In this document: one piece after another, positions 1 through 64,000 of the stretch
Position numbering within the stretch: the first letter of the stretch is position 1
Layout of the letters: every line of letters begins with the position of its first letter
Notes under the pieces: generated by a model
What the model was told of the DNA's origin: nothing
Databases searched by the model: none
The model's input: the letters and a program-made list of their open reading frames with translations, nothing else
Translations under genes and position numbers: made by a program
Assembly: GCA_903844385.1 (NCBI GenBank)
Contig: CAIMTJ010000042.1
Coordinates: 1 to 64,000, forward strand
Direction: 5' to 3'
Length of the DNA: 64,000 nucleotides
Source: an uncultured Burkholderiales bacterium
GTDB lineage: Bacteria; Pseudomonadota; Gammaproteobacteria; Burkholderiales; Burkholderiaceae_C

Positions 1-341
1 ACTGGGGTGACGGGAGAAGCCGCTGGCGCTGGCGCTGGCTGGGCCGCAGCCTGGGTCGTTGCCTGAGTTGTTGCTATTGGGCTGGGGGCTGGGGCGTCAG
101 AGGACGCCACACTCACCAAAGCGAGCACACTGCCTTCTTTGACCCGGTCACCCAATTTCACTTTGAGCTCACTGATCACCCCTTTGACTGAGGACGGAAT
201 CTCCATGGATGCTTTATCGGATTCCACCGTGATCACGGACTGCTCAACATCGATGGTGTCGCCCACTTTGACCAACATCTCAATGACGGCCACGGATTCA
301 AAATCCCCAATGTCAGGTACTTTTAATTCAACTGTACTCAT
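1..341 (-). CDS. aceF: Dihydrolipoamide acetyltransferase (pyruvate dehydrogenase E2), N-terminal part, truncated by window edge
   Basis: Reverse-strand translation from 341: MSTVELKVPDIGDFESVAVIEMLVKVGDTIDVEQSVITVESDKASMEIPSS..., a lipoyl domain with the ESDKA lipoylation motif, followed by an Ala/Pro linker; directly downstream of aceE. Confidence 0.9.
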   Translation of the reverse strand, partial: MSTVELKVPDIGDFESVAVIEMLVKVGDTIDVEQSVITVESDKASMEIPSSVKGVISELKVKLGDRVKEGSVLALVSVASSDAPAPSPIATTQATTQAAAQPAPAPAASPVTP

Positions 342-357
342 GCAGTGTCTCCTGAGA

Positions 358-3069
358 TTAGGCGTTCAATGGATTGATTTTTTCGGTATTGATTTGGTAC
401 TTCTCAATGGCCTCAAGCACCTTGGCAGCAGGCAAAGCGCCGTCGTCGCTCAAGGCCTTCAAGGCGGCCAAGACGATGTAGTGACGATTGATCTCAAAGT
501 GCTCTCGCAAGCGAGAGCGGAAATCGCTGCGACCAAAGCCATCGGTGCCCAAGACCTTGTAGCTGCGGCCCTTGGGGATGAAGGCTCGAATTTGTTCGGC
601 ATAGGACTTCATGTAGTCCGTCGAGGCAACCACCGCACCTTCGTGCCCGTCAAGTTGAGAAGCCACAAAGGAGGTCCGAGGTGTTTGGTCTGGGTGGAGC
701 AAATTCCAGCGATCAACTTCTTGACCTTCGCGCGCGAGTTGATTAAAGCTCGGACAACTCCAGACGTTGGCAACCACGCCAAAGTCTTTTTTCAGCAAGG
801 CCTGTGCGGCAATCGACTCGCGCAAGATGGTGCCTGAACCGAGCAAATTCACACGCGGAGCTTTCTTCGCGCCTTCGCCGGCACTCAGCAAATACATCCC
901 CTTGATGATTTCTTCTTCGCTCCCCACCTTCAGGCCTGGCATGGGGTAGTTTTCATTGAGCAGCGTGATGTAGTAAAACACATTTTCTTGTTTTTCCACC
1001 ATGCGCTTTAAGCCGTCTTGCATGATCACGGCCACTTCATGGGCGAAGGTGGGGTCGTAGCTCAAACAGTTCGGGATGGTGCCCGCCAAGATGTGACTGT
1101 GTCCGTCTTCGTGCTGTAAGCCCTCGCCATTCAAGGTGGTGCGCCCAGAAGTCCCCCCGAGCAAAAAGCCGCGCGCTTGCATGTCGCCCGCAGCCCAGGC
1201 CAAGTCGCCAATGCGCTGGAATCCAAACATGGAGTAATAGACATAAAACGGAATCATGATGCGGTTGTTGGTGGAGTATGACGTTGCCGCCGCAATCCAA
1301 GAGCTCATACCACCCGCTTCGTTGATGCCTTCTTGCAAAATCTGACCCGCTTTGTCCTCTTTGTAGTACATGACCTGGTCTTTGTCGACAGGGGTGTACT
1401 GTTGGCCTGCAGGGTTGTAAATACCCACTTGCCGAAAGAGGCCCTCCATGCCAAAGGTTCTGGCCTCGTCCACCAAAATGGGCACCACACGAGAGCCCAA
1501 CGCGGGGTCGCGCAAAAGTTGCGTTAGAAAGCGCACATAGGCCTGGGTGGTGGAGATCTCGCGCCCTTCAACCGTGGGCTCTAAAATTGACTTGAAGGTC
1601 TCCAAGGCAGGAACTTGAAAGGTCTCTTCACTCTTGACACGGCGTGCCGGCAAGTAGCCACCAAGTGCTGCACGGCGTTGGTGCAAGTACTGCATCTCCG
1701 GCGTGTCATCAGCGGGTTTGTAAAAAGGCAGTGCGGCCAAGTCACTATCGGGCACCGGGATATTGAAGCGATCGCGAAAGATCTTGATGTCTTCGTCGGT
1801 GAGTTTTTTGGTTTGGTGAACGGTGTTCTTGCCTTCGCCAATTTTGCCCATGCCAAAGCCCTTGACGGTTTTGATGAGCAAGACAGTGGGTTGCCCCTTG
1901 TGTTTGACCGCCTTGGCGTAGGCGGCGTAGACTTTTTGAGGATCATGGCCACCGCGGCGCAAATTCCAGATCTCATCGTCGCTCATTTTGGCAACCATCT
2001 CCAGGGTCTTGGGGTCACGACCAAAGAAATGCTGTCGAACGAAGGCACCATCGTTGGCCTTGAAGGCTTGGTAGTCGCCGTCCAAGGTCTCCATCATGAT
2101 GCGCCGCAAATCCCCATCGTGATCCTTGGCCAAGAGGCTGTCCCAATTGCTGCCCCAAATGAGTTTGATCACGTTCCAGCCGGAGCCTCTGAATTCGCTC
2201 TCGAGCTCTTGGATAATTTTGCCGTTCCCGCGCACGGGACCATCCAAGCGCTGCAAATTGCAGTTGATCACAAAAATCAAGTTATCGAGCTTTTCACGGG
2301 CGGCCAAGCCAATGGCGCCCAAAGACTCGACCTCGTCCATTTCACCGTCCCCACAAAACACCCAAATTTTTCGGTTCTCGGTGTTGGCAATGCCTCTGGC
2401 GTGAAGGTATTTTAAAAAGCGAGCTTGGTAGATGGCCATCAAGGGGCCAAGTCCCATGGAGACGGTGGGGAACTGCCAAAATTCGGGCATGAGCTTGGGG
2501 TGGGGGTAGCTCGATAAACCTTTACCGTGGACCTCTTGTCTGAAGTTGAGGAGTTGCTCCTCACTCAAACGCCCTTCTAGATAAGCACGGGCGTAAACGC
2601 CGGGGGAGACGTGGCCTTGGATGTAGAGTAAATCGCCGCCATGGTTTTCGTTTTCCGCATGCCAAAAGTGATTGAATCCCGCACCAAAGAGATGGGCCAA
2701 CGAAGCAAAAGAGCCGATGTGCCCTCCCAAATCACCCCCATCCTCAGGGTGGTGTCGATTGGCTTTGACGACCATGGCCATGGCGTTCCAACGCATGTAA
2801 GCGCGCAGCCGCTCCTCGATCTCAATATTGCCAGGACAGACCTCTTCCTCTTCGGTATTGATGGTGTTGATGTAGCCGGTGTTGGCCGAGAACGGCAAAT
2901 CAATGCGACTGGCGCGGGCGTGCTCGAGGAGCTGCTCGATCAAAAAATGGGCGCGCTCGGTGCCCTCGGATTCAATAACAGCACTCAAGGCGTCGAGCCA
3001 CTCGCGCGTTTCTTGGCTATCGCTATCGTTGAGCGCAAACGTGCGCTGCTCGTTGGGTAAAGCGGACAT
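358..3069 (-). CDS. aceE: Pyruvate dehydrogenase E1 component, homodimeric type
   Basis: 904 aa from MSALPNEQ; AceE-type sequence including GDGEMDEVESLGAIGLAAREKLDNLIFVINCNLQRLDGPVRGNGKIIQELE; start chosen at 3069 rather than the longest ORF start. Confidence 0.97.
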   Translation of the reverse strand: MSALPNEQRTFALNDSDSQETREWLDALSAVIESEGTERAHFLIEQLLEHARASRIDLPFSANTGYINTINTEEEEVCPGNIEIEERLRAYMRWNAMAMVVKANRHHPEDGGDLGGHIGSFASLAHLFGAGFNHFWHAENENHGGDLLYIQGHVSPGVYARAYLEGRLSEEQLLNFRQEVHGKGLSSYPHPKLMPEFWQFPTVSMGLGPLMAIYQARFLKYLHARGIANTENRKIWVFCGDGEMDEVESLGAIGLAAREKLDNLIFVINCNLQRLDGPVRGNGKIIQELESEFRGSGWNVIKLIWGSNWDSLLAKDHDGDLRRIMMETLDGDYQAFKANDGAFVRQHFFGRDPKTLEMVAKMSDDEIWNLRRGGHDPQKVYAAYAKAVKHKGQPTVLLIKTVKGFGMGKIGEGKNTVHQTKKLTDEDIKIFRDRFNIPVPDSDLAALPFYKPADDTPEMQYLHQRRAALGGYLPARRVKSEETFQVPALETFKSILEPTVEGREISTTQAYVRFLTQLLRDPALGSRVVPILVDEARTFGMEGLFRQVGIYNPAGQQYTPVDKDQVMYYKEDKAGQILQEGINEAGGMSSWIAAATSYSTNNRIMIPFYVYYSMFGFQRIGDLAWAAGDMQARGFLLGGTSGRTTLNGEGLQHEDGHSHILAGTIPNCLSYDPTFAHEVAVIMQDGLKRMVEKQENVFYYITLLNENYPMPGLKVGSEEEIIKGMYLLSAGEGAKKAPRVNLLGSGTILRESIAAQALLKKDFGVVANVWSCPSFNQLAREGQEVDRWNLLHPDQTPRTSFVASQLDGHEGAVVASTDYMKSYAEQIRAFIPKGRSYKVLGTDGFGRSDFRSRLREHFEINRHYIVLAALKALSDDGALPAAKVLEAIEKYQINTEKINPLNA

Positions 3070-3248
3070 GACTTGTCTCCTGTGGGCTTGAGGATGATTT
3101 ATTTTGAAAGCATTATCACACAAAAGATTTGGATTTCAAATGATGCATTTTGTTTTTGTATTGTGAAATTTTATAGCTGCCATTAAAAAGAACGCATGCC
3201 GGGTTCATTGAAGGCCGAGCACCTTGCAAGTGCGCCTAAAATAAAGCC

Positions 3249-5765
3249 ATGCCCAGCTTCTCGCACACCATTCGCTCGCCTTTGAAAGTCGTTTTGAAGA
3301 CTTGGACAACATGGTGGCGCAACCAAAGCCCAAGTCGACAAGACCGTTTTGCCTTGATGGCCCCCTTGACGGCGGTCATCTTTTTCTTTGCCGCCATTGC
3401 CACTGCATTTGGCTACTTGCGCTATGAGGAGATCTTGCGCGAAGAGGAGACGGTCAGACGCGACATAGAGTATGCGCAGCAGCGCTTGAGGATTCGACTC
3501 TTGGAGCGGCAAGAGCAGGTGCAGCGCTTGTCGCGCGATCTTGCTTCGGGCGAGGTGTTGGACTTGGAATTTCTCAAAGAGGCCGGCTCCATCGTCGCCC
3601 ACTACCCTGAGGTGTCAGCCGTGAGTTGGCTAGACACCAAAATGCGCGTGAAGTACTCCTATGCCGGCCCTGGGGTTCAAAACCCCCAAATCCATCTCTT
3701 GGGCGACTCGCTCAAAACGCCCAGTTTGATTCGAACCTTTGAATGGGTCAAACACCGCGGACAAATTGCCTACGCCCCGCCCAGCACCCTCGAGTCGCTG
3801 GGACAAGACAGCTCGGAGCCACAACTCCAACTCTTTGTGCCTTTCATCGTCAAAGGCAACTTCAATGGTGCTTTTTTGGTCGAATACAAAATCGATGGAC
3901 TCATGCGCTTTGTCGTCCCTCCAGAAGTCATTGACCGCGTTGCCCTGTCCATTTGGGACGCCAATGAGCACTTGCTCACGGGACAGGTGATCAAGCCAAG
4001 TCTGCGTGCCGCTTACTTGGCACCGTGGATCAAGCCACCCTACCATTACGAGGTACCGATTGCCCCCGTGGGCAGCGGCTTGATCCTCAAAGCCCAAGCG
4101 TTTCGCACCTCACAAGGGGTGATTGGCAATGGCCTTTTTTGGATGATCACGTTCTTGAGCCTGCTCACCGCTTGGATGCTCATTGGCACTTGGCGCCACA
4201 CCCGACGACGCCTTCAAGCCCAGCAGGCTTTGGTGGCCGAGACCAATTTCAGACGTGCCATGGAAAACTCGGTGCTCACGGGCATGCGCGCCATGGACAT
4301 GAATGGCTGCATCACTTATGTCAACGCGGCGTTTTGCCAAATGACCGGTTGGTCGGAGCTCGAACTCGTGGGTCAATACCCCCCGTTTCCCTACTGGCCA
4401 GATGCAGACCGCGAGGTCTTGGCTGCCAAATTGGCCGAGGAACTCAGTGGCAACCACACCCAAACGGGTCTGCAAGTGCGGGTCAAACGCCGTGACGGCA
4501 CACTCTTTGATGGGCGTCTTTATGTGTCCCCCTTGATCGACGCCAAGGGCTCCCAGTCGGGTTGGATGACCTCCATGACCGACATCACCGAGCCCAATCG
4601 CATTCGTCAACAGCTCTCGGCCTCCTATGAGCGCTTCACCACCGTCTTAGAAGCGCTCGACGCCTCGGTTTCGGTCACCCCCATTGGTTCGAGTGAAATG
4701 CTCTTCACCAACAAGCTCTATCGCCAATGGTTTGGCGCCAAGAGTGAAGGCCATTTGCACATGATCGAAGAGGCTTTTGAATCCATTCAGATGATGAACA
4801 ATTTGGCGCAAGATGTGGATGACTTGGCTGGACTGCCCTCGCAAAATTTGGAGCGCAGCTTTTCTGAAAATGCTGAAATCTTCATCCCAAGCTTGGCCAA
4901 GTGGATTGAGGTGCGATCGCGCTACTTGAATTGGGTGGACGGGCGCTTGGCGCAAATGATCATCGCCACAGACATCACCCCACGCCGGCAAGCCGAAGAG
5001 CAGCAAGCCCAGCAAACCGAGCGGGCCCAGTCATTGAGTCGCTTGGTGACCATGGGCGAGATGGCCTCCAGTGTCGCGCATGAGCTCAACCAACCGCTCA
5101 CCGCCATCAGCAACTACTGCACCGGCATTGTCTCGCGCATCAAGAGTGGACAGTTGCGCGAGGAAGATCTTTTGCTGGCACTGGAGAAAACCTCGCACCA
5201 AGCCCAGCGTGCGGGCCAGATCATTCAACGCATCCGCAGTTTTGTCAAACGCAGTGAGCCCAACCGCAGCTTGGCCAATATCGGCATGATTGTGATGGAA
5301 GCGGTCGAGCTCACCGAAATCGAGTTCAAACGCCGCCAAGTCAAACTCACCCACTACATCTCGGCCAACTTGCCGCCGGTCATGGTCGAGCCCATTTTGA
5401 TCGAGCAAGTGCTGGTCAATTTGCTGCGCAACTCGGCCGAATCCATTGACAACGCCAAGCGTGACAGCCCCCAGCGACATGTGGAGATGAAGGTCACCCC
5501 CCAGTTGATCGATGCCCAACAGGTGATTGAATTCACGGTCACCGACTCAGGGCTTGGGCTTGCACCCGAGGCGCTCGAGCGCCTCTTTGAAGCCTTCTTT
5601 TCCACCAAAACCGAAGGCATGGGTATTGGCCTGAATTTGTGCCGCAGCATCGTCGAATCCCACCAAGGACGTATGCAAGCGCAAAACATCTACAATGGCA
5701 CTGAAGTGATGGGATGCTGCTTTTCGTTTTGGCTCCCAGCTCATGAAGAGTTGGTGACCCATTAA
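3249..5765 (+). CDS. Membrane-associated PAS-domain sensor histidine kinase
   Basis: N-terminal TM segment, PAS-like regions, H-box SSVAHELNQPLTAISNY, N-box NLLRNSAESIDNA, G-box GMGIGLNLCRSIVESHQG. Confidence 0.92.
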   Translation: MPSFSHTIRSPLKVVLKTWTTWWRNQSPSRQDRFALMAPLTAVIFFFAAIATAFGYLRYEEILREEETVRRDIEYAQQRLRIRLLERQEQVQRLSRDLASGEVLDLEFLKEAGSIVAHYPEVSAVSWLDTKMRVKYSYAGPGVQNPQIHLLGDSLKTPSLIRTFEWVKHRGQIAYAPPSTLESLGQDSSEPQLQLFVPFIVKGNFNGAFLVEYKIDGLMRFVVPPEVIDRVALSIWDANEHLLTGQVIKPSLRAAYLAPWIKPPYHYEVPIAPVGSGLILKAQAFRTSQGVIGNGLFWMITFLSLLTAWMLIGTWRHTRRRLQAQQALVAETNFRRAMENSVLTGMRAMDMNGCITYVNAAFCQMTGWSELELVGQYPPFPYWPDADREVLAAKLAEELSGNHTQTGLQVRVKRRDGTLFDGRLYVSPLIDAKGSQSGWMTSMTDITEPNRIRQQLSASYERFTTVLEALDASVSVTPIGSSEMLFTNKLYRQWFGAKSEGHLHMIEEAFESIQMMNNLAQDVDDLAGLPSQNLERSFSENAEIFIPSLAKWIEVRSRYLNWVDGRLAQMIIATDITPRRQAEEQQAQQTERAQSLSRLVTMGEMASSVAHELNQPLTAISNYCTGIVSRIKSGQLREEDLLLALEKTSHQAQRAGQIIQRIRSFVKRSEPNRSLANIGMIVMEAVELTEIEFKRRQVKLTHYISANLPPVMVEPILIEQVLVNLLRNSAESIDNAKRDSPQRHVEMKVTPQLIDAQQVIEFTVTDSGLGLAPEALERLFEAFFSTKTEGMGIGLNLCRSIVESHQGRMQAQNIYNGTEVMGCCFSFWLPAHEELVTH

Positions 5766-5817
5766 AGCGATACACTTCAAGGGATGACATTTTGAATTAA
5801 CAGGTGATTGGGGATAG

Positions 5818-6453
5818 ATGATGAGCTTGATTCCTAAAAAAGGCACGGTTTATGTGGTCGATGATGATGAGGCCGTGCGCGACTCCTTGCAGTGGTTGCT
5901 CGAGGGCAAGGACTACCGAGTGCGTTGCTTTGATTCTGCCGAGACCTTTCTCAACCGATATGACTCCAAAGAAGTGGCTTGCTTGATTGTGGACATTCGC
6001 ATGGGTGGCATGAGTGGCCTAGAACTGCAAGAAAAACTCACTGAAAAGAATTCCCCCCTACCCGTCGTATTCATCACCGGCCATGGTGACGTGCCCATGG
6101 CCGTGGACACCATGAAAAAAGGCGCCATGGACTTCATCCAAAAGCCCTTCAAAGAAGACGACTTGCTCCCCTTGGTCGAGCACATGCTGGAAAAAGCCAA
6201 AGAGTCTTTTGCTGGCCACCAACAAGCAGCTTCTCGTGACGCATTGATGTCCAAGCTCACCAGCCGTGAAGCCCAAGTCCTCGAGCGCATTGTGGCCGGT
6301 CGGCTCAACAAACAAATTGCCGACGACCTGGGCATCAGTATCAAAACCGTTGAGGCCCACCGCGCCAACATCATGGAAAAACTCAACGCCAACACGGTGG
6401 CCGATCTGCTCAAAATCGCGCTGGGCTCCACGCCCCCCAAAGCCGCCGCTTAA
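5818..6453 (+). CDS. FixJ/NarL-type response regulator (receiver + LuxR HTH)
   Basis: Receiver VYVVDDDEAVRDSLQWLL...IVDIRMGGMSGLEL, C-terminal LTSREAQVLERIVAGRLNKQIADDLGISIKTVEAHRANIMEKL. Confidence 0.95.
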   Translation: MMSLIPKKGTVYVVDDDEAVRDSLQWLLEGKDYRVRCFDSAETFLNRYDSKEVACLIVDIRMGGMSGLELQEKLTEKNSPLPVVFITGHGDVPMAVDTMKKGAMDFIQKPFKEDDLLPLVEHMLEKAKESFAGHQQAASRDALMSKLTSREAQVLERIVAGRLNKQIADDLGISIKTVEAHRANIMEKLNANTVADLLKIALGSTPPKAAA

Positions 6454-6477
6454 AGCTCGCCTGCGTCGCCCCACTCT

Positions 6478-6525
6478 AAAGCCTCGAGCTCCAGATGTTG
6501 CGTCTGGCCTGGAGGCTTTCCTTTT
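6478..6525 (+). terminator. Putative intrinsic terminator after the response regulator
   Basis: AAAGCCTCgagctCCAGA tgttgcg TCTGGcctGGAGGCTTT hairpin followed by CCTTTT. Confidence 0.6.
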
Positions 6526-6614
6526 GGGCCCCAAGTCACTAAGTCGCACAGCTCGCCTGGAGCGCCAACATTTTTCACACTCAACAGTTCTTTAACAACC
6601 CAACACCCTGAGCC

Positions 6615-7484
6615 ATGAGCGCACACATCATTGACGGCAAACAACTCTCGCACACCCTCAGACGTGACTACGCTCAACGGGTGAACCGGTTGACCCAGCA
6701 AGGTCTCAGGCCAGGACTGGCTGTGGTCTTGGTGGGCCAACACCCAGCAAGCCAGGTGTATGTCAAAAACAAGGTGCTCGCCTGCGAGGAAATTGGCATG
6801 CACTCTTTGTTGCTGAAATTTGAAGCGGACATGAGCCAAGCGCAGTTGCTGCAAGAAATTGATCGCCTCAACCACGACACCAGCATCCACGGCATTTTGG
6901 TGCAACTCCCCTTGCCTGCTCAAATCGACCCCCAAGCGGTGATCCAAGCCATTTCCCCGCAAAAGGATGTGGATGGCTTTCATTTGGAGAGCGCAGGCGC
7001 TTTGATGTGCGGGGCACCCAGTTTTTGGCCATGCACACCGCATGGCTGCCTCCAAATGCTTGACGCCATAGGCTTTGAGTTGGGGGGCAAACACGCTGTG
7101 GTCGTGGGGCGCTCCAACATCGTGGGCAAGCCGATGGCGTTGATGCTGTTACAAAGGAACGCCACCGTCACCATTTGCCACAGCCACACTCGGGACCTCA
7201 AAGCCCAGACCTTGCAAGCGGACGTGCTGGTGGCGGCGGTGGGCATGCGCCATTTGATCCAAGCCGACATGGTCAAGCCCGGTGCCGTGGTGCTCGATGT
7301 GGGTATGAACCGAGACGAGATGGGCAAGTTGTGCGGCGATGTGGACTTTGACGCGGTCAAAGAAGTGGCCTCCTACATCACCCCGGTGCCCGGCGGCGTC
7401 GGACCCATGACCATCACGATGCTGCTGGCCAACACCTTGGACGCGGCGCAAGCTGCCCTCACCAACCCCAACTCGAGAGTGTGA
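6615..7484 (+). CDS. folD: Bifunctional methylenetetrahydrofolate dehydrogenase/cyclohydrolase
   Basis: FolD motifs: [43 protein letters not shown]. Confidence 0.97.
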
Positions 7485-9577
7485 CTCTGACCGTGATCCC
7501 CAACAACAACACCCTGACCCCAGAGCCCTCCAACCCCTTGCTGGACTTCAGCAACCCGGCGCGTTTTGATGACGTGCGCGCCGAGCACATTGAGCCCGCC
7601 ATGGACGCGCTCATTGAGCGTGCGCAAGAGGCGCTCGCGCGTGTCACCTCCTCAGCGTTCAAATCCGATTGGGATGGCATTGAGCGGCTCCTCGATGTGC
7701 CGGTTGAGCACTTGAGTCGTGCCTGGGGCATGATCAATCACTTGAATGCGGTCATGGATTCAGCCCCCCTGCGACAAGCCTACAACCAAGTGCTGCCCAA
7801 AGTCACGGAATTTTGGACACAGCTCGGCTCCAATGAGGCCTTGTTTGCCAAATACGCGGGCGTGGCATCTGAGGCCTTGCACCCGCACGCACAACAAGCC
7901 TTGAAGTTGGCCCTTCGTAACTTCATTTTGGGTGGTGCGCAACTGCAAGGACAAGACAAAGAAGACTATGCCAAGCTGCAAGAGCAACTCGCGCAATTGA
8001 CCCAAAAATTCAGTGAAAACGTGCTCGATGCGACCGATGCTTGGTTTTATATGGCGGACCTGTCTGAGCTCACGGGCTTGCCAAAGGATGTGATTGAAGC
8101 CGCCCGAGAAGCTGCGAACGCTCATGGCCAAGAGGGTTACCGCTTGAGCTTAAAAATGCCCTGCTACTTGCCCGTGATGCAGTACGCTCAAAACCAAGCC
8201 TTGCGCCAACGGCTCTATCAGGCCTATCAAACCCGCGCCTCCGACCAAGCCGAGCCCAGCGGCTTGGTGTTTGACAACACCGCTGTCATGCAAGAGATTT
8301 TGCGACTTCGTCACCGCGAAGCCCAAATGCTCAAGTTTGATCATTTTGCCGCCCTCTCTCTCGAGCCCAAAATGGCCCAATCGGCCAGGGAAGTGATTGA
8401 GTTTTTAAGCTTGCTGGCCAGTCGTGCCAAGCCCCATGCCCTGAGAGATCTGGACGATCTCAAGCGATTTGCTGCGGACATGGGTCTGCCAGACCCCCAG
8501 GCTTGGGACTGGAGCTTTATCAGCGAACAACTCAAAGAAGCACGCTACGCCTTCAGCGAGCAAGAGGTCCGCGCATACTTCCCTTTCGAGAGCGTTTTGA
8601 CGGGCCTCTTTGAGCTCATTCAAAAGCTCTTTGGCGTCACCATCACGCCAGCCTCATCCCCAGTATGGCACCCTGATGTGAGGTTTTACAACATCACCCA
8701 AGATGCGAACTTGGTGGCCCAGTTTTACCTCGACCCGTTTGCCCGGCAAAGCAAACGCGGGGGCGCCTGGATGGACGATGCGCAATGCCGCTGGCTCAGA
8801 CCCGACTCGGGTGCGCTTCAAACACCCATCGCCCATTTGGTGTGCAACTTCGCCAGCGCCACCAGCACAACACCTGCCACGCTTACCCATGACGACGTGA
8901 TCACCTTGTTCCATGAATTTGGACACGGGCTGCACCACATGCTCTCCAAGGTCAACGTGCGCGATGTCTCCGGCATCAATGGCGTGGAGTGGGATGCGGT
9001 TGAATTGCCCAGTCAATGGATGGAGAACTTTTGCTGGGAGTGGTCCGTGGTCGAGCCCATGACCGCTCACACCGCGACGGGTGAGCGCATGCCCAAAGCG
9101 CTCTTTGATCGACTCCTCAACGCGCGCAATTATCAAAGCGGGCTGCAAACCTTGCGGCAAGTCGAATTTGCGCTTTTCGACATGAAACTGCACAGCAGCA
9201 GTGTGCCGGTGCAAGACGTGCAAGACCTGCTCACCCACATCAAAGCAGAGGTGAGCGTCATCCCAAGCCCAGCTTGGGTGAGGAGTGCTCACAGCTTTAG
9301 TCATATTTTCAGCGGCGGTTATGCCGCAGGTTATTACAGCTACAAATGGGCTGAGGTGTTGAGTGCGGATGCCTACGCTGCGTTTGAAGAAACCATGATG
9401 CCATCGGGCGCATTCAATGCGCAAACGGGCGAACGATTTTTGAAAGAGATCTTGCAAGTGGGCGGATCAAGACCCGCACTGGAGTCATTCATGGCGTTCA
9501 GAGGTCGAGCGCCACAGATGGACGCGTTGCTCAGGCACCAAGGCATGAGTGAGACAACCGCGTCGACCCAGGCTTGA
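7481..9577 (+). CDS. prlC: M3 family oligopeptidase A
   Basis: 698 aa; zinc-binding [16 protein letters not shown] start overlaps folD stop by 4 bp. Confidence 0.92.
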
Positions 9578-9630
9578 CGCCGAGAATCAACTCAGCACGA
9601 GGCTTGAAACCCCAACTCGAGTGCTGTCAT

Positions 9631-11034
9631 CTATTTGGATGATGGCGGCCCACTCGAGAGCCTCAGCGGCAAGGGCAGGACTGCTGGCGAGGGGGGTGGA
9701 GCAGCAAACGGATTCAACCCCACTGCGCCTGGATTGGATGCAGGCACTGTTGGCGAGACGGGGTGAGGCGGCGAATCCGACAAAGTTTTAAGAAATGACA
9801 CCACATCGTCGACCTCCGATGGGTTAAGCGCAGGCCCATCGGCGGCTTTTCTATTAAAGGGTGCACGGTCGCTCACCAGGTTGGGGAGATAGGCGACTGG
9901 TAAATCGTTGGGGACTCCAGCGGGGCCGTACCAACGTTTGGGGTTGGCGTTGCGAGTGGCGTAAAAACTCACCACTTCGTTCAAGTTGGTGAACACGCCG
10001 TTGTGCATGTAAAACTCCCGCTGCGCCACATTTCTCAAGGACGGCATGCGAAAAGCGCCACAAAATTGTTCAATCGTGACACCCGCTGGCACATTGGAGC
10101 TCAATGCTGGCTTTTTGCGTTGAGGACCACAAAGCCCCAAATCAAAGTAAGAGGGGTTGGCGTTGGCAGGAATTTTTGGATTTCTAGGGATGCCCGTTGC
10201 GTACATTGCAAAATCAGTGAACAAATTATCACTGGGCACTTGAGAGGTTGGATTCATCAAGTGGCAAGAGGCGCAATTGCCCTTCAACGGATCCATGAAC
10301 AGCTTGAGACCACGTTGCTCGGCAGCGCTCAGGCTGACTTGCCCTTTCACAAACTGATCATACTTGGAGTTAAAAGCATTGAGGGCGGGGCTTTTCTCAA
10401 AGGCGGCAATGGCTTGCGCAATGGCTTGAAACGCGGTGTCGGTATTGCCAAATACATTGGCGCCAAAAAGTGTCACCATATCCCTTGAGTAATTGGAGTT
10501 TCGAACTTTGGCCACGACTTGCGCAGCACTCGCGTTGTTCATCTCAGCGCTGGAGAGAAAAGGGGCCATGGCCTGCGCCACCAATGTGTCAGCGCGTCCA
10601 TCCCAAAACAGCCCACCCCTGGGATCGGTGTCGTTGCCCAGCACCCTGAAAGAAAAGCTGGGCACAAATGAGCTGTAGGCGTTTTGCATGGCATTGCGAC
10701 TGCCAAACGAATTGGGAGTACTGCCCAGCGGCACGCCAATTCTGGATCCATTGAGACTGGAAAAACCAGTGGCAGGGTTATGACAATTCACACAAGCGGT
10801 GCCGGCGGGCTGGGAGAGATTTTTATCATTGAAGATCTTTTGCCCCAAGCTTTGCAGTGTCACTTCAGGGGCCGGTTGAGAAAAACCAGGCGCAGGACTG
10901 GGGGTGGTCTGCGCCTGGGCGTGGAAAGACCAGAGCAAGAGGCCTGCGAGGCTGCAGGCAAGGCGGATGCCTTGACGCTTGGCGATCAGGGCCATTTTGG
11001 CCAGTGGGTTTGTGAGGTGAAGACGGTGTTTCAT
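9631..11034 (-). CDS. Di-heme cytochrome c peroxidase / MauG-like protein
   Basis: Two CxxCH motifs (ACVNCHNPATGFSS and NCASCHLMNP), N-terminal signal-like hydrophobic segment, Pro-rich C-terminus. Confidence 0.88.
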   Translation of the reverse strand: MKHRLHLTNPLAKMALIAKRQGIRLACSLAGLLLWSFHAQAQTTPSPAPGFSQPAPEVTLQSLGQKIFNDKNLSQPAGTACVNCHNPATGFSSLNGSRIGVPLGSTPNSFGSRNAMQNAYSSFVPSFSFRVLGNDTDPRGGLFWDGRADTLVAQAMAPFLSSAEMNNASAAQVVAKVRNSNYSRDMVTLFGANVFGNTDTAFQAIAQAIAAFEKSPALNAFNSKYDQFVKGQVSLSAAEQRGLKLFMDPLKGNCASCHLMNPTSQVPSDNLFTDFAMYATGIPRNPKIPANANPSYFDLGLCGPQRKKPALSSNVPAGVTIEQFCGAFRMPSLRNVAQREFYMHNGVFTNLNEVVSFYATRNANPKRWYGPAGVPNDLPVAYLPNLVSDRAPFNRKAADGPALNPSEVDDVVSFLKTLSDSPPHPVSPTVPASNPGAVGLNPFAAPPPSPAVLPLPLRLSSGPPSSK

Positions 11035-11131
11035 GGGTGTATCCTAAGAAAATGGACTGCTCGGAGAGCAAAAGTTCCAATTGAGAGGGTTCACGGGGGT
11101 CGGGTTTGAGTTCATGACGTGCACACGCGCC

Positions 11132-12658
11132 TTAGTTGGGGGTGGCCGGCTGAAAATCTCGAATCTGATTGACCGAATTGATCACTTGGTATTCAATGGT
11201 CAGGGGGGTCTTGGATTTCACCAAATTGGGCAAATCATTGGGGGGTGGGGGCAACACGGTGCCGGGAATCAAACTCATGGTGACGGGGTTGCCCGCAATG
11301 GAGAAGGTCAAGGTGGAGAGGTTGGCCGCGTAGCTCAGCAAGTAGCCCGATTGTTGAATCACCGATTGGTTGGGCGGCGTCAAGGTGCAATTGATCGATT
11401 GCGCCACCAACGGCATGCCCGGTGGTCCCATCTTGGCAATGATGTCGACTTGAATAGGATTGGGCACATTTTGTGCCGGACAACTCTTGTTGATCACCCC
11501 TGGCACGTTGGTTCCCACCACCAGACTACCACGAAGATTGATGCTCACAGGGTTGGCCACCCAAGGAATCGCACCCTTGAGTTCAACTTGTCCTGCAACT
11601 TGGGCTTGCAGCGCTGTGTTGTTGCTGCTGGTATTGACCTGGGTCACTGTCAAAACCCCGTTGGTGTTGAGCACGTTGAGTTGGACCAGCGCAGAACTTG
11701 ACGGCATTTGTGAGACCAAGTTGGGCGGGATTTGAAGGTTCAGACCTTGGGTTTGGAGTTGACCATTTTGCACATTGCCCGCCGAAGTGGGCACGCTGAT
11801 CAAGAGCGTTTGACCATTGCTCGGTGTTGACGTCGCATCGAGCACGCGCTGGGCAGCAAAGACATTGCCGCTACTCACCTGAGAAGCTTGAACCCAGGCC
11901 CTGATGAGGCTGCCATTGCTGATGCTGGTGGGCAGTGCATTGAGGGCGTGGACGGCAGTCGCAGCGCCACTTTGGTTGATGAGCAAATCGTTGTTATTTC
12001 GACCCATCACGATTCCACTGACCAAGTTGTAAGCAGGTGCTGCACTGAGCAATTCAATTCTCGAGGCTTGCAACACATGGGCATTTTTAGTCGAATCAAA
12101 AACCCATACACCATACACCTGCACTGCCACATTGTTTTGCAAGACATTCAAATTGGTCAAACCCGACAAAACCGTGGCGTTGCCCGTGGCGGTGTTTTGC
12201 GGCAAGACCTGAACCCATTGACCCAACACCTGAAAATAGTTCGATTGGACAGAAGCGGTGACGGGGCCGCGCAACAGGGGAACGATGGTGATGATGCTCG
12301 CCACGCCCGCTTGGGACTGGGTAATCTTCACGCGCTGGCCCAATTGAGTTTGGGTGAGGGTGAACTGACCGGTTTCATCGTCGGTTTGGCTAATGGCCGA
12401 GCTGTCGTCGACCTCAACACCATCCACAATCACACTGCCAAAGCCCGCAATCAAGCCTTCAATGAGGCCACTCCCTCCACTGCCCACGCCCCCAGGAGCG
12501 TTCAAACTCAGGCTCACCCCAGCGCCGCCACCGCAAGACAGCAACGATAAGGCCAGGGAAAATACACCCAAACGCGAAACCAAGGCTTGGCGTGAGCGAC
12601 CCCGCTTTAGGCAAGAGACGACGTGCATGAGACAGGCATCAAGATTGGAGACGCTCAT
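11132..12658 (-). CDS. DUF5666-like exported (putative lipoprotein) repeat protein
   Basis: Lipobox-like SLALSLLSCGGG; repeated beta-rich segments resembling DUF5666 (GLIAGFGSVIVDGVEVD..., GVASIITIVPLLRGPVTAS). Confidence 0.7.
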   Translation of the reverse strand: MSVSNLDACLMHVVSCLKRGRSRQALVSRLGVFSLALSLLSCGGGAGVSLSLNAPGGVGSGGSGLIEGLIAGFGSVIVDGVEVDDSSAISQTDDETGQFTLTQTQLGQRVKITQSQAGVASIITIVPLLRGPVTASVQSNYFQVLGQWVQVLPQNTATGNATVLSGLTNLNVLQNNVAVQVYGVWVFDSTKNAHVLQASRIELLSAAPAYNLVSGIVMGRNNNDLLINQSGAATAVHALNALPTSISNGSLIRAWVQASQVSSGNVFAAQRVLDATSTPSNGQTLLISVPTSAGNVQNGQLQTQGLNLQIPPNLVSQMPSSSALVQLNVLNTNGVLTVTQVNTSSNNTALQAQVAGQVELKGAIPWVANPVSINLRGSLVVGTNVPGVINKSCPAQNVPNPIQVDIIAKMGPPGMPLVAQSINCTLTPPNQSVIQQSGYLLSYAANLSTLTFSIAGNPVTMSLIPGTVLPPPPNDLPNLVKSKTPLTIEYQVINSVNQIRDFQPATPN

Positions 12659-13515
12659 GATGGCTCACCCGCTGCTTGAGAGCTCGATGCGGCCTGCCCT
12701 GATGGGTCTGCCGCAAACGTGAACAACCCCAACCTGAAGCGATGCGGCGCATCGCACCCCTCATCGTCTTTCACCATTTGGGTGGCGGCTTGCACAATTT
12801 GTTTGAGAGCTTGAGACCAAAGTTCACGCGCCATGTCATTCAAGCGCTCAATGGAGTCTGCACTCAAGCCATCGGCAAACACACTTTGCTCTAAAAATTT
12901 TCGACCCTCAGGGTTCAAGAGGTTGTGGATACCCGCAGACAAGTGATCGGCCACACTCACGGCGAGCATTTGGCTGGCTTCTTTGTTTCGAGCGTCTGGG
13001 CTGAAACTCTCCTTGAGCAAACGAACTTGCGAGCCCAAATCTTGAGCAACTCCCAAACGCACCATCTCCATGAGGACGGATCGAGGATGAAAATCTTTGG
13101 ACACCGACTGCGCGAGCTGCTCAAACGAAGGCTCGGCACCTGAATAAGCGATGGCGTCGCCCAATCCGAGACTCAACCAACGGGTAACGACTTGACTGGC
13201 TGCACTGGGCTTGCCCCAGTGCTCGCGCAGTTGCTGCACTTGCAGCGCATCCATGTTCAATTCCTCGCGGTAGGTCCTCACCTCCTTGCGATGCAGTCCA
13301 GACAATAAACTCACTGCTGAATCAGACGGCTTGCGCTCCAAGCGCTCCAACTCCATCAAGGCCATCTTCCAAAACAAGGGCTTTAAGGCCGTTGCAAACT
13401 CGGTGTAGCCAATTCCTGTGCGACTCATCCACATGACCAGTGGCTGAACAATGGCGAGCATCTCCTCTAAGGACGACTGCTCCATGGGCTCTGAGTTGGA
13501 TGGATGATTGGGCAT
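12655..13515 (-). CDS. DUF6502-like protein, possibly DNA-binding
   Basis: 286 aa; N-terminal helical region RTGIGYTEFATALKPLFWKMA...SAVSLLSGLHRKEVRTYREEL has an HTH-like appearance; overlaps the next gene by 4 bp. Confidence 0.65.
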   Translation of the reverse strand: MPNHPSNSEPMEQSSLEEMLAIVQPLVMWMSRTGIGYTEFATALKPLFWKMALMELERLERKPSDSAVSLLSGLHRKEVRTYREELNMDALQVQQLREHWGKPSAASQVVTRWLSLGLGDAIAYSGAEPSFEQLAQSVSKDFHPRSVLMEMVRLGVAQDLGSQVRLLKESFSPDARNKEASQMLAVSVADHLSAGIHNLLNPEGRKFLEQSVFADGLSADSIERLNDMARELWSQALKQIVQAATQMVKDDEGCDAPHRFRLGLFTFAADPSGQAASSSQAAGEPS

Positions 13516-13525
13516 GAATTGATTG

Positions 13526-13543
13526 TATGGGAAATTTACCCAT
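13526..13543. promoter_or_regulatory. Imperfect palindrome (TATGGGAAATTTACCCAT) just upstream of the DUF6502 start codon
   Basis: ATGGGAA-ATT-TACCCAT, one mismatch between arms, same motif as the two palindromes at 13681-13728. Confidence 0.55.
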
Positions 13544-13680
13544 TTATAAAATAATTTTTGAATGACTCCAATTCCAACTTATTTTGAAGCCCAGCAACTG
13601 CAGCATATCCTGATTAAATCCTGAACATATTCTTTTTTGACTACTTATGATTTCAATTAATGCCAAAGACCCTCCTTATT

Positions 13681-13701
13681 ATATGGGAAATATTCCCATA
13701 T
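13681..13701. promoter_or_regulatory. Perfect palindrome ATATGGGAA-ATA-TTCCCATAT (putative operator)
   Basis: 9 bp arms, 3 bp spacer, read directly. Confidence 0.7.
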
Positions 13702-13707
13702 ATTTAC

Positions 13708-13728
13708 ATATGGGAATATTTCCCATAC
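13708..13728. promoter_or_regulatory. Second palindrome TATGGGAA-TAT-TTCCCATA in inverted orientation to the first
   Basis: Reverse complement shares TATGGGAAATATTCCCATAT with the 13681-13701 site; centres 27 bp apart. Confidence 0.7.
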
Positions 13729-13837
13729 ACTCATTTTGCTACTTTCGAAAGTCTTGCTGACACTTTCACGGGGGTTAAAGCCAACAGCAGGACTTCCAAG
13801 TGGCCCGCATTCAACATTCAATTGGGAGAAAAACACC

Positions 13838-15400
13838 ATGAGCAACGATCTGAGCACGAGCGCTGGCGGCGTATTGCCCATCACGCTGGACACCACCAAC
13901 ACCTTCACCACCATTTTTGGCACGGCCGCGGCCAATGCCATCACGGTCAACGGCCACACTTGGGTGGCCGATGCAACCACCCACCTCTACGAAACCAGCA
14001 CCGACTTGGCCGCTGAGTGGCACGGATACTACTTGGCCATGCAAAACGGACAAGGCGCGAGCCTGAACAATATCCAACGCTTGGAGGGCAACGCCGAGGC
14101 GGTGTTTGTCAACACGGCCTTGCGTGATCTGAGCGCTGCCAAGCTCAAAGTCGACCGACAAGACCTGCAACGCGAGTTCGATGCCATCCAAGCGAGCACC
14201 GTGGGCGCCAATGTGAGCTTGACGGCACCCATGACCACCACCCAGTACTTAAGCGTAGAGCACACGCTTCAATCCAACGACACCTTGTCTGAATTGGCCA
14301 TGCAAGGCCACGGTTTGGACGGGACGGGCTTGGCACGTTACGCCGGATACGCCAAAGACTTTCAAAACAATGGGGACAAAACCACCCTTTTCATCGGTGG
14401 GGGGCTCAACAACAACACCAACGCCGTTGCCAAGTTTTTAGATGACAACATCCTCTCCAATATGCCCTTTGTCGTGGTGGAGCACAATGGCAAATTTGAC
14501 CAACTCAATGAAAATGCCAATATAGAAAACACCCTGACGCAGGCCGTGAGCGCCTTGGATGACAGCATGTTTTATCGAATCTATAGCGCCAGCGATTTTG
14601 CCAGCAACGCCTCGAGCGCCCATGTCAATTTTGTATCTCCGGCGTTGACCTTCCTCAATGGGCAAACCACAACGGCACCCGCTGGCTTCATCGTCACCTT
14701 GGAGGGCAATGTGGTCTCAGGCACCATCACCAGCACCGCCCACACTTGGGTGGCCAATGCATCGGGGACATTTGAAACCACAGCAGATTTGGCCACCGAA
14801 TGGAGCAAGGCCTACCAAGACTTGAGCACCAATGCCGGGGTAAACTTAAGTCCCGAATTGCGCCTAGAAGCCAACGCCCAAGCTGTGCTGCTCAACACAG
14901 GCCTGGCCAAAGCAAGCACCACCGTCCAAGCAGCCTATCGATTCGATCTCCAACGCCAGTTCGACGCGGAATTCGCCGCCATGGCCTTGGCGGGTGTCAA
15001 CCCCGCAGCACCCCTGACACTCCAAAGTTACTTGGCCACTGAACACGCCTTGCAAAGTAACCCACAACTCGAAGAGTTGGCCATACAAGGGCATGGGCTC
15101 ATCAACCCCGTCGCGAGCCCATACAAAGGTTACACCGAACAAATTCAAAACAGGGTTGACAACAAAACTTTGTTTGTGGGCACTGGGCTCGATCACAATG
15201 AGGCAGCGGTCCCCAACTTGGTGGACGATGTGATTTTGTCGCACATGCCCTTTGCTGTGGTGGTCAAAAACGGCCAACTCAAGCAACTCAACCAAAATGG
15301 CACCGTCGAGTCTTTGGCCAGCGATGCGGTCATGGCACTCAATGCCTCCATGCACACCACCGCTTTGAAAGCGCAAGATTTTTCACTGGTGAAAGCGTAA
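13838..15400 (+). CDS. Uncharacterised protein with two tandem ~240 aa repeats
   Basis: 521 aa from MSNDLSTSAGG; repeat pairs HTWVADATTHLYETSTDLAAEW / HTWVANASGTFETTADLATEW, SVEHTLQSNDTLSELAMQGHGL / ATEHALQSNPQLEELAIQGHGL, VVVEHNGKFDQLNENANIE / VVVKNGQLKQLNQNGTVE. Confidence 0.85.
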   Translation: MSNDLSTSAGGVLPITLDTTNTFTTIFGTAAANAITVNGHTWVADATTHLYETSTDLAAEWHGYYLAMQNGQGASLNNIQRLEGNAEAVFVNTALRDLSAAKLKVDRQDLQREFDAIQASTVGANVSLTAPMTTTQYLSVEHTLQSNDTLSELAMQGHGLDGTGLARYAGYAKDFQNNGDKTTLFIGGGLNNNTNAVAKFLDDNILSNMPFVVVEHNGKFDQLNENANIENTLTQAVSALDDSMFYRIYSASDFASNASSAHVNFVSPALTFLNGQTTTAPAGFIVTLEGNVVSGTITSTAHTWVANASGTFETTADLATEWSKAYQDLSTNAGVNLSPELRLEANAQAVLLNTGLAKASTTVQAAYRFDLQRQFDAEFAAMALAGVNPAAPLTLQSYLATEHALQSNPQLEELAIQGHGLINPVASPYKGYTEQIQNRVDNKTLFVGTGLDHNEAAVPNLVDDVILSHMPFAVVVKNGQLKQLNQNGTVESLASDAVMALNASMHTTALKAQDFSLVKA

Positions 15401-15420
15401 TCCCTGAGGCGATGGCCGGT

Positions 15421-15464
15421 TCACAGTCCTGAGCAAAATTCAGGGCTGTGAGCCACGTGTTTTT
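15421..15464 (+). terminator. Putative terminator downstream of the duplicated protein
   Basis: TCACAGTCCTGA gcaaaat TCAGGGCTGTGA hairpin (one G-T pair), T-run about 9 nt later. Confidence 0.45.
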
Positions 15465-15543
15465 TGCTGATGTGGTTGACTGATGGTTTGTTGTTGCTAT
15501 TTTTAACGCGACAGCCTAGCAAAAAATCGCGCTAGAGGTGTGT

Positions 15544-16224
15544 TTAAAAATAAAGTGTTTTCACGCCCTGGCTGGTGCCCAACAAACAAATCGATGCCTT
15601 TTGATGAGCAAACACCCCGACCGTCACCACACCTGGCCATTGACTCACTTGGGATTCAAAGGCCAAGGGGTCCAGGATCTCAAGCCCGCGCACGTCCAAG
15701 ATGTGCTGAGCGTTGTCCGTGACCCAAGGCTTGCCGTCTTTCAAGCGAAGGCTCGCGTGCACATTGGGGCCCAGCAACTCAAAGCACTTGATCAGCCTGG
15801 CCGCCGCCATCGGAATGACTTCGACTGGCAAGGGAAAATTCCCCAAAGTTTGCACCCATTTGGACTCGTCAGCAATACAAATGAATTGCTTGGATTGTGC
15901 GGCCACAATTTTTTCTCGCGTGAGTGCAGCACCTCCGCCTTTGATCATGTAGCCGTGGGACTCAATCTCATCGGCACCATCGACATACACATCGAGTTGC
16001 GCCACCTCGTGGCTCGCAAACACCGGGATGCCCAACTGGGTGAGTCGCAGGCTCGAAGCCTCTGAACTTGAGACCGTCCCCGCTAACGATAAGCCCGATG
16101 CGGCCAGCGCGTCAATGAAAAAATTCACCGTTGAGCCCGTGCCCACCCCCACCCAGGAGCGAGGTGGAATCAGGGACAATGCGGCTTGAGCCACCTGCAA
16201 TTTGAGCGCGTCTTGGGCTGACAT
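15544..16224 (-). CDS. rpiA: Ribose-5-phosphate isomerase A
   Basis: MSAQDALKLQVAQAALSLI...VGVGTGSTVNFFIDAL...DGADEI...KGGGAALTREKIVA. Confidence 0.95.
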   Translation of the reverse strand: MSAQDALKLQVAQAALSLIPPRSWVGVGTGSTVNFFIDALAASGLSLAGTVSSSEASSLRLTQLGIPVFASHEVAQLDVYVDGADEIESHGYMIKGGGAALTREKIVAAQSKQFICIADESKWVQTLGNFPLPVEVIPMAAARLIKCFELLGPNVHASLRLKDGKPWVTDNAQHILDVRGLEILDPLAFESQVSQWPGVVTVGVFAHQKASICLLGTSQGVKTLYF

Positions 16225-16345
16225 GGAACTCACGTGATATTCTCCCGTTCTTTGACAAGATTGAACCGACCCAGAGCAAAGCGCCCGGTGGTGGATTCGC
16301 TGACGGTCATGTGTGACTGTGCTCTTGAAAAGGAAGTTTACCCCC

Positions 16346-17458
16346 ATGCCGGTGCCCTACGCCCTCATCAAACCACTATTTTTTGCCATGGACCCCGAAG
16401 TCGTTCACGACCTCACGGTGTCACTGCTAGAAAAAACGCAGCGCACCCCCTGGGCTCGCTTGTACCGCCAGCCTCGCATTGAGGACCCGTTGCGCCTTTG
16501 TGGCTTGAATTTTCCCAACCGTGTGGGTCTTGCTGCTGGTTTGGACAAAAACGCCCGCTGCATTGACGCTTGGTCGAGCATGGGCTTTGGCTTTGTCGAG
16601 GTGGGCACCGTGACCCCTCGGCCCCAAGCGGGTAACCCCAAACCCAGAATTTTCAGGCTCCCCCAAGAGCGCGCCCTCATCAATCGCTTGGGCTTTAACA
16701 ACGAGGGCACCGATCGCTTTGTGCATCACATTGGCCAAAGCCACCATCTTCAAAGACCGACAAGCTCACCGGTGCTCTTGGGACTGAACATCGGCAAAAA
16801 CGCCACCACCCCCATTGAGGAGGCCTCGCAGGATTACTTGCTCGCTCTCGAAGCCGTGTACGCTTATGCCGACTATGTGACGATCAACATCTCAAGCCCC
16901 AACACCAAAAACTTGCGCTCATTGCAGTCCGATGAAGCCTTGTTTGCGCTGCTCACCTTGCTTGATCAAAAACGCTCGGAATTGGCCGCACAAAGCGGGC
17001 GACGCGTGCCCATGATGGTCAAAATCGCACCCGACATGAGTGAAGAGGAATTGCGCTTGTTTGCCTTGACCTTGAAGCGATTGTGTCCAGTCGACGAAAG
17101 CGCCAGGCAAGGCATGTGGGGGGTCATTGCCACCAACACCACCCTCAACAAAGAGCGCGTCGCACACCTGCCCCATGGAGACGAGGCAGGGGGCTTATCG
17201 GGCGCGCCACTCACAGCACGCAGTTGCAACACCCTTCGCCAGTTGAGAATGCACCTGGGAGTGCATTTTCCCCTGATCGGTGTGGGTGGCATCATGGGAG
17301 GTGACGACGCGGTTGAAAAAATCAACGCCGGCGCAGACTGTGTGCAGCTCTACAGTGGTTTGATCTATCAAGGCCCGGAGCTGATCAAGAGCGTGGCGCA
17401 AGCCCTGAAAAACCAACCCCCACAGCCCACAGCTCCACAGGGAGCAAGGCCAGTTTGA
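16346..17458 (+). CDS. pyrD: Dihydroorotate dehydrogenase (quinone)
   Basis: [66 protein letters not shown]. Confidence 0.96.
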
Positions 17459-17574
17459 AGCCTTGAAATGATGCGGCCCTGGGCGCCACACTGGGCTGAG
17501 CCTCCGAGCATCACGTCAACTCCAAAACGAGGCCCATCCCATCAAGCCTCAGGGCCACAAGACAAGCTCGTGAT

Positions 17575-18120
17575 TCAGCGCTTTTTCGCCGTGGTTTTGC
17601 CCGCACTCATGGCTTGCTGAGACATGGTTTTGACATTGGCCTGGGTCATTTCAGTGGCTTGTTTGACAGCCTTTTGCACCGACTCCAAGGCCGTGTTGCC
17701 AGCCGACACCGCCGTTTTGAAGGCCGTGACGGCCGACTCGGAACCCGCAGGTGCGTTCTTGGCCATGTTGTCAAACATGTCTTGAAACAATTTTTGACCT
17801 TTGGCCATTTCAGCCTCGATCACATGAGAGAGTTCGCTGCCGGTGGCACTGGCGATGTCAAACAAATGGCGGTTGTAAGTGGCCGCTTTTTCAGCCAAAG
17901 GCTGAAACATGCTCGACTGCAAAGCCAACAACTCTTGGGCATCTTTCACGCTCATGGCCGCGTGTGTGCCGTCTTTGGTGTCACTCATGGCCGACTTGGC
18001 TGCGGCCAAGTTGAGTTCGATGAGTTGCTCAACACCCGCAAACGCTTTGGTGGTCAATCCGACCAAAGTCTCCAAGTTGGATTTGTTGGCGGCCATGATT
18101 TGTTCAGGGGTCAGGGTCAT
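17575..18120 (-). CDS. Phasin family protein
   Basis: MTLTPEQIMAANKSNLETLVGLTTKAFAGVEQLIELNLAAAKS..., typical PHA granule phasin, Lys/Arg-rich C-terminus. Confidence 0.9.
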   Translation of the reverse strand: MTLTPEQIMAANKSNLETLVGLTTKAFAGVEQLIELNLAAAKSAMSDTKDGTHAAMSVKDAQELLALQSSMFQPLAEKAATYNRHLFDIASATGSELSHVIEAEMAKGQKLFQDMFDNMAKNAPAGSESAVTAFKTAVSAGNTALESVQKAVKQATEMTQANVKTMSQQAMSAGKTTAKKR

Positions 18121-18293
18121 GAAGTTCTCCGAGTTTTCAGGATTCAAAGGATAATGAAGGCGATTGCGTTTGCACTTGATGCATCGCAATATGATCGAAG
18201 TATAGGTCTGTTCTTTTGGGATTCGTCCTTCAAAGCCACGCCAACGCGCTCTTTAGAGAGCGTTTACTAAAAACACACAGGGCCCACTCATGG

Positions 18294-19595
18294 ATGAACA
18301 AAACGCCCCAAGCGCCTCCTCCAGTTGAGCTCCTTGACCCCCTCTTGCAAGTCCCTCAGACCCCCTCGCCCATGCCTGAAACCTTACCCCATGTGATTGA
18401 GCCCTCGACCCGCAGAGCGATTTTTCATTTGTCTTTTGCCACCTTTGCCAGCATGACCATTCAGCGCCTGTGTGACCCCATGCTGCCCCAACTCGCCTTG
18501 GACTTTCAAGTCGAGCGAGTGCAAGCGGCGCATGTGATTTCATTTTTCGCCATCACCTATGGCTTCATGCAAGTGCTTTTTGGTCCTTTGGGCGACCGCT
18601 ATGGCAAATACCGTGTGCTCTCCTTGGCCACTTTGGGCTGCAGCCTGGGGTGCTTGGGTTGTGCATTGGCCTGGAGCTTGCCCTTTTTGGTGCTCTGCCG
18701 CGTCTTGACCGCCACCTGTACAGCCGCCATCATTCCATTGGGACTGGCCTGGGTGGGGGATACGGTCCACTATCAAATCCGGCAAGAAACTTTGGCCAAG
18801 GTGGGCTTGGGCTCCACCATGGGCATCGTGGCTGGACAACTCGTTGGGGGATTGCTGACCGACACCCTGGGTTGGCGATGGGCCTTTGGCGCCCTTTGTG
18901 GGGTTTTCTTTGTGGTGGGCTGGGTGCTGTGGTCCAACCCCCACGCTCGGGCTCAGAGCCATGGCCAAGCCCACGAGGCCAGGGGGGAAGTGACCCTCTC
19001 CTTCGTGGCCAACGCCAAGGCGGTGCTCTCTAAAACGCGGGCCAGGCGTTTGATGGGCTTCATTTTTCTCGAGGGCTGCGTGGTCTTTGGCGCACTCGCC
19101 ATCTCAGCGACCCATTTGCATGACGCACAAGACTTGCGGGTCTCCTTGGCCGGCTTGATCGTCGCCCTTTTTGGACTTGGCGGGGTGATCTACATGGCCA
19201 GCGCCAAATGGCTCATTCACCGCCTGGGCGAGACCCAGCTCATTCGGTGTGGCACTTTGTCGTACGGCCTGGCCTATGCCTTGATTGGCTTTGCCAACGT
19301 GGCTTGGCTCGATGCGCTGGCCTTCGCTCTTGCGGGTTTTGGGTTTTTCATGTTTCACAACACCATGCAAGCGCTGGCCACTCAACTCGACCCAGAGCGC
19401 CGAGGCACTTGCATGGCGCTTTTCGCCTGTATTTTGTTTGGCGGGCAATCGCTGGGGGTGGTTGCTTGCTCGGGGCTCATTCCCGTCATTGGCTCGGACT
19501 GGGTGATGCTCTTGGCGGGTCTATTACTCACACTCATTGGCCTGACTTTGCCCATCTGGGTGGAAGTGGGTCGACGTGAGGGCAACTATGCCTAG
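18294..19595 (+). CDS. MFS transporter (Bcr/CflA-like drug resistance)
   Basis: Multiple TM segments; FGPLGDRYGKYRVL between TM2 and TM3. Confidence 0.85.
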   Translation: MNKTPQAPPPVELLDPLLQVPQTPSPMPETLPHVIEPSTRRAIFHLSFATFASMTIQRLCDPMLPQLALDFQVERVQAAHVISFFAITYGFMQVLFGPLGDRYGKYRVLSLATLGCSLGCLGCALAWSLPFLVLCRVLTATCTAAIIPLGLAWVGDTVHYQIRQETLAKVGLGSTMGIVAGQLVGGLLTDTLGWRWAFGALCGVFFVVGWVLWSNPHARAQSHGQAHEARGEVTLSFVANAKAVLSKTRARRLMGFIFLEGCVVFGALAISATHLHDAQDLRVSLAGLIVALFGLGGVIYMASAKWLIHRLGETQLIRCGTLSYGLAYALIGFANVAWLDALAFALAGFGFFMFHNTMQALATQLDPERRGTCMALFACILFGGQSLGVVACSGLIPVIGSDWVMLLAGLLLTLIGLTLPIWVEVGRREGNYA

Positions 19596-19753
19596 TGCAC
19601 AGAGCGAGAAAAATCTGGTTTTTGCAGCAACGCGTTGAGCACATTGAGCTTGTACACTCCGCACACGACTGCTTGGAGCAGGCATCGACTGGAGATGACC
19701 CTTGTTTCTTTCCATGAGCACCAACGCTTTTCTTTTTTTCTCCAAGACCCACC

Positions 19754-20713
19754 ATGACAAACCCCATCAACGACAAGACATCCACCCCCGACTGGTCCGC
19801 ACTGGCAAGCGCACTTGAAACCAACCCAGACTACAAGGTGTTGCGCCGCTTGAATCCCGAGAGTTGGATCGAGCCCGCCCGAGCCAGCCAGACCCCAACA
19901 GGGACCCTCAAAGGTGTGGTCTTGGACACCGAAACCACAGGCATGAACAGTTTGAGCGACAAGGTCATTGAACTGGGCATGATCGTCTTTGAGTACGACC
20001 CGGTGAGCGGCTGCGTTGTGGGTGTTGACCGCGTTTTCAATGAACTCGAGGATCCGGGCTTTGCGATACCGCCCGAGAGCACAGAGATCCATCACATCAC
20101 CGATGCCATGGTCAAGGGCAAGTCCATTGACGATCAAGCTGTGCACGATTTGCTCCAAGGGGTCAGTCTGGTGATTGCTCACAACGCCGCCTTTGACCGC
20201 CCCTTTGTGGAAAACAGGTGGCCGATTTTCACCACCCTGCCTTGGGGCTGCAGCATCCACGATGTGAATTGGCGAGCCAATGGAGTGGGCTCGGCCAAGC
20301 TGGAATACTTGGCCATGCTGCAAGGGTATTTCTATGAGGCCCACCGGGCGGTCACCGACTGCTGGGCGCTCCTTGAAGTCTTGAACATGCGCCTCGCGCG
20401 AGAAGCTCAAACCGTGGCCCAAAGCTTGTTTGAATCCATCGACAAAACCGAGCACCAGGTGTATGCCATTGGCTCGCCCTTTGAGAGCAAAGACCAACTC
20501 AAGTCCAGAGCCTATCGCTGGAATGGAGAGATCAAATGCTGGAGCAAAGTGATGGGCTCTTTGCAAGCCCTGCAAGATGAACTCGCTTGGCTCAAGGTCA
20601 ACGTCTATGGTCACAAAAAAGACGCCAAGGTTGAAATTGAGACCTTCTCTCGGCTTGAAAAATACTCAGACCGTCCGGGCGATAAAAAACTGCAAAGCTT
20701 GAGCAGTATTTAG
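19754..20713 (+). CDS. DEDDh 3'-5' exonuclease (DnaQ-like, not the core polymerase subunit)
   Basis: VVLDTETTGMNSLSDKVIELGMIVFEYD, IAHNAAFDRPF, AHRAVTDCWALLEVL. Confidence 0.88.
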   Translation: MTNPINDKTSTPDWSALASALETNPDYKVLRRLNPESWIEPARASQTPTGTLKGVVLDTETTGMNSLSDKVIELGMIVFEYDPVSGCVVGVDRVFNELEDPGFAIPPESTEIHHITDAMVKGKSIDDQAVHDLLQGVSLVIAHNAAFDRPFVENRWPIFTTLPWGCSIHDVNWRANGVGSAKLEYLAMLQGYFYEAHRAVTDCWALLEVLNMRLAREAQTVAQSLFESIDKTEHQVYAIGSPFESKDQLKSRAYRWNGEIKCWSKVMGSLQALQDELAWLKVNVYGHKKDAKVEIETFSRLEKYSDRPGDKKLQSLSSI

Positions 20714-20755
20714 TGCATTGAACACCAAAGCGCATTGGGTTTGCGCGCCACAATT

Positions 20756-20786
20756 GAAAAACCCCAATCGGTCATCCGATGGGGTT
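20756..20786 (-). terminator. Intrinsic terminator for the minus-strand gene 20825-21184
   Basis: Minus strand reads AACCCCATCGG atga CCGATTGGGGTTTTTC: hairpin with one bulge plus T5. Confidence 0.65.
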
Positions 20787-20824
20787 CGTTCTTCAAGCGA
20801 GAGCAAAGAGCAGGCAAGCTCAGG

Positions 20825-21184
20825 TCATTGCACAGGCTGCCAAGGCACGGGACAAGAGGCCACTTGCGGGTAATATTGTTGATACGTGGGACAGTAATAG
20901 GCCACAGGAACGGCTTGCACCACTGGAGCATTGTTGTAAACCGGCACGGTGTTGACCACCACGGGTGGATTGACATAGACGGGACTGTAGGCAGGATAAG
21001 TGGCCGCATAGGCGGCACTGCCCACCAAAGCACCCGCCACAAAAGGCACACCCCAGCCGCCACCGTAATACCCGCCCCGAGCATAACCATGGCCACCACC
21101 GTAATGACCAAAACCATGGGCTTGACTGGTCAAGCTCGCGCACAGGGTGAGCGCTGTGAACATTAAAAGTGTGAGTTTTTTCAT
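20825..21184 (-). CDS. Small exported Gly/Tyr/Val-rich protein
   Basis: MKKLTLLMFTALTLCASLTSQAHG signal peptide; GHYGGGHGYARGGYYGGGWG low complexity. Confidence 0.7.
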   Translation of the reverse strand: MKKLTLLMFTALTLCASLTSQAHGFGHYGGGHGYARGGYYGGGWGVPFVAGALVGSAAYAATYPAYSPVYVNPPVVVNTVPVYNNAPVVQAVPVAYYCPTYQQYYPQVASCPVPWQPVQ

Positions 21185-21393
21185 GATGCCTCCTTGATAT
21201 TGGGCTGTTTTTTTGATGTCACCTGGGGCCGATGCCTGATTTTGGGTCATTGGGCCCCACAGGTCAATGGGTTCTCACCTGTTGCTATTACAACGCAACA
21301 GTGGGCGCCCAGGATGACAATAAGTCCACGGATACTGTAAAGTTCTTTTAAAGCCTTAGAATGATTTTTCATGCTACGACAAAGGTCCAGCCA

Positions 21394-21747
21394 ATGCGCT
21401 CCATACCCTTGACTCAGTCCAAAAGCTTCAACAGCTTCAGATGGGCCCTCATTTGCACAGGACTCCTACTAGGGTTTACCCAAGCCCAAAGTGCCAACCC
21501 GACGATCAAAAGCCGAGATTTGCCCTCCTCCCTTTATAACTATTGGGTCAAGCAAAAACCCGACATGGGCAACCTGGGTCACTGTGCGGTGGCCTTTGAT
21601 AGCAGCACGGACGAAAACAAAATGGCGTATGGCTGCTCCGTTTTCATCAAAATGTCAGCACAAGGTGAGCGAAAAGCCATGCAATACTGCGAGACGATGA
21701 GAGCTGATCATCAAGTCAAAGCCCCTTGCCAACTCGTGGTCGAATAA
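21394..21747 (+). CDS. Small exported hypothetical protein
   Basis: Hydrophobic leader WALICTGLLLGFTQAQSAN; mature part with conserved-looking Cys residues. Confidence 0.6.
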   Translation: MRSIPLTQSKSFNSFRWALICTGLLLGFTQAQSANPTIKSRDLPSSLYNYWVKQKPDMGNLGHCAVAFDSSTDENKMAYGCSVFIKMSAQGERKAMQYCETMRADHQVKAPCQLVVE

Positions 21748-21770
21748 GGCGCAGGCTGCACGAGGCGCAG

Positions 21771-22145
21771 TCAAATTGAGATCGCCATGAGGCTCACCAC
21801 ACAAACGTAAGCCACTGTCCAGCAAACGGTGCGCCAGATGGGTCGATCGGTGACATAAAAGAAGACATAAAGCCACCGTGCCACGATAAACACCACGCTC
21901 AATTGGTCCACCCGTGGGCCATCAACGCCGGCCAATGTGGCCAAGATGACCGACGCGGCAAAAAAAGGGAACGCCTCAAAACTGTTGTGCTGCGCGGCAT
22001 TGGCGCGCGCGCGAAACCCAGTTTGGCGCCCCAACCATTCCCGCGGATTGTGGTTGTCAAAATCTTTGAATTGCCACTTGGCGATGGTGGTGCAGATCAC
22101 GGGCGTGATGCCCGCCAATAAAACACATAAAAAAGCAATGTTCAT
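21771..22145 (-). CDS. MAPEG family membrane protein
   Basis: RANAAQHNSFEAFPFFAASVILATLAGV...VVFIVARWLYVFFYVTD. Confidence 0.88.
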   Translation of the reverse strand: MNIAFLCVLLAGITPVICTTIAKWQFKDFDNHNPREWLGRQTGFRARANAAQHNSFEAFPFFAASVILATLAGVDGPRVDQLSVVFIVARWLYVFFYVTDRPIWRTVCWTVAYVCVVSLMAISI

Positions 22146-22321
22146 GTTTCAATCCCTGTTTGAATTCAACCCTTTGCCCCTTGGGTGAGGAAGACCTGCA
22201 CCTGAGGGATGGTGGCGCTAGAGAATAGCACCACTGTCAATTTCTCGCTTTTTGATCTGGGCAACCGTCTGCTCGGACTCCACCCGAAGAGGCCAAGCTT
22301 TGGAACCTACAATGCAGAGCC

Positions 22322-23755
22322 ATGACCAAGATTGAAGCACTCCTGCACCCCTCCCACATTGTGCCCCTGATTGTGGCCACGGCGTTTTTTATGGAGAACT
22401 TGGACGGCTCCATCATCAATACGGCACTGCCTCAAATGGCCTTGTCCTTCGGGGTGAATGCGGTGGACATGAGCATTGGCATCACCTCTTACTTGATCAC
22501 GCTGGCGGCCTTCATTCCCTTGAGTGGCTGGTTTGCCGATCGATTTGGTGCACAACGCGTCTTTGGAGGCGCTGTCGCCATCTTCACCCTGGCCTCGATT
22601 GGCTGCGCTTTGAGTGAAACGGTCCACGTCTTCACGCTCGCCCGAATCCTTCAAGGCATGGGAGGGGCCATGATGGTCCCCGTGGGTCGCCTCATCGTGC
22701 TCAGAATCACACCCAAAGACCAGTTGGTGAAAGTGGTGGCCCTCATCACATGGCCCGGTCTCATGGCCCCCATTGTCGGGCCACCTCTGGGAGGCTTCAT
22801 CACCACCTACTTTTCCTGGCACTACATTTTTTATTTGAATGTCCCCTTGGGACTCTTGGGGCTTTGGCTTATCCACAAATTCATCACCAACGAAAGTGAA
22901 GACAGCTCCAGACCACTGGACTTGGGCGGTTTTGTGCTTATCGGTTCGGGACTGGCCACCTTTGTCATGGGCATGGAGTCCTTGGGCAATGAAGGACTGT
23001 CTGAGCGTTGTGGACTGCTTTTTTTGGCGTGCGCCGCATTGGGCCTGTTGGCATGGTGGCACACCCAGCGGCACCCCGCTCCGCTGCTGAACTTTAAGGT
23101 CTTGCGTGTGCCCACCTTCGGTACCATTTTCTTTTATGGCTCCCTTACTCGGGTGTGCATTGGCGCCACGCCGTTCTTGGCTCCATTGATGTTTCAAGTG
23201 GCGTTTGGCTACAACGCGTTTGAGTCCGGGCTCTTGCTGCTGTCGGCCATGCTGGGCAATTTGGGTCTGAAACCTTTGACACCCAAGTTACTTCGGCGCT
23301 TTGGGTTTCGCTCCATCTTGATCGTCAATGGTGGCTTGGCCGCTTGCTCGGCTTTTGCCATCGGACTCTTGGGCCCCGCCTCGCCCGTGGCGCTCATTGC
23401 ACTCATCATGTTGATCTATGGCGTTACTCGCTCCATGCAATTCACCTGCATCCAAACGATGGCCTTTGCCGATGTGCCACCAGCGCAAATGAGTGGTGCC
23501 AACACGCTCTTTAGCACCATGGCGCAACTCACCCAGGGTGTGGGGGTGGCCTTGGGCGCCACGGCCATCCATGCCAGTGTTTACTGGCGCATGGGCGATA
23601 TCAACCAGCCCCAATCCCAGGACTTTGAACTCGCTTTTGCTGTTGTGGGCGCCCTGATCTTGATCTCTCTTTGGGGCTACCGCTCGCTGCGTGTGGATGC
23701 GGGGGCGAGCGTGAGCAAACATGAGCAATTCCAAACAAAGAAAGCAAATCCATGA
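22322..23755 (+). CDS. MFS transporter, DHA2/EmrB family
   Basis: FMENLDGSIINTALPQMALSFG, GWFADRFGAQRVF, ARILQGMGGAMMVPVGRLIVLR. Confidence 0.9.
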   Translation: MTKIEALLHPSHIVPLIVATAFFMENLDGSIINTALPQMALSFGVNAVDMSIGITSYLITLAAFIPLSGWFADRFGAQRVFGGAVAIFTLASIGCALSETVHVFTLARILQGMGGAMMVPVGRLIVLRITPKDQLVKVVALITWPGLMAPIVGPPLGGFITTYFSWHYIFYLNVPLGLLGLWLIHKFITNESEDSSRPLDLGGFVLIGSGLATFVMGMESLGNEGLSERCGLLFLACAALGLLAWWHTQRHPAPLLNFKVLRVPTFGTIFFYGSLTRVCIGATPFLAPLMFQVAFGYNAFESGLLLLSAMLGNLGLKPLTPKLLRRFGFRSILIVNGGLAACSAFAIGLLGPASPVALIALIMLIYGVTRSMQFTCIQTMAFADVPPAQMSGANTLFSTMAQLTQGVGVALGATAIHASVYWRMGDINQPQSQDFELAFAVVGALILISLWGYRSLRVDAGASVSKHEQFQTKKANP

Positions 23756-24441
23756 AAAAACTCATCGTCTTTGACGCGTATGGCACACTCTTTGATGTCT
23801 ACAGCATTGCTCGGCAAGCAGAGCAAGTGTTTCCCTCCCACGGGGTGGCCTTGGCCAATTTGTGGCGGGATAAACAAATTGAGTACACCCGCTTGATCTC
23901 GTTGAGTGACCCCAGCAACCCCTTGGGCTCGGCCCATTTTGAGCCGTTTTGGGATCTGACTCAAAAGGCCTTGGCGTACAGCTGCGCTCGAATGAAATTA
24001 ACTCTCACTGCCCAAGCTCGCGAGCAGCTGATGACGGCCTACGATCACCTGAGCCCTTTTGAAGAAAACGAGGAGGTTTTAAAAACGCTCAAAGCGCTCG
24101 GACGTCAAACAGCGATCCTCTCCAACGCCAATGCCAACATGCTCAAGCGCGTGATTGAGCACGCCGAGTTGACACCGTACTTTGACCAAGTCATCTCCAT
24201 TGAGAGCGTGCGCCAGTTCAAAACCCACCCCAGGAGTTACGGCTTGGTGCATGAGCGTTTTTCCGTGCAGCCCGAAGATATCTTGTTTGTCTCCAGCAAC
24301 GCTTGGGATGCCTTGGGTGCGACTTGGTTTGGCTGGGACACCTTTTGGCTCAATCGTCAAGGACTGCCCGCTGAGACGCTGGGACCCCAGCCCGCTTATA
24401 CCGGTGCGAGCTTGAAGAATTTACTCCACTGCATCGATTGA
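23752..24441 (+). CDS. Haloacid dehalogenase type II
   Basis: FDAYGTLFDVYSI, ILSNANANML, FKTHPRSYGLVHERF, FVSSNAWDALGATWFG; 4 bp overlap with upstream MFS gene. Confidence 0.93.
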   Translation: MKKLIVFDAYGTLFDVYSIARQAEQVFPSHGVALANLWRDKQIEYTRLISLSDPSNPLGSAHFEPFWDLTQKALAYSCARMKLTLTAQAREQLMTAYDHLSPFEENEEVLKTLKALGRQTAILSNANANMLKRVIEHAELTPYFDQVISIESVRQFKTHPRSYGLVHERFSVQPEDILFVSSNAWDALGATWFGWDTFWLNRQGLPAETLGPQPAYTGASLKNLLHCID

Positions 24442-24494
24442 ATGGGCTGTGCTTTCAAAACCCTCCAGCGTTGAACCCTTGGACCATTGGACCA

Positions 24495-25835
24495 TTAAAC
24501 CCTGAAAGACTGTAAACAAGACTCCACACCCCATGCGATGCCCAGCAACTGGGCATCATGGTGAGCGAGCTGTGAGAGCATCAACCCCATGGGTAACTCA
24601 TCCGCACGATGACACGGCAAGCTGATCGAGCAGCCGTCCAAGAAGTTGAACAACGACGTGTTTCTGAGCATCAATCGGTTGGCTTGGCTAAAAGCTTCAT
24701 CGTCTTGGCGCAACGACGCGATGGCCGGCGCCACCAGGGGTGTTGTGGGGCACAAGACCGCATCAAAACCTGAAATTTCTTGCTGCACCCTTGAGATCCA
24801 GCTCACGCGTGCCTTGAGCACATCCCAATAATGAGCCGCACTCACCCCTTGGCCTTGCTTTAAGCGCACCACAACGCGGGGGTCCATGCGGTTTTCATGG
24901 GCCTCAACCAAAGCGTGGTGTTCTGCCCAAGCCTCGATGGGTGAGAGTCCAGCGGGCGTGTTGATCACGGCCATCTCCTTCAAAATGGCACACTCCTTTT
25001 GCACGATGATGGCCCCCGCTCGAGACAAGGCCGACAAACTGCGCTCTAAAGCATTGGCAACGCTGTCGTCCAAATCATCCAAGACAACACTGCGGGGCAA
25101 CAGGAATTGAAGTCCTTTGAGGTCTCTTTTTTCAACGCACAAGGGGTGGCCTGACAGGACCTGGTCGAGCTCGATGGCGTCTTGCACACTGTTGGTGATG
25201 GCGCACACGGTATCCATGGCTGGACAGAGGGGCACAGTGCCCCGGATACTCACCCGGCTTTGTGTGTTTTTAAATCCCACCAGACCACAAAGTGCGGCCG
25301 GTATTCGAATCGAGCCACCCGTGTCCGAGCCCAGCGCGGCGTGGCAAATACCCAAAGCCACCGAGACGGCTGCCCCGCTGCTCGATCCACCTGGAATTCT
25401 GGGCGTTTGAGGGTCGCAAGGATTGACTGGCGTGCCGTGGTGGGGATTGATTCCAATCCCCGAGAAGGCCAACTCAGTCATGTTGGTGCGGCCCAAGACA
25501 ATCGCGCCGCTGGCCTTCAAGGCTTGCACAGCGGGTGCATCTTGTTGGGCCGCGGGGGAACCTTGCAGCACCAGACTGCCCGCTGGCGTGCATTGGCCTT
25601 GCACATCGTAGAGGTCTTTGATGCTGACTGGCAAGCCCAGCAGTGGCTGTGCGGCAAGGGACAAGGGCTCGCCCATGGCGCATTTATCAAGGGCTCGGGC
25701 TTGGGCCAAGGCGTCTTCGGTGAAGAGCTTTAAGAAAACCGATTGAGCCTGAGGGGATTGCGCCAGACTCAAGGAGCGTGCAATCAAGTCCTCGTGACTG
25801 AGACCTTGGGCGAGTTGCTGTTTCATCGAGCTCAT
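24495..25835 (-). CDS. Amidase signature family enzyme
   Basis: GLPVSIKDLYDVQGQCTPAGS, PGGSSSGAAVSVALGICHAALGSDTGGSIRIPAALCGLVGFK. Confidence 0.93.
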   Translation of the reverse strand: MSSMKQQLAQGLSHEDLIARSLSLAQSPQAQSVFLKLFTEDALAQARALDKCAMGEPLSLAAQPLLGLPVSIKDLYDVQGQCTPAGSLVLQGSPAAQQDAPAVQALKASGAIVLGRTNMTELAFSGIGINPHHGTPVNPCDPQTPRIPGGSSSGAAVSVALGICHAALGSDTGGSIRIPAALCGLVGFKNTQSRVSIRGTVPLCPAMDTVCAITNSVQDAIELDQVLSGHPLCVEKRDLKGLQFLLPRSVVLDDLDDSVANALERSLSALSRAGAIIVQKECAILKEMAVINTPAGLSPIEAWAEHHALVEAHENRMDPRVVVRLKQGQGVSAAHYWDVLKARVSWISRVQQEISGFDAVLCPTTPLVAPAIASLRQDDEAFSQANRLMLRNTSLFNFLDGCSISLPCHRADELPMGLMLSQLAHHDAQLLGIAWGVESCLQSFRV

Positions 25836-25846
25836 GGAGTTCGCTC

Positions 25847-26173
25847 CTACACTGTCTGGATTGAGGTGCTGAATGGGCCCCAAACTTGATCCATATCCAA
25901 GGCCAAGGTTTGATCTCTCAAGGTGAGCGCTCCCACTTCATGGGTGCTCAACACCACCTCAACCGTGGCATAGACATGGGTCCAATGGGGATGGTGATCT
26001 TGCTGCTGAGCCAAACGGGCCACTTGGGTCATGAAAGCAAAGGCCTGGACAAAATCCTTGAACTCAAAGACTCGTCTCATCGAATGACCTTGATCATCGA
26101 TGTGCCACGCGGGCACCTTGGCTCTCAAGGCTTGAAGTTCCTCCGTGTTCAAGGGCAAGGGTTTGGCCATCAA
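25847..26173 (-). CDS. phhB: Pterin-4a-carbinolamine dehydratase
   Basis: RVFEFKDFVQAFAFMTQVARLAQQQDHHPHWTHVYATVEVVLSTHEVGALTLRD. Confidence 0.9.
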   Translation of the reverse strand: MMAKPLPLNTEELQALRAKVPAWHIDDQGHSMRRVFEFKDFVQAFAFMTQVARLAQQQDHHPHWTHVYATVEVVLSTHEVGALTLRDQTLALDMDQVWGPFSTSIQTV

Positions 26174-26287
26174 GGTTTAGCTCAGAGTTGGGCTCATCAA
26201 AAACCGACCCCCACATGGATTCAATCTTCAAATCCAGTCGACTCCAAATTCACCAAGTCAAGAGGTCACGCTGTCAAACGACTGTGC

Positions 26288-27280
26288 TCAATCAGCCTCA
26301 ATGCCGCGCATCTTGATCACTCGTCCCCAGCGCGGATAATCCTTGGCCACAATTTGGGTCAACTCCTCGGGTGTTGAGCTCTCGGCATCCAAACCGGCTT
26401 TGCTGAGCAAGTCGCGAATCTCAGGCATCTTCAGAACAGCCGCCGTCTCTTTGCTCAACCGATCGACCATGTCCTTTGGCGTCTTGGCAGGATAAAACAA
26501 GGCGTACCACATCTCGACATCAATGCCTTTGTAGCCCAGCTCAACAAAAGTGGCAACGTTTGGGGCCACAGGGTGTCGCTTGGGGCTGCCCACGGCCAAA
26601 GCCAGCAACTTACCCGAATTCACAAAGCCTTGCGCCACATGGACCGGCAAGAAACCCACCATCAATTCACCCGAGAGCAAATCGTTGGTGTAACCCGCAG
26701 AGCCTTTGTAGGGAACGTGCAAGAGGTCGAGCTTGGTCTCAAGCTTCAAGAGCTCCATGGCCATGTGGTGTGGCGTGCCAACACCCGGCGAGCCAAAATT
26801 GACAGCGCCCGGCTTGGACTGTGCCGTGTGAATCAAATCCTGCACGGATTTGATCCCGCTTTTGGGGTTGGTGACGAGCATCAAGGTGCCCCAGGCGGTC
26901 ATGGAGACAGGCGCAAAATCTTTGACGGGATTGAAAGGCACATTTTTGTACAACTGCTGTGCAATGAGCATGGTGTTGGCCCCCATCAAAATGGTCGAGC
27001 CATCGGCGGGTGCCTTGGCCACCATGTCCGCGCCAATGTTGCCGCTGGCACCGGGAGAATTTTGTACAACGATAGGAACGCCCAAACGCTCACCGAGCTT
27101 GGGAGAAATGGCGCGGGCAATGGTGTCCATGCCCGTGCCGGGTGTAAAGGGCACGATCATTTTGACCGATTGAAGCGGCGCTTGAGCCTGAGTCCATGAA
27201 CACAAACATGCAACCATCAGCCCCAAGGCCCAACGCCACATGACACAACGATTCTGACGATTTGTTCGGTTTGAATCCAT
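26288..27280 (-). CDS. Tripartite tricarboxylate transporter substrate-binding protein (TctC/Bug family)
   Basis: Signal peptide; VKMIVPFTPGTGMDTIARAISPKL...SPGASGNIGADMVAKAPADGSTILMG. Confidence 0.93.
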   Translation of the reverse strand: MDSNRTNRQNRCVMWRWALGLMVACLCSWTQAQAPLQSVKMIVPFTPGTGMDTIARAISPKLGERLGVPIVVQNSPGASGNIGADMVAKAPADGSTILMGANTMLIAQQLYKNVPFNPVKDFAPVSMTAWGTLMLVTNPKSGIKSVQDLIHTAQSKPGAVNFGSPGVGTPHHMAMELLKLETKLDLLHVPYKGSAGYTNDLLSGELMVGFLPVHVAQGFVNSGKLLALAVGSPKRHPVAPNVATFVELGYKGIDVEMWYALFYPAKTPKDMVDRLSKETAAVLKMPEIRDLLSKAGLDAESSTPEELTQIVAKDYPRWGRVIKMRGIEAD

Positions 27281-27445
27281 CGATCGATCCCTTATAAAAA
27301 ATAACCATTTTGAAGAACCAGGGCGCTTCACAACTTGGGCATTCTATCGCTCTGAAGACATGACCCCCGAATCGACCACTTTCAACCTTGAAGCATTGGG
27401 GGTTATGAACCTTGTTTCAACGCAAAAAATCGGATTCAAACACAC

Positions 27446-27460
27446 CTAGGACAAACCCTC
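27446..27460. promoter_or_regulatory. CTAGGACAAACCCTC, shared motif in divergent TctC/LivG intergenic region
   Basis: Matches CTAGGACTAACCCTC at 33295-33309 with one substitution. Confidence 0.4.
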
Positions 27461-27544
27461 AAACAGTGGCAAAAATCAACAAAACAAAGATTCCCTATTG
27501 GACCTCGTGTTAAGCTAATTTCTACGGCCCACTCCCTAGACCTC

Positions 27545-28333
27545 ATGACACCACCGATCATTCTTGAAACGCGAGATCTGCAAAAAGACTTCAAAGGCTT
27601 TGTCGCGGTCAATCGGGTGTCTTTGAAGGTGCAACGCGGTCACATCCATGCCATCATTGGGCCCAATGGGGCGGGCAAAACCACGTTCTTTAACCTGCTC
27701 ACCAAATTTCTGGCCCCCAGTGCGGGACGTATTATTTTTAACGGCCAAGACATCACGGCCGATCAACCCGCCCAAGTGGCCAGGCGCGGCATCATCCGCT
27801 CGTTTCAGATTTCAGCCATCTTCCCGCACCTGAGTGTTCTTGAGAATGTGCGCGTGGCTCTGCAGCGTCGCAGCGAGCAAAGTCTTCAATTCTGGCGCTC
27901 TGAAAAAAGTCTTCATCCCTTGCATGACCGCGTGATGGAACTGCTCACGCAAGTGGGGATCGAATCCTACGCCCACCACATGAGCGCGGAGTTGCCTTAT
28001 GGGCTCAAGCGCGCGCTTGAGATTGCCACCACATTGGCGATGGAGCCTGAGCTCATGCTCCTTGATGAACCCACCCAAGGCATGGGACTCGAGGACGTGA
28101 AAAGGGTGAGTGAGCTCATCAAAAAAGTGAGCGCCGATAAAACCATCATCATGGTGGAGCACAACATGAAGGTGGTGGCCAGCATTGCCGACCGCATCAG
28201 TGTGATGCAGCGCGGCCAAGTCATTGCCGAGGGGCCTTACGCCGAGGTCTCGACCAACCCCCAAGTGCTCGAGGCTTATATGGGTCAAGAAGAGGCGCCC
28301 AGTGCCTTGGAGGCTGCGCCCCATGCACACTAA
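27545..28333 (+). CDS. livG: Branched-chain amino acid-type ABC transporter ATP-binding protein (LivG-like)
   Basis: Walker A IGPNGAGKTTFFNLL, C-terminal branched-chain family extension. Confidence 0.92.
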   Translation: MTPPIILETRDLQKDFKGFVAVNRVSLKVQRGHIHAIIGPNGAGKTTFFNLLTKFLAPSAGRIIFNGQDITADQPAQVARRGIIRSFQISAIFPHLSVLENVRVALQRRSEQSLQFWRSEKSLHPLHDRVMELLTQVGIESYAHHMSAELPYGLKRALEIATTLAMEPELMLLDEPTQGMGLEDVKRVSELIKKVSADKTIIMVEHNMKVVASIADRISVMQRGQVIAEGPYAEVSTNPQVLEAYMGQEEAPSALEAAPHAH

Positions 28334-29054
28334 AGCCGCGCATCCCAGCCCTTCAGCAGCCGTGCTCAGCGTGCACGAGCTACACGCCCACTATGGTGAG
28401 TCCCACATCCTGCACGGCATTGACTTTGAAGTCTTCGCCGGAGAAGTCGTGACGCTGTTGGGCAGAAATGGTGCAGGCAGAACGACCACCCTCAAAGCCA
28501 TCATGGGACTCGTGCCCCAACGCCATGGCTCCGTTCAAATTCAAGGCACGCAGGCCATTGCCCTTGAGCCCCACCACATTGCGAGGCTTGGGCTTGGATT
28601 TTGCCCTGAAGAGCGTGGCATTTTTTCCTCCTTGAGTTGCGAAGAAAATCTTCTCCTGCCCCCGATCTTGAAGCCCGGGGGCATGACACTTGAGGCGATC
28701 TATGCTTTATTTCCCAATCTTTTAGAGCGCAAAGACTCTCCTGGGACCAAGCTCTCAGGCGGCGAGCAACAAATGCTGGCGCTTGCAAGAATATTGCGCA
28801 GTGGCGCCAAATTGCTCTTGCTTGACGAAATATCAGAGGGCCTGGCCCCCGTGATCGTCCAAAGCCTCGCGCGCTTGATTCTCCAACTCAAAGGCGCCGG
28901 CTTTACCATTGTGATGGTGGAACAAAATTTTAGGTTTGCAGCGCCCTTGGCCGATCGCTTTTATGTGATGGACCGAGGGCAAATTGTGCAAACGTTTGAG
29001 CAGTCTGAGCTCGAACGGGTGAGCCCCAACTTGAAGGAGTTTCTCGGCGTCTAG
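28323..29054 (+). CDS. livF: Branched-chain amino acid-type ABC transporter ATP-binding protein (LivF-like)
   Basis: LLGRNGAGRTTTLKAIMGL, LSGGEQQMLALARILRSGAKLLLLDEISEGLAPVIV. Confidence 0.92.
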   Translation: MHTKAAHPSPSAAVLSVHELHAHYGESHILHGIDFEVFAGEVVTLLGRNGAGRTTTLKAIMGLVPQRHGSVQIQGTQAIALEPHHIARLGLGFCPEERGIFSSLSCEENLLLPPILKPGGMTLEAIYALFPNLLERKDSPGTKLSGGEQQMLALARILRSGAKLLLLDEISEGLAPVIVQSLARLILQLKGAGFTIVMVEQNFRFAAPLADRFYVMDRGQIVQTFEQSELERVSPNLKEFLGV

Positions 29055-29167
29055 TGTCACTCATGCCACTGGTGCGCCAAGACCATCGAGCGCTGGGCCC
29101 ACCGCCTCAAGCCTCAACAGCAAGGGTATTTCAGAGCGTGATTTTTAGAAAAAACAAGGAGATAAGC

Positions 29168-30379
29168 ATGAAGTTCAATCGGAAAAAAACATGGCTGGCA
29201 CTCGCTGTGAGCCTCGGGCTCGCTGCAACAATGAATGCCAACGCGGGCAACGAGGTGGTCATTGGCGACATTGACGACATGTCGGGGCTTTACGCCGACG
29301 TGATCGGTCAAGGCGGTATTGAAGCCGTCAAGATGGCCATCAGCGATTTTGGTCCCACGGTGTTGGGCAAAAAAATCGTTTTCCTAAGTGCCGATCATCA
29401 AAATAAGCCGGATGTGGGATCCTCTAAGTTCAGGGAGTGGGCCGACAAAAATGAGCTCAACATGCTCCTGGGCGGCTCCAACACGGGCGTGAGCTTGGCC
29501 ATGGCCAAAGTGGCGGGCGAGAAAAAAATCCCCTTCATCGCTGTCGGTGCTGCAGGCTCCTCCCTCACCAACCAAGACTGCAACGCCTACATTGTTCACT
29601 ACTCCTACGACACCACGTCCTTGGCCAATGGCACAGCGTCGGTGATCACCAAAGAAGGCGGTAAGTCCTGGTTCTTCTTGACCGCCGACTATGCCTTTGG
29701 CACCCAACTCCAAGACGCGGCCACCAAAGTAGTCAACGCCAATGGCGGCAAGTCCATTGGCTCGGTGCGTGTGCCCTTGTCGGCCTCGGACTTCTCCTCC
29801 TTTCTCCTGCAAGCCCAAGGATCCAAAGCCCAAGTATTGGGGCTGTCCAATGCCGGCAACGATTTCACCAACTCGTTGAAAGCGGCCAATGAGTTTGGCA
29901 TCACCAAGACCATGAAGCCCGCCGCTTTGTTGGCCTTCATCAGTGACATCCACAGTTTGGGGCTGCAAACCGCACAAGGCTTGTACCTCACCACCGGTTG
30001 GTACTGGGATTTGAACCCGGACACGCGTGCGTTTGGTAAACGCTATTTTGAGAAGATGAGAAAGGAGCCCACCATGAACCAGGCGGCTTATTACTCGGCC
30101 ACCTTGGCTTACTTGAATGCGGTGAAGGCGGCCAAAACCACCGATTCTGACAAAGTCATGGAAGCACTTCATAAACTCAAAATCAACGACATGTTTGTCA
30201 AAGGCGGCTACATCCGCGCCGATGGCGTCATGATCCACGACATGTATGTGATGCAAGTCAAAAAACCCCAGGAATCTCAATACCCATGGGACTACTACAA
30301 ACTGGTCAAGACCATGCCAGGCGAAGAGGCGTTTGGCCCCTTGTCTGACTCCACTTGTCCTTTGGTGACCAAGAAGTAA
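29168..30379 (+). CDS. ABC transporter periplasmic ligand-binding protein (LivK-like)
   Basis: Signal peptide; VVIGDIDDMSGLYADVIGQGGIEAVKMAISDFG. Confidence 0.92.
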   Translation: MKFNRKKTWLALAVSLGLAATMNANAGNEVVIGDIDDMSGLYADVIGQGGIEAVKMAISDFGPTVLGKKIVFLSADHQNKPDVGSSKFREWADKNELNMLLGGSNTGVSLAMAKVAGEKKIPFIAVGAAGSSLTNQDCNAYIVHYSYDTTSLANGTASVITKEGGKSWFFLTADYAFGTQLQDAATKVVNANGGKSIGSVRVPLSASDFSSFLLQAQGSKAQVLGLSNAGNDFTNSLKAANEFGITKTMKPAALLAFISDIHSLGLQTAQGLYLTTGWYWDLNPDTRAFGKRYFEKMRKEPTMNQAAYYSATLAYLNAVKAAKTTDSDKVMEALHKLKINDMFVKGGYIRADGVMIHDMYVMQVKKPQESQYPWDYYKLVKTMPGEEAFGPLSDSTCPLVTKK

Positions 30380-30427
30380 TCGTTTGCTGCGCGATCACGC
30401 CTCCCTTCACAAAGCCCCATTGCAGAC

Positions 30428-31312
30428 ATGATTGAGCTGTTTGGATTCCCTGTTCCTGTGATCCTGGGTCAATTGATGCTGGGGCTGGTCAATGGCTGTT
30501 TTTATGCCATGCTCAGTCTTGGGTTGGCGGTGATCTTTGGCCTCTTGGGGGTGGTGAACTTCGCCCATGGGGCGTTTTACATGCTGGGCGCCTATGGGAC
30601 CTGGGCGTTGATGGACTACTTGGGGATTGGTTATTGGAGCGCCTTGATTTTGTCGCCCTTGATCGTGGGACTTTTGGGCGTGGTGCTCGAGCGCACGATG
30701 CTCAAACGACTCTATCAGGTCGACCCCTTGTATGGCTTACTGCTCACCTTTGGACTGTCTTTGATGGCCGAGGGCTTTATCCGAGAAGGATTTGGCTCAT
30801 CGGGTCAAACCTATCCTGTGCCCGAGTTGCTGCAAGGCGCTGTGAACGTGGGCTTCATGATTTTGCCCATTTACCGCGTTTGGGTGATTGTGGCGAGTCT
30901 CACCGTTTGTTGGATCACCTGGTTTGTCATTGAGAGAACCAGGCTAGGCTCCACCCTCAGAGCGGCCACTGAGAACCCCCAACTCGTTCAAGCCTTTGGC
31001 ATCAACGTGCCCTTGATGGTCTCCTTGACCTACGCGGCAGGTGTGGCGCTCGCGGCCTTTGCCGGCGTGCTGTCGGCGCCCATCATCCAAGTCTCCCCTT
31101 TGATGGGGTCGTCCTTGGTCATCGTGGTGTTTGCCGTGGTGGTGATTGGTGGGATGGGCTCCATCATGGGCGCGATCTTGAGCGGTTTGTTGTTGGGCAT
31201 CATCGAAGGCTTCACCAAGGTGCTCTACCCTGAAGCCTCCAATATCGTGGTCTTTGTGATCATGGCCATTGTGCTGTGCTGGCGGCCCAATGGGCTTTTT
31301 GGGAAAGGTTAA
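30428..31312 (+). CDS. livH: Branched-chain amino acid-type ABC permease (LivH-like)
   Basis: LGLAVIFGLLGVVNFAHGAFYMLGAYG; ATENPQLVQAFGIN. Confidence 0.93.
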   Translation: MIELFGFPVPVILGQLMLGLVNGCFYAMLSLGLAVIFGLLGVVNFAHGAFYMLGAYGTWALMDYLGIGYWSALILSPLIVGLLGVVLERTMLKRLYQVDPLYGLLLTFGLSLMAEGFIREGFGSSGQTYPVPELLQGAVNVGFMILPIYRVWVIVASLTVCWITWFVIERTRLGSTLRAATENPQLVQAFGINVPLMVSLTYAAGVALAAFAGVLSAPIIQVSPLMGSSLVIVVFAVVVIGGMGSIMGAILSGLLLGIIEGFTKVLYPEASNIVVFVIMAIVLCWRPNGLFGKG

Positions 31313-31316
31313 GACA

Positions 31317-32246
31317 ATGGAGCAATCCCGCCAGCGTCAACTTCTTTACTTGGGCCTGTTGGTGATGGGACTCATTGCACCGTGGCTGGGCGTGTACACC
31401 GTCTACTTGATGACTTTGTACTGTTTTGCCATTTTTGCCTGCGCCTTTAATCTGCTCTTGGGCTTTGGGGGAATGCTCTCGTTTGGGCATGCGGCTTTTT
31501 TTGGCTTGTCCTCTTATGTGACCGCCTGGCTCATCACCAGCCCAGGCTTGTCAACCTTGGAGGCGATTGTGGGCGGGGTGTTGGCGTCTAGCCTCTTGGG
31601 GGTGGTCTTTGGCTATATTGCGATCAGACGATCTGGCATTTACTTTGCCATGATCACCATGGCCTTGGCACAAATTGTGTATTTTGTGTGCTTACAAGCG
31701 AGTTTCACGGGTGGTGAAAACGGCCTTCAAGGCGTACCCAGAGGCAGCATCATGGGACTGGACTTGACACCAGACAGCACCATGTACTACGTGGTCCTTT
31801 TTTGCTTGTGCGCTGTCTTTTTAGCCATTGCTCGAATCGTCGAGTCTCCTTTTGGGCAAGTGCTCAAGGCCATCCGAGAAAACGAAACCCGAGCGGCGTC
31901 CTTGGGCTACTATGTCAACACCCATAAATTGATTGTGTTTGTGATGTCGGCCACCCTGGCGGGCTTTGCCGGTTCACTCAAATGTTTGGTCTTGAGCTTT
32001 GCCACCTTGAGCGATGTGGTGCAGTCCACTTCGGGTGAAGTGATCTTGATGACCATGCTCGGTGGTGCGGGCACACTGCTCGGTCCGGTGGTGGGCTCTG
32101 CGGTCGTCGTGACCCTTCAAAACACACTGGCAGACAAAGTTGGCTCCTGGGTCAATGTGATCATTGGCGCCATCTTTGTCTTGTGCGTGCTGGCGTTCAG
32201 AAAAGGCATGGTGGGCGAAATCTTGGCCTTGCTCAAACGCACCTAG
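31317..32246 (+). CDS. livM: Branched-chain amino acid-type ABC permease (LivM-like)
   Basis: NLLLGFGGMLSFGHAAFFGLSSYVTAWL; SPFGQVLKAIRENETRAASLGY. Confidence 0.93.
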   Translation: MEQSRQRQLLYLGLLVMGLIAPWLGVYTVYLMTLYCFAIFACAFNLLLGFGGMLSFGHAAFFGLSSYVTAWLITSPGLSTLEAIVGGVLASSLLGVVFGYIAIRRSGIYFAMITMALAQIVYFVCLQASFTGGENGLQGVPRGSIMGLDLTPDSTMYYVVLFCLCAVFLAIARIVESPFGQVLKAIRENETRAASLGYYVNTHKLIVFVMSATLAGFAGSLKCLVLSFATLSDVVQSTSGEVILMTMLGGAGTLLGPVVGSAVVVTLQNTLADKVGSWVNVIIGAIFVLCVLAFRKGMVGEILALLKRT

Positions 32247-32324
32247 GGCAGAGCAAGCGCTGTTAGAGACAGGCAAGCGACTCAGGTGCCGAGATTGAAC
32301 ACGTGAGGCCTTTTGCCCCACCAC

Positions 32325-33140
32325 TCAAGGCTGGGGTGAGGCGATGCCCACTTTGAGCTTCCACGCCGCCCATTGGCGACCCAGACCATAACCTTCTCGG
32401 GCCTCAATCAACTTGGCTTCCTCGGGATGCAAATATTTGATGGGTCCGCCCAAAGCCAAGGCTTGTTGCTGCAAGGTGGCGTTTTTCACCAAAAACACGG
32501 CTCTGCCCACCAGCCTGGGCAATGAAGGACCCACCACAGTGGCGCCATGACCTCGCATGAGCGCGGCCGGTTTGTCGGCCAAGGTGATGGCCAATGCGTG
32601 GCCATGCTGGCCATTTCGAATGAGCATGTCGGTCATGCCAAAGGTGTCCTCAATATCAAAAACCGGGATGCCTTGAGCGACAAACGCAGCGCGGTGATAA
32701 AGAGGCTTCATCGACACTTGAGTCACCGTAAAGGGAATGAGTGGAGGCGCGTGAGTGTGAACCACCGCATTCACATCGGGACGGGTTTTGTAAATCTCAC
32801 CGTGAATGAACCTCTCGGTGTACAAATCTTGCCCCTTGCTGGCAACCGGCACATTGTCGAGGGTGAACTCCATGATGTCTTTGGCCGTGACCAACTCAGC
32901 TGCCAAATTGCGGGCCAAAAAATAATGCGTGGGGTCGCTGGGATTGCGAACACTCACATGTCCCCAACCATCCAAAATTCCCTCGGCTGCCAAAATTTTA
33001 TTGGCCGCCACCAACTCGTCAACGATGGTTTGATCCACGGGCTTGCTTTGAGCATGCAAGCTCGCACTCGTGAGCAAACAAACACAAAATGACATGGCCA
33101 CTTGAATGAAGCGTGCCGAGTGAGTTTGAACTGTCCTCAT
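32325..33140 (-). CDS. Class II aldolase/adducin family protein with predicted signal peptide
   Basis: SP-like MRTVQTHSARFIQVAMSFCVCLLTSASLHAQS; fold motifs GHVSVRNP, VVHTHAPP, MRGHGATVVG. Confidence 0.88.
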   Translation of the reverse strand: MRTVQTHSARFIQVAMSFCVCLLTSASLHAQSKPVDQTIVDELVAANKILAAEGILDGWGHVSVRNPSDPTHYFLARNLAAELVTAKDIMEFTLDNVPVASKGQDLYTERFIHGEIYKTRPDVNAVVHTHAPPLIPFTVTQVSMKPLYHRAAFVAQGIPVFDIEDTFGMTDMLIRNGQHGHALAITLADKPAALMRGHGATVVGPSLPRLVGRAVFLVKNATLQQQALALGGPIKYLHPEEAKLIEAREGYGLGRQWAAWKLKVGIASPQP

Positions 33141-33294
33141 CTTAAATACCACCCATGATTAAAAGTCCCCATTAGAAAATACCACGCTCAAAAGTCAATT
33201 CCTTTTTTCCCTCAAAATCATAACCCGCGTCCTCCATGCATGGAGTGCAACCCAGGTCATGGCCTGCGCTTGAGCGCTGCACAAGCCACCAAGG

Positions 33295-33351
33295 CTAGGA
33301 CTAACCCTCTAGTCAATGGCAGGCCCATTCACCCATAATCCTAGGGTTTAG
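33295..33351. promoter_or_regulatory. Two copies of the CTAGGACTAACCCTC / CCTAGGGTTTAG motif (second inverted) upstream of TctC 33396
   Basis: 33295-33309 CTAGGACTAACCCTC; 33340-33351 CCTAGGGTTTAG. Confidence 0.45.
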
Positions 33352-33395
33352 CCTGATGCTCGGGTCTCCATCTCTTTCTCACCAAAAAAATCCAC

Positions 33396-34379
33396 ATGAA
33401 ACTCACAACTCACCCCTGGCTTGACTGGAGTTTGATGGCTTTATTGACCATCGGCTCATGGACTGCCCAAGCGCAAAACTACCCCAGCAAACCCATCCGC
33501 ATCGTCGAGCCCGCAGGACCGGGCAGCGCAGTGGACACGGCCGTTCGGGACATTTTGCCTGCCCTCAATGAGGGTTTTGGCCAGCAAGTCTTTATTGACA
33601 ACAAACCTGGGGGCAACAGCACGATCGGTGCTCGCGAAGTGGTGCGCTCCCCTGCCGACGGCTACACCATCTTTCATGGCAACATCAACAACGCGTTGAA
33701 TGACTTGTCCACCAATGTGAACAACAACTGCTGCCGACTCGGAGAAGCGCTCACACCGGTCATGCGCATCTTCTCAACCCCTTTGGTATTGGTGGTCAAC
33801 CCGTCGGTCAAAGCCAGAACACTCAAAGAGTTTTTGGCACTAGCCAAATCTGAGCCCGACAGCTTGACCTATGCATCGGGTGGGCCTGGCTCCATTACCC
33901 AACTCTTGGGTGAATTGGTCAAAGCCAAAGCCGGTATCACCATCCAAGAAGTTCCCTACAAAGCCATCGGTGCAGAGCTGCCCGACGTCATGGCCGGTCA
34001 CGTCAACGCAGCCTACTTGGCCCCAGTTGTCGTTGCTCAATTGATCAAATCGGGCAAACTGATTGCCTTGGGGATTTCTTCTCCCAAGCGCCTAGGCCTC
34101 TTGTCTGACGTGCCCACCTTTGCTGAGGCGGGCCTACCCAATGTCGAAGCAGCCGGATGGAATGGGATATTTTTACCCATGGGTACACCGGCACCCGTCG
34201 TGAGCCGGGTGTTCAAAGAATTCAACAAAGCCTTGAGCTCTGCGGCTGCCAAAGCGCACGGCGCCGAGATGGGCTATGAATACGGCAGCGAAAGCCCCGA
34301 AGAGTTCAGTCTCTTTATCAAGTCAGAAATCAGCAAATGGGGACAAGTGGTCAAAGACGCCAAGATCAAAATGGAATAA
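33396..34379 (+). CDS. TctC/Bug family substrate-binding protein
   Basis: Signal peptide; YPSKPIRIVEPAGPGSAVDTAVRDILPAL...GGNSTIGAREVVRSPADGYTI. Confidence 0.92.
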   Translation: MKLTTHPWLDWSLMALLTIGSWTAQAQNYPSKPIRIVEPAGPGSAVDTAVRDILPALNEGFGQQVFIDNKPGGNSTIGAREVVRSPADGYTIFHGNINNALNDLSTNVNNNCCRLGEALTPVMRIFSTPLVLVVNPSVKARTLKEFLALAKSEPDSLTYASGGPGSITQLLGELVKAKAGITIQEVPYKAIGAELPDVMAGHVNAAYLAPVVVAQLIKSGKLIALGISSPKRLGLLSDVPTFAEAGLPNVEAAGWNGIFLPMGTPAPVVSRVFKEFNKALSSAAAKAHGAEMGYEYGSESPEEFSLFIKSEISKWGQVVKDAKIKME

Positions 34380-34680
34380 TTTCTTGGCTCTTGGCTCCTC
34401 GCTCTTGGCCCAAGTTGACTTCGGATCTGCGGGTGGGAGTCGCATTCAATCCCGCCCCGAATTGGAATTCAAGGACCAGCTTTCGTTGAGCCCACCGGCC
34501 AGTAAAATGGTGAGCGAACCACTGCGAGCCCTAGCCATCCATTGAACCTGACGCGATGACCTGAACATCACGGCCCTTGTTGGTGCTGCAGTGCCCTCTG
34601 GAGTCCACACCGCCTCTAACGCCGCTACCCCGGGCCTTCATAGTCACACCATTCACCTTCAACCCTGATCACCATCCACC

Positions 34681-36435
34681 ATGAGTCAAATCACCCCACC
34701 AAACACCGAGCACACCAGCGCCCATTACTTCTTGGAGGGCTTGGTCGAGTCCGGTATTGAGTATTTGTTTTGCAATTTAGGCACCGATCACGCCACGCTC
34801 ATTGAAGAGATGGCCAAATTCAAAACGATCGGCAAGCCCATGCCCAAACTCATCACCTGTCCCCATGAAAACGTGGCTATTCACATGGCGGGTGCCTTTG
34901 CCGCCATGACCGGCAAGGGCCAAGGGGTGCTGGTGCATGTGGATGCGGGCACCGCCAACGCCGTCATGGGGATGCACAATTTGATGCGCTCGAGGCTTCC
35001 TGTTTTATTGATGGCAGGTCGAGCACCCTACACTGTGCGTGGAGAGCTCATGGGTTCACGCGACAATTACGTGCATTTTGTGCAAGACCCCTTTGACATG
35101 GCCAGCCTCGTTCGACCCTACACCAAGTGGGAGTACAACTTGCCCTCAGGTGTGGTGAGCAAAGAGGTGCTGCGCCGAGCCCACAGCGTCATGCACAGCG
35201 ACCCTCCTGGCCCCGTGTTTTTGAGCTTGCCGCGCGAGACCTTGACCCAACAGTGGCAAGAACATCAAGTGCATTCCTTTAGCGCACAAGATTATGGCAG
35301 TGTGCTCTTGGGCTCCTCGTCATTGAGTCAACTCCAACGCACAGCCCAGCAACTCCTGGCGGCCCACAACCCCATGCTGGTGACATGCTATGCCGGTAGA
35401 AGCGAGCGCGGCTTTCATGCCCTGAGTGCCCTTGCCGAATTGGTGGGCATCCGCGTGTACGAAGCCAGCCCCACCCACAACAACATTTCGCGCGATCACC
35501 CCTGGTTTTGCGGCTTCGATCCCGCCAGTGCCATGGCCAACGCCGATCTGGGCCTGCTCATTGATGTGGATGTTCCATGGCTGCCCAAGTATGTGCAGCC
35601 CAAGCCCGAAACACCCTGGATTCATATCGATATCGATCCCATCAAAAAAGATTTCCCACTCTGGGGCTTTGCCACGCAAACCCGCATTCAAACCAACAGC
35701 GCTGAATGGCTTGAGGACTTGATCACGGTGGTTCAAAGCATGATCACACCTGCCCACCAAACTCGCCTTCAAGAGCGCTTGCAAAGCGTGGCTGCCTTGA
35801 AAGACGCTCGAGCTCAAAAACTGAGGAGCGAAGTCGAACTCCCCAGTCAAGCTGGTGAGGTCAATCCTGCGTTTCTCATGCACACCTTGTCTCAAATGCT
35901 AGACAGCGAGGATGTGGTGGTCAATGAAGCCATCCGCCATGCCCCGACCTTGCTCAACCACTTGAAGAGAAACACCCCCAAAACACTTTTTGCCTCAGCC
36001 GGTGGTGGACTTGGCTACAGCGGCGGCATGGCGCTGGGTTTCAAATTGGCCAATCCCAAGCACCGCGTGGTTCAAATTGTTGGTGACGGGGGGTTTCATT
36101 TCAGCACCCCCACCTCAGTCTATGCCGTGGCACAAGCCGAAGGCCTCCCCATCTTCACCGTCGTGCTCGACAACGGGGGGTGGCAAGCAGTGAAAGAGGC
36201 AACCTTGAGGGTCCACCCCGATGGCTATGCCGCCCAGTCTCAGGACTTCCACGCCAGACTCCGCGGCGAGCACCGACAGTTTGAAATGGTGGGTGCTGCG
36301 TTTGGCGCCCATGCTGAGCGAGTCAATGAGGCGAGCGAACTCAAAGGGGCCATTGCCCGAAGTCTGCAAGCCCTTGATCAAGGTCAATCGGTGGTCATGG
36401 TGGTGAGCATTCCCAAGCTCTTTGTTGGGGCTTAA
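34681..36435 (+). CDS. Thiamine pyrophosphate-dependent enzyme (acetolactate synthase-like)
   Basis: Catalytic Glu region ITCPHENVAIHMAGAFAAMTGKGQGVLVHVDAG; TPP motif GDGGFHFSTPTSVYAVAQAEGLPIFTVVLDNGGW. Confidence 0.92.
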   Translation: MSQITPPNTEHTSAHYFLEGLVESGIEYLFCNLGTDHATLIEEMAKFKTIGKPMPKLITCPHENVAIHMAGAFAAMTGKGQGVLVHVDAGTANAVMGMHNLMRSRLPVLLMAGRAPYTVRGELMGSRDNYVHFVQDPFDMASLVRPYTKWEYNLPSGVVSKEVLRRAHSVMHSDPPGPVFLSLPRETLTQQWQEHQVHSFSAQDYGSVLLGSSSLSQLQRTAQQLLAAHNPMLVTCYAGRSERGFHALSALAELVGIRVYEASPTHNNISRDHPWFCGFDPASAMANADLGLLIDVDVPWLPKYVQPKPETPWIHIDIDPIKKDFPLWGFATQTRIQTNSAEWLEDLITVVQSMITPAHQTRLQERLQSVAALKDARAQKLRSEVELPSQAGEVNPAFLMHTLSQMLDSEDVVVNEAIRHAPTLLNHLKRNTPKTLFASAGGGLGYSGGMALGFKLANPKHRVVQIVGDGGFHFSTPTSVYAVAQAEGLPIFTVVLDNGGWQAVKEATLRVHPDGYAAQSQDFHARLRGEHRQFEMVGAAFGAHAERVNEASELKGAIARSLQALDQGQSVVMVVSIPKLFVGA

Positions 36436-36486
36436 TTGAGGGGCCAAACCCAAGGCGATTTGATTCCATTTGTTCCCACTTGATCC

Positions 36487-37455
36487 ATGCTTAATTTACT
36501 TCTCTTATTGACCTTGCCCGAAACGGTGAGACTGCAGTACTACAACGGCCTTAAATCTCGATTTCCCAAGCTCAACATCAACATCGTGGATCACCACAGC
36601 AAGGTGAGCCCCTTTATTGAACAAGCCGATGTGCTGGTGACCTTTGGCCCGATGATGGCGGAGTCTGTGTTGGAGCAAGCCAGCCATCTGAAGTGGATTC
36701 AAGCGCTGGGATCAGGCGTGGACGGCATCACCAACCGAGCCTCACTCAAGGAGCATGTGATTGTCACCAATATGCATGGCATTCATGGCGCCCCAGTTTC
36801 TGAAGCGGCGCTCATGATGATGATGGGACAAGCCAGACACATGAAGGAGATGGTCAAAAATCAACTTCAAGGATCTTGGGTACGCAAAGCCCCGGTGAGC
36901 CTCTTGAAGGGTAAGACCGTCACCATTTACGGTGTGGGCGTCATCTCTTGTGAGCTCGCTCCCAAATGCAAAGCATTGGGCATGCGGGTCCTGGGCATCA
37001 GCAGCGCCATGCGACAAGTTGACGGGTTTGACGAAATTCACACCCGAGTGCATTGTGAGCGAGCGATCAAAGAGGCCGACTTCTTGGTGCTTTTGACGCC
37101 TTACTCAGATGAGACCCACCACATCATCAATGCCCAGACGTTTGGGCTCATGAAAAAAAGCTGCCATTTGATCAACTTGGCTCGAGGTGGTGTGGTCAAC
37201 GAAGACGACTTATTGGTCGCTTTGAACAGCGGCCAAATTGCCGGAGCAGCCCTGGACGTCTTTGCCCAAGAGCCGCTCCCGCCGAGCCACCCTTTGTGGA
37301 GCCAAGACAGTGTCACCATCACTCCTCACATGGGTGGTTTTTATGACGCCTATGTGGATGAGGCCTTGCCCGTGATCGAAGAGAATTTAAAGCAATTCAT
37401 GGCTGGCAATTTCAGCGACATGATCAATATCGTTAAAACAGAAAGTCAAGCATGA
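36487..37455 (+). CDS. D-2-hydroxyacid dehydrogenase family protein
   Basis: TVTIYGVGVISCELA, HLINLARGGVVNEDDLL, AALDVFAQEPLP, TITPHMGG. Confidence 0.9.
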   Translation: MLNLLLLLTLPETVRLQYYNGLKSRFPKLNINIVDHHSKVSPFIEQADVLVTFGPMMAESVLEQASHLKWIQALGSGVDGITNRASLKEHVIVTNMHGIHGAPVSEAALMMMMGQARHMKEMVKNQLQGSWVRKAPVSLLKGKTVTIYGVGVISCELAPKCKALGMRVLGISSAMRQVDGFDEIHTRVHCERAIKEADFLVLLTPYSDETHHIINAQTFGLMKKSCHLINLARGGVVNEDDLLVALNSGQIAGAALDVFAQEPLPPSHPLWSQDSVTITPHMGGFYDAYVDEALPVIEENLKQFMAGNFSDMINIVKTESQA

Positions 37456-38651
37456 ACCCGCTAGAAGAACGAATCAATTCGCCCATCTCCAGCGCTGAGC
37501 TCGAGCGCCGCTGGCGTGCGGTGCGTGCGGCCATGGCCGAGCACCACATCGACGTCTTGTTGATGCAGTCCAACAACGATTTCATGGGCGGCTACGTCAA
37601 GTATTTCACCGATATCCCCGCCACCAATGGCTACCCCGTGACGGTTGTCTTTCCTGCCGATGATCGCATGAGCGTGGTCGGCCAAGGACCCTTTAACAGC
37701 GTGACACAATTCGCTGCTGAAGGTGACTTACTGCGCCGTGGCGTGGCTCGCTTCATGGCCACACCCAGTTATGCGGCAGCACACTACACCGCGGGCTATG
37801 ATGCGGAACTTGCGCAAAAGGCTTTGGAGAAATATGCCCACGGCACCATTGGCTTACTGGGCACTGCGGCCATGTCTTTTGCGTTGGTGGACACACTCAA
37901 GAAGGGCAAGTTATCGAGCGCAACATTTGTTGACGTCTCCGAAATGGTCGACTTGATCAAATGCGTCAAAAGCGAGGAAGAGATTTCATTCATGCGCCGC
38001 GTCGCCCACATGCAAGACAGCGCCATGCAAGCGGTTTTTGCTGGCATCAAGCCCGGCATGCGTGACTTGGAGGTGGCGGCCATCGCTGAGCAAGTGGGCC
38101 ACAGCTTTGGCAGCGAACAAGGACTGTTTCTGTGCGCCTCTAGCCCTCTAGGGGTGCCCCCGGTATTTGCCAACCGTCATCAACAAAACCGCATCATCCA
38201 TGAAGGTGATCAGTTCACCCTTTTGATTGAGAACAATGGTGTGGGAGGCTTTTATTGTGAACTTGGCCGCACTTGTGTGCTCGGTCAAGCCTCTGCAGAA
38301 ATGCTTGACGAGTACGCCTTTGTGATCGAGGCGCAAAATTTCACCGCCAGCTTGCTGCGCCCAGGCGCTTCATGCTCTGACATCTGGCATGAGTACAACC
38401 AGTACATGCGAGAGCATGGCCGTCCCGAGGAGAAACGCCTTCACTGCCATGGACAAGGCTACGATATGGTGGAGCGCCCGCTCGTGAGATTTGATGAGAC
38501 CATGAAAATCGCCCAGAACATGGTGCTCTCCGCCCACCCGACCTACACCACAGCGCGAACCTTCAGTTGGTCGTGCGACAACTTCTTGGTCGGTGAGCAA
38601 GACGCGTCAGAGCGTTTGCACGCCTTTCCACAAAAAATCTTTGAACTCTAA
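37452..38651 (+). CDS. M24 (pita-bread fold) family protein, creatinase/Xaa-Pro peptidase-like with altered metal ligands
   Basis: Creatinase-type N-domain; CVKSEEEISFMRRVAHMQDSAMQAVFAGIKPGMRDLEVAA; GDQFTLLIENNGVGGFYCELGRTCVLG; HGQGYDMVERPL. Confidence 0.85.
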   Translation: MNPLEERINSPISSAELERRWRAVRAAMAEHHIDVLLMQSNNDFMGGYVKYFTDIPATNGYPVTVVFPADDRMSVVGQGPFNSVTQFAAEGDLLRRGVARFMATPSYAAAHYTAGYDAELAQKALEKYAHGTIGLLGTAAMSFALVDTLKKGKLSSATFVDVSEMVDLIKCVKSEEEISFMRRVAHMQDSAMQAVFAGIKPGMRDLEVAAIAEQVGHSFGSEQGLFLCASSPLGVPPVFANRHQQNRIIHEGDQFTLLIENNGVGGFYCELGRTCVLGQASAEMLDEYAFVIEAQNFTASLLRPGASCSDIWHEYNQYMREHGRPEEKRLHCHGQGYDMVERPLVRFDETMKIAQNMVLSAHPTYTTARTFSWSCDNFLVGEQDASERLHAFPQKIFEL

Positions 38652-38762
38652 AGGTCCCACCGGTTAACCCCCAACCGAGCCCAAGAAAGCGAGAAATGCG
38701 GGCCCGTGAAAAGTAAGACTCACACCCGTCGACCCTAAACATCGGGGCTCAGAGGACCCACG

Positions 38763-40736
38763 TCAAACTGGTGTGCGTCTTGAGCGAAGCGCCAATCCCA
38801 ACCAAATGAGCAAGAGGAGCGTGGGAATGAGGCCAATATTGACCACCTTGACCCAAAACTGAAGCGCTTCACTCTCCAAGCGCAGGTTTTTGCGCAATCC
38901 ACGCAATTCCAGTCGGGCTGCACTCTCTTTTTTGCGGAATTCATCAATTTGTGCTTGTTGCTCCTTGGATAAGATGGCCGCACTCTCGCCCGGTCCTTTT
39001 TCTTTTTGCAAGACCTTCAAGGACTCTTGGGTCTTTTGCAAATTGTCCTCAAGCTCTTTGATCTTACCCACATAGGCTTGCTGCGCCACCATCTCCATGT
39101 CGTGGATCACGGTGAGGGGGCGAGAAGAACTTTGACGGGTTCGCAGCGACACAAGGGCAGCATCTCCGGCATACTGATCCACCAAGGCCTGTAAAAACCC
39201 CAAGTTGCCGTTGCTGGGGTAAACAATTTTTTGTCCGAAAATTTCTTGAATTTCAACGGCAGCCTCATTGCTGATGAAATCCGCGTCCGCGATCAACACC
39301 ACCGAGTTGGCGGCACTGGTTTGAGCCAAGTGAGCAGGCTCAGCAGGAACAACGGACTTGTCCTGCGCCGTCTCAGGCTTGGCCAAGGCCCCATCCCTTG
39401 GGGCTTTGGCAGCGGTGGGGGCCGACTTGGCCGCGTCCGGTTTGGCCACAACCTTGCCGTCCTTGCTCACTTTGTCCTTGTCCTTGGGGTCAACCGGCAA
39501 GAGCGGTGCACCCTCTGGATATGCCGTTTTGAATTGCCCCTCAACGCGAACCGCCACCGGCAGTTCAACACCCGAGGCCTTGAAAGCGCCCAGGGCCTTG
39601 GCACCGCGATCCATCAATTGAGACGAGGCAACAAGAGCAGAGTTTTTAGAGCTGTGAATGAGCACCTCATGCTTGAGGCCCGGGGCCGCCTCCAAGGTAA
39701 AACTGCCCGCAAAGGGAAACAAGGTCGCACCGAGTTTGGCGGTGGCAATATCGTTTTGGTTATAGGCTTGGTCATTGAATGACAACAATGTGGGAAGACC
39801 TTGAACGCCTGATCCCGACATGAATTGCAAGTCAGACACCACCTTGGTGGTGTCCAAGCTCACTCCCCAGCCCTTCATCAGACGCTCCAAATTGGAATTG
39901 GTGCCCCCTGGCTGCATACCGCCTTGACCAGGGATCAAGTCAAAATAGGCATAGGGATCGAGCATGGCGATGAGTTTGCCGCCTCGCATGACGAATTGGT
40001 CCAAGGCGTATTGCGTTGGCTCACTGATGTCTTTGGGGTGCAAGACCAGAAGAATTTTGATAGCGGGATCAATCTCTTTGGCGTCAATCGCGACGTTGAC
40101 AACTTTGTAGTCACGCTCGAGCTCGCTCACAAACACTTGCTTTTGCGAGGGCGGGATGCCCATCATGGGCATGCCCCTGGAGCCAAAAACAGGCTCGGAG
40201 CTCAAAATACCCACCTGCGTTTTGTCACCCTCTTTGGTGCGAGAGATGGCGCGCACAATGTCGTACTCCAAAAGCCTTTCGCGCTCCATGGTAATGGCTG
40301 GGATGACCGACTTGTGCTCACCGCGTGAAGCCACCAAGCCCAAATAGAAATGGTCTCCATTTTGAAGGGCTTGAGAGCCAATACCATCGGCCGTGGCAGC
40401 GTCCTCGACGGGTGTATCGGGTTGAGGGTCGTCGTTTTCGATGATCAGTTTGCCCGCACTTGCAGACTTGAACTCGGCCAACAAATCTTCCACTCGGGAA
40501 GCAAAGCCTTTGAGGGCCAAGGGCATGTTCTCATCGCTTTTGGAAAAATAAAACTTGATTTTGACTGGTTCATCCAGATTTTTAAGAATCTCTCGAGTGC
40601 CAGGCGACAAGGTATAGACCTGGTCCTGCGTCAAATCCAAGTGAGAGTAGACGTAAGCGCTCCCCCAATTGAGGGCCACCACCGCCAACAAGGCGAGGAC
40701 AATAGCGATGTAAATATTTTTGATCGGTTTAAACAT
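38763..40736 (-). CDS. GldG-family ABC-type auxiliary component
   Basis: N-terminal TM, LTQDQVYTLSPGTREILKNLDEPVKIKFYFS, C-terminal TM and coiled-coil; matches the GldG/Gldg_ABC_transp family pattern. Confidence 0.82.
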   Translation of the reverse strand: MFKPIKNIYIAIVLALLAVVALNWGSAYVYSHLDLTQDQVYTLSPGTREILKNLDEPVKIKFYFSKSDENMPLALKGFASRVEDLLAEFKSASAGKLIIENDDPQPDTPVEDAATADGIGSQALQNGDHFYLGLVASRGEHKSVIPAITMERERLLEYDIVRAISRTKEGDKTQVGILSSEPVFGSRGMPMMGIPPSQKQVFVSELERDYKVVNVAIDAKEIDPAIKILLVLHPKDISEPTQYALDQFVMRGGKLIAMLDPYAYFDLIPGQGGMQPGGTNSNLERLMKGWGVSLDTTKVVSDLQFMSGSGVQGLPTLLSFNDQAYNQNDIATAKLGATLFPFAGSFTLEAAPGLKHEVLIHSSKNSALVASSQLMDRGAKALGAFKASGVELPVAVRVEGQFKTAYPEGAPLLPVDPKDKDKVSKDGKVVAKPDAAKSAPTAAKAPRDGALAKPETAQDKSVVPAEPAHLAQTSAANSVVLIADADFISNEAAVEIQEIFGQKIVYPSNGNLGFLQALVDQYAGDAALVSLRTRQSSSRPLTVIHDMEMVAQQAYVGKIKELEDNLQKTQESLKVLQKEKGPGESAAILSKEQQAQIDEFRKKESAARLELRGLRKNLRLESEALQFWVKVVNIGLIPTLLLLIWLGLALRSRRTPV

Positions 40737-40745
40737 TGTGGAACC

Positions 40746-41489
40746 TCAACGCGCACGCACTTGACGAACGACCAAACTGGTGATGAATAAATAAAAAGCG
40801 GCGGTGGAGACAAAGTAAACAATGTCTCGGGTGTCCAAAACGCCACGCTGAAAGCTGTCGAAATGGGATAAATAGGAGAAATTGGCGACTCTCTCAATGC
40901 TCTCTGGGGTGAGCCAGCGACTGAGTAAATTGGTGATGGGTGCAAATCCCAAGAGCGTGGTGCCCAAGCACAACATCACGGAAAATATAAAAGCGATCAC
41001 TTGATTGCGAGTCATCGACGAGGCCAAGCATGACACCGCCAAATAGGTACCCGCCAACAAAAAGCATCCAACATAACCCGAGACAATGACGCCGTTGTCA
41101 GGATCTCCCAACCAATTGACCGTCACGATCATGGGGAAACTCAGAGAAATGGCCACCATGAGAAAAATCCATGAGGCCAAGAATTTCCCAATGATGGCCT
41201 GCCACACCGTGACCGGCAAGGTCAAGAGCAGCTCAATCGTGCCCAAGCGACGCTCCTCAGACCACAGTCGCATGCCAACGGCGGGGACCAAAAAAATCAA
41301 TAACCACGGCATCCAATTGAAAAAAGAGGACAACGAGGCTTCATTCATGTTGAAAAATCCACCCAGGGTGAAGGTGAAGATACCCGACAAGATCAAATAA
41401 GCGATCAAAAACACAAAGGCCAACGGAGACCCCAGATAGACTTGCAATTCACGCTTGGTGATCGCGAGGGTGGTGTTGAAGTAACTCAT
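40746..41489 (-). CDS. ABC transporter permease (GldF/ABC-2 type)
   Basis: MSYFNTTLAITKRELQVYLGSPLAFVFLIAYLILSGIFTFTLGGF; multiple TM. Confidence 0.85.
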   Translation of the reverse strand: MSYFNTTLAITKRELQVYLGSPLAFVFLIAYLILSGIFTFTLGGFFNMNEASLSSFFNWMPWLLIFLVPAVGMRLWSEERRLGTIELLLTLPVTVWQAIIGKFLASWIFLMVAISLSFPMIVTVNWLGDPDNGVIVSGYVGCFLLAGTYLAVSCLASSMTRNQVIAFIFSVMLCLGTTLLGFAPITNLLSRWLTPESIERVANFSYLSHFDSFQRGVLDTRDIVYFVSTAAFYLFITSLVVRQVRAR

Positions 41490-42256
41490 GCGTGGGTCTC
41501 CAAATTCGATGTATCGCTAGGCGCAGCCGTGGGGTGGGGAGTATCCGCCAAGGTGACCAAGCGAAAGAAATCATCCATGCGTCCACTTGGGGTTCTGGCC
41601 TTGAACTCTCGGGGTGTGCCATTGGCCACAATGACCCCTGCATTGATGACAATGGCACGAGAGCAAACGGCCTCCACCTCTTCCAAGACGTGTGTCGAAA
41701 ACACGATGGCTTTGGAGCGCCCCATGTGAGTAATCAATTCCCGAATCTCAAACTTTTGATTGGGATCGAGCCCATCGGTGGGCTCATCCAAGACCAGGAC
41801 TTGAGGGTCATGAATCAAAGCTTGCGCCAAACCGGTTCGCTGTCTAAAGCCCTTGGACAAGGTATCGATGGCTTGGTGCCAAACACGGTCCAAGTGACAT
41901 TCCTCACAAACCCGCTCCAAAGCTTGGCGTTGTGCTGCACCGCGTAAACCACGTATTTCGGCGATGAACTTCAAGAAGTTTCCCACGGTCATTTCTTCAT
42001 AGAGAGCGGCAGACTCGGGCAAATAGCCGATGGTTTCTTTGGCCTGCAATGCATGGGTCGAGAGATCAAAACCGCAAACTTCCACTCGGCCCGCAGTGGG
42101 CTCCAAAAAGCCCGTGATGATGCGCATGGTGGTGGATTTGCCAGCGCCATTGGGGCCTAAAAAGCCCAACACCTCACCAGGAGCGACCTCAAATGAGACG
42201 TCGCTCAAGACTTGTTTGTTGCCAAACGTTTTGAATAAATTGTCAACTTTGATCAT
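41486..42256 (-). CDS. ABC transporter ATP-binding protein (GldA-like)
   Basis: FLGPNGAGKSTTMRIITGFLEPTAG, LSKGFRQRTGLAQALIHDPQVLVLDEPTDGLDP. Confidence 0.93.
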   Translation of the reverse strand: MIKVDNLFKTFGNKQVLSDVSFEVAPGEVLGFLGPNGAGKSTTMRIITGFLEPTAGRVEVCGFDLSTHALQAKETIGYLPESAALYEEMTVGNFLKFIAEIRGLRGAAQRQALERVCEECHLDRVWHQAIDTLSKGFRQRTGLAQALIHDPQVLVLDEPTDGLDPNQKFEIRELITHMGRSKAIVFSTHVLEEVEAVCSRAIVINAGVIVANGTPREFKARTPSGRMDDFFRLVTLADTPHPTAAPSDTSNLETHA

Positions 42257-42544
42257 AGGAGTGTCCTTAGGCGAGTCTTTTTGCTGCGCCCATTGAAGAA
42301 AATATCAATTTTGGGTTGAAATTGAGGATGGAGTTGAAAATTTCAAGAGGCGAGTCTAGTCCAATTTGAATCGACTTGGGCCCCGCCCTGGGTGAGCCAA
42401 GAACTCTTAGCGCAACGTTGTCGCGCTTTGAAATTGACAGTCCCTTTGTTTTTTGATTTGCGCGAATGTTAGCGTAATTTCTGAGCACATGGCGCGATAC
42501 TGGCGCAAATGAGGGTAAAAACTAATCCTCCATGGCCAGCTGCA

Positions 42545-42571
42545 GGGGCTTGAGGGGCTTGAGGGGTTTGA
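42545..42571. repeat. Short 9-bp tandem repeat (GGGGCTTGA x2, GGGGTTTGA)
   Basis: Read directly in intergenic DNA. Confidence 0.6.
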
Positions 42572-42699
42572 GGGGGCCTGAGCACCCAAAGCCGCCTAAA
42601 GTGCCGCGGGCACCTCTATGCTTGAGACTCTGGAGCAAGAGCCAAGGGACGCCTGCGATTTGATTCGATAAAAAATCGCACAACGCAACACCAGTGCGC

Positions 42700-43479
42700 T
42701 CAAAGCAGCCCCGCATAAGAGCCACCATCGAGCTGGAGGTTCTGGCCAGAAATAAATCCCGCTTGCGCCGAACATAAAAAAGCACAGGCATCGGCAAATT
42801 CACCAGGGGTACCAAACCGTTTGGCCGCCACTGTTTGTACGATCTCTTCACGCGCAGCCTCGTAGCTGATACTCTTATTTTTAGCAATGCGCTGGGCCAT
42901 GAAATCTTGCCTTGGCGTATCGATGCGCTCGGGCAGCAAATTATTGATGGTCACGTTGTCGGCCACTGCCTCTTGTGACACCGATTTACAAAATGCAGTG
43001 AGCCCCGTGCGTGCTGTGGTTGACAGCGCCATGTGCGAGCGTGGACTCTTGACCATGGCCGAAGTGATGTTGACGATTCGTCCAAAACGCCTCTCGCGCA
43101 TCCCTGGCAAAAAACCTCGTATGAGCAAAATGGGAGCAAGCATATTGCCCTCGAGTGCAGACAACCAGGCTGCATGATCCCAGTCTTTGAGCACACCCGG
43201 AGGTGGACCCGCATTGTTGTTGACCAAAATATCGAGTGGCTCGCAGACTTGAAACAAGTGCGCTCGACCGTCGTCATGCGTGATATCGGCCACCACAGTT
43301 TTTACGCTCACGCCAGTGCTTTTCAAAATGTGGGCATGAGCCACATCGAGTCTGCCTTGGTCTCTGCCGTTGATGTAGACCAGCGCCCCTTCCCGGGCCA
43401 AAGCGAGCGCACAAGCCATCCCCAAACCCTGGGAAGAAGCACACACCAACGCTCGGCGACCCTTGATTGCCAAATCCAT
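42700..43479 (-). CDS. SDR family oxidoreductase (atypical active site)
   Basis: Nucleotide-binding ALVCASSQGLGMACALALAREGA; ILVNNNAGPPPG; FISGQNLQLDGGSYAGLL. Confidence 0.9.
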   Translation of the reverse strand: MDLAIKGRRALVCASSQGLGMACALALAREGALVYINGRDQGRLDVAHAHILKSTGVSVKTVVADITHDDGRAHLFQVCEPLDILVNNNAGPPPGVLKDWDHAAWLSALEGNMLAPILLIRGFLPGMRERRFGRIVNITSAMVKSPRSHMALSTTARTGLTAFCKSVSQEAVADNVTINNLLPERIDTPRQDFMAQRIAKNKSISYEAAREEIVQTVAAKRFGTPGEFADACAFLCSAQAGFISGQNLQLDGGSYAGLL

Positions 43480-43496
43480 ATCAATACCCTCTTGTT

Positions 43497-44489
43497 TTAT
43501 TTTTGAGTGACGATTTTGGCAGACTTGATCACGCCCGCCCATTGCCCACTCTCCAGAGCCATCATTTTGGTGAATTCTTGAGCACCATAAACCACCGGAT
43601 CAAAACTCATCTCTCGCATGCGCTTTTGATAAGCCCCATCTTTGGCCAAGAGGGCCAACTCATGCTCCCAAAAACCGATGACCTCAGGCGGTGTTTTGGC
43701 GGCAAAGAAAGCACCATACCAATTCATGATGTCCAAATTGCTCAGTCCACTCTCGCTCAAGGTGGGCAATTCAGGATAGGCCTCTAGTCGATTGGATTCC
43801 AAGGTCGCCAAAGCGCGCAGCTTACCCGCTTTTATGTGCTCCTTCACCGACTCCACTGATTGCACCAAAAATTGCACATCCCCTCCCAGCAAACCCATCA
43901 CCGCGGGCGCACTGCCTTGGTAGGGCACGTGAGTGAGCGTCACGCCAGCCTTGGCAAAAATGATCTCCGAGATCAAATGAAACGCGTGCCCCAAACCTGG
44001 AGAGCCATAAAAGTACTTGTCAGGATTTTTCTTGACCAGCGCAAAAAAATCAGACAAATTGGTGGCCGGCACTTTGGCATTGACCACAATCACAGCGGGA
44101 TTACGCCCCATGAGGGAAGCGGGCAGCAAGTCCTTGGCGGGGTCATAGGCGGGTTTGGGATCAAAATGCGGCGCAATGGTGATGGGCGTTGGCGGCGCAA
44201 ATAGCAAGGTGTAGCCGTCAGCGGGGGCTTTGACCACGTAGTTGGTTCCAATTTGTCCAGACGCACCGGGCATGTTCTCCACAGTGATGGATTGCCCCCA
44301 TTTTTGAGACAACATGAGGGCCACCAATCTGCCCACTGTGTCGGGCCCGCCAGTGGCGGGAAACGGCACGATCATGCGAATGTTGCGAGTGGGGTATTTG
44401 CTGCTTTGCGCCCACAGCGGGCCTGTCGTGAGGGCACCCATTCCGGTGGCCATCAACAAGGTTCTGCGATTGAAAGTCGGAAGTGACAT
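43497..44489 (-). CDS. TctC/Bug family substrate-binding protein
   Basis: Twin-Arg-like/signal N-terminus; YPTRNIRMIVPFPATGGPDTVGRLVAL...MPGASGQIGTNYVVKAPADGYTLLFA. Confidence 0.92.
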   Translation of the reverse strand: MSLPTFNRRTLLMATGMGALTTGPLWAQSSKYPTRNIRMIVPFPATGGPDTVGRLVALMLSQKWGQSITVENMPGASGQIGTNYVVKAPADGYTLLFAPPTPITIAPHFDPKPAYDPAKDLLPASLMGRNPAVIVVNAKVPATNLSDFFALVKKNPDKYFYGSPGLGHAFHLISEIIFAKAGVTLTHVPYQGSAPAVMGLLGGDVQFLVQSVESVKEHIKAGKLRALATLESNRLEAYPELPTLSESGLSNLDIMNWYGAFFAAKTPPEVIGFWEHELALLAKDGAYQKRMREMSFDPVVYGAQEFTKMMALESGQWAGVIKSAKIVTQK

Positions 44490-44541
44490 GGTCTAACCCT
44501 TTGCAATGGTTGAAAAAATGAGAAAAAGCTTGGCTGCGCCG

Positions 44542-46032
44542 TCATCGGCCAGGATCAATCCCATCCGTTCGGGCGCTGGGGTCAGCGCGAACCGCTGGAT
44601 GCCCTGTGACGGATGGGGGGTGATCGTGTGAATGATCATGCGAGTGACCCGGGCCGTGGGCATGATCATGCGAGTGACCCGGGCCGTGGGCATGATCGAG
44701 CGTTTGCGCAGGGTGATTTGAGCGCTTCAACTCAGATGGGTCACGCCGCTCATGGTCCATCCTCAAGCCCACCACACCAGGCTTGAGGGATGCGTCATGG
44801 TCCCTCAAATAATGCAGTCGCAAAAGATCCTTGCCGTAGTCGCCACCATTGGGGGTCCTCACCAAGGTGTGGATGTGAAATTTGGCGGGCAAGTTATTGG
44901 TGAGAAAAACGCCCGAATGGTGATCAAACTCGGCCATAATCACTGGACTTTGGATGCGGTAGTAAAAAGTGTCGTGATCCTGAGTCCCCCCAATCCAGGA
45001 GAAATAGGTCTCATCCAAGCGATCTTGAACCTCCTGCATCCGTGCTTTGTGGGGTCCGGCCGGCAAGGGTTCAATGAAGGACTGCACCAAATCCAAGAGC
45101 CGAGTTTGCTGAGCAGCATTGAAGTGTTTGGCGGCAATCCCTTCATAGGCAATGATGCGGTTGTCTTGCATGGCGCCGCCCAGATGCAATTGATCGGCTT
45201 TGTGGCGACGACCATCGGGCAAGTCTCCACCCGCGCTAGAGTGATAGACATTGGCTTTTTCACGTTGACTGGCACTCAAAGCGTTGATCAAAGACAGGCC
45301 TTGACGCTCCTCGTCTTCGAACATCTTGAGTCCCGCATGAAGCCCCTCATCAATGGAATTGGGCTCCGCACCCATGAAAGTGGGTGAAATCACCATTTGG
45401 TCTTTGATCACCAAACAATTGAGTGCCAAGTGGTGACCACTGACTTGCCAGCCCCAAGGCTCAACGAGTGAGGGTTCACCAAACAAGGTGAAGTTATAAC
45501 TCCACTCACCCAGCACCTTTGTATTGTGGGTGAGAGTGCCCAAAAAATGATTGATGCGCATGGTGTTGCGGGTTTTCTCAAATCCCTTGGGCGACAGACT
45601 GCAGGCCATGAGCTTCAAGATCGACTCGCGCGCTGCAAGACCCAACTCCTCGAGTCGCAAGCCGTAGCGGTAGATGTACATCTCCGTGTTGTTCCAGCGT
45701 CTCCACTCGCGAGCGTGAAGCGTAAGACTCACCAAGCGCCTTTGCTCTGCACTCAGAAGGTTCAACATCGCCAAGGCAGCCTCCACCATGGCCTGCACAG
45801 GGGCATCTTGGGCCTGTCGTTGAAAGAGACCTGGCACCACTTGTCCGTTGGTGGTGACCCCCAAGAACTCTTGTGCATAAAGCTCGTCCCAGGGATCAAA
45901 CAGCAACGCTTTGGGGTAAGGATTGGCCAGTCCCGCATCTCCATGCTGGTAGGCGTCTCGACCTTGAAAAGCAGCCACCCTTGGGTAATCCAAAGTGGGG
46001 ACAAAAGGACGAAAATCTTTCGGATCAGTCAT
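44542..46032 (-). CDS. DUF3500-family protein with His-rich C-terminal tail
   Basis: LSLTLHAREWRRWNNTEMYIYRYGLRLEEL...WGWQVSGHHLALNCLVIKDQMVISPTFMGAEPNSI; tail DHAHGPGHSHDHAHGPGHSHDHSHDHPP. Confidence 0.8.
   Translation of the reverse strand: MTDPKDFRPFVPTLDYPRVAAFQGRDAYQHGDAGLANPYPKALLFDPWDELYAQEFLGVTTNGQVVPGLFQRQAQDAPVQAMVEAALAMLNLLSAEQRRLVSLTLHAREWRRWNNTEMYIYRYGLRLEELGLAARESILKLMACSLSPKGFEKTRNTMRINHFLGTLTHNTKVLGEWSYNFTLFGEPSLVEPWGWQVSGHHLALNCLVIKDQMVISPTFMGAEPNSIDEGLHAGLKMFEDEERQGLSLINALSASQREKANVYHSSAGGDLPDGRRHKADQLHLGGAMQDNRIIAYEGIAAKHFNAAQQTRLLDLVQSFIEPLPAGPHKARMQEVQDRLDETYFSWIGGTQDHDTFYYRIQSPVIMAEFDHHSGVFLTNNLPAKFHIHTLVRTPNGGDYGKDLLRLHYLRDHDASLKPGVVGLRMDHERRDPSELKRSNHPAQTLDHAHGPGHSHDHAHGPGHSHDHSHDHPPSVTGHPAVRADPSARTDGIDPGR
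44632..44691. repeat. Two perfect 30-bp tandem repeats encoding the His-rich tail
   Basis: ATGATCATGCGAGTGACCCGGGCCGTGGGC x2. Confidence 0.95.
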
Positions 46033-46036
46033 CTCT

Positions 46037-47869
46037 TCATCTCCCAGTTCTGTCTGTTTGACGATCGTGGGCTTTGGCAGTGAAGCGCTCTGGTGTTGGG
46101 TGCGAATCCAAGGGCTGCGCCCCAAGCACAAGCGACCACAGGGCTTGAGCCTGGTCGGATCCATCGACGTCGCCTGGCTCACCATGCCACGCCACATGTT
46201 GATCGGGTCGAATCAGCACCAAGGTGGAGGTGTACACATCTTGGATGCAAAGCTTGGGGGCCACTTCACGCGCGTGGCCACTGTCTCGATGAGGTTGATC
46301 ACAGTCGCTCGTGCTGTCTTCGATCACCAAGTCACGCCACTGCAGTGTCTTGAGCGGCAAGCCCAAACGTTGAGCCGCTTCACTCAGAGAGTACACGGCC
46401 TGTGCCTGCCCCATATTGATCAAGGTAAAGCCCAATCCAAAGTGATCAAAACAAGATACCCCAGGCGACAGCCACACATGGGGCGCTCTGGCACCAGAGC
46501 GTAAAACGCCAGACAATGTGTCCCAATGATCCGCTGGGGCTGGAGCCAAGTCGTGCGCCACGATATTGGACAACTCATAGCGCTCCCCCAGCTGCAACCC
46601 AACGCTGCGGTACTGCGCCGCATCCTCTTTCAAGATCTGCTCGCCCAACAAGGCCCTGGCTTGGGCAGCCTCAGAGGAATGGTCCTCAAAATTGCGCGGG
46701 ACGTGCCAGCCGTCCATGACTGCCGCGCATTGCACACCAAAAGCGGCATTGCGCAGTCCCATGGGTCGACGCTCTCGCTCAAAGCTCTCGAGCAGCCCCT
46801 CCCCCCCCCAGCCTTTGATCACCGCTTCCAACTTCCAGCACAAATTCATCACGTCACCAATGCCCGTGTTCATGCCCATGCCGCCCAGCGGCGTGAACAA
46901 ATGAGCGGCGTCTCCCACCAAAAATGCATGCCCCAGTTGATAGCGATCAGCCACCAAGGCCAAGCCTCCGCGCCAAGGACCGCCCGAGAGAATTTCAAAA
47001 TCCAAGTCATGGTGAGCCAACAGCGTTTCATCGCTCGAGAGTAAGGAGCGCACGACTTCGCGTGCATCCAGCGTCTGCCAATCCACGCCTGGAGGAACTT
47101 GGTAGTGCACCACCCAACGCTCTTGTCCGTCTTGGGCAAACATCAAACCGCGCAAATCGGGGTTGATGATCCAATTGGAGTGAGCCGGCAAGCGAGCACT
47201 TCTCGCTTGCAAGTGTGGCGCTCGAATGTAGTAAGAGAGCATGGTGCCGCCCATGAATGAGCGCTCAAGGCTGCCGTCTTGCCCTTGCAGCTGTGCGCCA
47301 ATGGTTTTTCTCACCAAACTGTTGGCCCCGTCTGCGCCAATTAAAAACCGTGCATGAACCGTGTAGATTTGCCCCTGAGGGTTTTGAATGCGCGCCTTAA
47401 TCGGATGAGACTCTCCAGCCCCCCCATCGGTAAACCCCAGCAATCGGTGACCAAAACAGATACCCCCCCCAGCCAGGGACTGGGCGTGGTGGCAAAGCTC
47501 CTTCTCCAAGGTGATCTGAGAGATCTGGTTGGGCAGCTCCGGCGTGGGCCAGTTCGACACGGGTCTGGGCATGCGGGCAAACTCTTCACCACAAAACCGT
47601 GTCACATAGGCCGAGGCCCTTTGGACATGGTTGGGAAGGCCTGCTTGGCGCAAAGACGCATGCAGACCGAGCCGGCGGAAATACTCCATCGAGCGCGAAT
47701 TGGTGGTGTTGCATTTGGGGTGCTGCGCTGTGGTGTGCTGATCGGTCACCACCCAAGTTGCCACATTCCTGGCCCCCAACTCAATGCACGCACTCAGTCC
47801 CACGGGACCCGCGCCCACGATCAAGACCGCGGTTTTTATATCTTGCGCTGTGCTCATCGACATATCCAA
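46037..47869 (-). CDS. FAD-dependent aromatic monooxygenase (phenol hydroxylase / PheA-TfdB-like)
   Basis: VLIVGAGPVGLSACIELGARN, LIGADGANSLVRKTIG, FLVGDAAHLFTPLGGMGMNTGIGDVMNLCWKLEA. Confidence 0.92.
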   Translation of the reverse strand: MDMSMSTAQDIKTAVLIVGAGPVGLSACIELGARNVATWVVTDQHTTAQHPKCNTTNSRSMEYFRRLGLHASLRQAGLPNHVQRASAYVTRFCGEEFARMPRPVSNWPTPELPNQISQITLEKELCHHAQSLAGGGICFGHRLLGFTDGGAGESHPIKARIQNPQGQIYTVHARFLIGADGANSLVRKTIGAQLQGQDGSLERSFMGGTMLSYYIRAPHLQARSARLPAHSNWIINPDLRGLMFAQDGQERWVVHYQVPPGVDWQTLDAREVVRSLLSSDETLLAHHDLDFEILSGGPWRGGLALVADRYQLGHAFLVGDAAHLFTPLGGMGMNTGIGDVMNLCWKLEAVIKGWGGEGLLESFERERRPMGLRNAAFGVQCAAVMDGWHVPRNFEDHSSEAAQARALLGEQILKEDAAQYRSVGLQLGERYELSNIVAHDLAPAPADHWDTLSGVLRSGARAPHVWLSPGVSCFDHFGLGFTLINMGQAQAVYSLSEAAQRLGLPLKTLQWRDLVIEDSTSDCDQPHRDSGHAREVAPKLCIQDVYTSTLVLIRPDQHVAWHGEPGDVDGSDQAQALWSLVLGAQPLDSHPTPERFTAKAHDRQTDRTGR

Positions 47870-47897
47870 AGACCATCCGAATCAATTCAATCGAAGC

Positions 47898-47930
47898 ACT
47901 CTAGCCGATCCCATCCCTAGGGTCTAGAGT
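47898..47930. promoter_or_regulatory. Inverted repeat ACTCTAG-N19-CTAGAGT containing CCTAGGGTCTAG, in the divergent monooxygenase/Rieske promoter region
   Basis: 7-bp perfect arms; inner sequence resembles CCTAGGGTTTAG at 33340. Confidence 0.45.
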
Positions 47931-48076
47931 AAAAACCCCTTTTGCGCCTTCACTCCCCTTCAGTTTGAAAACCCTCGTGTCCCGGGGAATTGGCTTGGGC
48001 CAATCGCCCCATTGACAACAAGTTCTTTTACAATGTCTATCTTTGAACATTGATCCTCCAAGCGACGCAATATATT

Positions 48077-49354
48077 ATGAATAAAGAGATGGCCCAAGTC
48101 CTCACCCAAACCGGCCCCGATACGGCGATGGGCAATTTACTCCGACGCTACTGGGTCCCCATTGTCTCGAGCGAAGAAATCGCCCTGCCCGACGGCCCTC
48201 AAGTCAAGACCCAAATCATGGGGGAGCATTTGGTGGTGTTTCGCGACACCCAGGGTGAAGTGGGTGTGGTGAGTGAATTTTGCTCGCACCGCGGTGTCTC
48301 TTTGTTTTTTGCCAGAAACGAAGAAGGTGGCCTCAGGTGCGCTTACCACGGTTTGAAATTCAATCGGCACGGTCACTGCATTGAGGTGCCCTCAGCACCG
48401 GAGATGTGCTCAAAAATGAACATCAAAGCCTACCCCTGCATTGAGCAAGCTGGTTTGGTATGGGCTTACATGGGGCCGCCTGAGTTTCAACCCGCACCGC
48501 CAGAACTTGAATGGAGTACCTTGCCTGCAAGCCATGTGTTTATCTCCAAGCGCGAACAAGAGTGCAACTTCCTCCAAGCCATGGAAGGCGGCATCGACAC
48601 CGCCCACGTCTCTTACGTTCACCGCTTTGAAGTCGATCGCGACCCGATGCACGTGGGCACCGAGGCCTTGAAATACATCAAAGCCGATGGAAATGTCATC
48701 TTCACTATCGAGAAAACCGACTTTGGGCTCACCTTGTTTGGAAGGCGCAATGCCGATGAGGCGCATTATTACTGGCGCATCACTCAATTCATCTTCCCAT
48801 GGTACACCTTGATTCCACCCTTTGGACACCATGCATTGGGAGGACACTTGTGGGTTCCCAAAGATGACCATCACTGCTGGGCTTGGAGTATCAACTTTCA
48901 CCACGACAAACCGCTCTCGGACCAAGAGGTCAAGGACATGGCCGATGGCAAAGGTATCCATGTGCAATACGAAGCACCCGGCAGCTTTAGGCCCAAGCAA
49001 AACATGGACAACGATTACTTGATGGACAGGAAGGCGCAAAAAAACAAAGAAACCTTCAGCGGTGTCTTTGGCATCTCCATGCAAGACGCATCCTTGCAAG
49101 AGAGCATGGGGCCGATCCAAAACCATGACGAGGAAAAACTCTTGCCCACCGATCGCGCGATTGTGATGGCCAGGCGCATGCTCTACGAAGCAGCCATCAA
49201 CCTTCAAGAGCATCCTGATGCATTGCCCGCCCTGCAACCCCAAAGCCACCATGTTCGGGCTGCGGGTGTGATTTTGCCCAAAAGCGTTGACCCTTTGACT
49301 TGGTCCAAGGAAAACTTGGCCGGTGGCCTTGATCGTCCCCTCTACACGATTTGA
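48077..49354 (+). CDS. Rieske-type aromatic ring-hydroxylating oxygenase, alpha subunit-like (phthalate 4,5-dioxygenase-like)
   Basis: Rieske ligands CSHRGVSLFFARNEEGGLRCAYHG; mononuclear Fe motif EGGIDTAHVSYVHR. Confidence 0.93.
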   Translation: MNKEMAQVLTQTGPDTAMGNLLRRYWVPIVSSEEIALPDGPQVKTQIMGEHLVVFRDTQGEVGVVSEFCSHRGVSLFFARNEEGGLRCAYHGLKFNRHGHCIEVPSAPEMCSKMNIKAYPCIEQAGLVWAYMGPPEFQPAPPELEWSTLPASHVFISKREQECNFLQAMEGGIDTAHVSYVHRFEVDRDPMHVGTEALKYIKADGNVIFTIEKTDFGLTLFGRRNADEAHYYWRITQFIFPWYTLIPPFGHHALGGHLWVPKDDHHCWAWSINFHHDKPLSDQEVKDMADGKGIHVQYEAPGSFRPKQNMDNDYLMDRKAQKNKETFSGVFGISMQDASLQESMGPIQNHDEEKLLPTDRAIVMARRMLYEAAINLQEHPDALPALQPQSHHVRAAGVILPKSVDPLTWSKENLAGGLDRPLYTI

Positions 49355-49776
49355 TGCATCAAGATCCTGCCCTCACCTTGTACTTCGATGGCTCGTGCCC
49401 GCTGTGCCGAGCTGAGATCGATTATTTGAGATACAAAGACACCCACCATTTGGGGCAACTCGCTTTCATTGACATCACCCAAACGGGGCTTGATTGGCAA
49501 GGCAGTGGACTGTCTTGCGAGCGCGCCATGCAATTGATGCAAGGTCGACTGCGAAGCGGCGAAGTGATCGAGGGGGTGCGCGTCTTTGCGACGGCTTACC
49601 GCTTGGTGGATTTGCGCGTCTTGGCGTGGGTGCTGAGTCGACCCTCACTTCAAGGCCTTTTGGCAAAGCTTTACGCCGCCTTTGCCCAGCGTCGCCACCG
49701 CGTCTCGCGCTGGCTGGGTCCTGTGGCCCTGCGCATCAGTGGTTTTTTAACACGCCAGCATCATCGGCGTTCATGA
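49351..49776 (+). CDS. DUF393 / DCC thiol-disulfide oxidoreductase-like protein
   Basis: LTLYFDGSCPLCRAEIDYLR; overlaps Rieske gene by 4 bp. Confidence 0.88.
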   Translation: MMHQDPALTLYFDGSCPLCRAEIDYLRYKDTHHLGQLAFIDITQTGLDWQGSGLSCERAMQLMQGRLRSGEVIEGVRVFATAYRLVDLRVLAWVLSRPSLQGLLAKLYAAFAQRRHRVSRWLGPVALRISGFLTRQHHRRS

Positions 49777-49814
49777 GGCGGTTTGCGTTTGTGATGAAAG
49801 CGCTCAAGACGCAA

Positions 49815-50768
49815 TCAAGACGCGATCAAGAAGTCTCTGGAAATTCCCATACCCAAATCATTGACCCGGTCCAGAAATTGGGTCAAAAAAGCGTGCAGAC
49901 CATTGGCCAAAATTTCCGAAATCACCCCGTATTGCAATTCAGCCCTGAGTTTGCCTGCACGCCTGGTGGTCTCCACCGATTGCTCGTTGGCCAGCACTTC
50001 CAAGTTGGCCACCACCTCGTTCATGCTCGCATGAACTGAGCGTGGCATGTCTGAGCGCAAGATGAGCAACTCGGCCACGCGCTCGGGGCTGATGACGTCG
50101 CGGTAGACTTTTCGGTAAATTTCAAAGCCTGATACGCTGCGCAATATCGCGCTCCAGTGATAAAAGTCATACTCTTGGTCTTTGGCATTGGCAGCGCCAA
50201 AAAAATCACTTTGAACAGCATGGAACTTCACATCCACGAGCCTGGCGGTGTTGTCGGCTCTTTCGAGAAACGTGCCCAAGCGCATAAAGCGCAGCGAATC
50301 ATCAATCAACATGGTCCCAACCGTGACACCCCGAGACAGGTGTGAGCGGTATTTGACCCATTCAAAAAACTGCCCTGGATCGCGCTCAAAGTCACCCGCT
50401 TTTAAGCGACGGTTGAGTTCAAGCCAGGTTTGATTTTGTGTCTCCCACACCTCTGTCGTGAGGGTGCCACGAACGGCTCTGGCATTTTCACGCGCCCCTT
50501 TGAGGCAAGAGATGATGGACGACGGGTTGCTTTCATCTTTGACCATGAACTCCATCACACGAGCGGGCAGCACCTCACCATGGATGCTTTGATAGGCCTG
50601 GGTGAGCTCGCTGATGGACAGCAGTCCTTGCCAGCCGACCTGAGCCACAGCAGTGGACTGGGGCAACAGCGAGGTCTGGTAGTTCACATCCAGCATGCGA
50701 GCGGTATTTTCTGCACGCTCGGTGTAGCGAGACATCCAGTACAAGTGATCGGCGGTGCGAGAAAGCAT
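49815..50768 (-). CDS. Alpha-E domain protein (DUF403)
   Basis: MLSRTADHLYWMSRYTERAENTARMLDVNYQ, typical of alpha-E proteins next to circularly permuted ATP-grasp. Confidence 0.92.
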   Translation of the reverse strand: MLSRTADHLYWMSRYTERAENTARMLDVNYQTSLLPQSTAVAQVGWQGLLSISELTQAYQSIHGEVLPARVMEFMVKDESNPSSIISCLKGARENARAVRGTLTTEVWETQNQTWLELNRRLKAGDFERDPGQFFEWVKYRSHLSRGVTVGTMLIDDSLRFMRLGTFLERADNTARLVDVKFHAVQSDFFGAANAKDQEYDFYHWSAILRSVSGFEIYRKVYRDVISPERVAELLILRSDMPRSVHASMNEVVANLEVLANEQSVETTRRAGKLRAELQYGVISEILANGLHAFLTQFLDRVNDLGMGISRDFLIAS

Positions 50769-50772
50769 AAGT

Positions 50773-52233
50773 CTAGTACTCCAAAATCCAGGTGTCTTTG
50801 GTGCCACCCCCTTGAGAGGAGTTCACCACCAAAGAGCCTTCTTGCAAAGCCACGCGCGTCAAGCCTCCGGGCACCATTTGTACCGTTTTACCACTGAGCA
50901 CAAAGGGCCTCAAATCGATATGCCGAGGCGCTACACCAGACTCGACGTAGGTGGGACAAGACGACAAACTCAAGGTGGGCTGCGCAATGTAGCGCTGTGG
51001 GTCACTGATCAAGGCCGCCCGAAACTGCTCAATTTCCACCTTGGAGGCAGTCGGTCCCACCAGCATGCCATAGCCACCCGCACCATGCACCTCCTTGACC
51101 ACCAATTCAGGCAAATGGTCCAAGGTGTATTTCAAATCTTGTGGATCACGGCAGATGTAGGTGGGCACGTTGTGAAGAATGGGCTGCTCACCCAAGTAAA
51201 ACTCAATCATTTTGGGCACAAACGGATAGATGGACTTGTCATCTGCAATGCCCGTGCCGACGGCGTTACAAATGTTCACATGGCCTAGACGATAGGCTTG
51301 CATCAGACCCGGACAGCCCAGGGTGGACTGGGGTCGAAAAACAGCCGGGTCCAAGAAGTCGTCGTCCACACGCCGATAAATCACATCCACCCGCCTGGGA
51401 CCTTGTGTGGTGCGCATGAAGACAAAATCATCTTTGACAAAAAGATCCTTGCCCTCCACGAGCTCCACACCCATTTGTTGCGCCAAAAAAGCGTGCTCAA
51501 AATAGGCTGAATTGAACATCCCTGGTGTCAACACCACCACCGTGGGTTCAGAAGACGAGGCGGGAGAACAGTTCCTGAGGGTCTCGAGCAACAAGTCTGG
51601 GTAGTGAGCCACTGGGGCCACAGGATGCAAGCGAAAGAGTTCTGGAAAGAGGCGCATCATCATTTTGCGGTCCTCTAGCATATAGCTCACCCCCGAGGGC
51701 ACCCGCAAATTGTCTTCCAGCACGTAGTACTGACCTTCGCCTTTGTCGTTGGCGGCTCGCACAATGTCAATGCCACTGATGTGGGAATAGACCTGATGGG
51801 GCACATTCACGCCAACCATCTCTGCCCTGAACTGGGCGTTCTCCAAGACTTGTTGCCTGGGGATCAACCCCGCCTTCAAAATGTCTTGGTCATGGTAGAC
51901 ATCATGGATAAACCGATTCAAGGCTTGAACGCGCTGCACCAAGCCCTTTTCCAAACTTTTCCATTCATGACTTGGAATGATGCGAGGGATCAAATCAAAA
52001 GGAATGAGTCGCTCGGTGCCATCGCCTTCTGCGTCCTTTTCACCATAGACCGCAAAGGTGATCCCCACGCGACGAAACACCATTTCCGCCTCAGCGCGGC
52101 GAGTCTTCATTTGTGCTTGGGATTGTTTGGACAACCAATCGTGATAAGTTTCATAGTGTGCTCTGAGCACACCCAAGTCTGCGCCGTCATCGACCTCAGG
52201 CAAGCGAGCATACATTTCATCAAATGGGTTCAT
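50773..52233 (-). CDS. Circularly permuted type 2 ATP-grasp protein (DUF404/407)
   Basis: GVSYMLEDRKMMMRLFPELF, VVVLTPGMFNSAYFEHAFLAQQMGVELVEG, STLGCPGLMQAYRLGHVNICNAVGTGIADDK, VVKEVHGAGGYGMLVGP. Confidence 0.93.
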   Translation of the reverse strand: MNPFDEMYARLPEVDDGADLGVLRAHYETYHDWLSKQSQAQMKTRRAEAEMVFRRVGITFAVYGEKDAEGDGTERLIPFDLIPRIIPSHEWKSLEKGLVQRVQALNRFIHDVYHDQDILKAGLIPRQQVLENAQFRAEMVGVNVPHQVYSHISGIDIVRAANDKGEGQYYVLEDNLRVPSGVSYMLEDRKMMMRLFPELFRLHPVAPVAHYPDLLLETLRNCSPASSSEPTVVVLTPGMFNSAYFEHAFLAQQMGVELVEGKDLFVKDDFVFMRTTQGPRRVDVIYRRVDDDFLDPAVFRPQSTLGCPGLMQAYRLGHVNICNAVGTGIADDKSIYPFVPKMIEFYLGEQPILHNVPTYICRDPQDLKYTLDHLPELVVKEVHGAGGYGMLVGPTASKVEIEQFRAALISDPQRYIAQPTLSLSSCPTYVESGVAPRHIDLRPFVLSGKTVQMVPGGLTRVALQEGSLVVNSSQGGGTKDTWILEY

Positions 52234-52257
52234 CAGACTGACTCCTTGCCTATAATT

Positions 52258-52273
52258 AGCAAGTAGCTTGCCA
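52258..52273 (-). promoter_or_regulatory. Putative sigma54 (-24/-12) promoter for the ATP-grasp/alpha-E genes
   Basis: Minus strand TGGCAAGCTACTTGCT: GG-N10-GC spacing, one mismatch to TGGCACG-N4-TTGCW. Confidence 0.6.
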
Positions 52274-52302
52274 TAAACAGATGCACTTTGTCGAGCTTAT
52301 TC

Positions 52303-52317
52303 GCACCACACTGGTGC
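52303..52317. promoter_or_regulatory. Putative NtrC-binding site GCACCA-CAC-TGGTGC (perfect)
   Basis: Same arms and spacing as the classical enteric glnA NtrC boxes. Confidence 0.65.
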
Positions 52318-52361
52318 AAAACAAAAAACGCAAGGCGTTCAATCGACCCCAACCCATAAAT

Positions 52362-52376
52362 GCACCAGATTTGTGC
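52362..52376. promoter_or_regulatory. Second putative NtrC-binding site GCACCA-GAT-TTGTGC (one mismatch)
   Basis: Second copy 59 bp from the first (centre to centre). Confidence 0.55.
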
Positions 52377-52425
52377 GATCTTTCAATGGATTTGTTGTGG
52401 AAAACCCATGCAAGTCAGCCTACAC

Positions 52426-52441
52426 TGGCTTGTCTTTTGCT
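52426..52441 (+). promoter_or_regulatory. Weak sigma54-like element facing the DUF2126 gene
   Basis: TGGCTTGTCTTTTGCT: GG-N10-GC spacing, two mismatches to consensus; predicted TSS only ~3 nt before ATG. Confidence 0.35.
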
Positions 52442-52454
52442 AAAGGTCTAGACC

Positions 52455-55400
52455 ATGACCATACACGTTGCCCTCAATCACATCAGCCACTACCGCTATG
52501 ATCGTTGGGTCAAATTGGGCCCTCAAATTGTGCGGCTTCGACCTGCACCGCACAGTCGCAACAAGATCGTGTCTTACTCACTTCGGGTCGAGCCCGAGGT
52601 GCATTTTGTCAATTGGCAGCAAGACGCTTACGCCAATTTTCAAGCCCGCTTGGTTTTTCCAGAGCCCACACAAGTCTTCAAGATCACAGTGGACTTGGTC
52701 GTCGAGATGGCGGTCTTTAACCCGTTTGATTTCTTCTTAGAGCCTCGCGCAGAAAATTACCCAATCACTTACAGCAAGGAGCTTGGCGCTGAGCTCACGC
52801 CCTACTTGGCCTGCGAGCCCCTCACCCCTAAGCTCACCCAGTACATCAAGAGCATCGACCACAGCCCTTGTCGTACCATCGACTTTTTGGTCAAGCTCAA
52901 TCAACAAGTGCACCACTCGGTGCGTTACTTGATCCGCCTTGAGCCCGGCGTGCAAACCCCAGAAGAAACTTTGAGCTTGGGATCGGGCTCTTGCCGAGAT
53001 TCCGCATGGCTGCTGGTGCAACTTTTGCGACGCTGCGGCATGGCTGCCAGGTTTGTCTCGGGCTATTTGATTCAACTCAAAGCAGACGTCAAGTCCATTG
53101 ACGGGCCCAGTGGCACCGATGTGGATTTCACCGATTTGCATGCATGGTGTGAAGTGTATTTGCCTGGCGCGGGCTGGGTGGGAATGGATGCGACTTCAGG
53201 CCTGCTCACTGGAGAGGGGCACATACCACTGGCATGCACGCCGCAACCTTCCGGCGCCTCCCCCATCGAGGGCTTGGTCGACGAAGCCGAGGTCGAATTT
53301 GATCACCACATGGGGGTGACACGAATTTTAGAAACCCCACGCGTGACACTCCCCTACCAGGAGCAGCAATGGCGAGAGATTTTGGCGCTGGGCGAACGTG
53401 TCGACGAGCAACTTCGCCGAGATGACACCCGCCTCACCATGGGTGGTGAGCCCACCTTTGTTGCCACCAGCGATCGCGATGCACCCGAATGGAATACCGA
53501 TGCATTGGGGCCGACCAAACGCACCCTGGCGACGGCATTGGTTCATCAACTTCGACAAGAATATGGACAAGGCGGTTTCCTTCATTTTGGACAAGGTAAA
53601 TGGTACCCCGGCGAGCAACTGCCCAGGTGGGCACTGAGCATTTGCTGGCGAGCCGATGGCGTTGCTTGTTGGCAAAACCCCGCACTCTTTGCCGATGAGT
53701 CGCAGCCGAGCTTTTATACAGCCCAAGACGCCAAGGCTTTTTTACACGATCTCACCGCTGAACTCGGACTGCCTGGCGCCCATATCCAAACAGGCTATGA
53801 AGACACGTTTTATTATTTGTGGCGCGAGCGGCGCCTGCCAGTGAACGTTGACCCCCTTGACTCACGGCTGGATGACGAGATGGAGCGCGCGCGCTTACTC
53901 AGAGTATTTGAGCAAAAACTCGGCAGCGAAATCGGCTACTTGTTGCCCATTCAAATCAACCCCCACTACAACACCAACACGACCGCTCCCCGATGGCTAT
54001 CGAGCCCGTGGTTCATGCGTGAAGAACGCTTGTATTTGATCCCAGGGGACTCGCCCATGGGCTACCGACTGCCCTTGGACTCGCTGCCTTGGGTCAAAAC
54101 CGAGGACTACCCCTTCCATCACGAGATGGACCCGTTTGCCGCTCGCGCGCCCTTGACTACCCCAGGGATTCAATTTCAGTCGCCCCTCAATCAAGACGTA
54201 AGCCAAGACGCAAACCCCTCGGGGTCGATCTTTAAAGGCCTGCAAACTCAAATCAAGCAATGGATGCCCTTTTGGTTTGGCTCCAACGCTGAAGCCTTGC
54301 AAGCCTTGCGCACACCCAACGCACCCTCCTCAGGCGGCCAGACCCAAGACTTGAGCGAGCACGCTCAAACCCACCCACCTCAACGCCTCGAGTCGGCAGC
54401 GGCCATTGTGCGCACCGCCCTTTGCGTGGAAGTGCGCGACCCCAGGCGTGCCAACGGCCCAAGCGGTGAAAGCCAGGGCGAAAAATACGGTGTGATGTAT
54501 GTGTTCATGCCCCCTTTGGCCGAGCTGGAAGATTACCTGGCCTTGCTACGAGCTCTCGAAAAAACGGCTCAAAAACGCGGCGTCAAAATCGTGCTCGAAG
54601 GCTACCCGCCGCCTCGCGACCCACGCCTTAAAGTTCTCCAAGTCACCCCCGACCCTGGGGTGATTGAGGTCAACATCCACCCCGCCCACTCCTGGCGCGA
54701 ATTGGTGGCCAACACCGAGTTTTTATACAAGGCAGCGCATCACTGCGGCCTCTCGGCTGAGAAATTCATGACCGATGGCAAGCATGCAGGCACGGGGGGT
54801 GGCAACCATGTCGTCTTGGGAGGAGCCACCCCAGCAGACAGTCCGTTTCTACGCCGTCCAGAGCTCTTGGCGTCGTTGATCTTGTTTTGGCACAACCACC
54901 CGTCCTTGAGCTACCTCTTTAGTGGCCAGTTCATTGGCCCAACTTCCCAGGCTCCTCGAGTCGACGAGGCGCGCAATGACCAAGTGTTTGAACTGGAGAT
55001 CGCCATCAAAGAGATTTTCCGCCAACGCCAGCTGCATCAGCACGCCATGGCGCCTTGGACGGTGGATCGCATCTTGCGCAACATCTTGATCGATGTCACG
55101 GGCAACACCCACCGCTCAGAATTCTGCATCGACAAGATGTATTCTCCTGACAGTGCCACAGGCCGTTTGGGCTTATTGGAACTGAGGGCCTTTGAGATGC
55201 CGCCCCATGCACGCATGAGTGTTGTGCAGCAACTCCTGATTCGCGCCTTGGTGGCCCGCTTTTGGAACGAGCCTTATGTGGCCAACGCCACCCGTTGGGG
55301 CACCGAACTGCACGACCGCTTTTTATTGCCAAGCTTTGTCCGTCAAGACTTTCAAGATGTCTTGGACGATATGCGGCACGCCGGCTATGCCTTTGACCCC

Positions 55401-55982
55401 GCTTGGTTTGAGCCCCATATTGAGTTCCGCTTCCCCACGATTGGCGAAGTTGTCTATGGCGGAATGGTGATGACGCTCAGGAACGCGCTGGAGCCTTGGC
55501 ACGTCATGGGAGAGGAAAGCACCTCAAGTGGTACTGCTCGTTATGTGGACTCTTCGCTTGAGAGAATTGAAGTCCACATCAAAGGTTTTAACCCGTCACG
55601 CTACTGCCTCACGGTCAACCAACGACCCTTGCCCATGCACCCAAGTGGGGTGAACACCGAGTATGTGGCGGGGGTGCGATTTAAGGCGTGGTCACCTCCC
55701 TCCTCCTTGCACCCGAGCATTGGCGCGCATGCGCCGTTGACCTTTGACCTTTATGACACCTGGTCCAAGCGCGCTGTTGCTGGCGCGCAATACAACGTTG
55801 CACACCCGGGTGGTTTGAACTACGTCACCTACCCCGTCAACGCCTATGAGGCGCAAAGTCGGCGGGTATCTCGTTTTGCCCAAATGGGCCACACGCCCGG
55901 ACTCTGGCATGTGCCCAGTGCCTCCATTGAGTTGCCTTTGAACCAAGAGTTTCCGCTCACCTTGGATTTGAGGCGGGCTTGA
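52455..55982 (+). CDS. Transglutaminase-like + DUF2126 protein
   Basis: 1175 aa; N-terminal transglutaminase domain (GSGSCRDSAWLLVQLLRRCGMAARFVSGYL...DLHAWCEVYLPGAGWVGMDATSGL), large DUF2126 C-terminal part. Confidence 0.93.
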   Translation: MTIHVALNHISHYRYDRWVKLGPQIVRLRPAPHSRNKIVSYSLRVEPEVHFVNWQQDAYANFQARLVFPEPTQVFKITVDLVVEMAVFNPFDFFLEPRAENYPITYSKELGAELTPYLACEPLTPKLTQYIKSIDHSPCRTIDFLVKLNQQVHHSVRYLIRLEPGVQTPEETLSLGSGSCRDSAWLLVQLLRRCGMAARFVSGYLIQLKADVKSIDGPSGTDVDFTDLHAWCEVYLPGAGWVGMDATSGLLTGEGHIPLACTPQPSGASPIEGLVDEAEVEFDHHMGVTRILETPRVTLPYQEQQWREILALGERVDEQLRRDDTRLTMGGEPTFVATSDRDAPEWNTDALGPTKRTLATALVHQLRQEYGQGGFLHFGQGKWYPGEQLPRWALSICWRADGVACWQNPALFADESQPSFYTAQDAKAFLHDLTAELGLPGAHIQTGYEDTFYYLWRERRLPVNVDPLDSRLDDEMERARLLRVFEQKLGSEIGYLLPIQINPHYNTNTTAPRWLSSPWFMREERLYLIPGDSPMGYRLPLDSLPWVKTEDYPFHHEMDPFAARAPLTTPGIQFQSPLNQDVSQDANPSGSIFKGLQTQIKQWMPFWFGSNAEALQALRTPNAPSSGGQTQDLSEHAQTHPPQRLESAAAIVRTALCVEVRDPRRANGPSGESQGEKYGVMYVFMPPLAELEDYLALLRALEKTAQKRGVKIVLEGYPPPRDPRLKVLQVTPDPGVIEVNIHPAHSWRELVANTEFLYKAAHHCGLSAEKFMTDGKHAGTGGGNHVVLGGATPADSPFLRRPELLASLILFWHNHPSLSYLFSGQFIGPTSQAPRVDEARNDQVFELEIAIKEIFRQRQLHQHAMAPWTVDRILRNILIDVTGNTHRSEFCIDKMYSPDSATGRLGLLELRAFEMPPHARMSVVQQLLIRALVARFWNEPYVANATRWGTELHDRFLLPSFVRQDFQDVLDDMRHAGYAFDPAWFEPHIEFRFPTIGEVVYGGMVMTLRNALEPWHVMGEESTSSGTARYVDSSLERIEVHIKGFNPSRYCLTVNQRPLPMHPSGVNTEYVAGVRFKAWSPPSSLHPSIGAHAPLTFDLYDTWSKRAVAGAQYNVAHPGGLNYVTYPVNAYEAQSRRVSRFAQMGHTPGLWHVPSASIELPLNQEFPLTLDLRRA

Positions 55983-56075
55983 ACCGGATGCAGAGGATGA
56001 ACTGCGCATACTTAAAAGCTCCAAGCCTTGGCCCAATGACCAAGCTTGGGAGTCGAGCCGTGAGACAATGAAGAG

Positions 56076-58826
56076 ATGCTGGACAACCCCCCTCACTCTG
56101 TCGATGCACCTCCTAGCGCACCGCATCCAAGTCGCAGCGACTTGGAGCAATTTTTAGCCAACTCGACCTCGGCCTTGGAGAGCGAGCAATCCCCTCACTT
56201 TCAAGAGCTGTTGGCCCACAGCCCATCGCTACAGAAGAAAAACCCAAACACGCCATTCGATAACGCGCCCAATGCCACTGCGCCAACGCTTTTGGCGCCG
56301 CATTGGCAAGCTTTCTTTGATCACCTGGACACGCGCGATGTGCTGTCCTTGAATCAAAAGCAAAAGGAACTGGAGCGCCAAATCAAAGACAACGGCGTGA
56401 CCTACAACGTCTACACCGATCAACACGGACCCCAGCGCCCCTGGTCTTTGGATTTGTTTCCGTTCATCATTGATGAAGAGAGTTGGCGCACCCTAGAAGT
56501 TGCCGTGACCCAACAAGTCAAGCTCTTGCAAAGGGTCATGCAAGATATTTATGGCGAGCAACACTTGACCCGATCCGGTCTCTTGCCCCCAGCCTTGGTC
56601 AATGGGCACCCCGGGTTTTTAAGAAACATGAAGGGTGTCGAGCCCTTGGGCGGGGATCATTTGCACATCGTGGCCTTTGATGTGGCGAGGTCTCCGACGG
56701 GAGAGTGGCGTTTGCTGTCGCAACGCACCCAAGCCCCCTCGGGATTGGGCTATTTGCTTGAAAACAGAAGCATCATCTCGCGCCTATTCCCAAGAGCGAT
56801 GACGGCGCTTGGCGTGCAGGGCTTGAACCCAAGCTACCGCAGCATGATGGACCACCTCAAAGCAGCCTCAGGACATGGACCGCAGTCTCATATCGCATTG
56901 CTCACCCCAGGCCCCTACAACGAAACCTATTTTGAGCACGCCTATTTGGCTCGTTTTTTGGGAGCCACCTTGGTCCAAGGGCGGGACTTGACCGTGAGAA
57001 ATCAGCACCTGTACCTCAATACCTTGAGAGGTCTGGAGCCTGTTCATGGCTTGATCAAGCGCTTGGATGATGAGTTTTTGGATCCTTTGGAATTGCGAGA
57101 AGACTCGACCCTAGGGGTGCCCGGTCTCATGCAAGTCATCCGTGCCGGCAATGTTCTTGTGGCCAACGCACCCGGTTCAGGCGTTTTGGAATCCCCCGCA
57201 TTGCTGGGATTTTTACCTGGCATTTGCCAAGCCTTGTTCAATGAGCCTTTGAAGTTATCGAGTTTGTCGACTTGGTGGTGCGGGGAAAAAGCAGCCTTTG
57301 ACAGTGTCACCTCGCAACTGAGCGACTGCGTGATCAAGCCGACCTACCCCTACCAAGCGCAACGTCCTACACGTCCCTTTACGGTGTTGGGTCGACACTT
57401 GAATGAACACGACCTCAACAGCCTCAGACAAGAGATCTGGACCCAACCCGATCAATACACCGCTCAAAAGTATTTACCCCTGTCGCAACTGCCCACCTGG
57501 GAGCACCAAGAAATCAGTACCCGGTCTTGCATTTTGCGCGTTTTTGCCATCCGCCAAGCACAAGATCAGTGGAGCATTTTGCCAGGTGGCCTGGCCAGGC
57601 TTGCCACTCAAGGCGCCCAAATCGCCTCGATGCAACGAGGAGGTTCAAGCGCTGACGTGTGGGTTCAGGGCCAGAGCCAGACCAACACTTTGGCACCCGT
57701 GCCCTTGCATTCCGAATTGGACCTCAGTGCCAAGAAAAGAACCGTGACCAGCCGTGCGGCTGAAAACCTCTATTGGCTGGGTCGATACAGTGAAAGGAGT
57801 GAGAATATTCTGCGACAAGTCAGGCTCACCTTGGAGGGCTTGAATGCCGAGCAACAGTTCTCCTCGCGCTGGCGCACCTGGGTTGCTCGTTTGGCTTACC
57901 AACAAGGGCTCATCGATGTGGACATGAGCACCCAACCCCAGGACTTGAATGAGCCTAGGCGCTTTGAGAGACGCTTGACCGCCGGTCTTGAGGCGTTTGG
58001 CACGGTGTCGAGTTTGGGCTTTAACTTGCGAGCCTTGCAATTGGCCGCCTCTGCCGTCAGAGAGCGTCTTTCCATGGATCACTGGATTCTCATCGAGCGC
58101 ACCCAGCATGAGTTCTCGCAAGCGGCCAGGCGCTGGTCTGAGGCAGACTACTACCCCTTGACCGAGGTCATTCGCGTCTTGACCAACACCCACAACCAGT
58201 TGGCCGCCATCACGGGTGCACAAACCGACCGCATGGTTCGCGATGACGGTTGGCGGCTCTTGAGCATTGGACGACATGTGGAGCGCCTGGTCTACCTCTC
58301 CCAAGTGCTCGAAGGAGCGATCAATCTGGGCGTGCTGACCCAACTCGAAAACGATGACACTTGTTTTTTAACCTTGTTGAATTTATTTGACAGCACCATC
58401 ACCTTTCAAGCCCAATACCAGCAAAGCCGCAGCTTAAAGGCATTGTTTGATTTGATCGTCTTGGATGGAGACAATCCTCGCTCGCTGGCTTGGGTCGCTC
58501 AGACCTTGCGCGGACGTTTGGCCAAATTGGCAGGCTGCGGACCGCTTGAGATCGACACCTTGGCCGCTTTGGTGCCCACGCCTGAGACGTGGTTGACCCC
58601 CCAAAGCCCAGCAGAGTTTTGCAATCAAGACTTGCTCAACGTGGCACAACACCTGCAACAAGGGCTCAGCCAAACCTTCAGCGTCTCCAACGCCATTGGC
58701 GAGAAATACTTTACCCACACCTTGAACACCACGGCCACCCCACTTCAGTACCAAGGCACGCGTTTGATTGGCGCAGCATCTGAGCTCGCCGCGCCTGGCA
58801 CCGACTTGGCTGGAGGATCAGCGTGA
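56076..58826 (+). CDS. Fused circularly permuted ATP-grasp + alpha-E protein
   Basis: ATP-grasp part (IALLTPGPYNETYFEHAYLARFLGATLVQGRDL, STLGVPGLMQVIRAGNVLVANAPGSGVLESPAL) followed by alpha-E (SRAAENLYWLGRYSERSENILRQVRLTLE). Confidence 0.92.
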   Translation: MLDNPPHSVDAPPSAPHPSRSDLEQFLANSTSALESEQSPHFQELLAHSPSLQKKNPNTPFDNAPNATAPTLLAPHWQAFFDHLDTRDVLSLNQKQKELERQIKDNGVTYNVYTDQHGPQRPWSLDLFPFIIDEESWRTLEVAVTQQVKLLQRVMQDIYGEQHLTRSGLLPPALVNGHPGFLRNMKGVEPLGGDHLHIVAFDVARSPTGEWRLLSQRTQAPSGLGYLLENRSIISRLFPRAMTALGVQGLNPSYRSMMDHLKAASGHGPQSHIALLTPGPYNETYFEHAYLARFLGATLVQGRDLTVRNQHLYLNTLRGLEPVHGLIKRLDDEFLDPLELREDSTLGVPGLMQVIRAGNVLVANAPGSGVLESPALLGFLPGICQALFNEPLKLSSLSTWWCGEKAAFDSVTSQLSDCVIKPTYPYQAQRPTRPFTVLGRHLNEHDLNSLRQEIWTQPDQYTAQKYLPLSQLPTWEHQEISTRSCILRVFAIRQAQDQWSILPGGLARLATQGAQIASMQRGGSSADVWVQGQSQTNTLAPVPLHSELDLSAKKRTVTSRAAENLYWLGRYSERSENILRQVRLTLEGLNAEQQFSSRWRTWVARLAYQQGLIDVDMSTQPQDLNEPRRFERRLTAGLEAFGTVSSLGFNLRALQLAASAVRERLSMDHWILIERTQHEFSQAARRWSEADYYPLTEVIRVLTNTHNQLAAITGAQTDRMVRDDGWRLLSIGRHVERLVYLSQVLEGAINLGVLTQLENDDTCFLTLLNLFDSTITFQAQYQQSRSLKALFDLIVLDGDNPRSLAWVAQTLRGRLAKLAGCGPLEIDTLAALVPTPETWLTPQSPAEFCNQDLLNVAQHLQQGLSQTFSVSNAIGEKYFTHTLNTTATPLQYQGTRLIGAASELAAPGTDLAGGSA

Positions 58827-59983
58827 GGCTCAAAGTCACCCACACCAGTCTTTACCGCTATCAACCCGCGGTGGAGACCGCACAGCACTTCTTGCACCTC
58901 AAACCCAGACTGGTGCCGTGTCAGCGTTTAGAGAGTCATCACTTGAGCATCTCTCCCGAGCCCACTGAGATCTTTGAGTCCAAGGATTTTTACCAAAACC
59001 CAACCCACTATTTGGCGCTCCTGAACCATCACGAGCAGTTGAGCATCACCTCCGAGAGTGTGCTGAGCACGTGGTCCTTTGGAGAGCAGCAAATACCCCC
59101 CACGCAGATGAATTTTCGGTTTGAGCAGTCATCCGATTTCTCAGCACAACCCACACAAATGCAAGCCCTGTGGCCCAGTAGCCTAGCGGGGCAAGCTCTC
59201 TTGGGTCAACAACAGGCTCCACATCCATTACAGCTCAACGCTTGGACCCCACCCGGTGGGCGGGCATGGAGCAGCAGTGGGCCATCCATGCCAGTGGCGG
59301 GCAACACCAGAGCTCAACTGCAAAGCCCGTCACTCATCGAGCTTTGGCAAGAGGCATTGGCTGTCAAGGCGCGAGAGCACTTCGAGTACAACGCGGGTAA
59401 GCAATTTGACGAGGCCAGCGATTTTTTATTCGACTCTCCCCATATCCCCAGGCTGGAGGTGTTCGCGCAATACGCCCAACGCTGTTTGAGCGCACCAACA
59501 CCCCTCATCCAGGGGTTGACTGAGTTGATGAACCTGATCCACGATGAGTTCACCTATGAGAGTAAAAGCACGCAGGTCAACACGCCCTTGACCGATATTT
59601 TTGCAAGTCGCAAAGGGGTTTGCCAAGATTTTGCCCACATCATGGTGGCATGCTGCCGCTCGTTTGGCTTGGCAGCTCGCTATGTCAGCGGGTATTTGTT
59701 GACCATGCCGCCTGCGGGACAAGCTCGGCTCATTGGTTCGGATGCGTCGCATGCCTGGGCATCGGTCTATCTTCCTGCACTGAATTCGAGCGAGAGTGAC
59801 ACTGGCTTGTGGTTTGACTTTGACCCGACCAATAACCGCTGCGGTATCTTCTCGCCTGGGCAAGACTACATCACCACTGCCTGGGGGCGAGACTATTCAG
59901 ATGTCTCACCCGTGCGCGGGGTGATCCAAGGGGGCAACGACCATCTTTTGGACGTCGCCGTGACCGTGCAGCCACTGGACTAG
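58823..59983 (+). CDS. Transglutaminase family protein
   Basis: FASRKGVCQDFAHIMVACCRSFGLAARYVSGYLLT...DASHAWASVYLPA...FDFDPTNN; 4 bp overlap with upstream gene. Confidence 0.93.
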   Translation: MRLKVTHTSLYRYQPAVETAQHFLHLKPRLVPCQRLESHHLSISPEPTEIFESKDFYQNPTHYLALLNHHEQLSITSESVLSTWSFGEQQIPPTQMNFRFEQSSDFSAQPTQMQALWPSSLAGQALLGQQQAPHPLQLNAWTPPGGRAWSSSGPSMPVAGNTRAQLQSPSLIELWQEALAVKAREHFEYNAGKQFDEASDFLFDSPHIPRLEVFAQYAQRCLSAPTPLIQGLTELMNLIHDEFTYESKSTQVNTPLTDIFASRKGVCQDFAHIMVACCRSFGLAARYVSGYLLTMPPAGQARLIGSDASHAWASVYLPALNSSESDTGLWFDFDPTNNRCGIFSPGQDYITTAWGRDYSDVSPVRGVIQGGNDHLLDVAVTVQPLD

Positions 59984-60073
59984 GAGCCAGCCTCAAGGCC
60001 GCCCGACCACCCAGGCCCCTGAACATGCTGCCCGCCATGCCGATGAAGAGCCGCCAACATTTGGCGACTTCTC

Positions 60074-60643
60074 TCAAGTCGACATCAAGCTCGCTTGCAC
60101 TTCAATGCTACCTCGCTCGCTGCTGAGTGTGAGTGTTTGCTCTTGGATGGTGGCTTGCAAGTTCATGCTGCGCTCGGCCAAGCTCACCAAGGACTGGGTG
60201 ACCTCATGGGGGAGGCCCCAGACTTGCAATTTTTGCAAACGTGACAGTTTGTTGCGAATACCATTCCACCAAATCTCTTTGGCGTGATTGAAAGCATAGA
60301 CCAGCACCAAGTCGGCTTGTGAGCACGCTTTACTCAAGGGCTTGTCTTCGGGTTGACCCACTTCGATCCACACGCGTTTTCTGGAGGTGAAATCGAGCAA
60401 ATACAAGTCAGGATCATTGGGGTCGGACAAACCCGCACCGAAGACCCATGAGCCATCACCCTTACAAATCTCTTGGAGTCGATAGGCGTTCAAGGCCAAG
60501 GCAACAAGGCGCACCATCATGCGCTCATCGGTCTCGCTGGGGTGTCTGGCCAAGGTGAGGCTATGGTCTTCGTAGTAAGAGTGATCAATGTCTGCGATGT
60601 GCAGCTGCGCTTTATAAATCGTGGACTTGATGGCCATGGTCAC
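60074..60643 (-). CDS. yaeQ: YaeQ family protein
   Basis: MAIKSTIYKAQLHIADIDHSYYEDHSLTLARHPSETDERMMVRLVALALNA. Confidence 0.93.
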   Translation of the reverse strand: MTMAIKSTIYKAQLHIADIDHSYYEDHSLTLARHPSETDERMMVRLVALALNAYRLQEICKGDGSWVFGAGLSDPNDPDLYLLDFTSRKRVWIEVGQPEDKPLSKACSQADLVLVYAFNHAKEIWWNGIRNKLSRLQKLQVWGLPHEVTQSLVSLAERSMNLQATIQEQTLTLSSERGSIEVQASLMST

Positions 60644-60776
60644 TTTCAGTCAGTGGGCAAGGTTGAGAGACAAAAAAACTTGAAGGGCCATGCCGTTGAT
60701 TCACCCAAGTATCGGGTGTGATGAAGCTAGAGCCCCCAGCTTGGGCAAACCCCAACTGGGGAAACCTCCTAGCCCA

Positions 60777-61292
60777 TCAAGCCATCAATGAACCGGCCAA
60801 GTAATCTCGCTTGCCCAGGGGCACGCCGTTGTGGCGCAAGATGCTGTAGGCCGTGGTGATGTGAAAAAACATATTGGGCAAGACCCAATGGAGCAAATAA
60901 TCTTCTGCCACCATGGTTTTGGTTTCCTTGCCAACGGTGAAGGTCACATCGCGACCTGCTGCTTGGTCCATGGCTTGGGGGGTCACGGTCTCAATCCAGT
61001 CGATGGTTTTGCTCACACGCTCAATCAACTGCTCAAAGGTTGTTTCTGTGTCATCGAATTTGGGCGCATCCACGTTCGCAATTCTGGATGCCCCCAATTT
61101 GGCCGCATCGCATGCAATCAAAATTTGGCGTTTAAAGGGCAGCATATCGGGTGCCAAGCGGTACTCCACCAAGACTTGGGTGTCGAATCCACGCTCCGCT
61201 GCGTTGGTGAGTGTTTTTTGCAAACACGTCTTCAAATTACCGAGAAAGAGTTTAAAGACCGGCAAACTCGCCGTTGACAATACGTTTGACAT
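60777..61292 (-). CDS. DUF1993 family protein
   Basis: LPVFKLFLGNLKTCLQKTLTNAAERGFDTQVLVEYRLAPDMLPFKRQILIACDAAK...FFHITTAYSILRHNGVPLGKRDYL. Confidence 0.88.
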   Translation of the reverse strand: MSNVLSTASLPVFKLFLGNLKTCLQKTLTNAAERGFDTQVLVEYRLAPDMLPFKRQILIACDAAKLGASRIANVDAPKFDDTETTFEQLIERVSKTIDWIETVTPQAMDQAAGRDVTFTVGKETKTMVAEDYLLHWVLPNMFFHITTAYSILRHNGVPLGKRDYLAGSLMA

Positions 61293-61993
61293 TCGAAAAA
61301 GTTCCTTGAAAAAAATGATAGCCAGCTGAAAACGAGACAATGGGGCCACGCTCCCCTGGCTCAGGATGACCACCCTCCATCTTAACCTCATGCACGCTGC
61401 TGCTCGGGCAACGCCAACATGGTTTTCATGGTCCACGCCTAATTGACGGCATTCAAGCCCACCCCAACCCCCCGCTTAAAACCGACAGGCTCATCCTCGC
61501 CGTCCTAAGCCAAGACGAGCTTCGGGGCTACTGGCAGGGTAAGGTCCAGGGTGTGAATGGGGTTGGCACAGTGCGGGTAAGTTGAAAAACCAAGAAAACC
61601 CTTGGTTTTGTCAAAGACTTCGCCCCAAAGACAGCACCAGAACAAAGGGGAGGTTTTGCAATACAAAAAGCTATTTTGATTTGCGCAATCAAGAAGTCGT
61701 TTTCGCAGCTTTGACTTCATGACGCGAAACCCAGACCTGTTTTGATGCCAACCAGCCAAGACAGCGGCTTGGCTCGCCCAAAGCCCGCCAATCTGAGGCC
61801 ATCACACACCGATCACAAATTTAGGGCAAAATGATCCAGTGTTGTGTGAAGTCTGAACTTTTAAGATTCAGCGCCATCCAGCATGACCAGACCCCAGTGG
61901 ACCGAATCAGCTTCTTATTGTTTGCGCGTGGGCTTGAATTCCCAGCCCTCACCCTCAAATGGATTGTCATTGCCTAATAGGAGTTTAATTCTC

Positions 61994-62869
61994 ATGAAAT
62001 TCAACCTTTTGACCAGCACCTTCGCCCGTGGCTTGGTGTCTTTGGCCTTGTTCGCGCTCAGTGCCTCTTGGGCCTTGGCCGCCGACCCCTCCATGAGCGA
62101 AGTCTACAAAGCGGCTGAGTCGGGCAACTTTGCCCAAGCCAACGCCATGATGAAACAAGTCTTGATCGACCACCCCAACAGCGGCAAGGCTCATTTTGTC
62201 AATGCCGAAATTTTGGCCAAGGAAGGTCGGCTTGATGCAGCCCGAGACGAGCTACAAATTGCCGAGAAATTAAGCCCCGGCTTGACGTTTGCCAAGCCAG
62301 AGGCCTTGAGTGGCTTAAAAGCGCGATTGAGTGCACCACCACCGGTTGTGGCGCAAAACAACAACTACGCACCGAGCCATGAGCGTGCAGCAAGCAGCAC
62401 GCCGAGCTTATTGCCTTGGATCATCGGTTTTGCGGTCTTGGCCTTTATCTTTTTGGTCTACCGCATGTTTGCACGCCCTCAGCAAGTTTATATGCCACAA
62501 CCTCAATACGGTGGCACAGGCCCAACGCCCATGGGCGGCGGTATGCCCATGGGACAGCCTTATGGACCCGCCCCGATGGGAGGTGGCGGGGGCATTGGAT
62601 CAGGCATCATGGGTGGCTTGGTCACGGGTGCAGCAGTGGGTGCTGGCATGGTTGCGGGTGAAGCCCTCATGCACAATGTTCTGGGTGAACACGGCAACTC
62701 CAACCAAGGTGGCTTCGCGCCCAACAACAATAACAACAACGGCTTTCAAGACAATGGCTACCCGTCTCAGAGTGGCGGAAACTATGACATGGGTGGCAAT
62801 AATTTCGGCGTCCAAGATTCCAGTTCTTGGGATGACTCCTCTAGCGGTGGCGGCTCTGACGACTGGTAA
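61994..62869 (+). CDS. Exported/membrane TPR-like protein with Gly/Asn/Ser-rich C-terminal region
   Basis: Signal peptide MKFNLLTSTFARGLVSLALFALSASWALAAD; TPR-like helices; TM LLPWIIGFAVLAFIFLVYRMF; tail SSWDDSSSGGGSDDW. Confidence 0.8.
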   Translation: MKFNLLTSTFARGLVSLALFALSASWALAADPSMSEVYKAAESGNFAQANAMMKQVLIDHPNSGKAHFVNAEILAKEGRLDAARDELQIAEKLSPGLTFAKPEALSGLKARLSAPPPVVAQNNNYAPSHERAASSTPSLLPWIIGFAVLAFIFLVYRMFARPQQVYMPQPQYGGTGPTPMGGGMPMGQPYGPAPMGGGGGIGSGIMGGLVTGAAVGAGMVAGEALMHNVLGEHGNSNQGGFAPNNNNNNGFQDNGYPSQSGGNYDMGGNNFGVQDSSSWDDSSSGGGSDDW

Positions 62870-62969
62870 ATCCACCCAAGGCGCTCAGCTGACCTGACCG
62901 CGACTGAGCGCATTGCTTGACCAAAAGGGGACGATAGAGCTCCCCACTCAAGCACAAAGAACAGACTCC

Positions 62970-63767
62970 CTACTGGGGGTTTTGTGCTTGGGCATACTTC
63001 AAAATTGCTTGACTCACCGTGTGTCTTTCTTGGTCAATGGTGATCATGTGGTAGCTGTTGGTCAAAATCAAGGTTTGCAGTGAGCCCGCCCTCCAGTGCA
63101 ACTCAAGCCAACGAACATTTTTCAAACTCGCCACTTCATCGAGCTCGGCATGGATGACAAGCCCATGAGGCAGCGCGCTGCCAGGCAAGTGCTTTTTAAC
63201 AAATGAGCGCAATCGAAAGTTTTGTTTGAGGTGACCAATTTCCAGCACACTGGCCCCAGCCGCAGACACCCGGCGACGCGTTAACTCTCGTTTGATCCAA
63301 GCACGAATCCGCTCATTCTTGACGCCAAAGGGCTCTTTCTCGCGGTATTTCCAAAACACCCCCAAGGGAGTGAACAAGGCCACGGGCAAGAGCCATTGAT
63401 AAAACGGAATGGACCACCCATCAACCCAAATGGAGGTTGACAGCAGCACCAAAGCGTCGACACTTTGAGGGTATTTGATCGTCAAGGCCAGGGCTAAATT
63501 CGCCCCCGAAGACAAACCCACCAAGGTGATGCGCTCAAACTCGAGACGCTCGCACATGATTTGCCCATGCAAATGATCCACCCAGCTCTCAAAGCTCACC
63601 GCCACTTGCTTGGTTTTTTCTGGATCAAAAGAATAACCGGGGATGGACACCCCCTTGGTTTGAAAGCCTTGCTTATCCAAGCTGGTTTGGACACTGGCGA
63701 GTTCTTCGGGCGTACTACATAGCCCAGGCAGCATCAGATAAAGTGAGCCAGCAGCAGCGCTCATCAT
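62970..63767 (-). CDS. Alpha/beta hydrolase (esterase/carboxylesterase-like)
   Basis: LVGLSSGANLALALTIKYPQSVDALVLLSTSIW (nucleophile elbow GLSSG), late acid/His regions HAELDEVAS and SYHMITID. Confidence 0.88.
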   Translation of the reverse strand: MMSAAAGSLYLMLPGLCSTPEELASVQTSLDKQGFQTKGVSIPGYSFDPEKTKQVAVSFESWVDHLHGQIMCERLEFERITLVGLSSGANLALALTIKYPQSVDALVLLSTSIWVDGWSIPFYQWLLPVALFTPLGVFWKYREKEPFGVKNERIRAWIKRELTRRRVSAAGASVLEIGHLKQNFRLRSFVKKHLPGSALPHGLVIHAELDEVASLKNVRWLELHWRAGSLQTLILTNSYHMITIDQERHTVSQAILKYAQAQNPQ

Positions 63768-64000
63768 ACTAAAGATAGGTCAATCATAGATCCACATTAT
63801 CCGTCAGTTTGAATCCAAGACCGAGCGATGACGCCGCGAAGACATCTCAATAAGCGCATGAATGTAATCTCTCACCGCCATCACACCTGCCCAATACATT
63901 CTAGAATACGCTTTGCCAGTCCTCTCCCAAAGCACCACCACCCCTGCGCCTTGGGCTCACACCTTAGCCCCCTCTTGATTGAAGCCACCACCGCCATGAT

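Follow-up and report, generated by a model that had tools for sequence, protein, structure and literature searches.

Palindromic sites upstream of DUF6502 genes strongly suggest a family of autoregulatory DNA-binding proteins tied to exported DUF5666 proteins

Background

Three palindromes lie between a DUF6502 gene and a divergently oriented gene of an uncultured Burkholderiales bacterium, and the question raised by this locus is which protein reads them and to what effect. The locus belongs to a stretch of 64,000 nucleotides, hereafter referred to as the window, to which all positions refer. A sequence-only reading had described the palindromes as an operator set for one regulator acting on both divergent units, with autoregulation by the DUF6502 protein as its favored idea. 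DUF6502 (PF20112) is a family without an assigned function, which makes the proposed operator and role new, and no mention of DUF6502 or of the motif strings was found in the literature searched. Two well-known types of regulator provide a frame for comparison, namely the TetR- and LexA-type systems, in which a dimeric helix-turn-helix (HTH) autorepressor acts on a palindromic operator over its own promoter, and the MerR-type activators, which bind within promoter spacers of 19-20 bp.

Results

The DUF6502 gene (12655-13515, minus strand) encodes a 286-aa protein, for which we propose an autoregulatory DNA-binding role, and its product matched PF20112 above the curated cut-off (E = 2.8e-8, 33.4 bits; cut-off 27). 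Its stop codon is overlapped by 4 nt by the gene of a DUF5666-like exported lipoprotein (11132-12658, minus strand), and a di-haem cytochrome c peroxidase (CCP_MauG, by domain match; 9631-11034, minus strand) is the third gene of the unit, an order that recurs in genomes G005, G033, G018 and G114. The lipoprotein of the window scored under the cut-off for PF18914 (DUF5666); homologues at its position are clear DUF5666 proteins and are likewise annotated in named genomes. A DUF6502 gene followed directly, usually with an overlap, by a DUF5666- or FecR-type exported protein is the gene order in relatives, and the window shows this DUF6502-DUF5666 operon type. In G091 (L043:6409-8172), a FecR-domain protein replaces DUF5666 after DUF6502. 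On the other side of the palindromes, a divergent open reading frame (13838-15400, plus strand) encodes an internally duplicated protein of 520 aa with two similar halves, which had no Pfam or NCBIfam match over cut-off and was found only in the window genome and G005 among the 100 genomes searched.

Sequence and repeat searches identified the perfect palindrome TATGGGAA-N3-TTCCCATA at 13682-13700 and again at 13709-13727. We treat these copies as candidate operators 2 (TATGGGAAATATTCCCATA, with equivalents in G005 and G033) and 3 (TATGGGAATATTTCCCATA), and an imperfect palindrome at 13526-13544 (TATGGGAAATTTACCCATT, conserved in position in G005 and G033) as candidate operator 1; no strand is assigned to any of the three. 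Operator 1 lies 11 bp upstream of the DUF6502 start codon at 13515, and operators 2 and 3, spaced 27 bp from centre to centre, lie about 170-210 bp from it. The stretch 13682-13701 is the exact reverse complement of 13708-13727 over 20 bp, with a loop of 6 nt. Allowing up to three mismatches, the window holds three matches to the palindrome against 0.23 expected, a number reached in none of 100 shuffles, and this bears out the earlier description of three palindromes in front of DUF6502. That description had given the last copy as a 21-mer at 13708-13728, which is right in position and one base too long, as the last base of the 21-mer is C. A genome-wide search, which had been suggested as a check, found the perfect form at this locus only in the whole 2.83-Mb draft genome, where the sole other match with up to two mismatches is GC-rich and lies on contig C105.

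Comparison with related genomes pointed to the gene to which these sites belong. G033 has no duplicated-protein gene, yet the divergent promoter and the three palindromes are all present there, as is the DUF6502 unit. The more distant genus members G018, G080, G113 and G114 carry one palindrome each, 27-30 bp before DUF6502. The conserved partner of the palindrome is thus DUF6502. Of the proposed control of both divergent units by one regulator, the DUF6502 side is strongly supported by the comparative evidence, whereas a conserved control of the duplicated-protein gene is not, given that G033 kept the sites without that gene.

Candidate operators 1 and 3 coincide with predicted promoters. The predicted DUF6502 promoter (13522-13550, minus strand; 9/12 matches) consists of a -35 box TTTATA (13550-13545), a 17-bp spacer containing operator 1 and a -10 box TACAAT (13527-13522), with 6 nt between the -10 box and the ATG at 13515. 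The predicted divergent promoter (13703-13731, plus strand), which has an equivalent in G005 and G033, likewise places operator 3 in a 17-bp spacer between TTTACA (13703-13708) and TACACT (13726-13731). Across 76 sites of the family, promoters with the palindrome in their spacer (at least 8/12 matches) were sharply concentrated at the predicted register, with 11 in the direction of DUF6502 and 17 divergent. Other offsets mostly gave 0-7, apart from one further peak at +15 (15 promoters), an offset at which a -35-like word overlaps the right half-site. The palindrome makes up a promoter spacer of 16-18 bp in the window and at about a third of the 76 sites. An exact fit within the ~17-bp spacer of a sigma70-like promoter, directed to DUF6502 or divergent, is frequent in the family. 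In many relatives (among them L132, L134, L138, L025 and L181), the palindrome is followed by the word CGTCAA, which reads as a -35 box (TTGACG) on the opposite strand; divergent promoters that have the palindrome for a spacer are thus a recurrent layout.

Within the genus, the core lies just upstream of the gene in 7/7 genomes with a window-type DUF6502 (window genome included), and two further genomes carry it at a contig end, followed in G036 by an apparent DUF6502 N-terminus and in G028, with the same layout, by a start codon. Among 84 genomes, all exact intergenic matches to the core except three are at DUF6502 genes, and the remaining matches fall inside open reading frames. We then scanned the span from -220 to +20 of 86 distinct DUF6502 genes of the order, whose proteins are as little as ~21-25% identical to that of the window, and found TGGGAW-N3-WTCCCA upstream of 29 genes exactly and of 47 with one mismatch allowed; dinucleotide shuffles gave 0.03 and 0.29, respectively, coding and downstream DNA gave 0, and control motifs gave 0-4. 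The motif is therefore conserved upstream of orthologous DUF6502 genes, as the autoregulation idea of the sequence-only reading implied. After collapsing the set at 50% protein identity, the core was present in 14/30 clusters. No site was found at 39/86 genes of the order with one mismatch allowed, and a subgroup with the helix GVHRKDVRYW or GVHRKDVRFW (L112-L117; family f43, genus g89) showed no recognisable palindrome near the start. Relatives often have two or three copies at spacings of 27-39 bp, so the multiple set of the window is not unusual for the family. Among named plasmid records, between one and three sites were found in those of Azospirillum lipoferum, Pseudoroseomonas cervicalis, Microvirga lotononidis and Methylocystis iwaonis, which belong to another class, and no site was seen at the DUF6502 copies of Rhizobium, Variovorax WDL1 and Acinetobacter.

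The same order-wide set was informative on the start of the transcript. In 26/86 genes, the end of a -10 box (at least 5/6 matches) lies 6-7 nt from the DUF6502 start codon on its upstream side, against about one gene per position elsewhere, and these genes have almost no Shine-Dalgarno sequence. Start codons had been taken as those nearest to the profile start, with ATG preferred, and the -10 box played no part in the choice. Given this spacing and the near lack of Shine-Dalgarno sequences, the DUF6502 mRNA is probably leaderless in the window's order. The signal was present in only 2/30 genes sampled class-wide and is thus limited to the order set.

Sampling across the class revealed DUF6502 in 102/369 genomes and a second operator type. 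The core with its 5-bp gap (N5) occurred in 0/30 class-wide DUF6502 genes, while TGGGA-N6-TCCCA with up to one mismatch occurred in 18/30, a frequency that is not independent because the N6 spacing was spotted in these same data and then counted there; gaps of 4, 5, 7 and 8 gave none. Independent support for N6 comes only from four order-set genes of the N6 clade (L162, L163, L165 and L167). The distribution over the protein tree is the stronger argument: in a FastTree phylogeny of 124 DUF6502 proteins (a single method), one fully supported clade of 35 genes accounts for nearly all N6 users. This clade has zero N5 calls and includes four N6 genes from the window's order, and outside it the site-bearing DUF6502 genes are nearly all N5. 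Genome G346 has both types beside the matching paralogues, with N5 at L106 and L129 and N6 at L167. A third branch, with a TRRE or NRRE recognition helix, carries the palindrome TGTGCA-N3-TGCACA; the rule relating helix to motif has exceptions at L130, L127 and L149 (Fisher test, P = 8e-4, phylogeny ignored). It is hence the neighbouring protein, rather than the host genome, that operator type tracks, and the best explanation is that DUF6502 itself is the binder. N6 labels outside the clade (L112, L113 and L116), as well as one at L030, were one-mismatch matches far upstream and were judged to be due to chance.

An HTH-like N-terminal region had also been claimed for the protein. We propose an HTH at residues 64-85 (SDSAVSLLSGLHRKEVRTYREE; 13261-13326, minus strand) on the basis of conservation and a fragment model. 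Among 63 diverse DUF6502 members, all of which matched PF20112 when scanned, R76 is invariant (63/63) and G73 nearly so (62/63). In the model of fragment 14-92 (pLDDT 67.6), helices 65-72 and 76-91 are paired in an HTH-like manner, and the PDB matches listed for it include many HTH and winged-helix proteins (FapR, FadR, DeoR, DtxR, Lrp-type and ScpB), none of them significant (best E 2.5). Sequence searches matched DUF6502 to no known HTH family, and a whole-protein AlphaFold model built without an alignment had a pLDDT of 39, too low to use. A profile search of the PDB yielded only designed helical proteins, which were judged unrelated. The claim is thus favored by conservation and a moderate-confidence fragment model and lacks a significant fold or sequence match, so that the modeled fragment supports an HTH fold but does not prove it.

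Discussion

Versions of one palindrome that change with the branch of the protein lie before many DUF6502 genes across the Pseudomonadota. These results strongly suggest, at the level of sequence comparison, that DUF6502 proteins form a DNA-binding switch over themselves and an adjoining exported protein. For the window, we put the probability that DUF6502 is an autorepressing HTH regulator of the operon with the exported DUF5666 protein at roughly 80%. A DUF6502 dimer would bind TGGGAW-N3-WTCCCA through the half-site TGGGA and repress its own promoter and, in the window, the divergent promoter as well. Because it is the palindrome that separates the -35 and -10 boxes, RNA polymerase would be shut out by a bound dimer, and repression by such occlusion is the simplest reading of the overlap. 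Operators 2 and 3, 27 bp apart, may allow dimers to bind cooperatively at the divergent promoter. The DUF6502 mRNA would begin at or beside the ATG and carry the exported DUF5666 protein as its second cistron, often with the cytochrome c peroxidase next in the unit within this genus, and the C-terminal part of DUF6502 may read a signal.

A different role for the same protein is that DUF6502 binds the sites and mainly activates, the upstream copies recruiting polymerase. Many relatives with a site at -60 to -120 would suit this role, as would the distance of the window's upstream pair from the DUF6502 start; nevertheless, we regard it as unlikely, since the position of the palindrome as the promoter spacer fits occlusion and the spacer lacks the extension to 19-20 bp that marks MerR-activated promoters. 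It is less probable still that an unlinked regulator binds the palindromes and DUF6502 is merely its target. DUF6502 is a putative binder for which no known DNA-binding fold was matched significantly, which would leave room for such a regulator. However, the gap and the half-site of the operator vary with the clade to which the neighbouring DUF6502 belongs, paralogues within a single genome included, and the near confinement of the exact intergenic motif to DUF6502 genes in the genus is not what the wider regulon of an unlinked protein would produce.

The suggestion that the paired palindromes form a cruciform or an RNA hairpin or terminator fared worst, and we consider it highly improbable. 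A stem of 20 bp can form from the pair (-29.3 kcal/mol, z = -6.4), which was flagged as terminator-like, but two copies of any palindrome pair with each other, and most relatives have no paired perfect copy, with single copies in G018, G113, G114 and G080 and a diverged pair in G005. Moreover, the predicted divergent start lies past the palindromes, so the hairpin would be absent from the divergent RNA. Autorepression by DUF6502 from sites within its promoter remains the reading that we favor.

The logic of an autorepressor acting on a palindromic operator is well known, and what is new here is the regulator family, the clade-specific operators and the tie to DUF5666. The locus resembles TetR- and LexA-type systems in the palindrome over the regulator's own promoter, the several copies and the coverage of a divergent promoter, and differs from them in the lack of a sequence or significant fold match, the DUF5666 partner and the leaderless-looking regulator mRNA. 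With MerR-type systems it shares an operator in the spacer; in contrast to these, the spacers are 17 bp at both window promoters and DUF6502 does not match MerR, which makes activation by untwisting unexpected. We consider it likely that DUF6502 is a hitherto unrecognised transcription factor family that spans Alpha-, Beta- and Gammaproteobacteria. Its operator would be readable from sequence (TGGGA with a 5- or 6-bp gap by clade, and TGTGCA in the third branch), and each member would mainly control the adjoining DUF5666 protein and its own transcript, which in the window's order is probably leaderless. A widespread family would thereby gain a likely function, together with a binding site that is open to testing, and the natural operator variants offer a test of how recognition helix and dimer geometry read DNA. 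The tie to DUF5666, also a family of unassigned function, may offer a route to the signal and the envelope role of these proteins.

The locus further holds a conserved stem-loop at the start of the divergent transcript (13738-13806, plus strand; also L033 in G005 and L034 in G033), which follows the pattern CACTTT..AAGTCYTGYTG..CTTTCACGGGGGTTWAAGCC..CAGCAGGACTTCCAAGTG directly past the divergent -10 box. An Rfam search of the region gave only matches far under the gathering scores, mostly microRNA models on the long hairpin. Only three of 84 genomes have the element, at 85-89% identity. As G033 retains it despite lacking the duplicated-protein gene, it could represent either a small RNA or a leader that has been orphaned.
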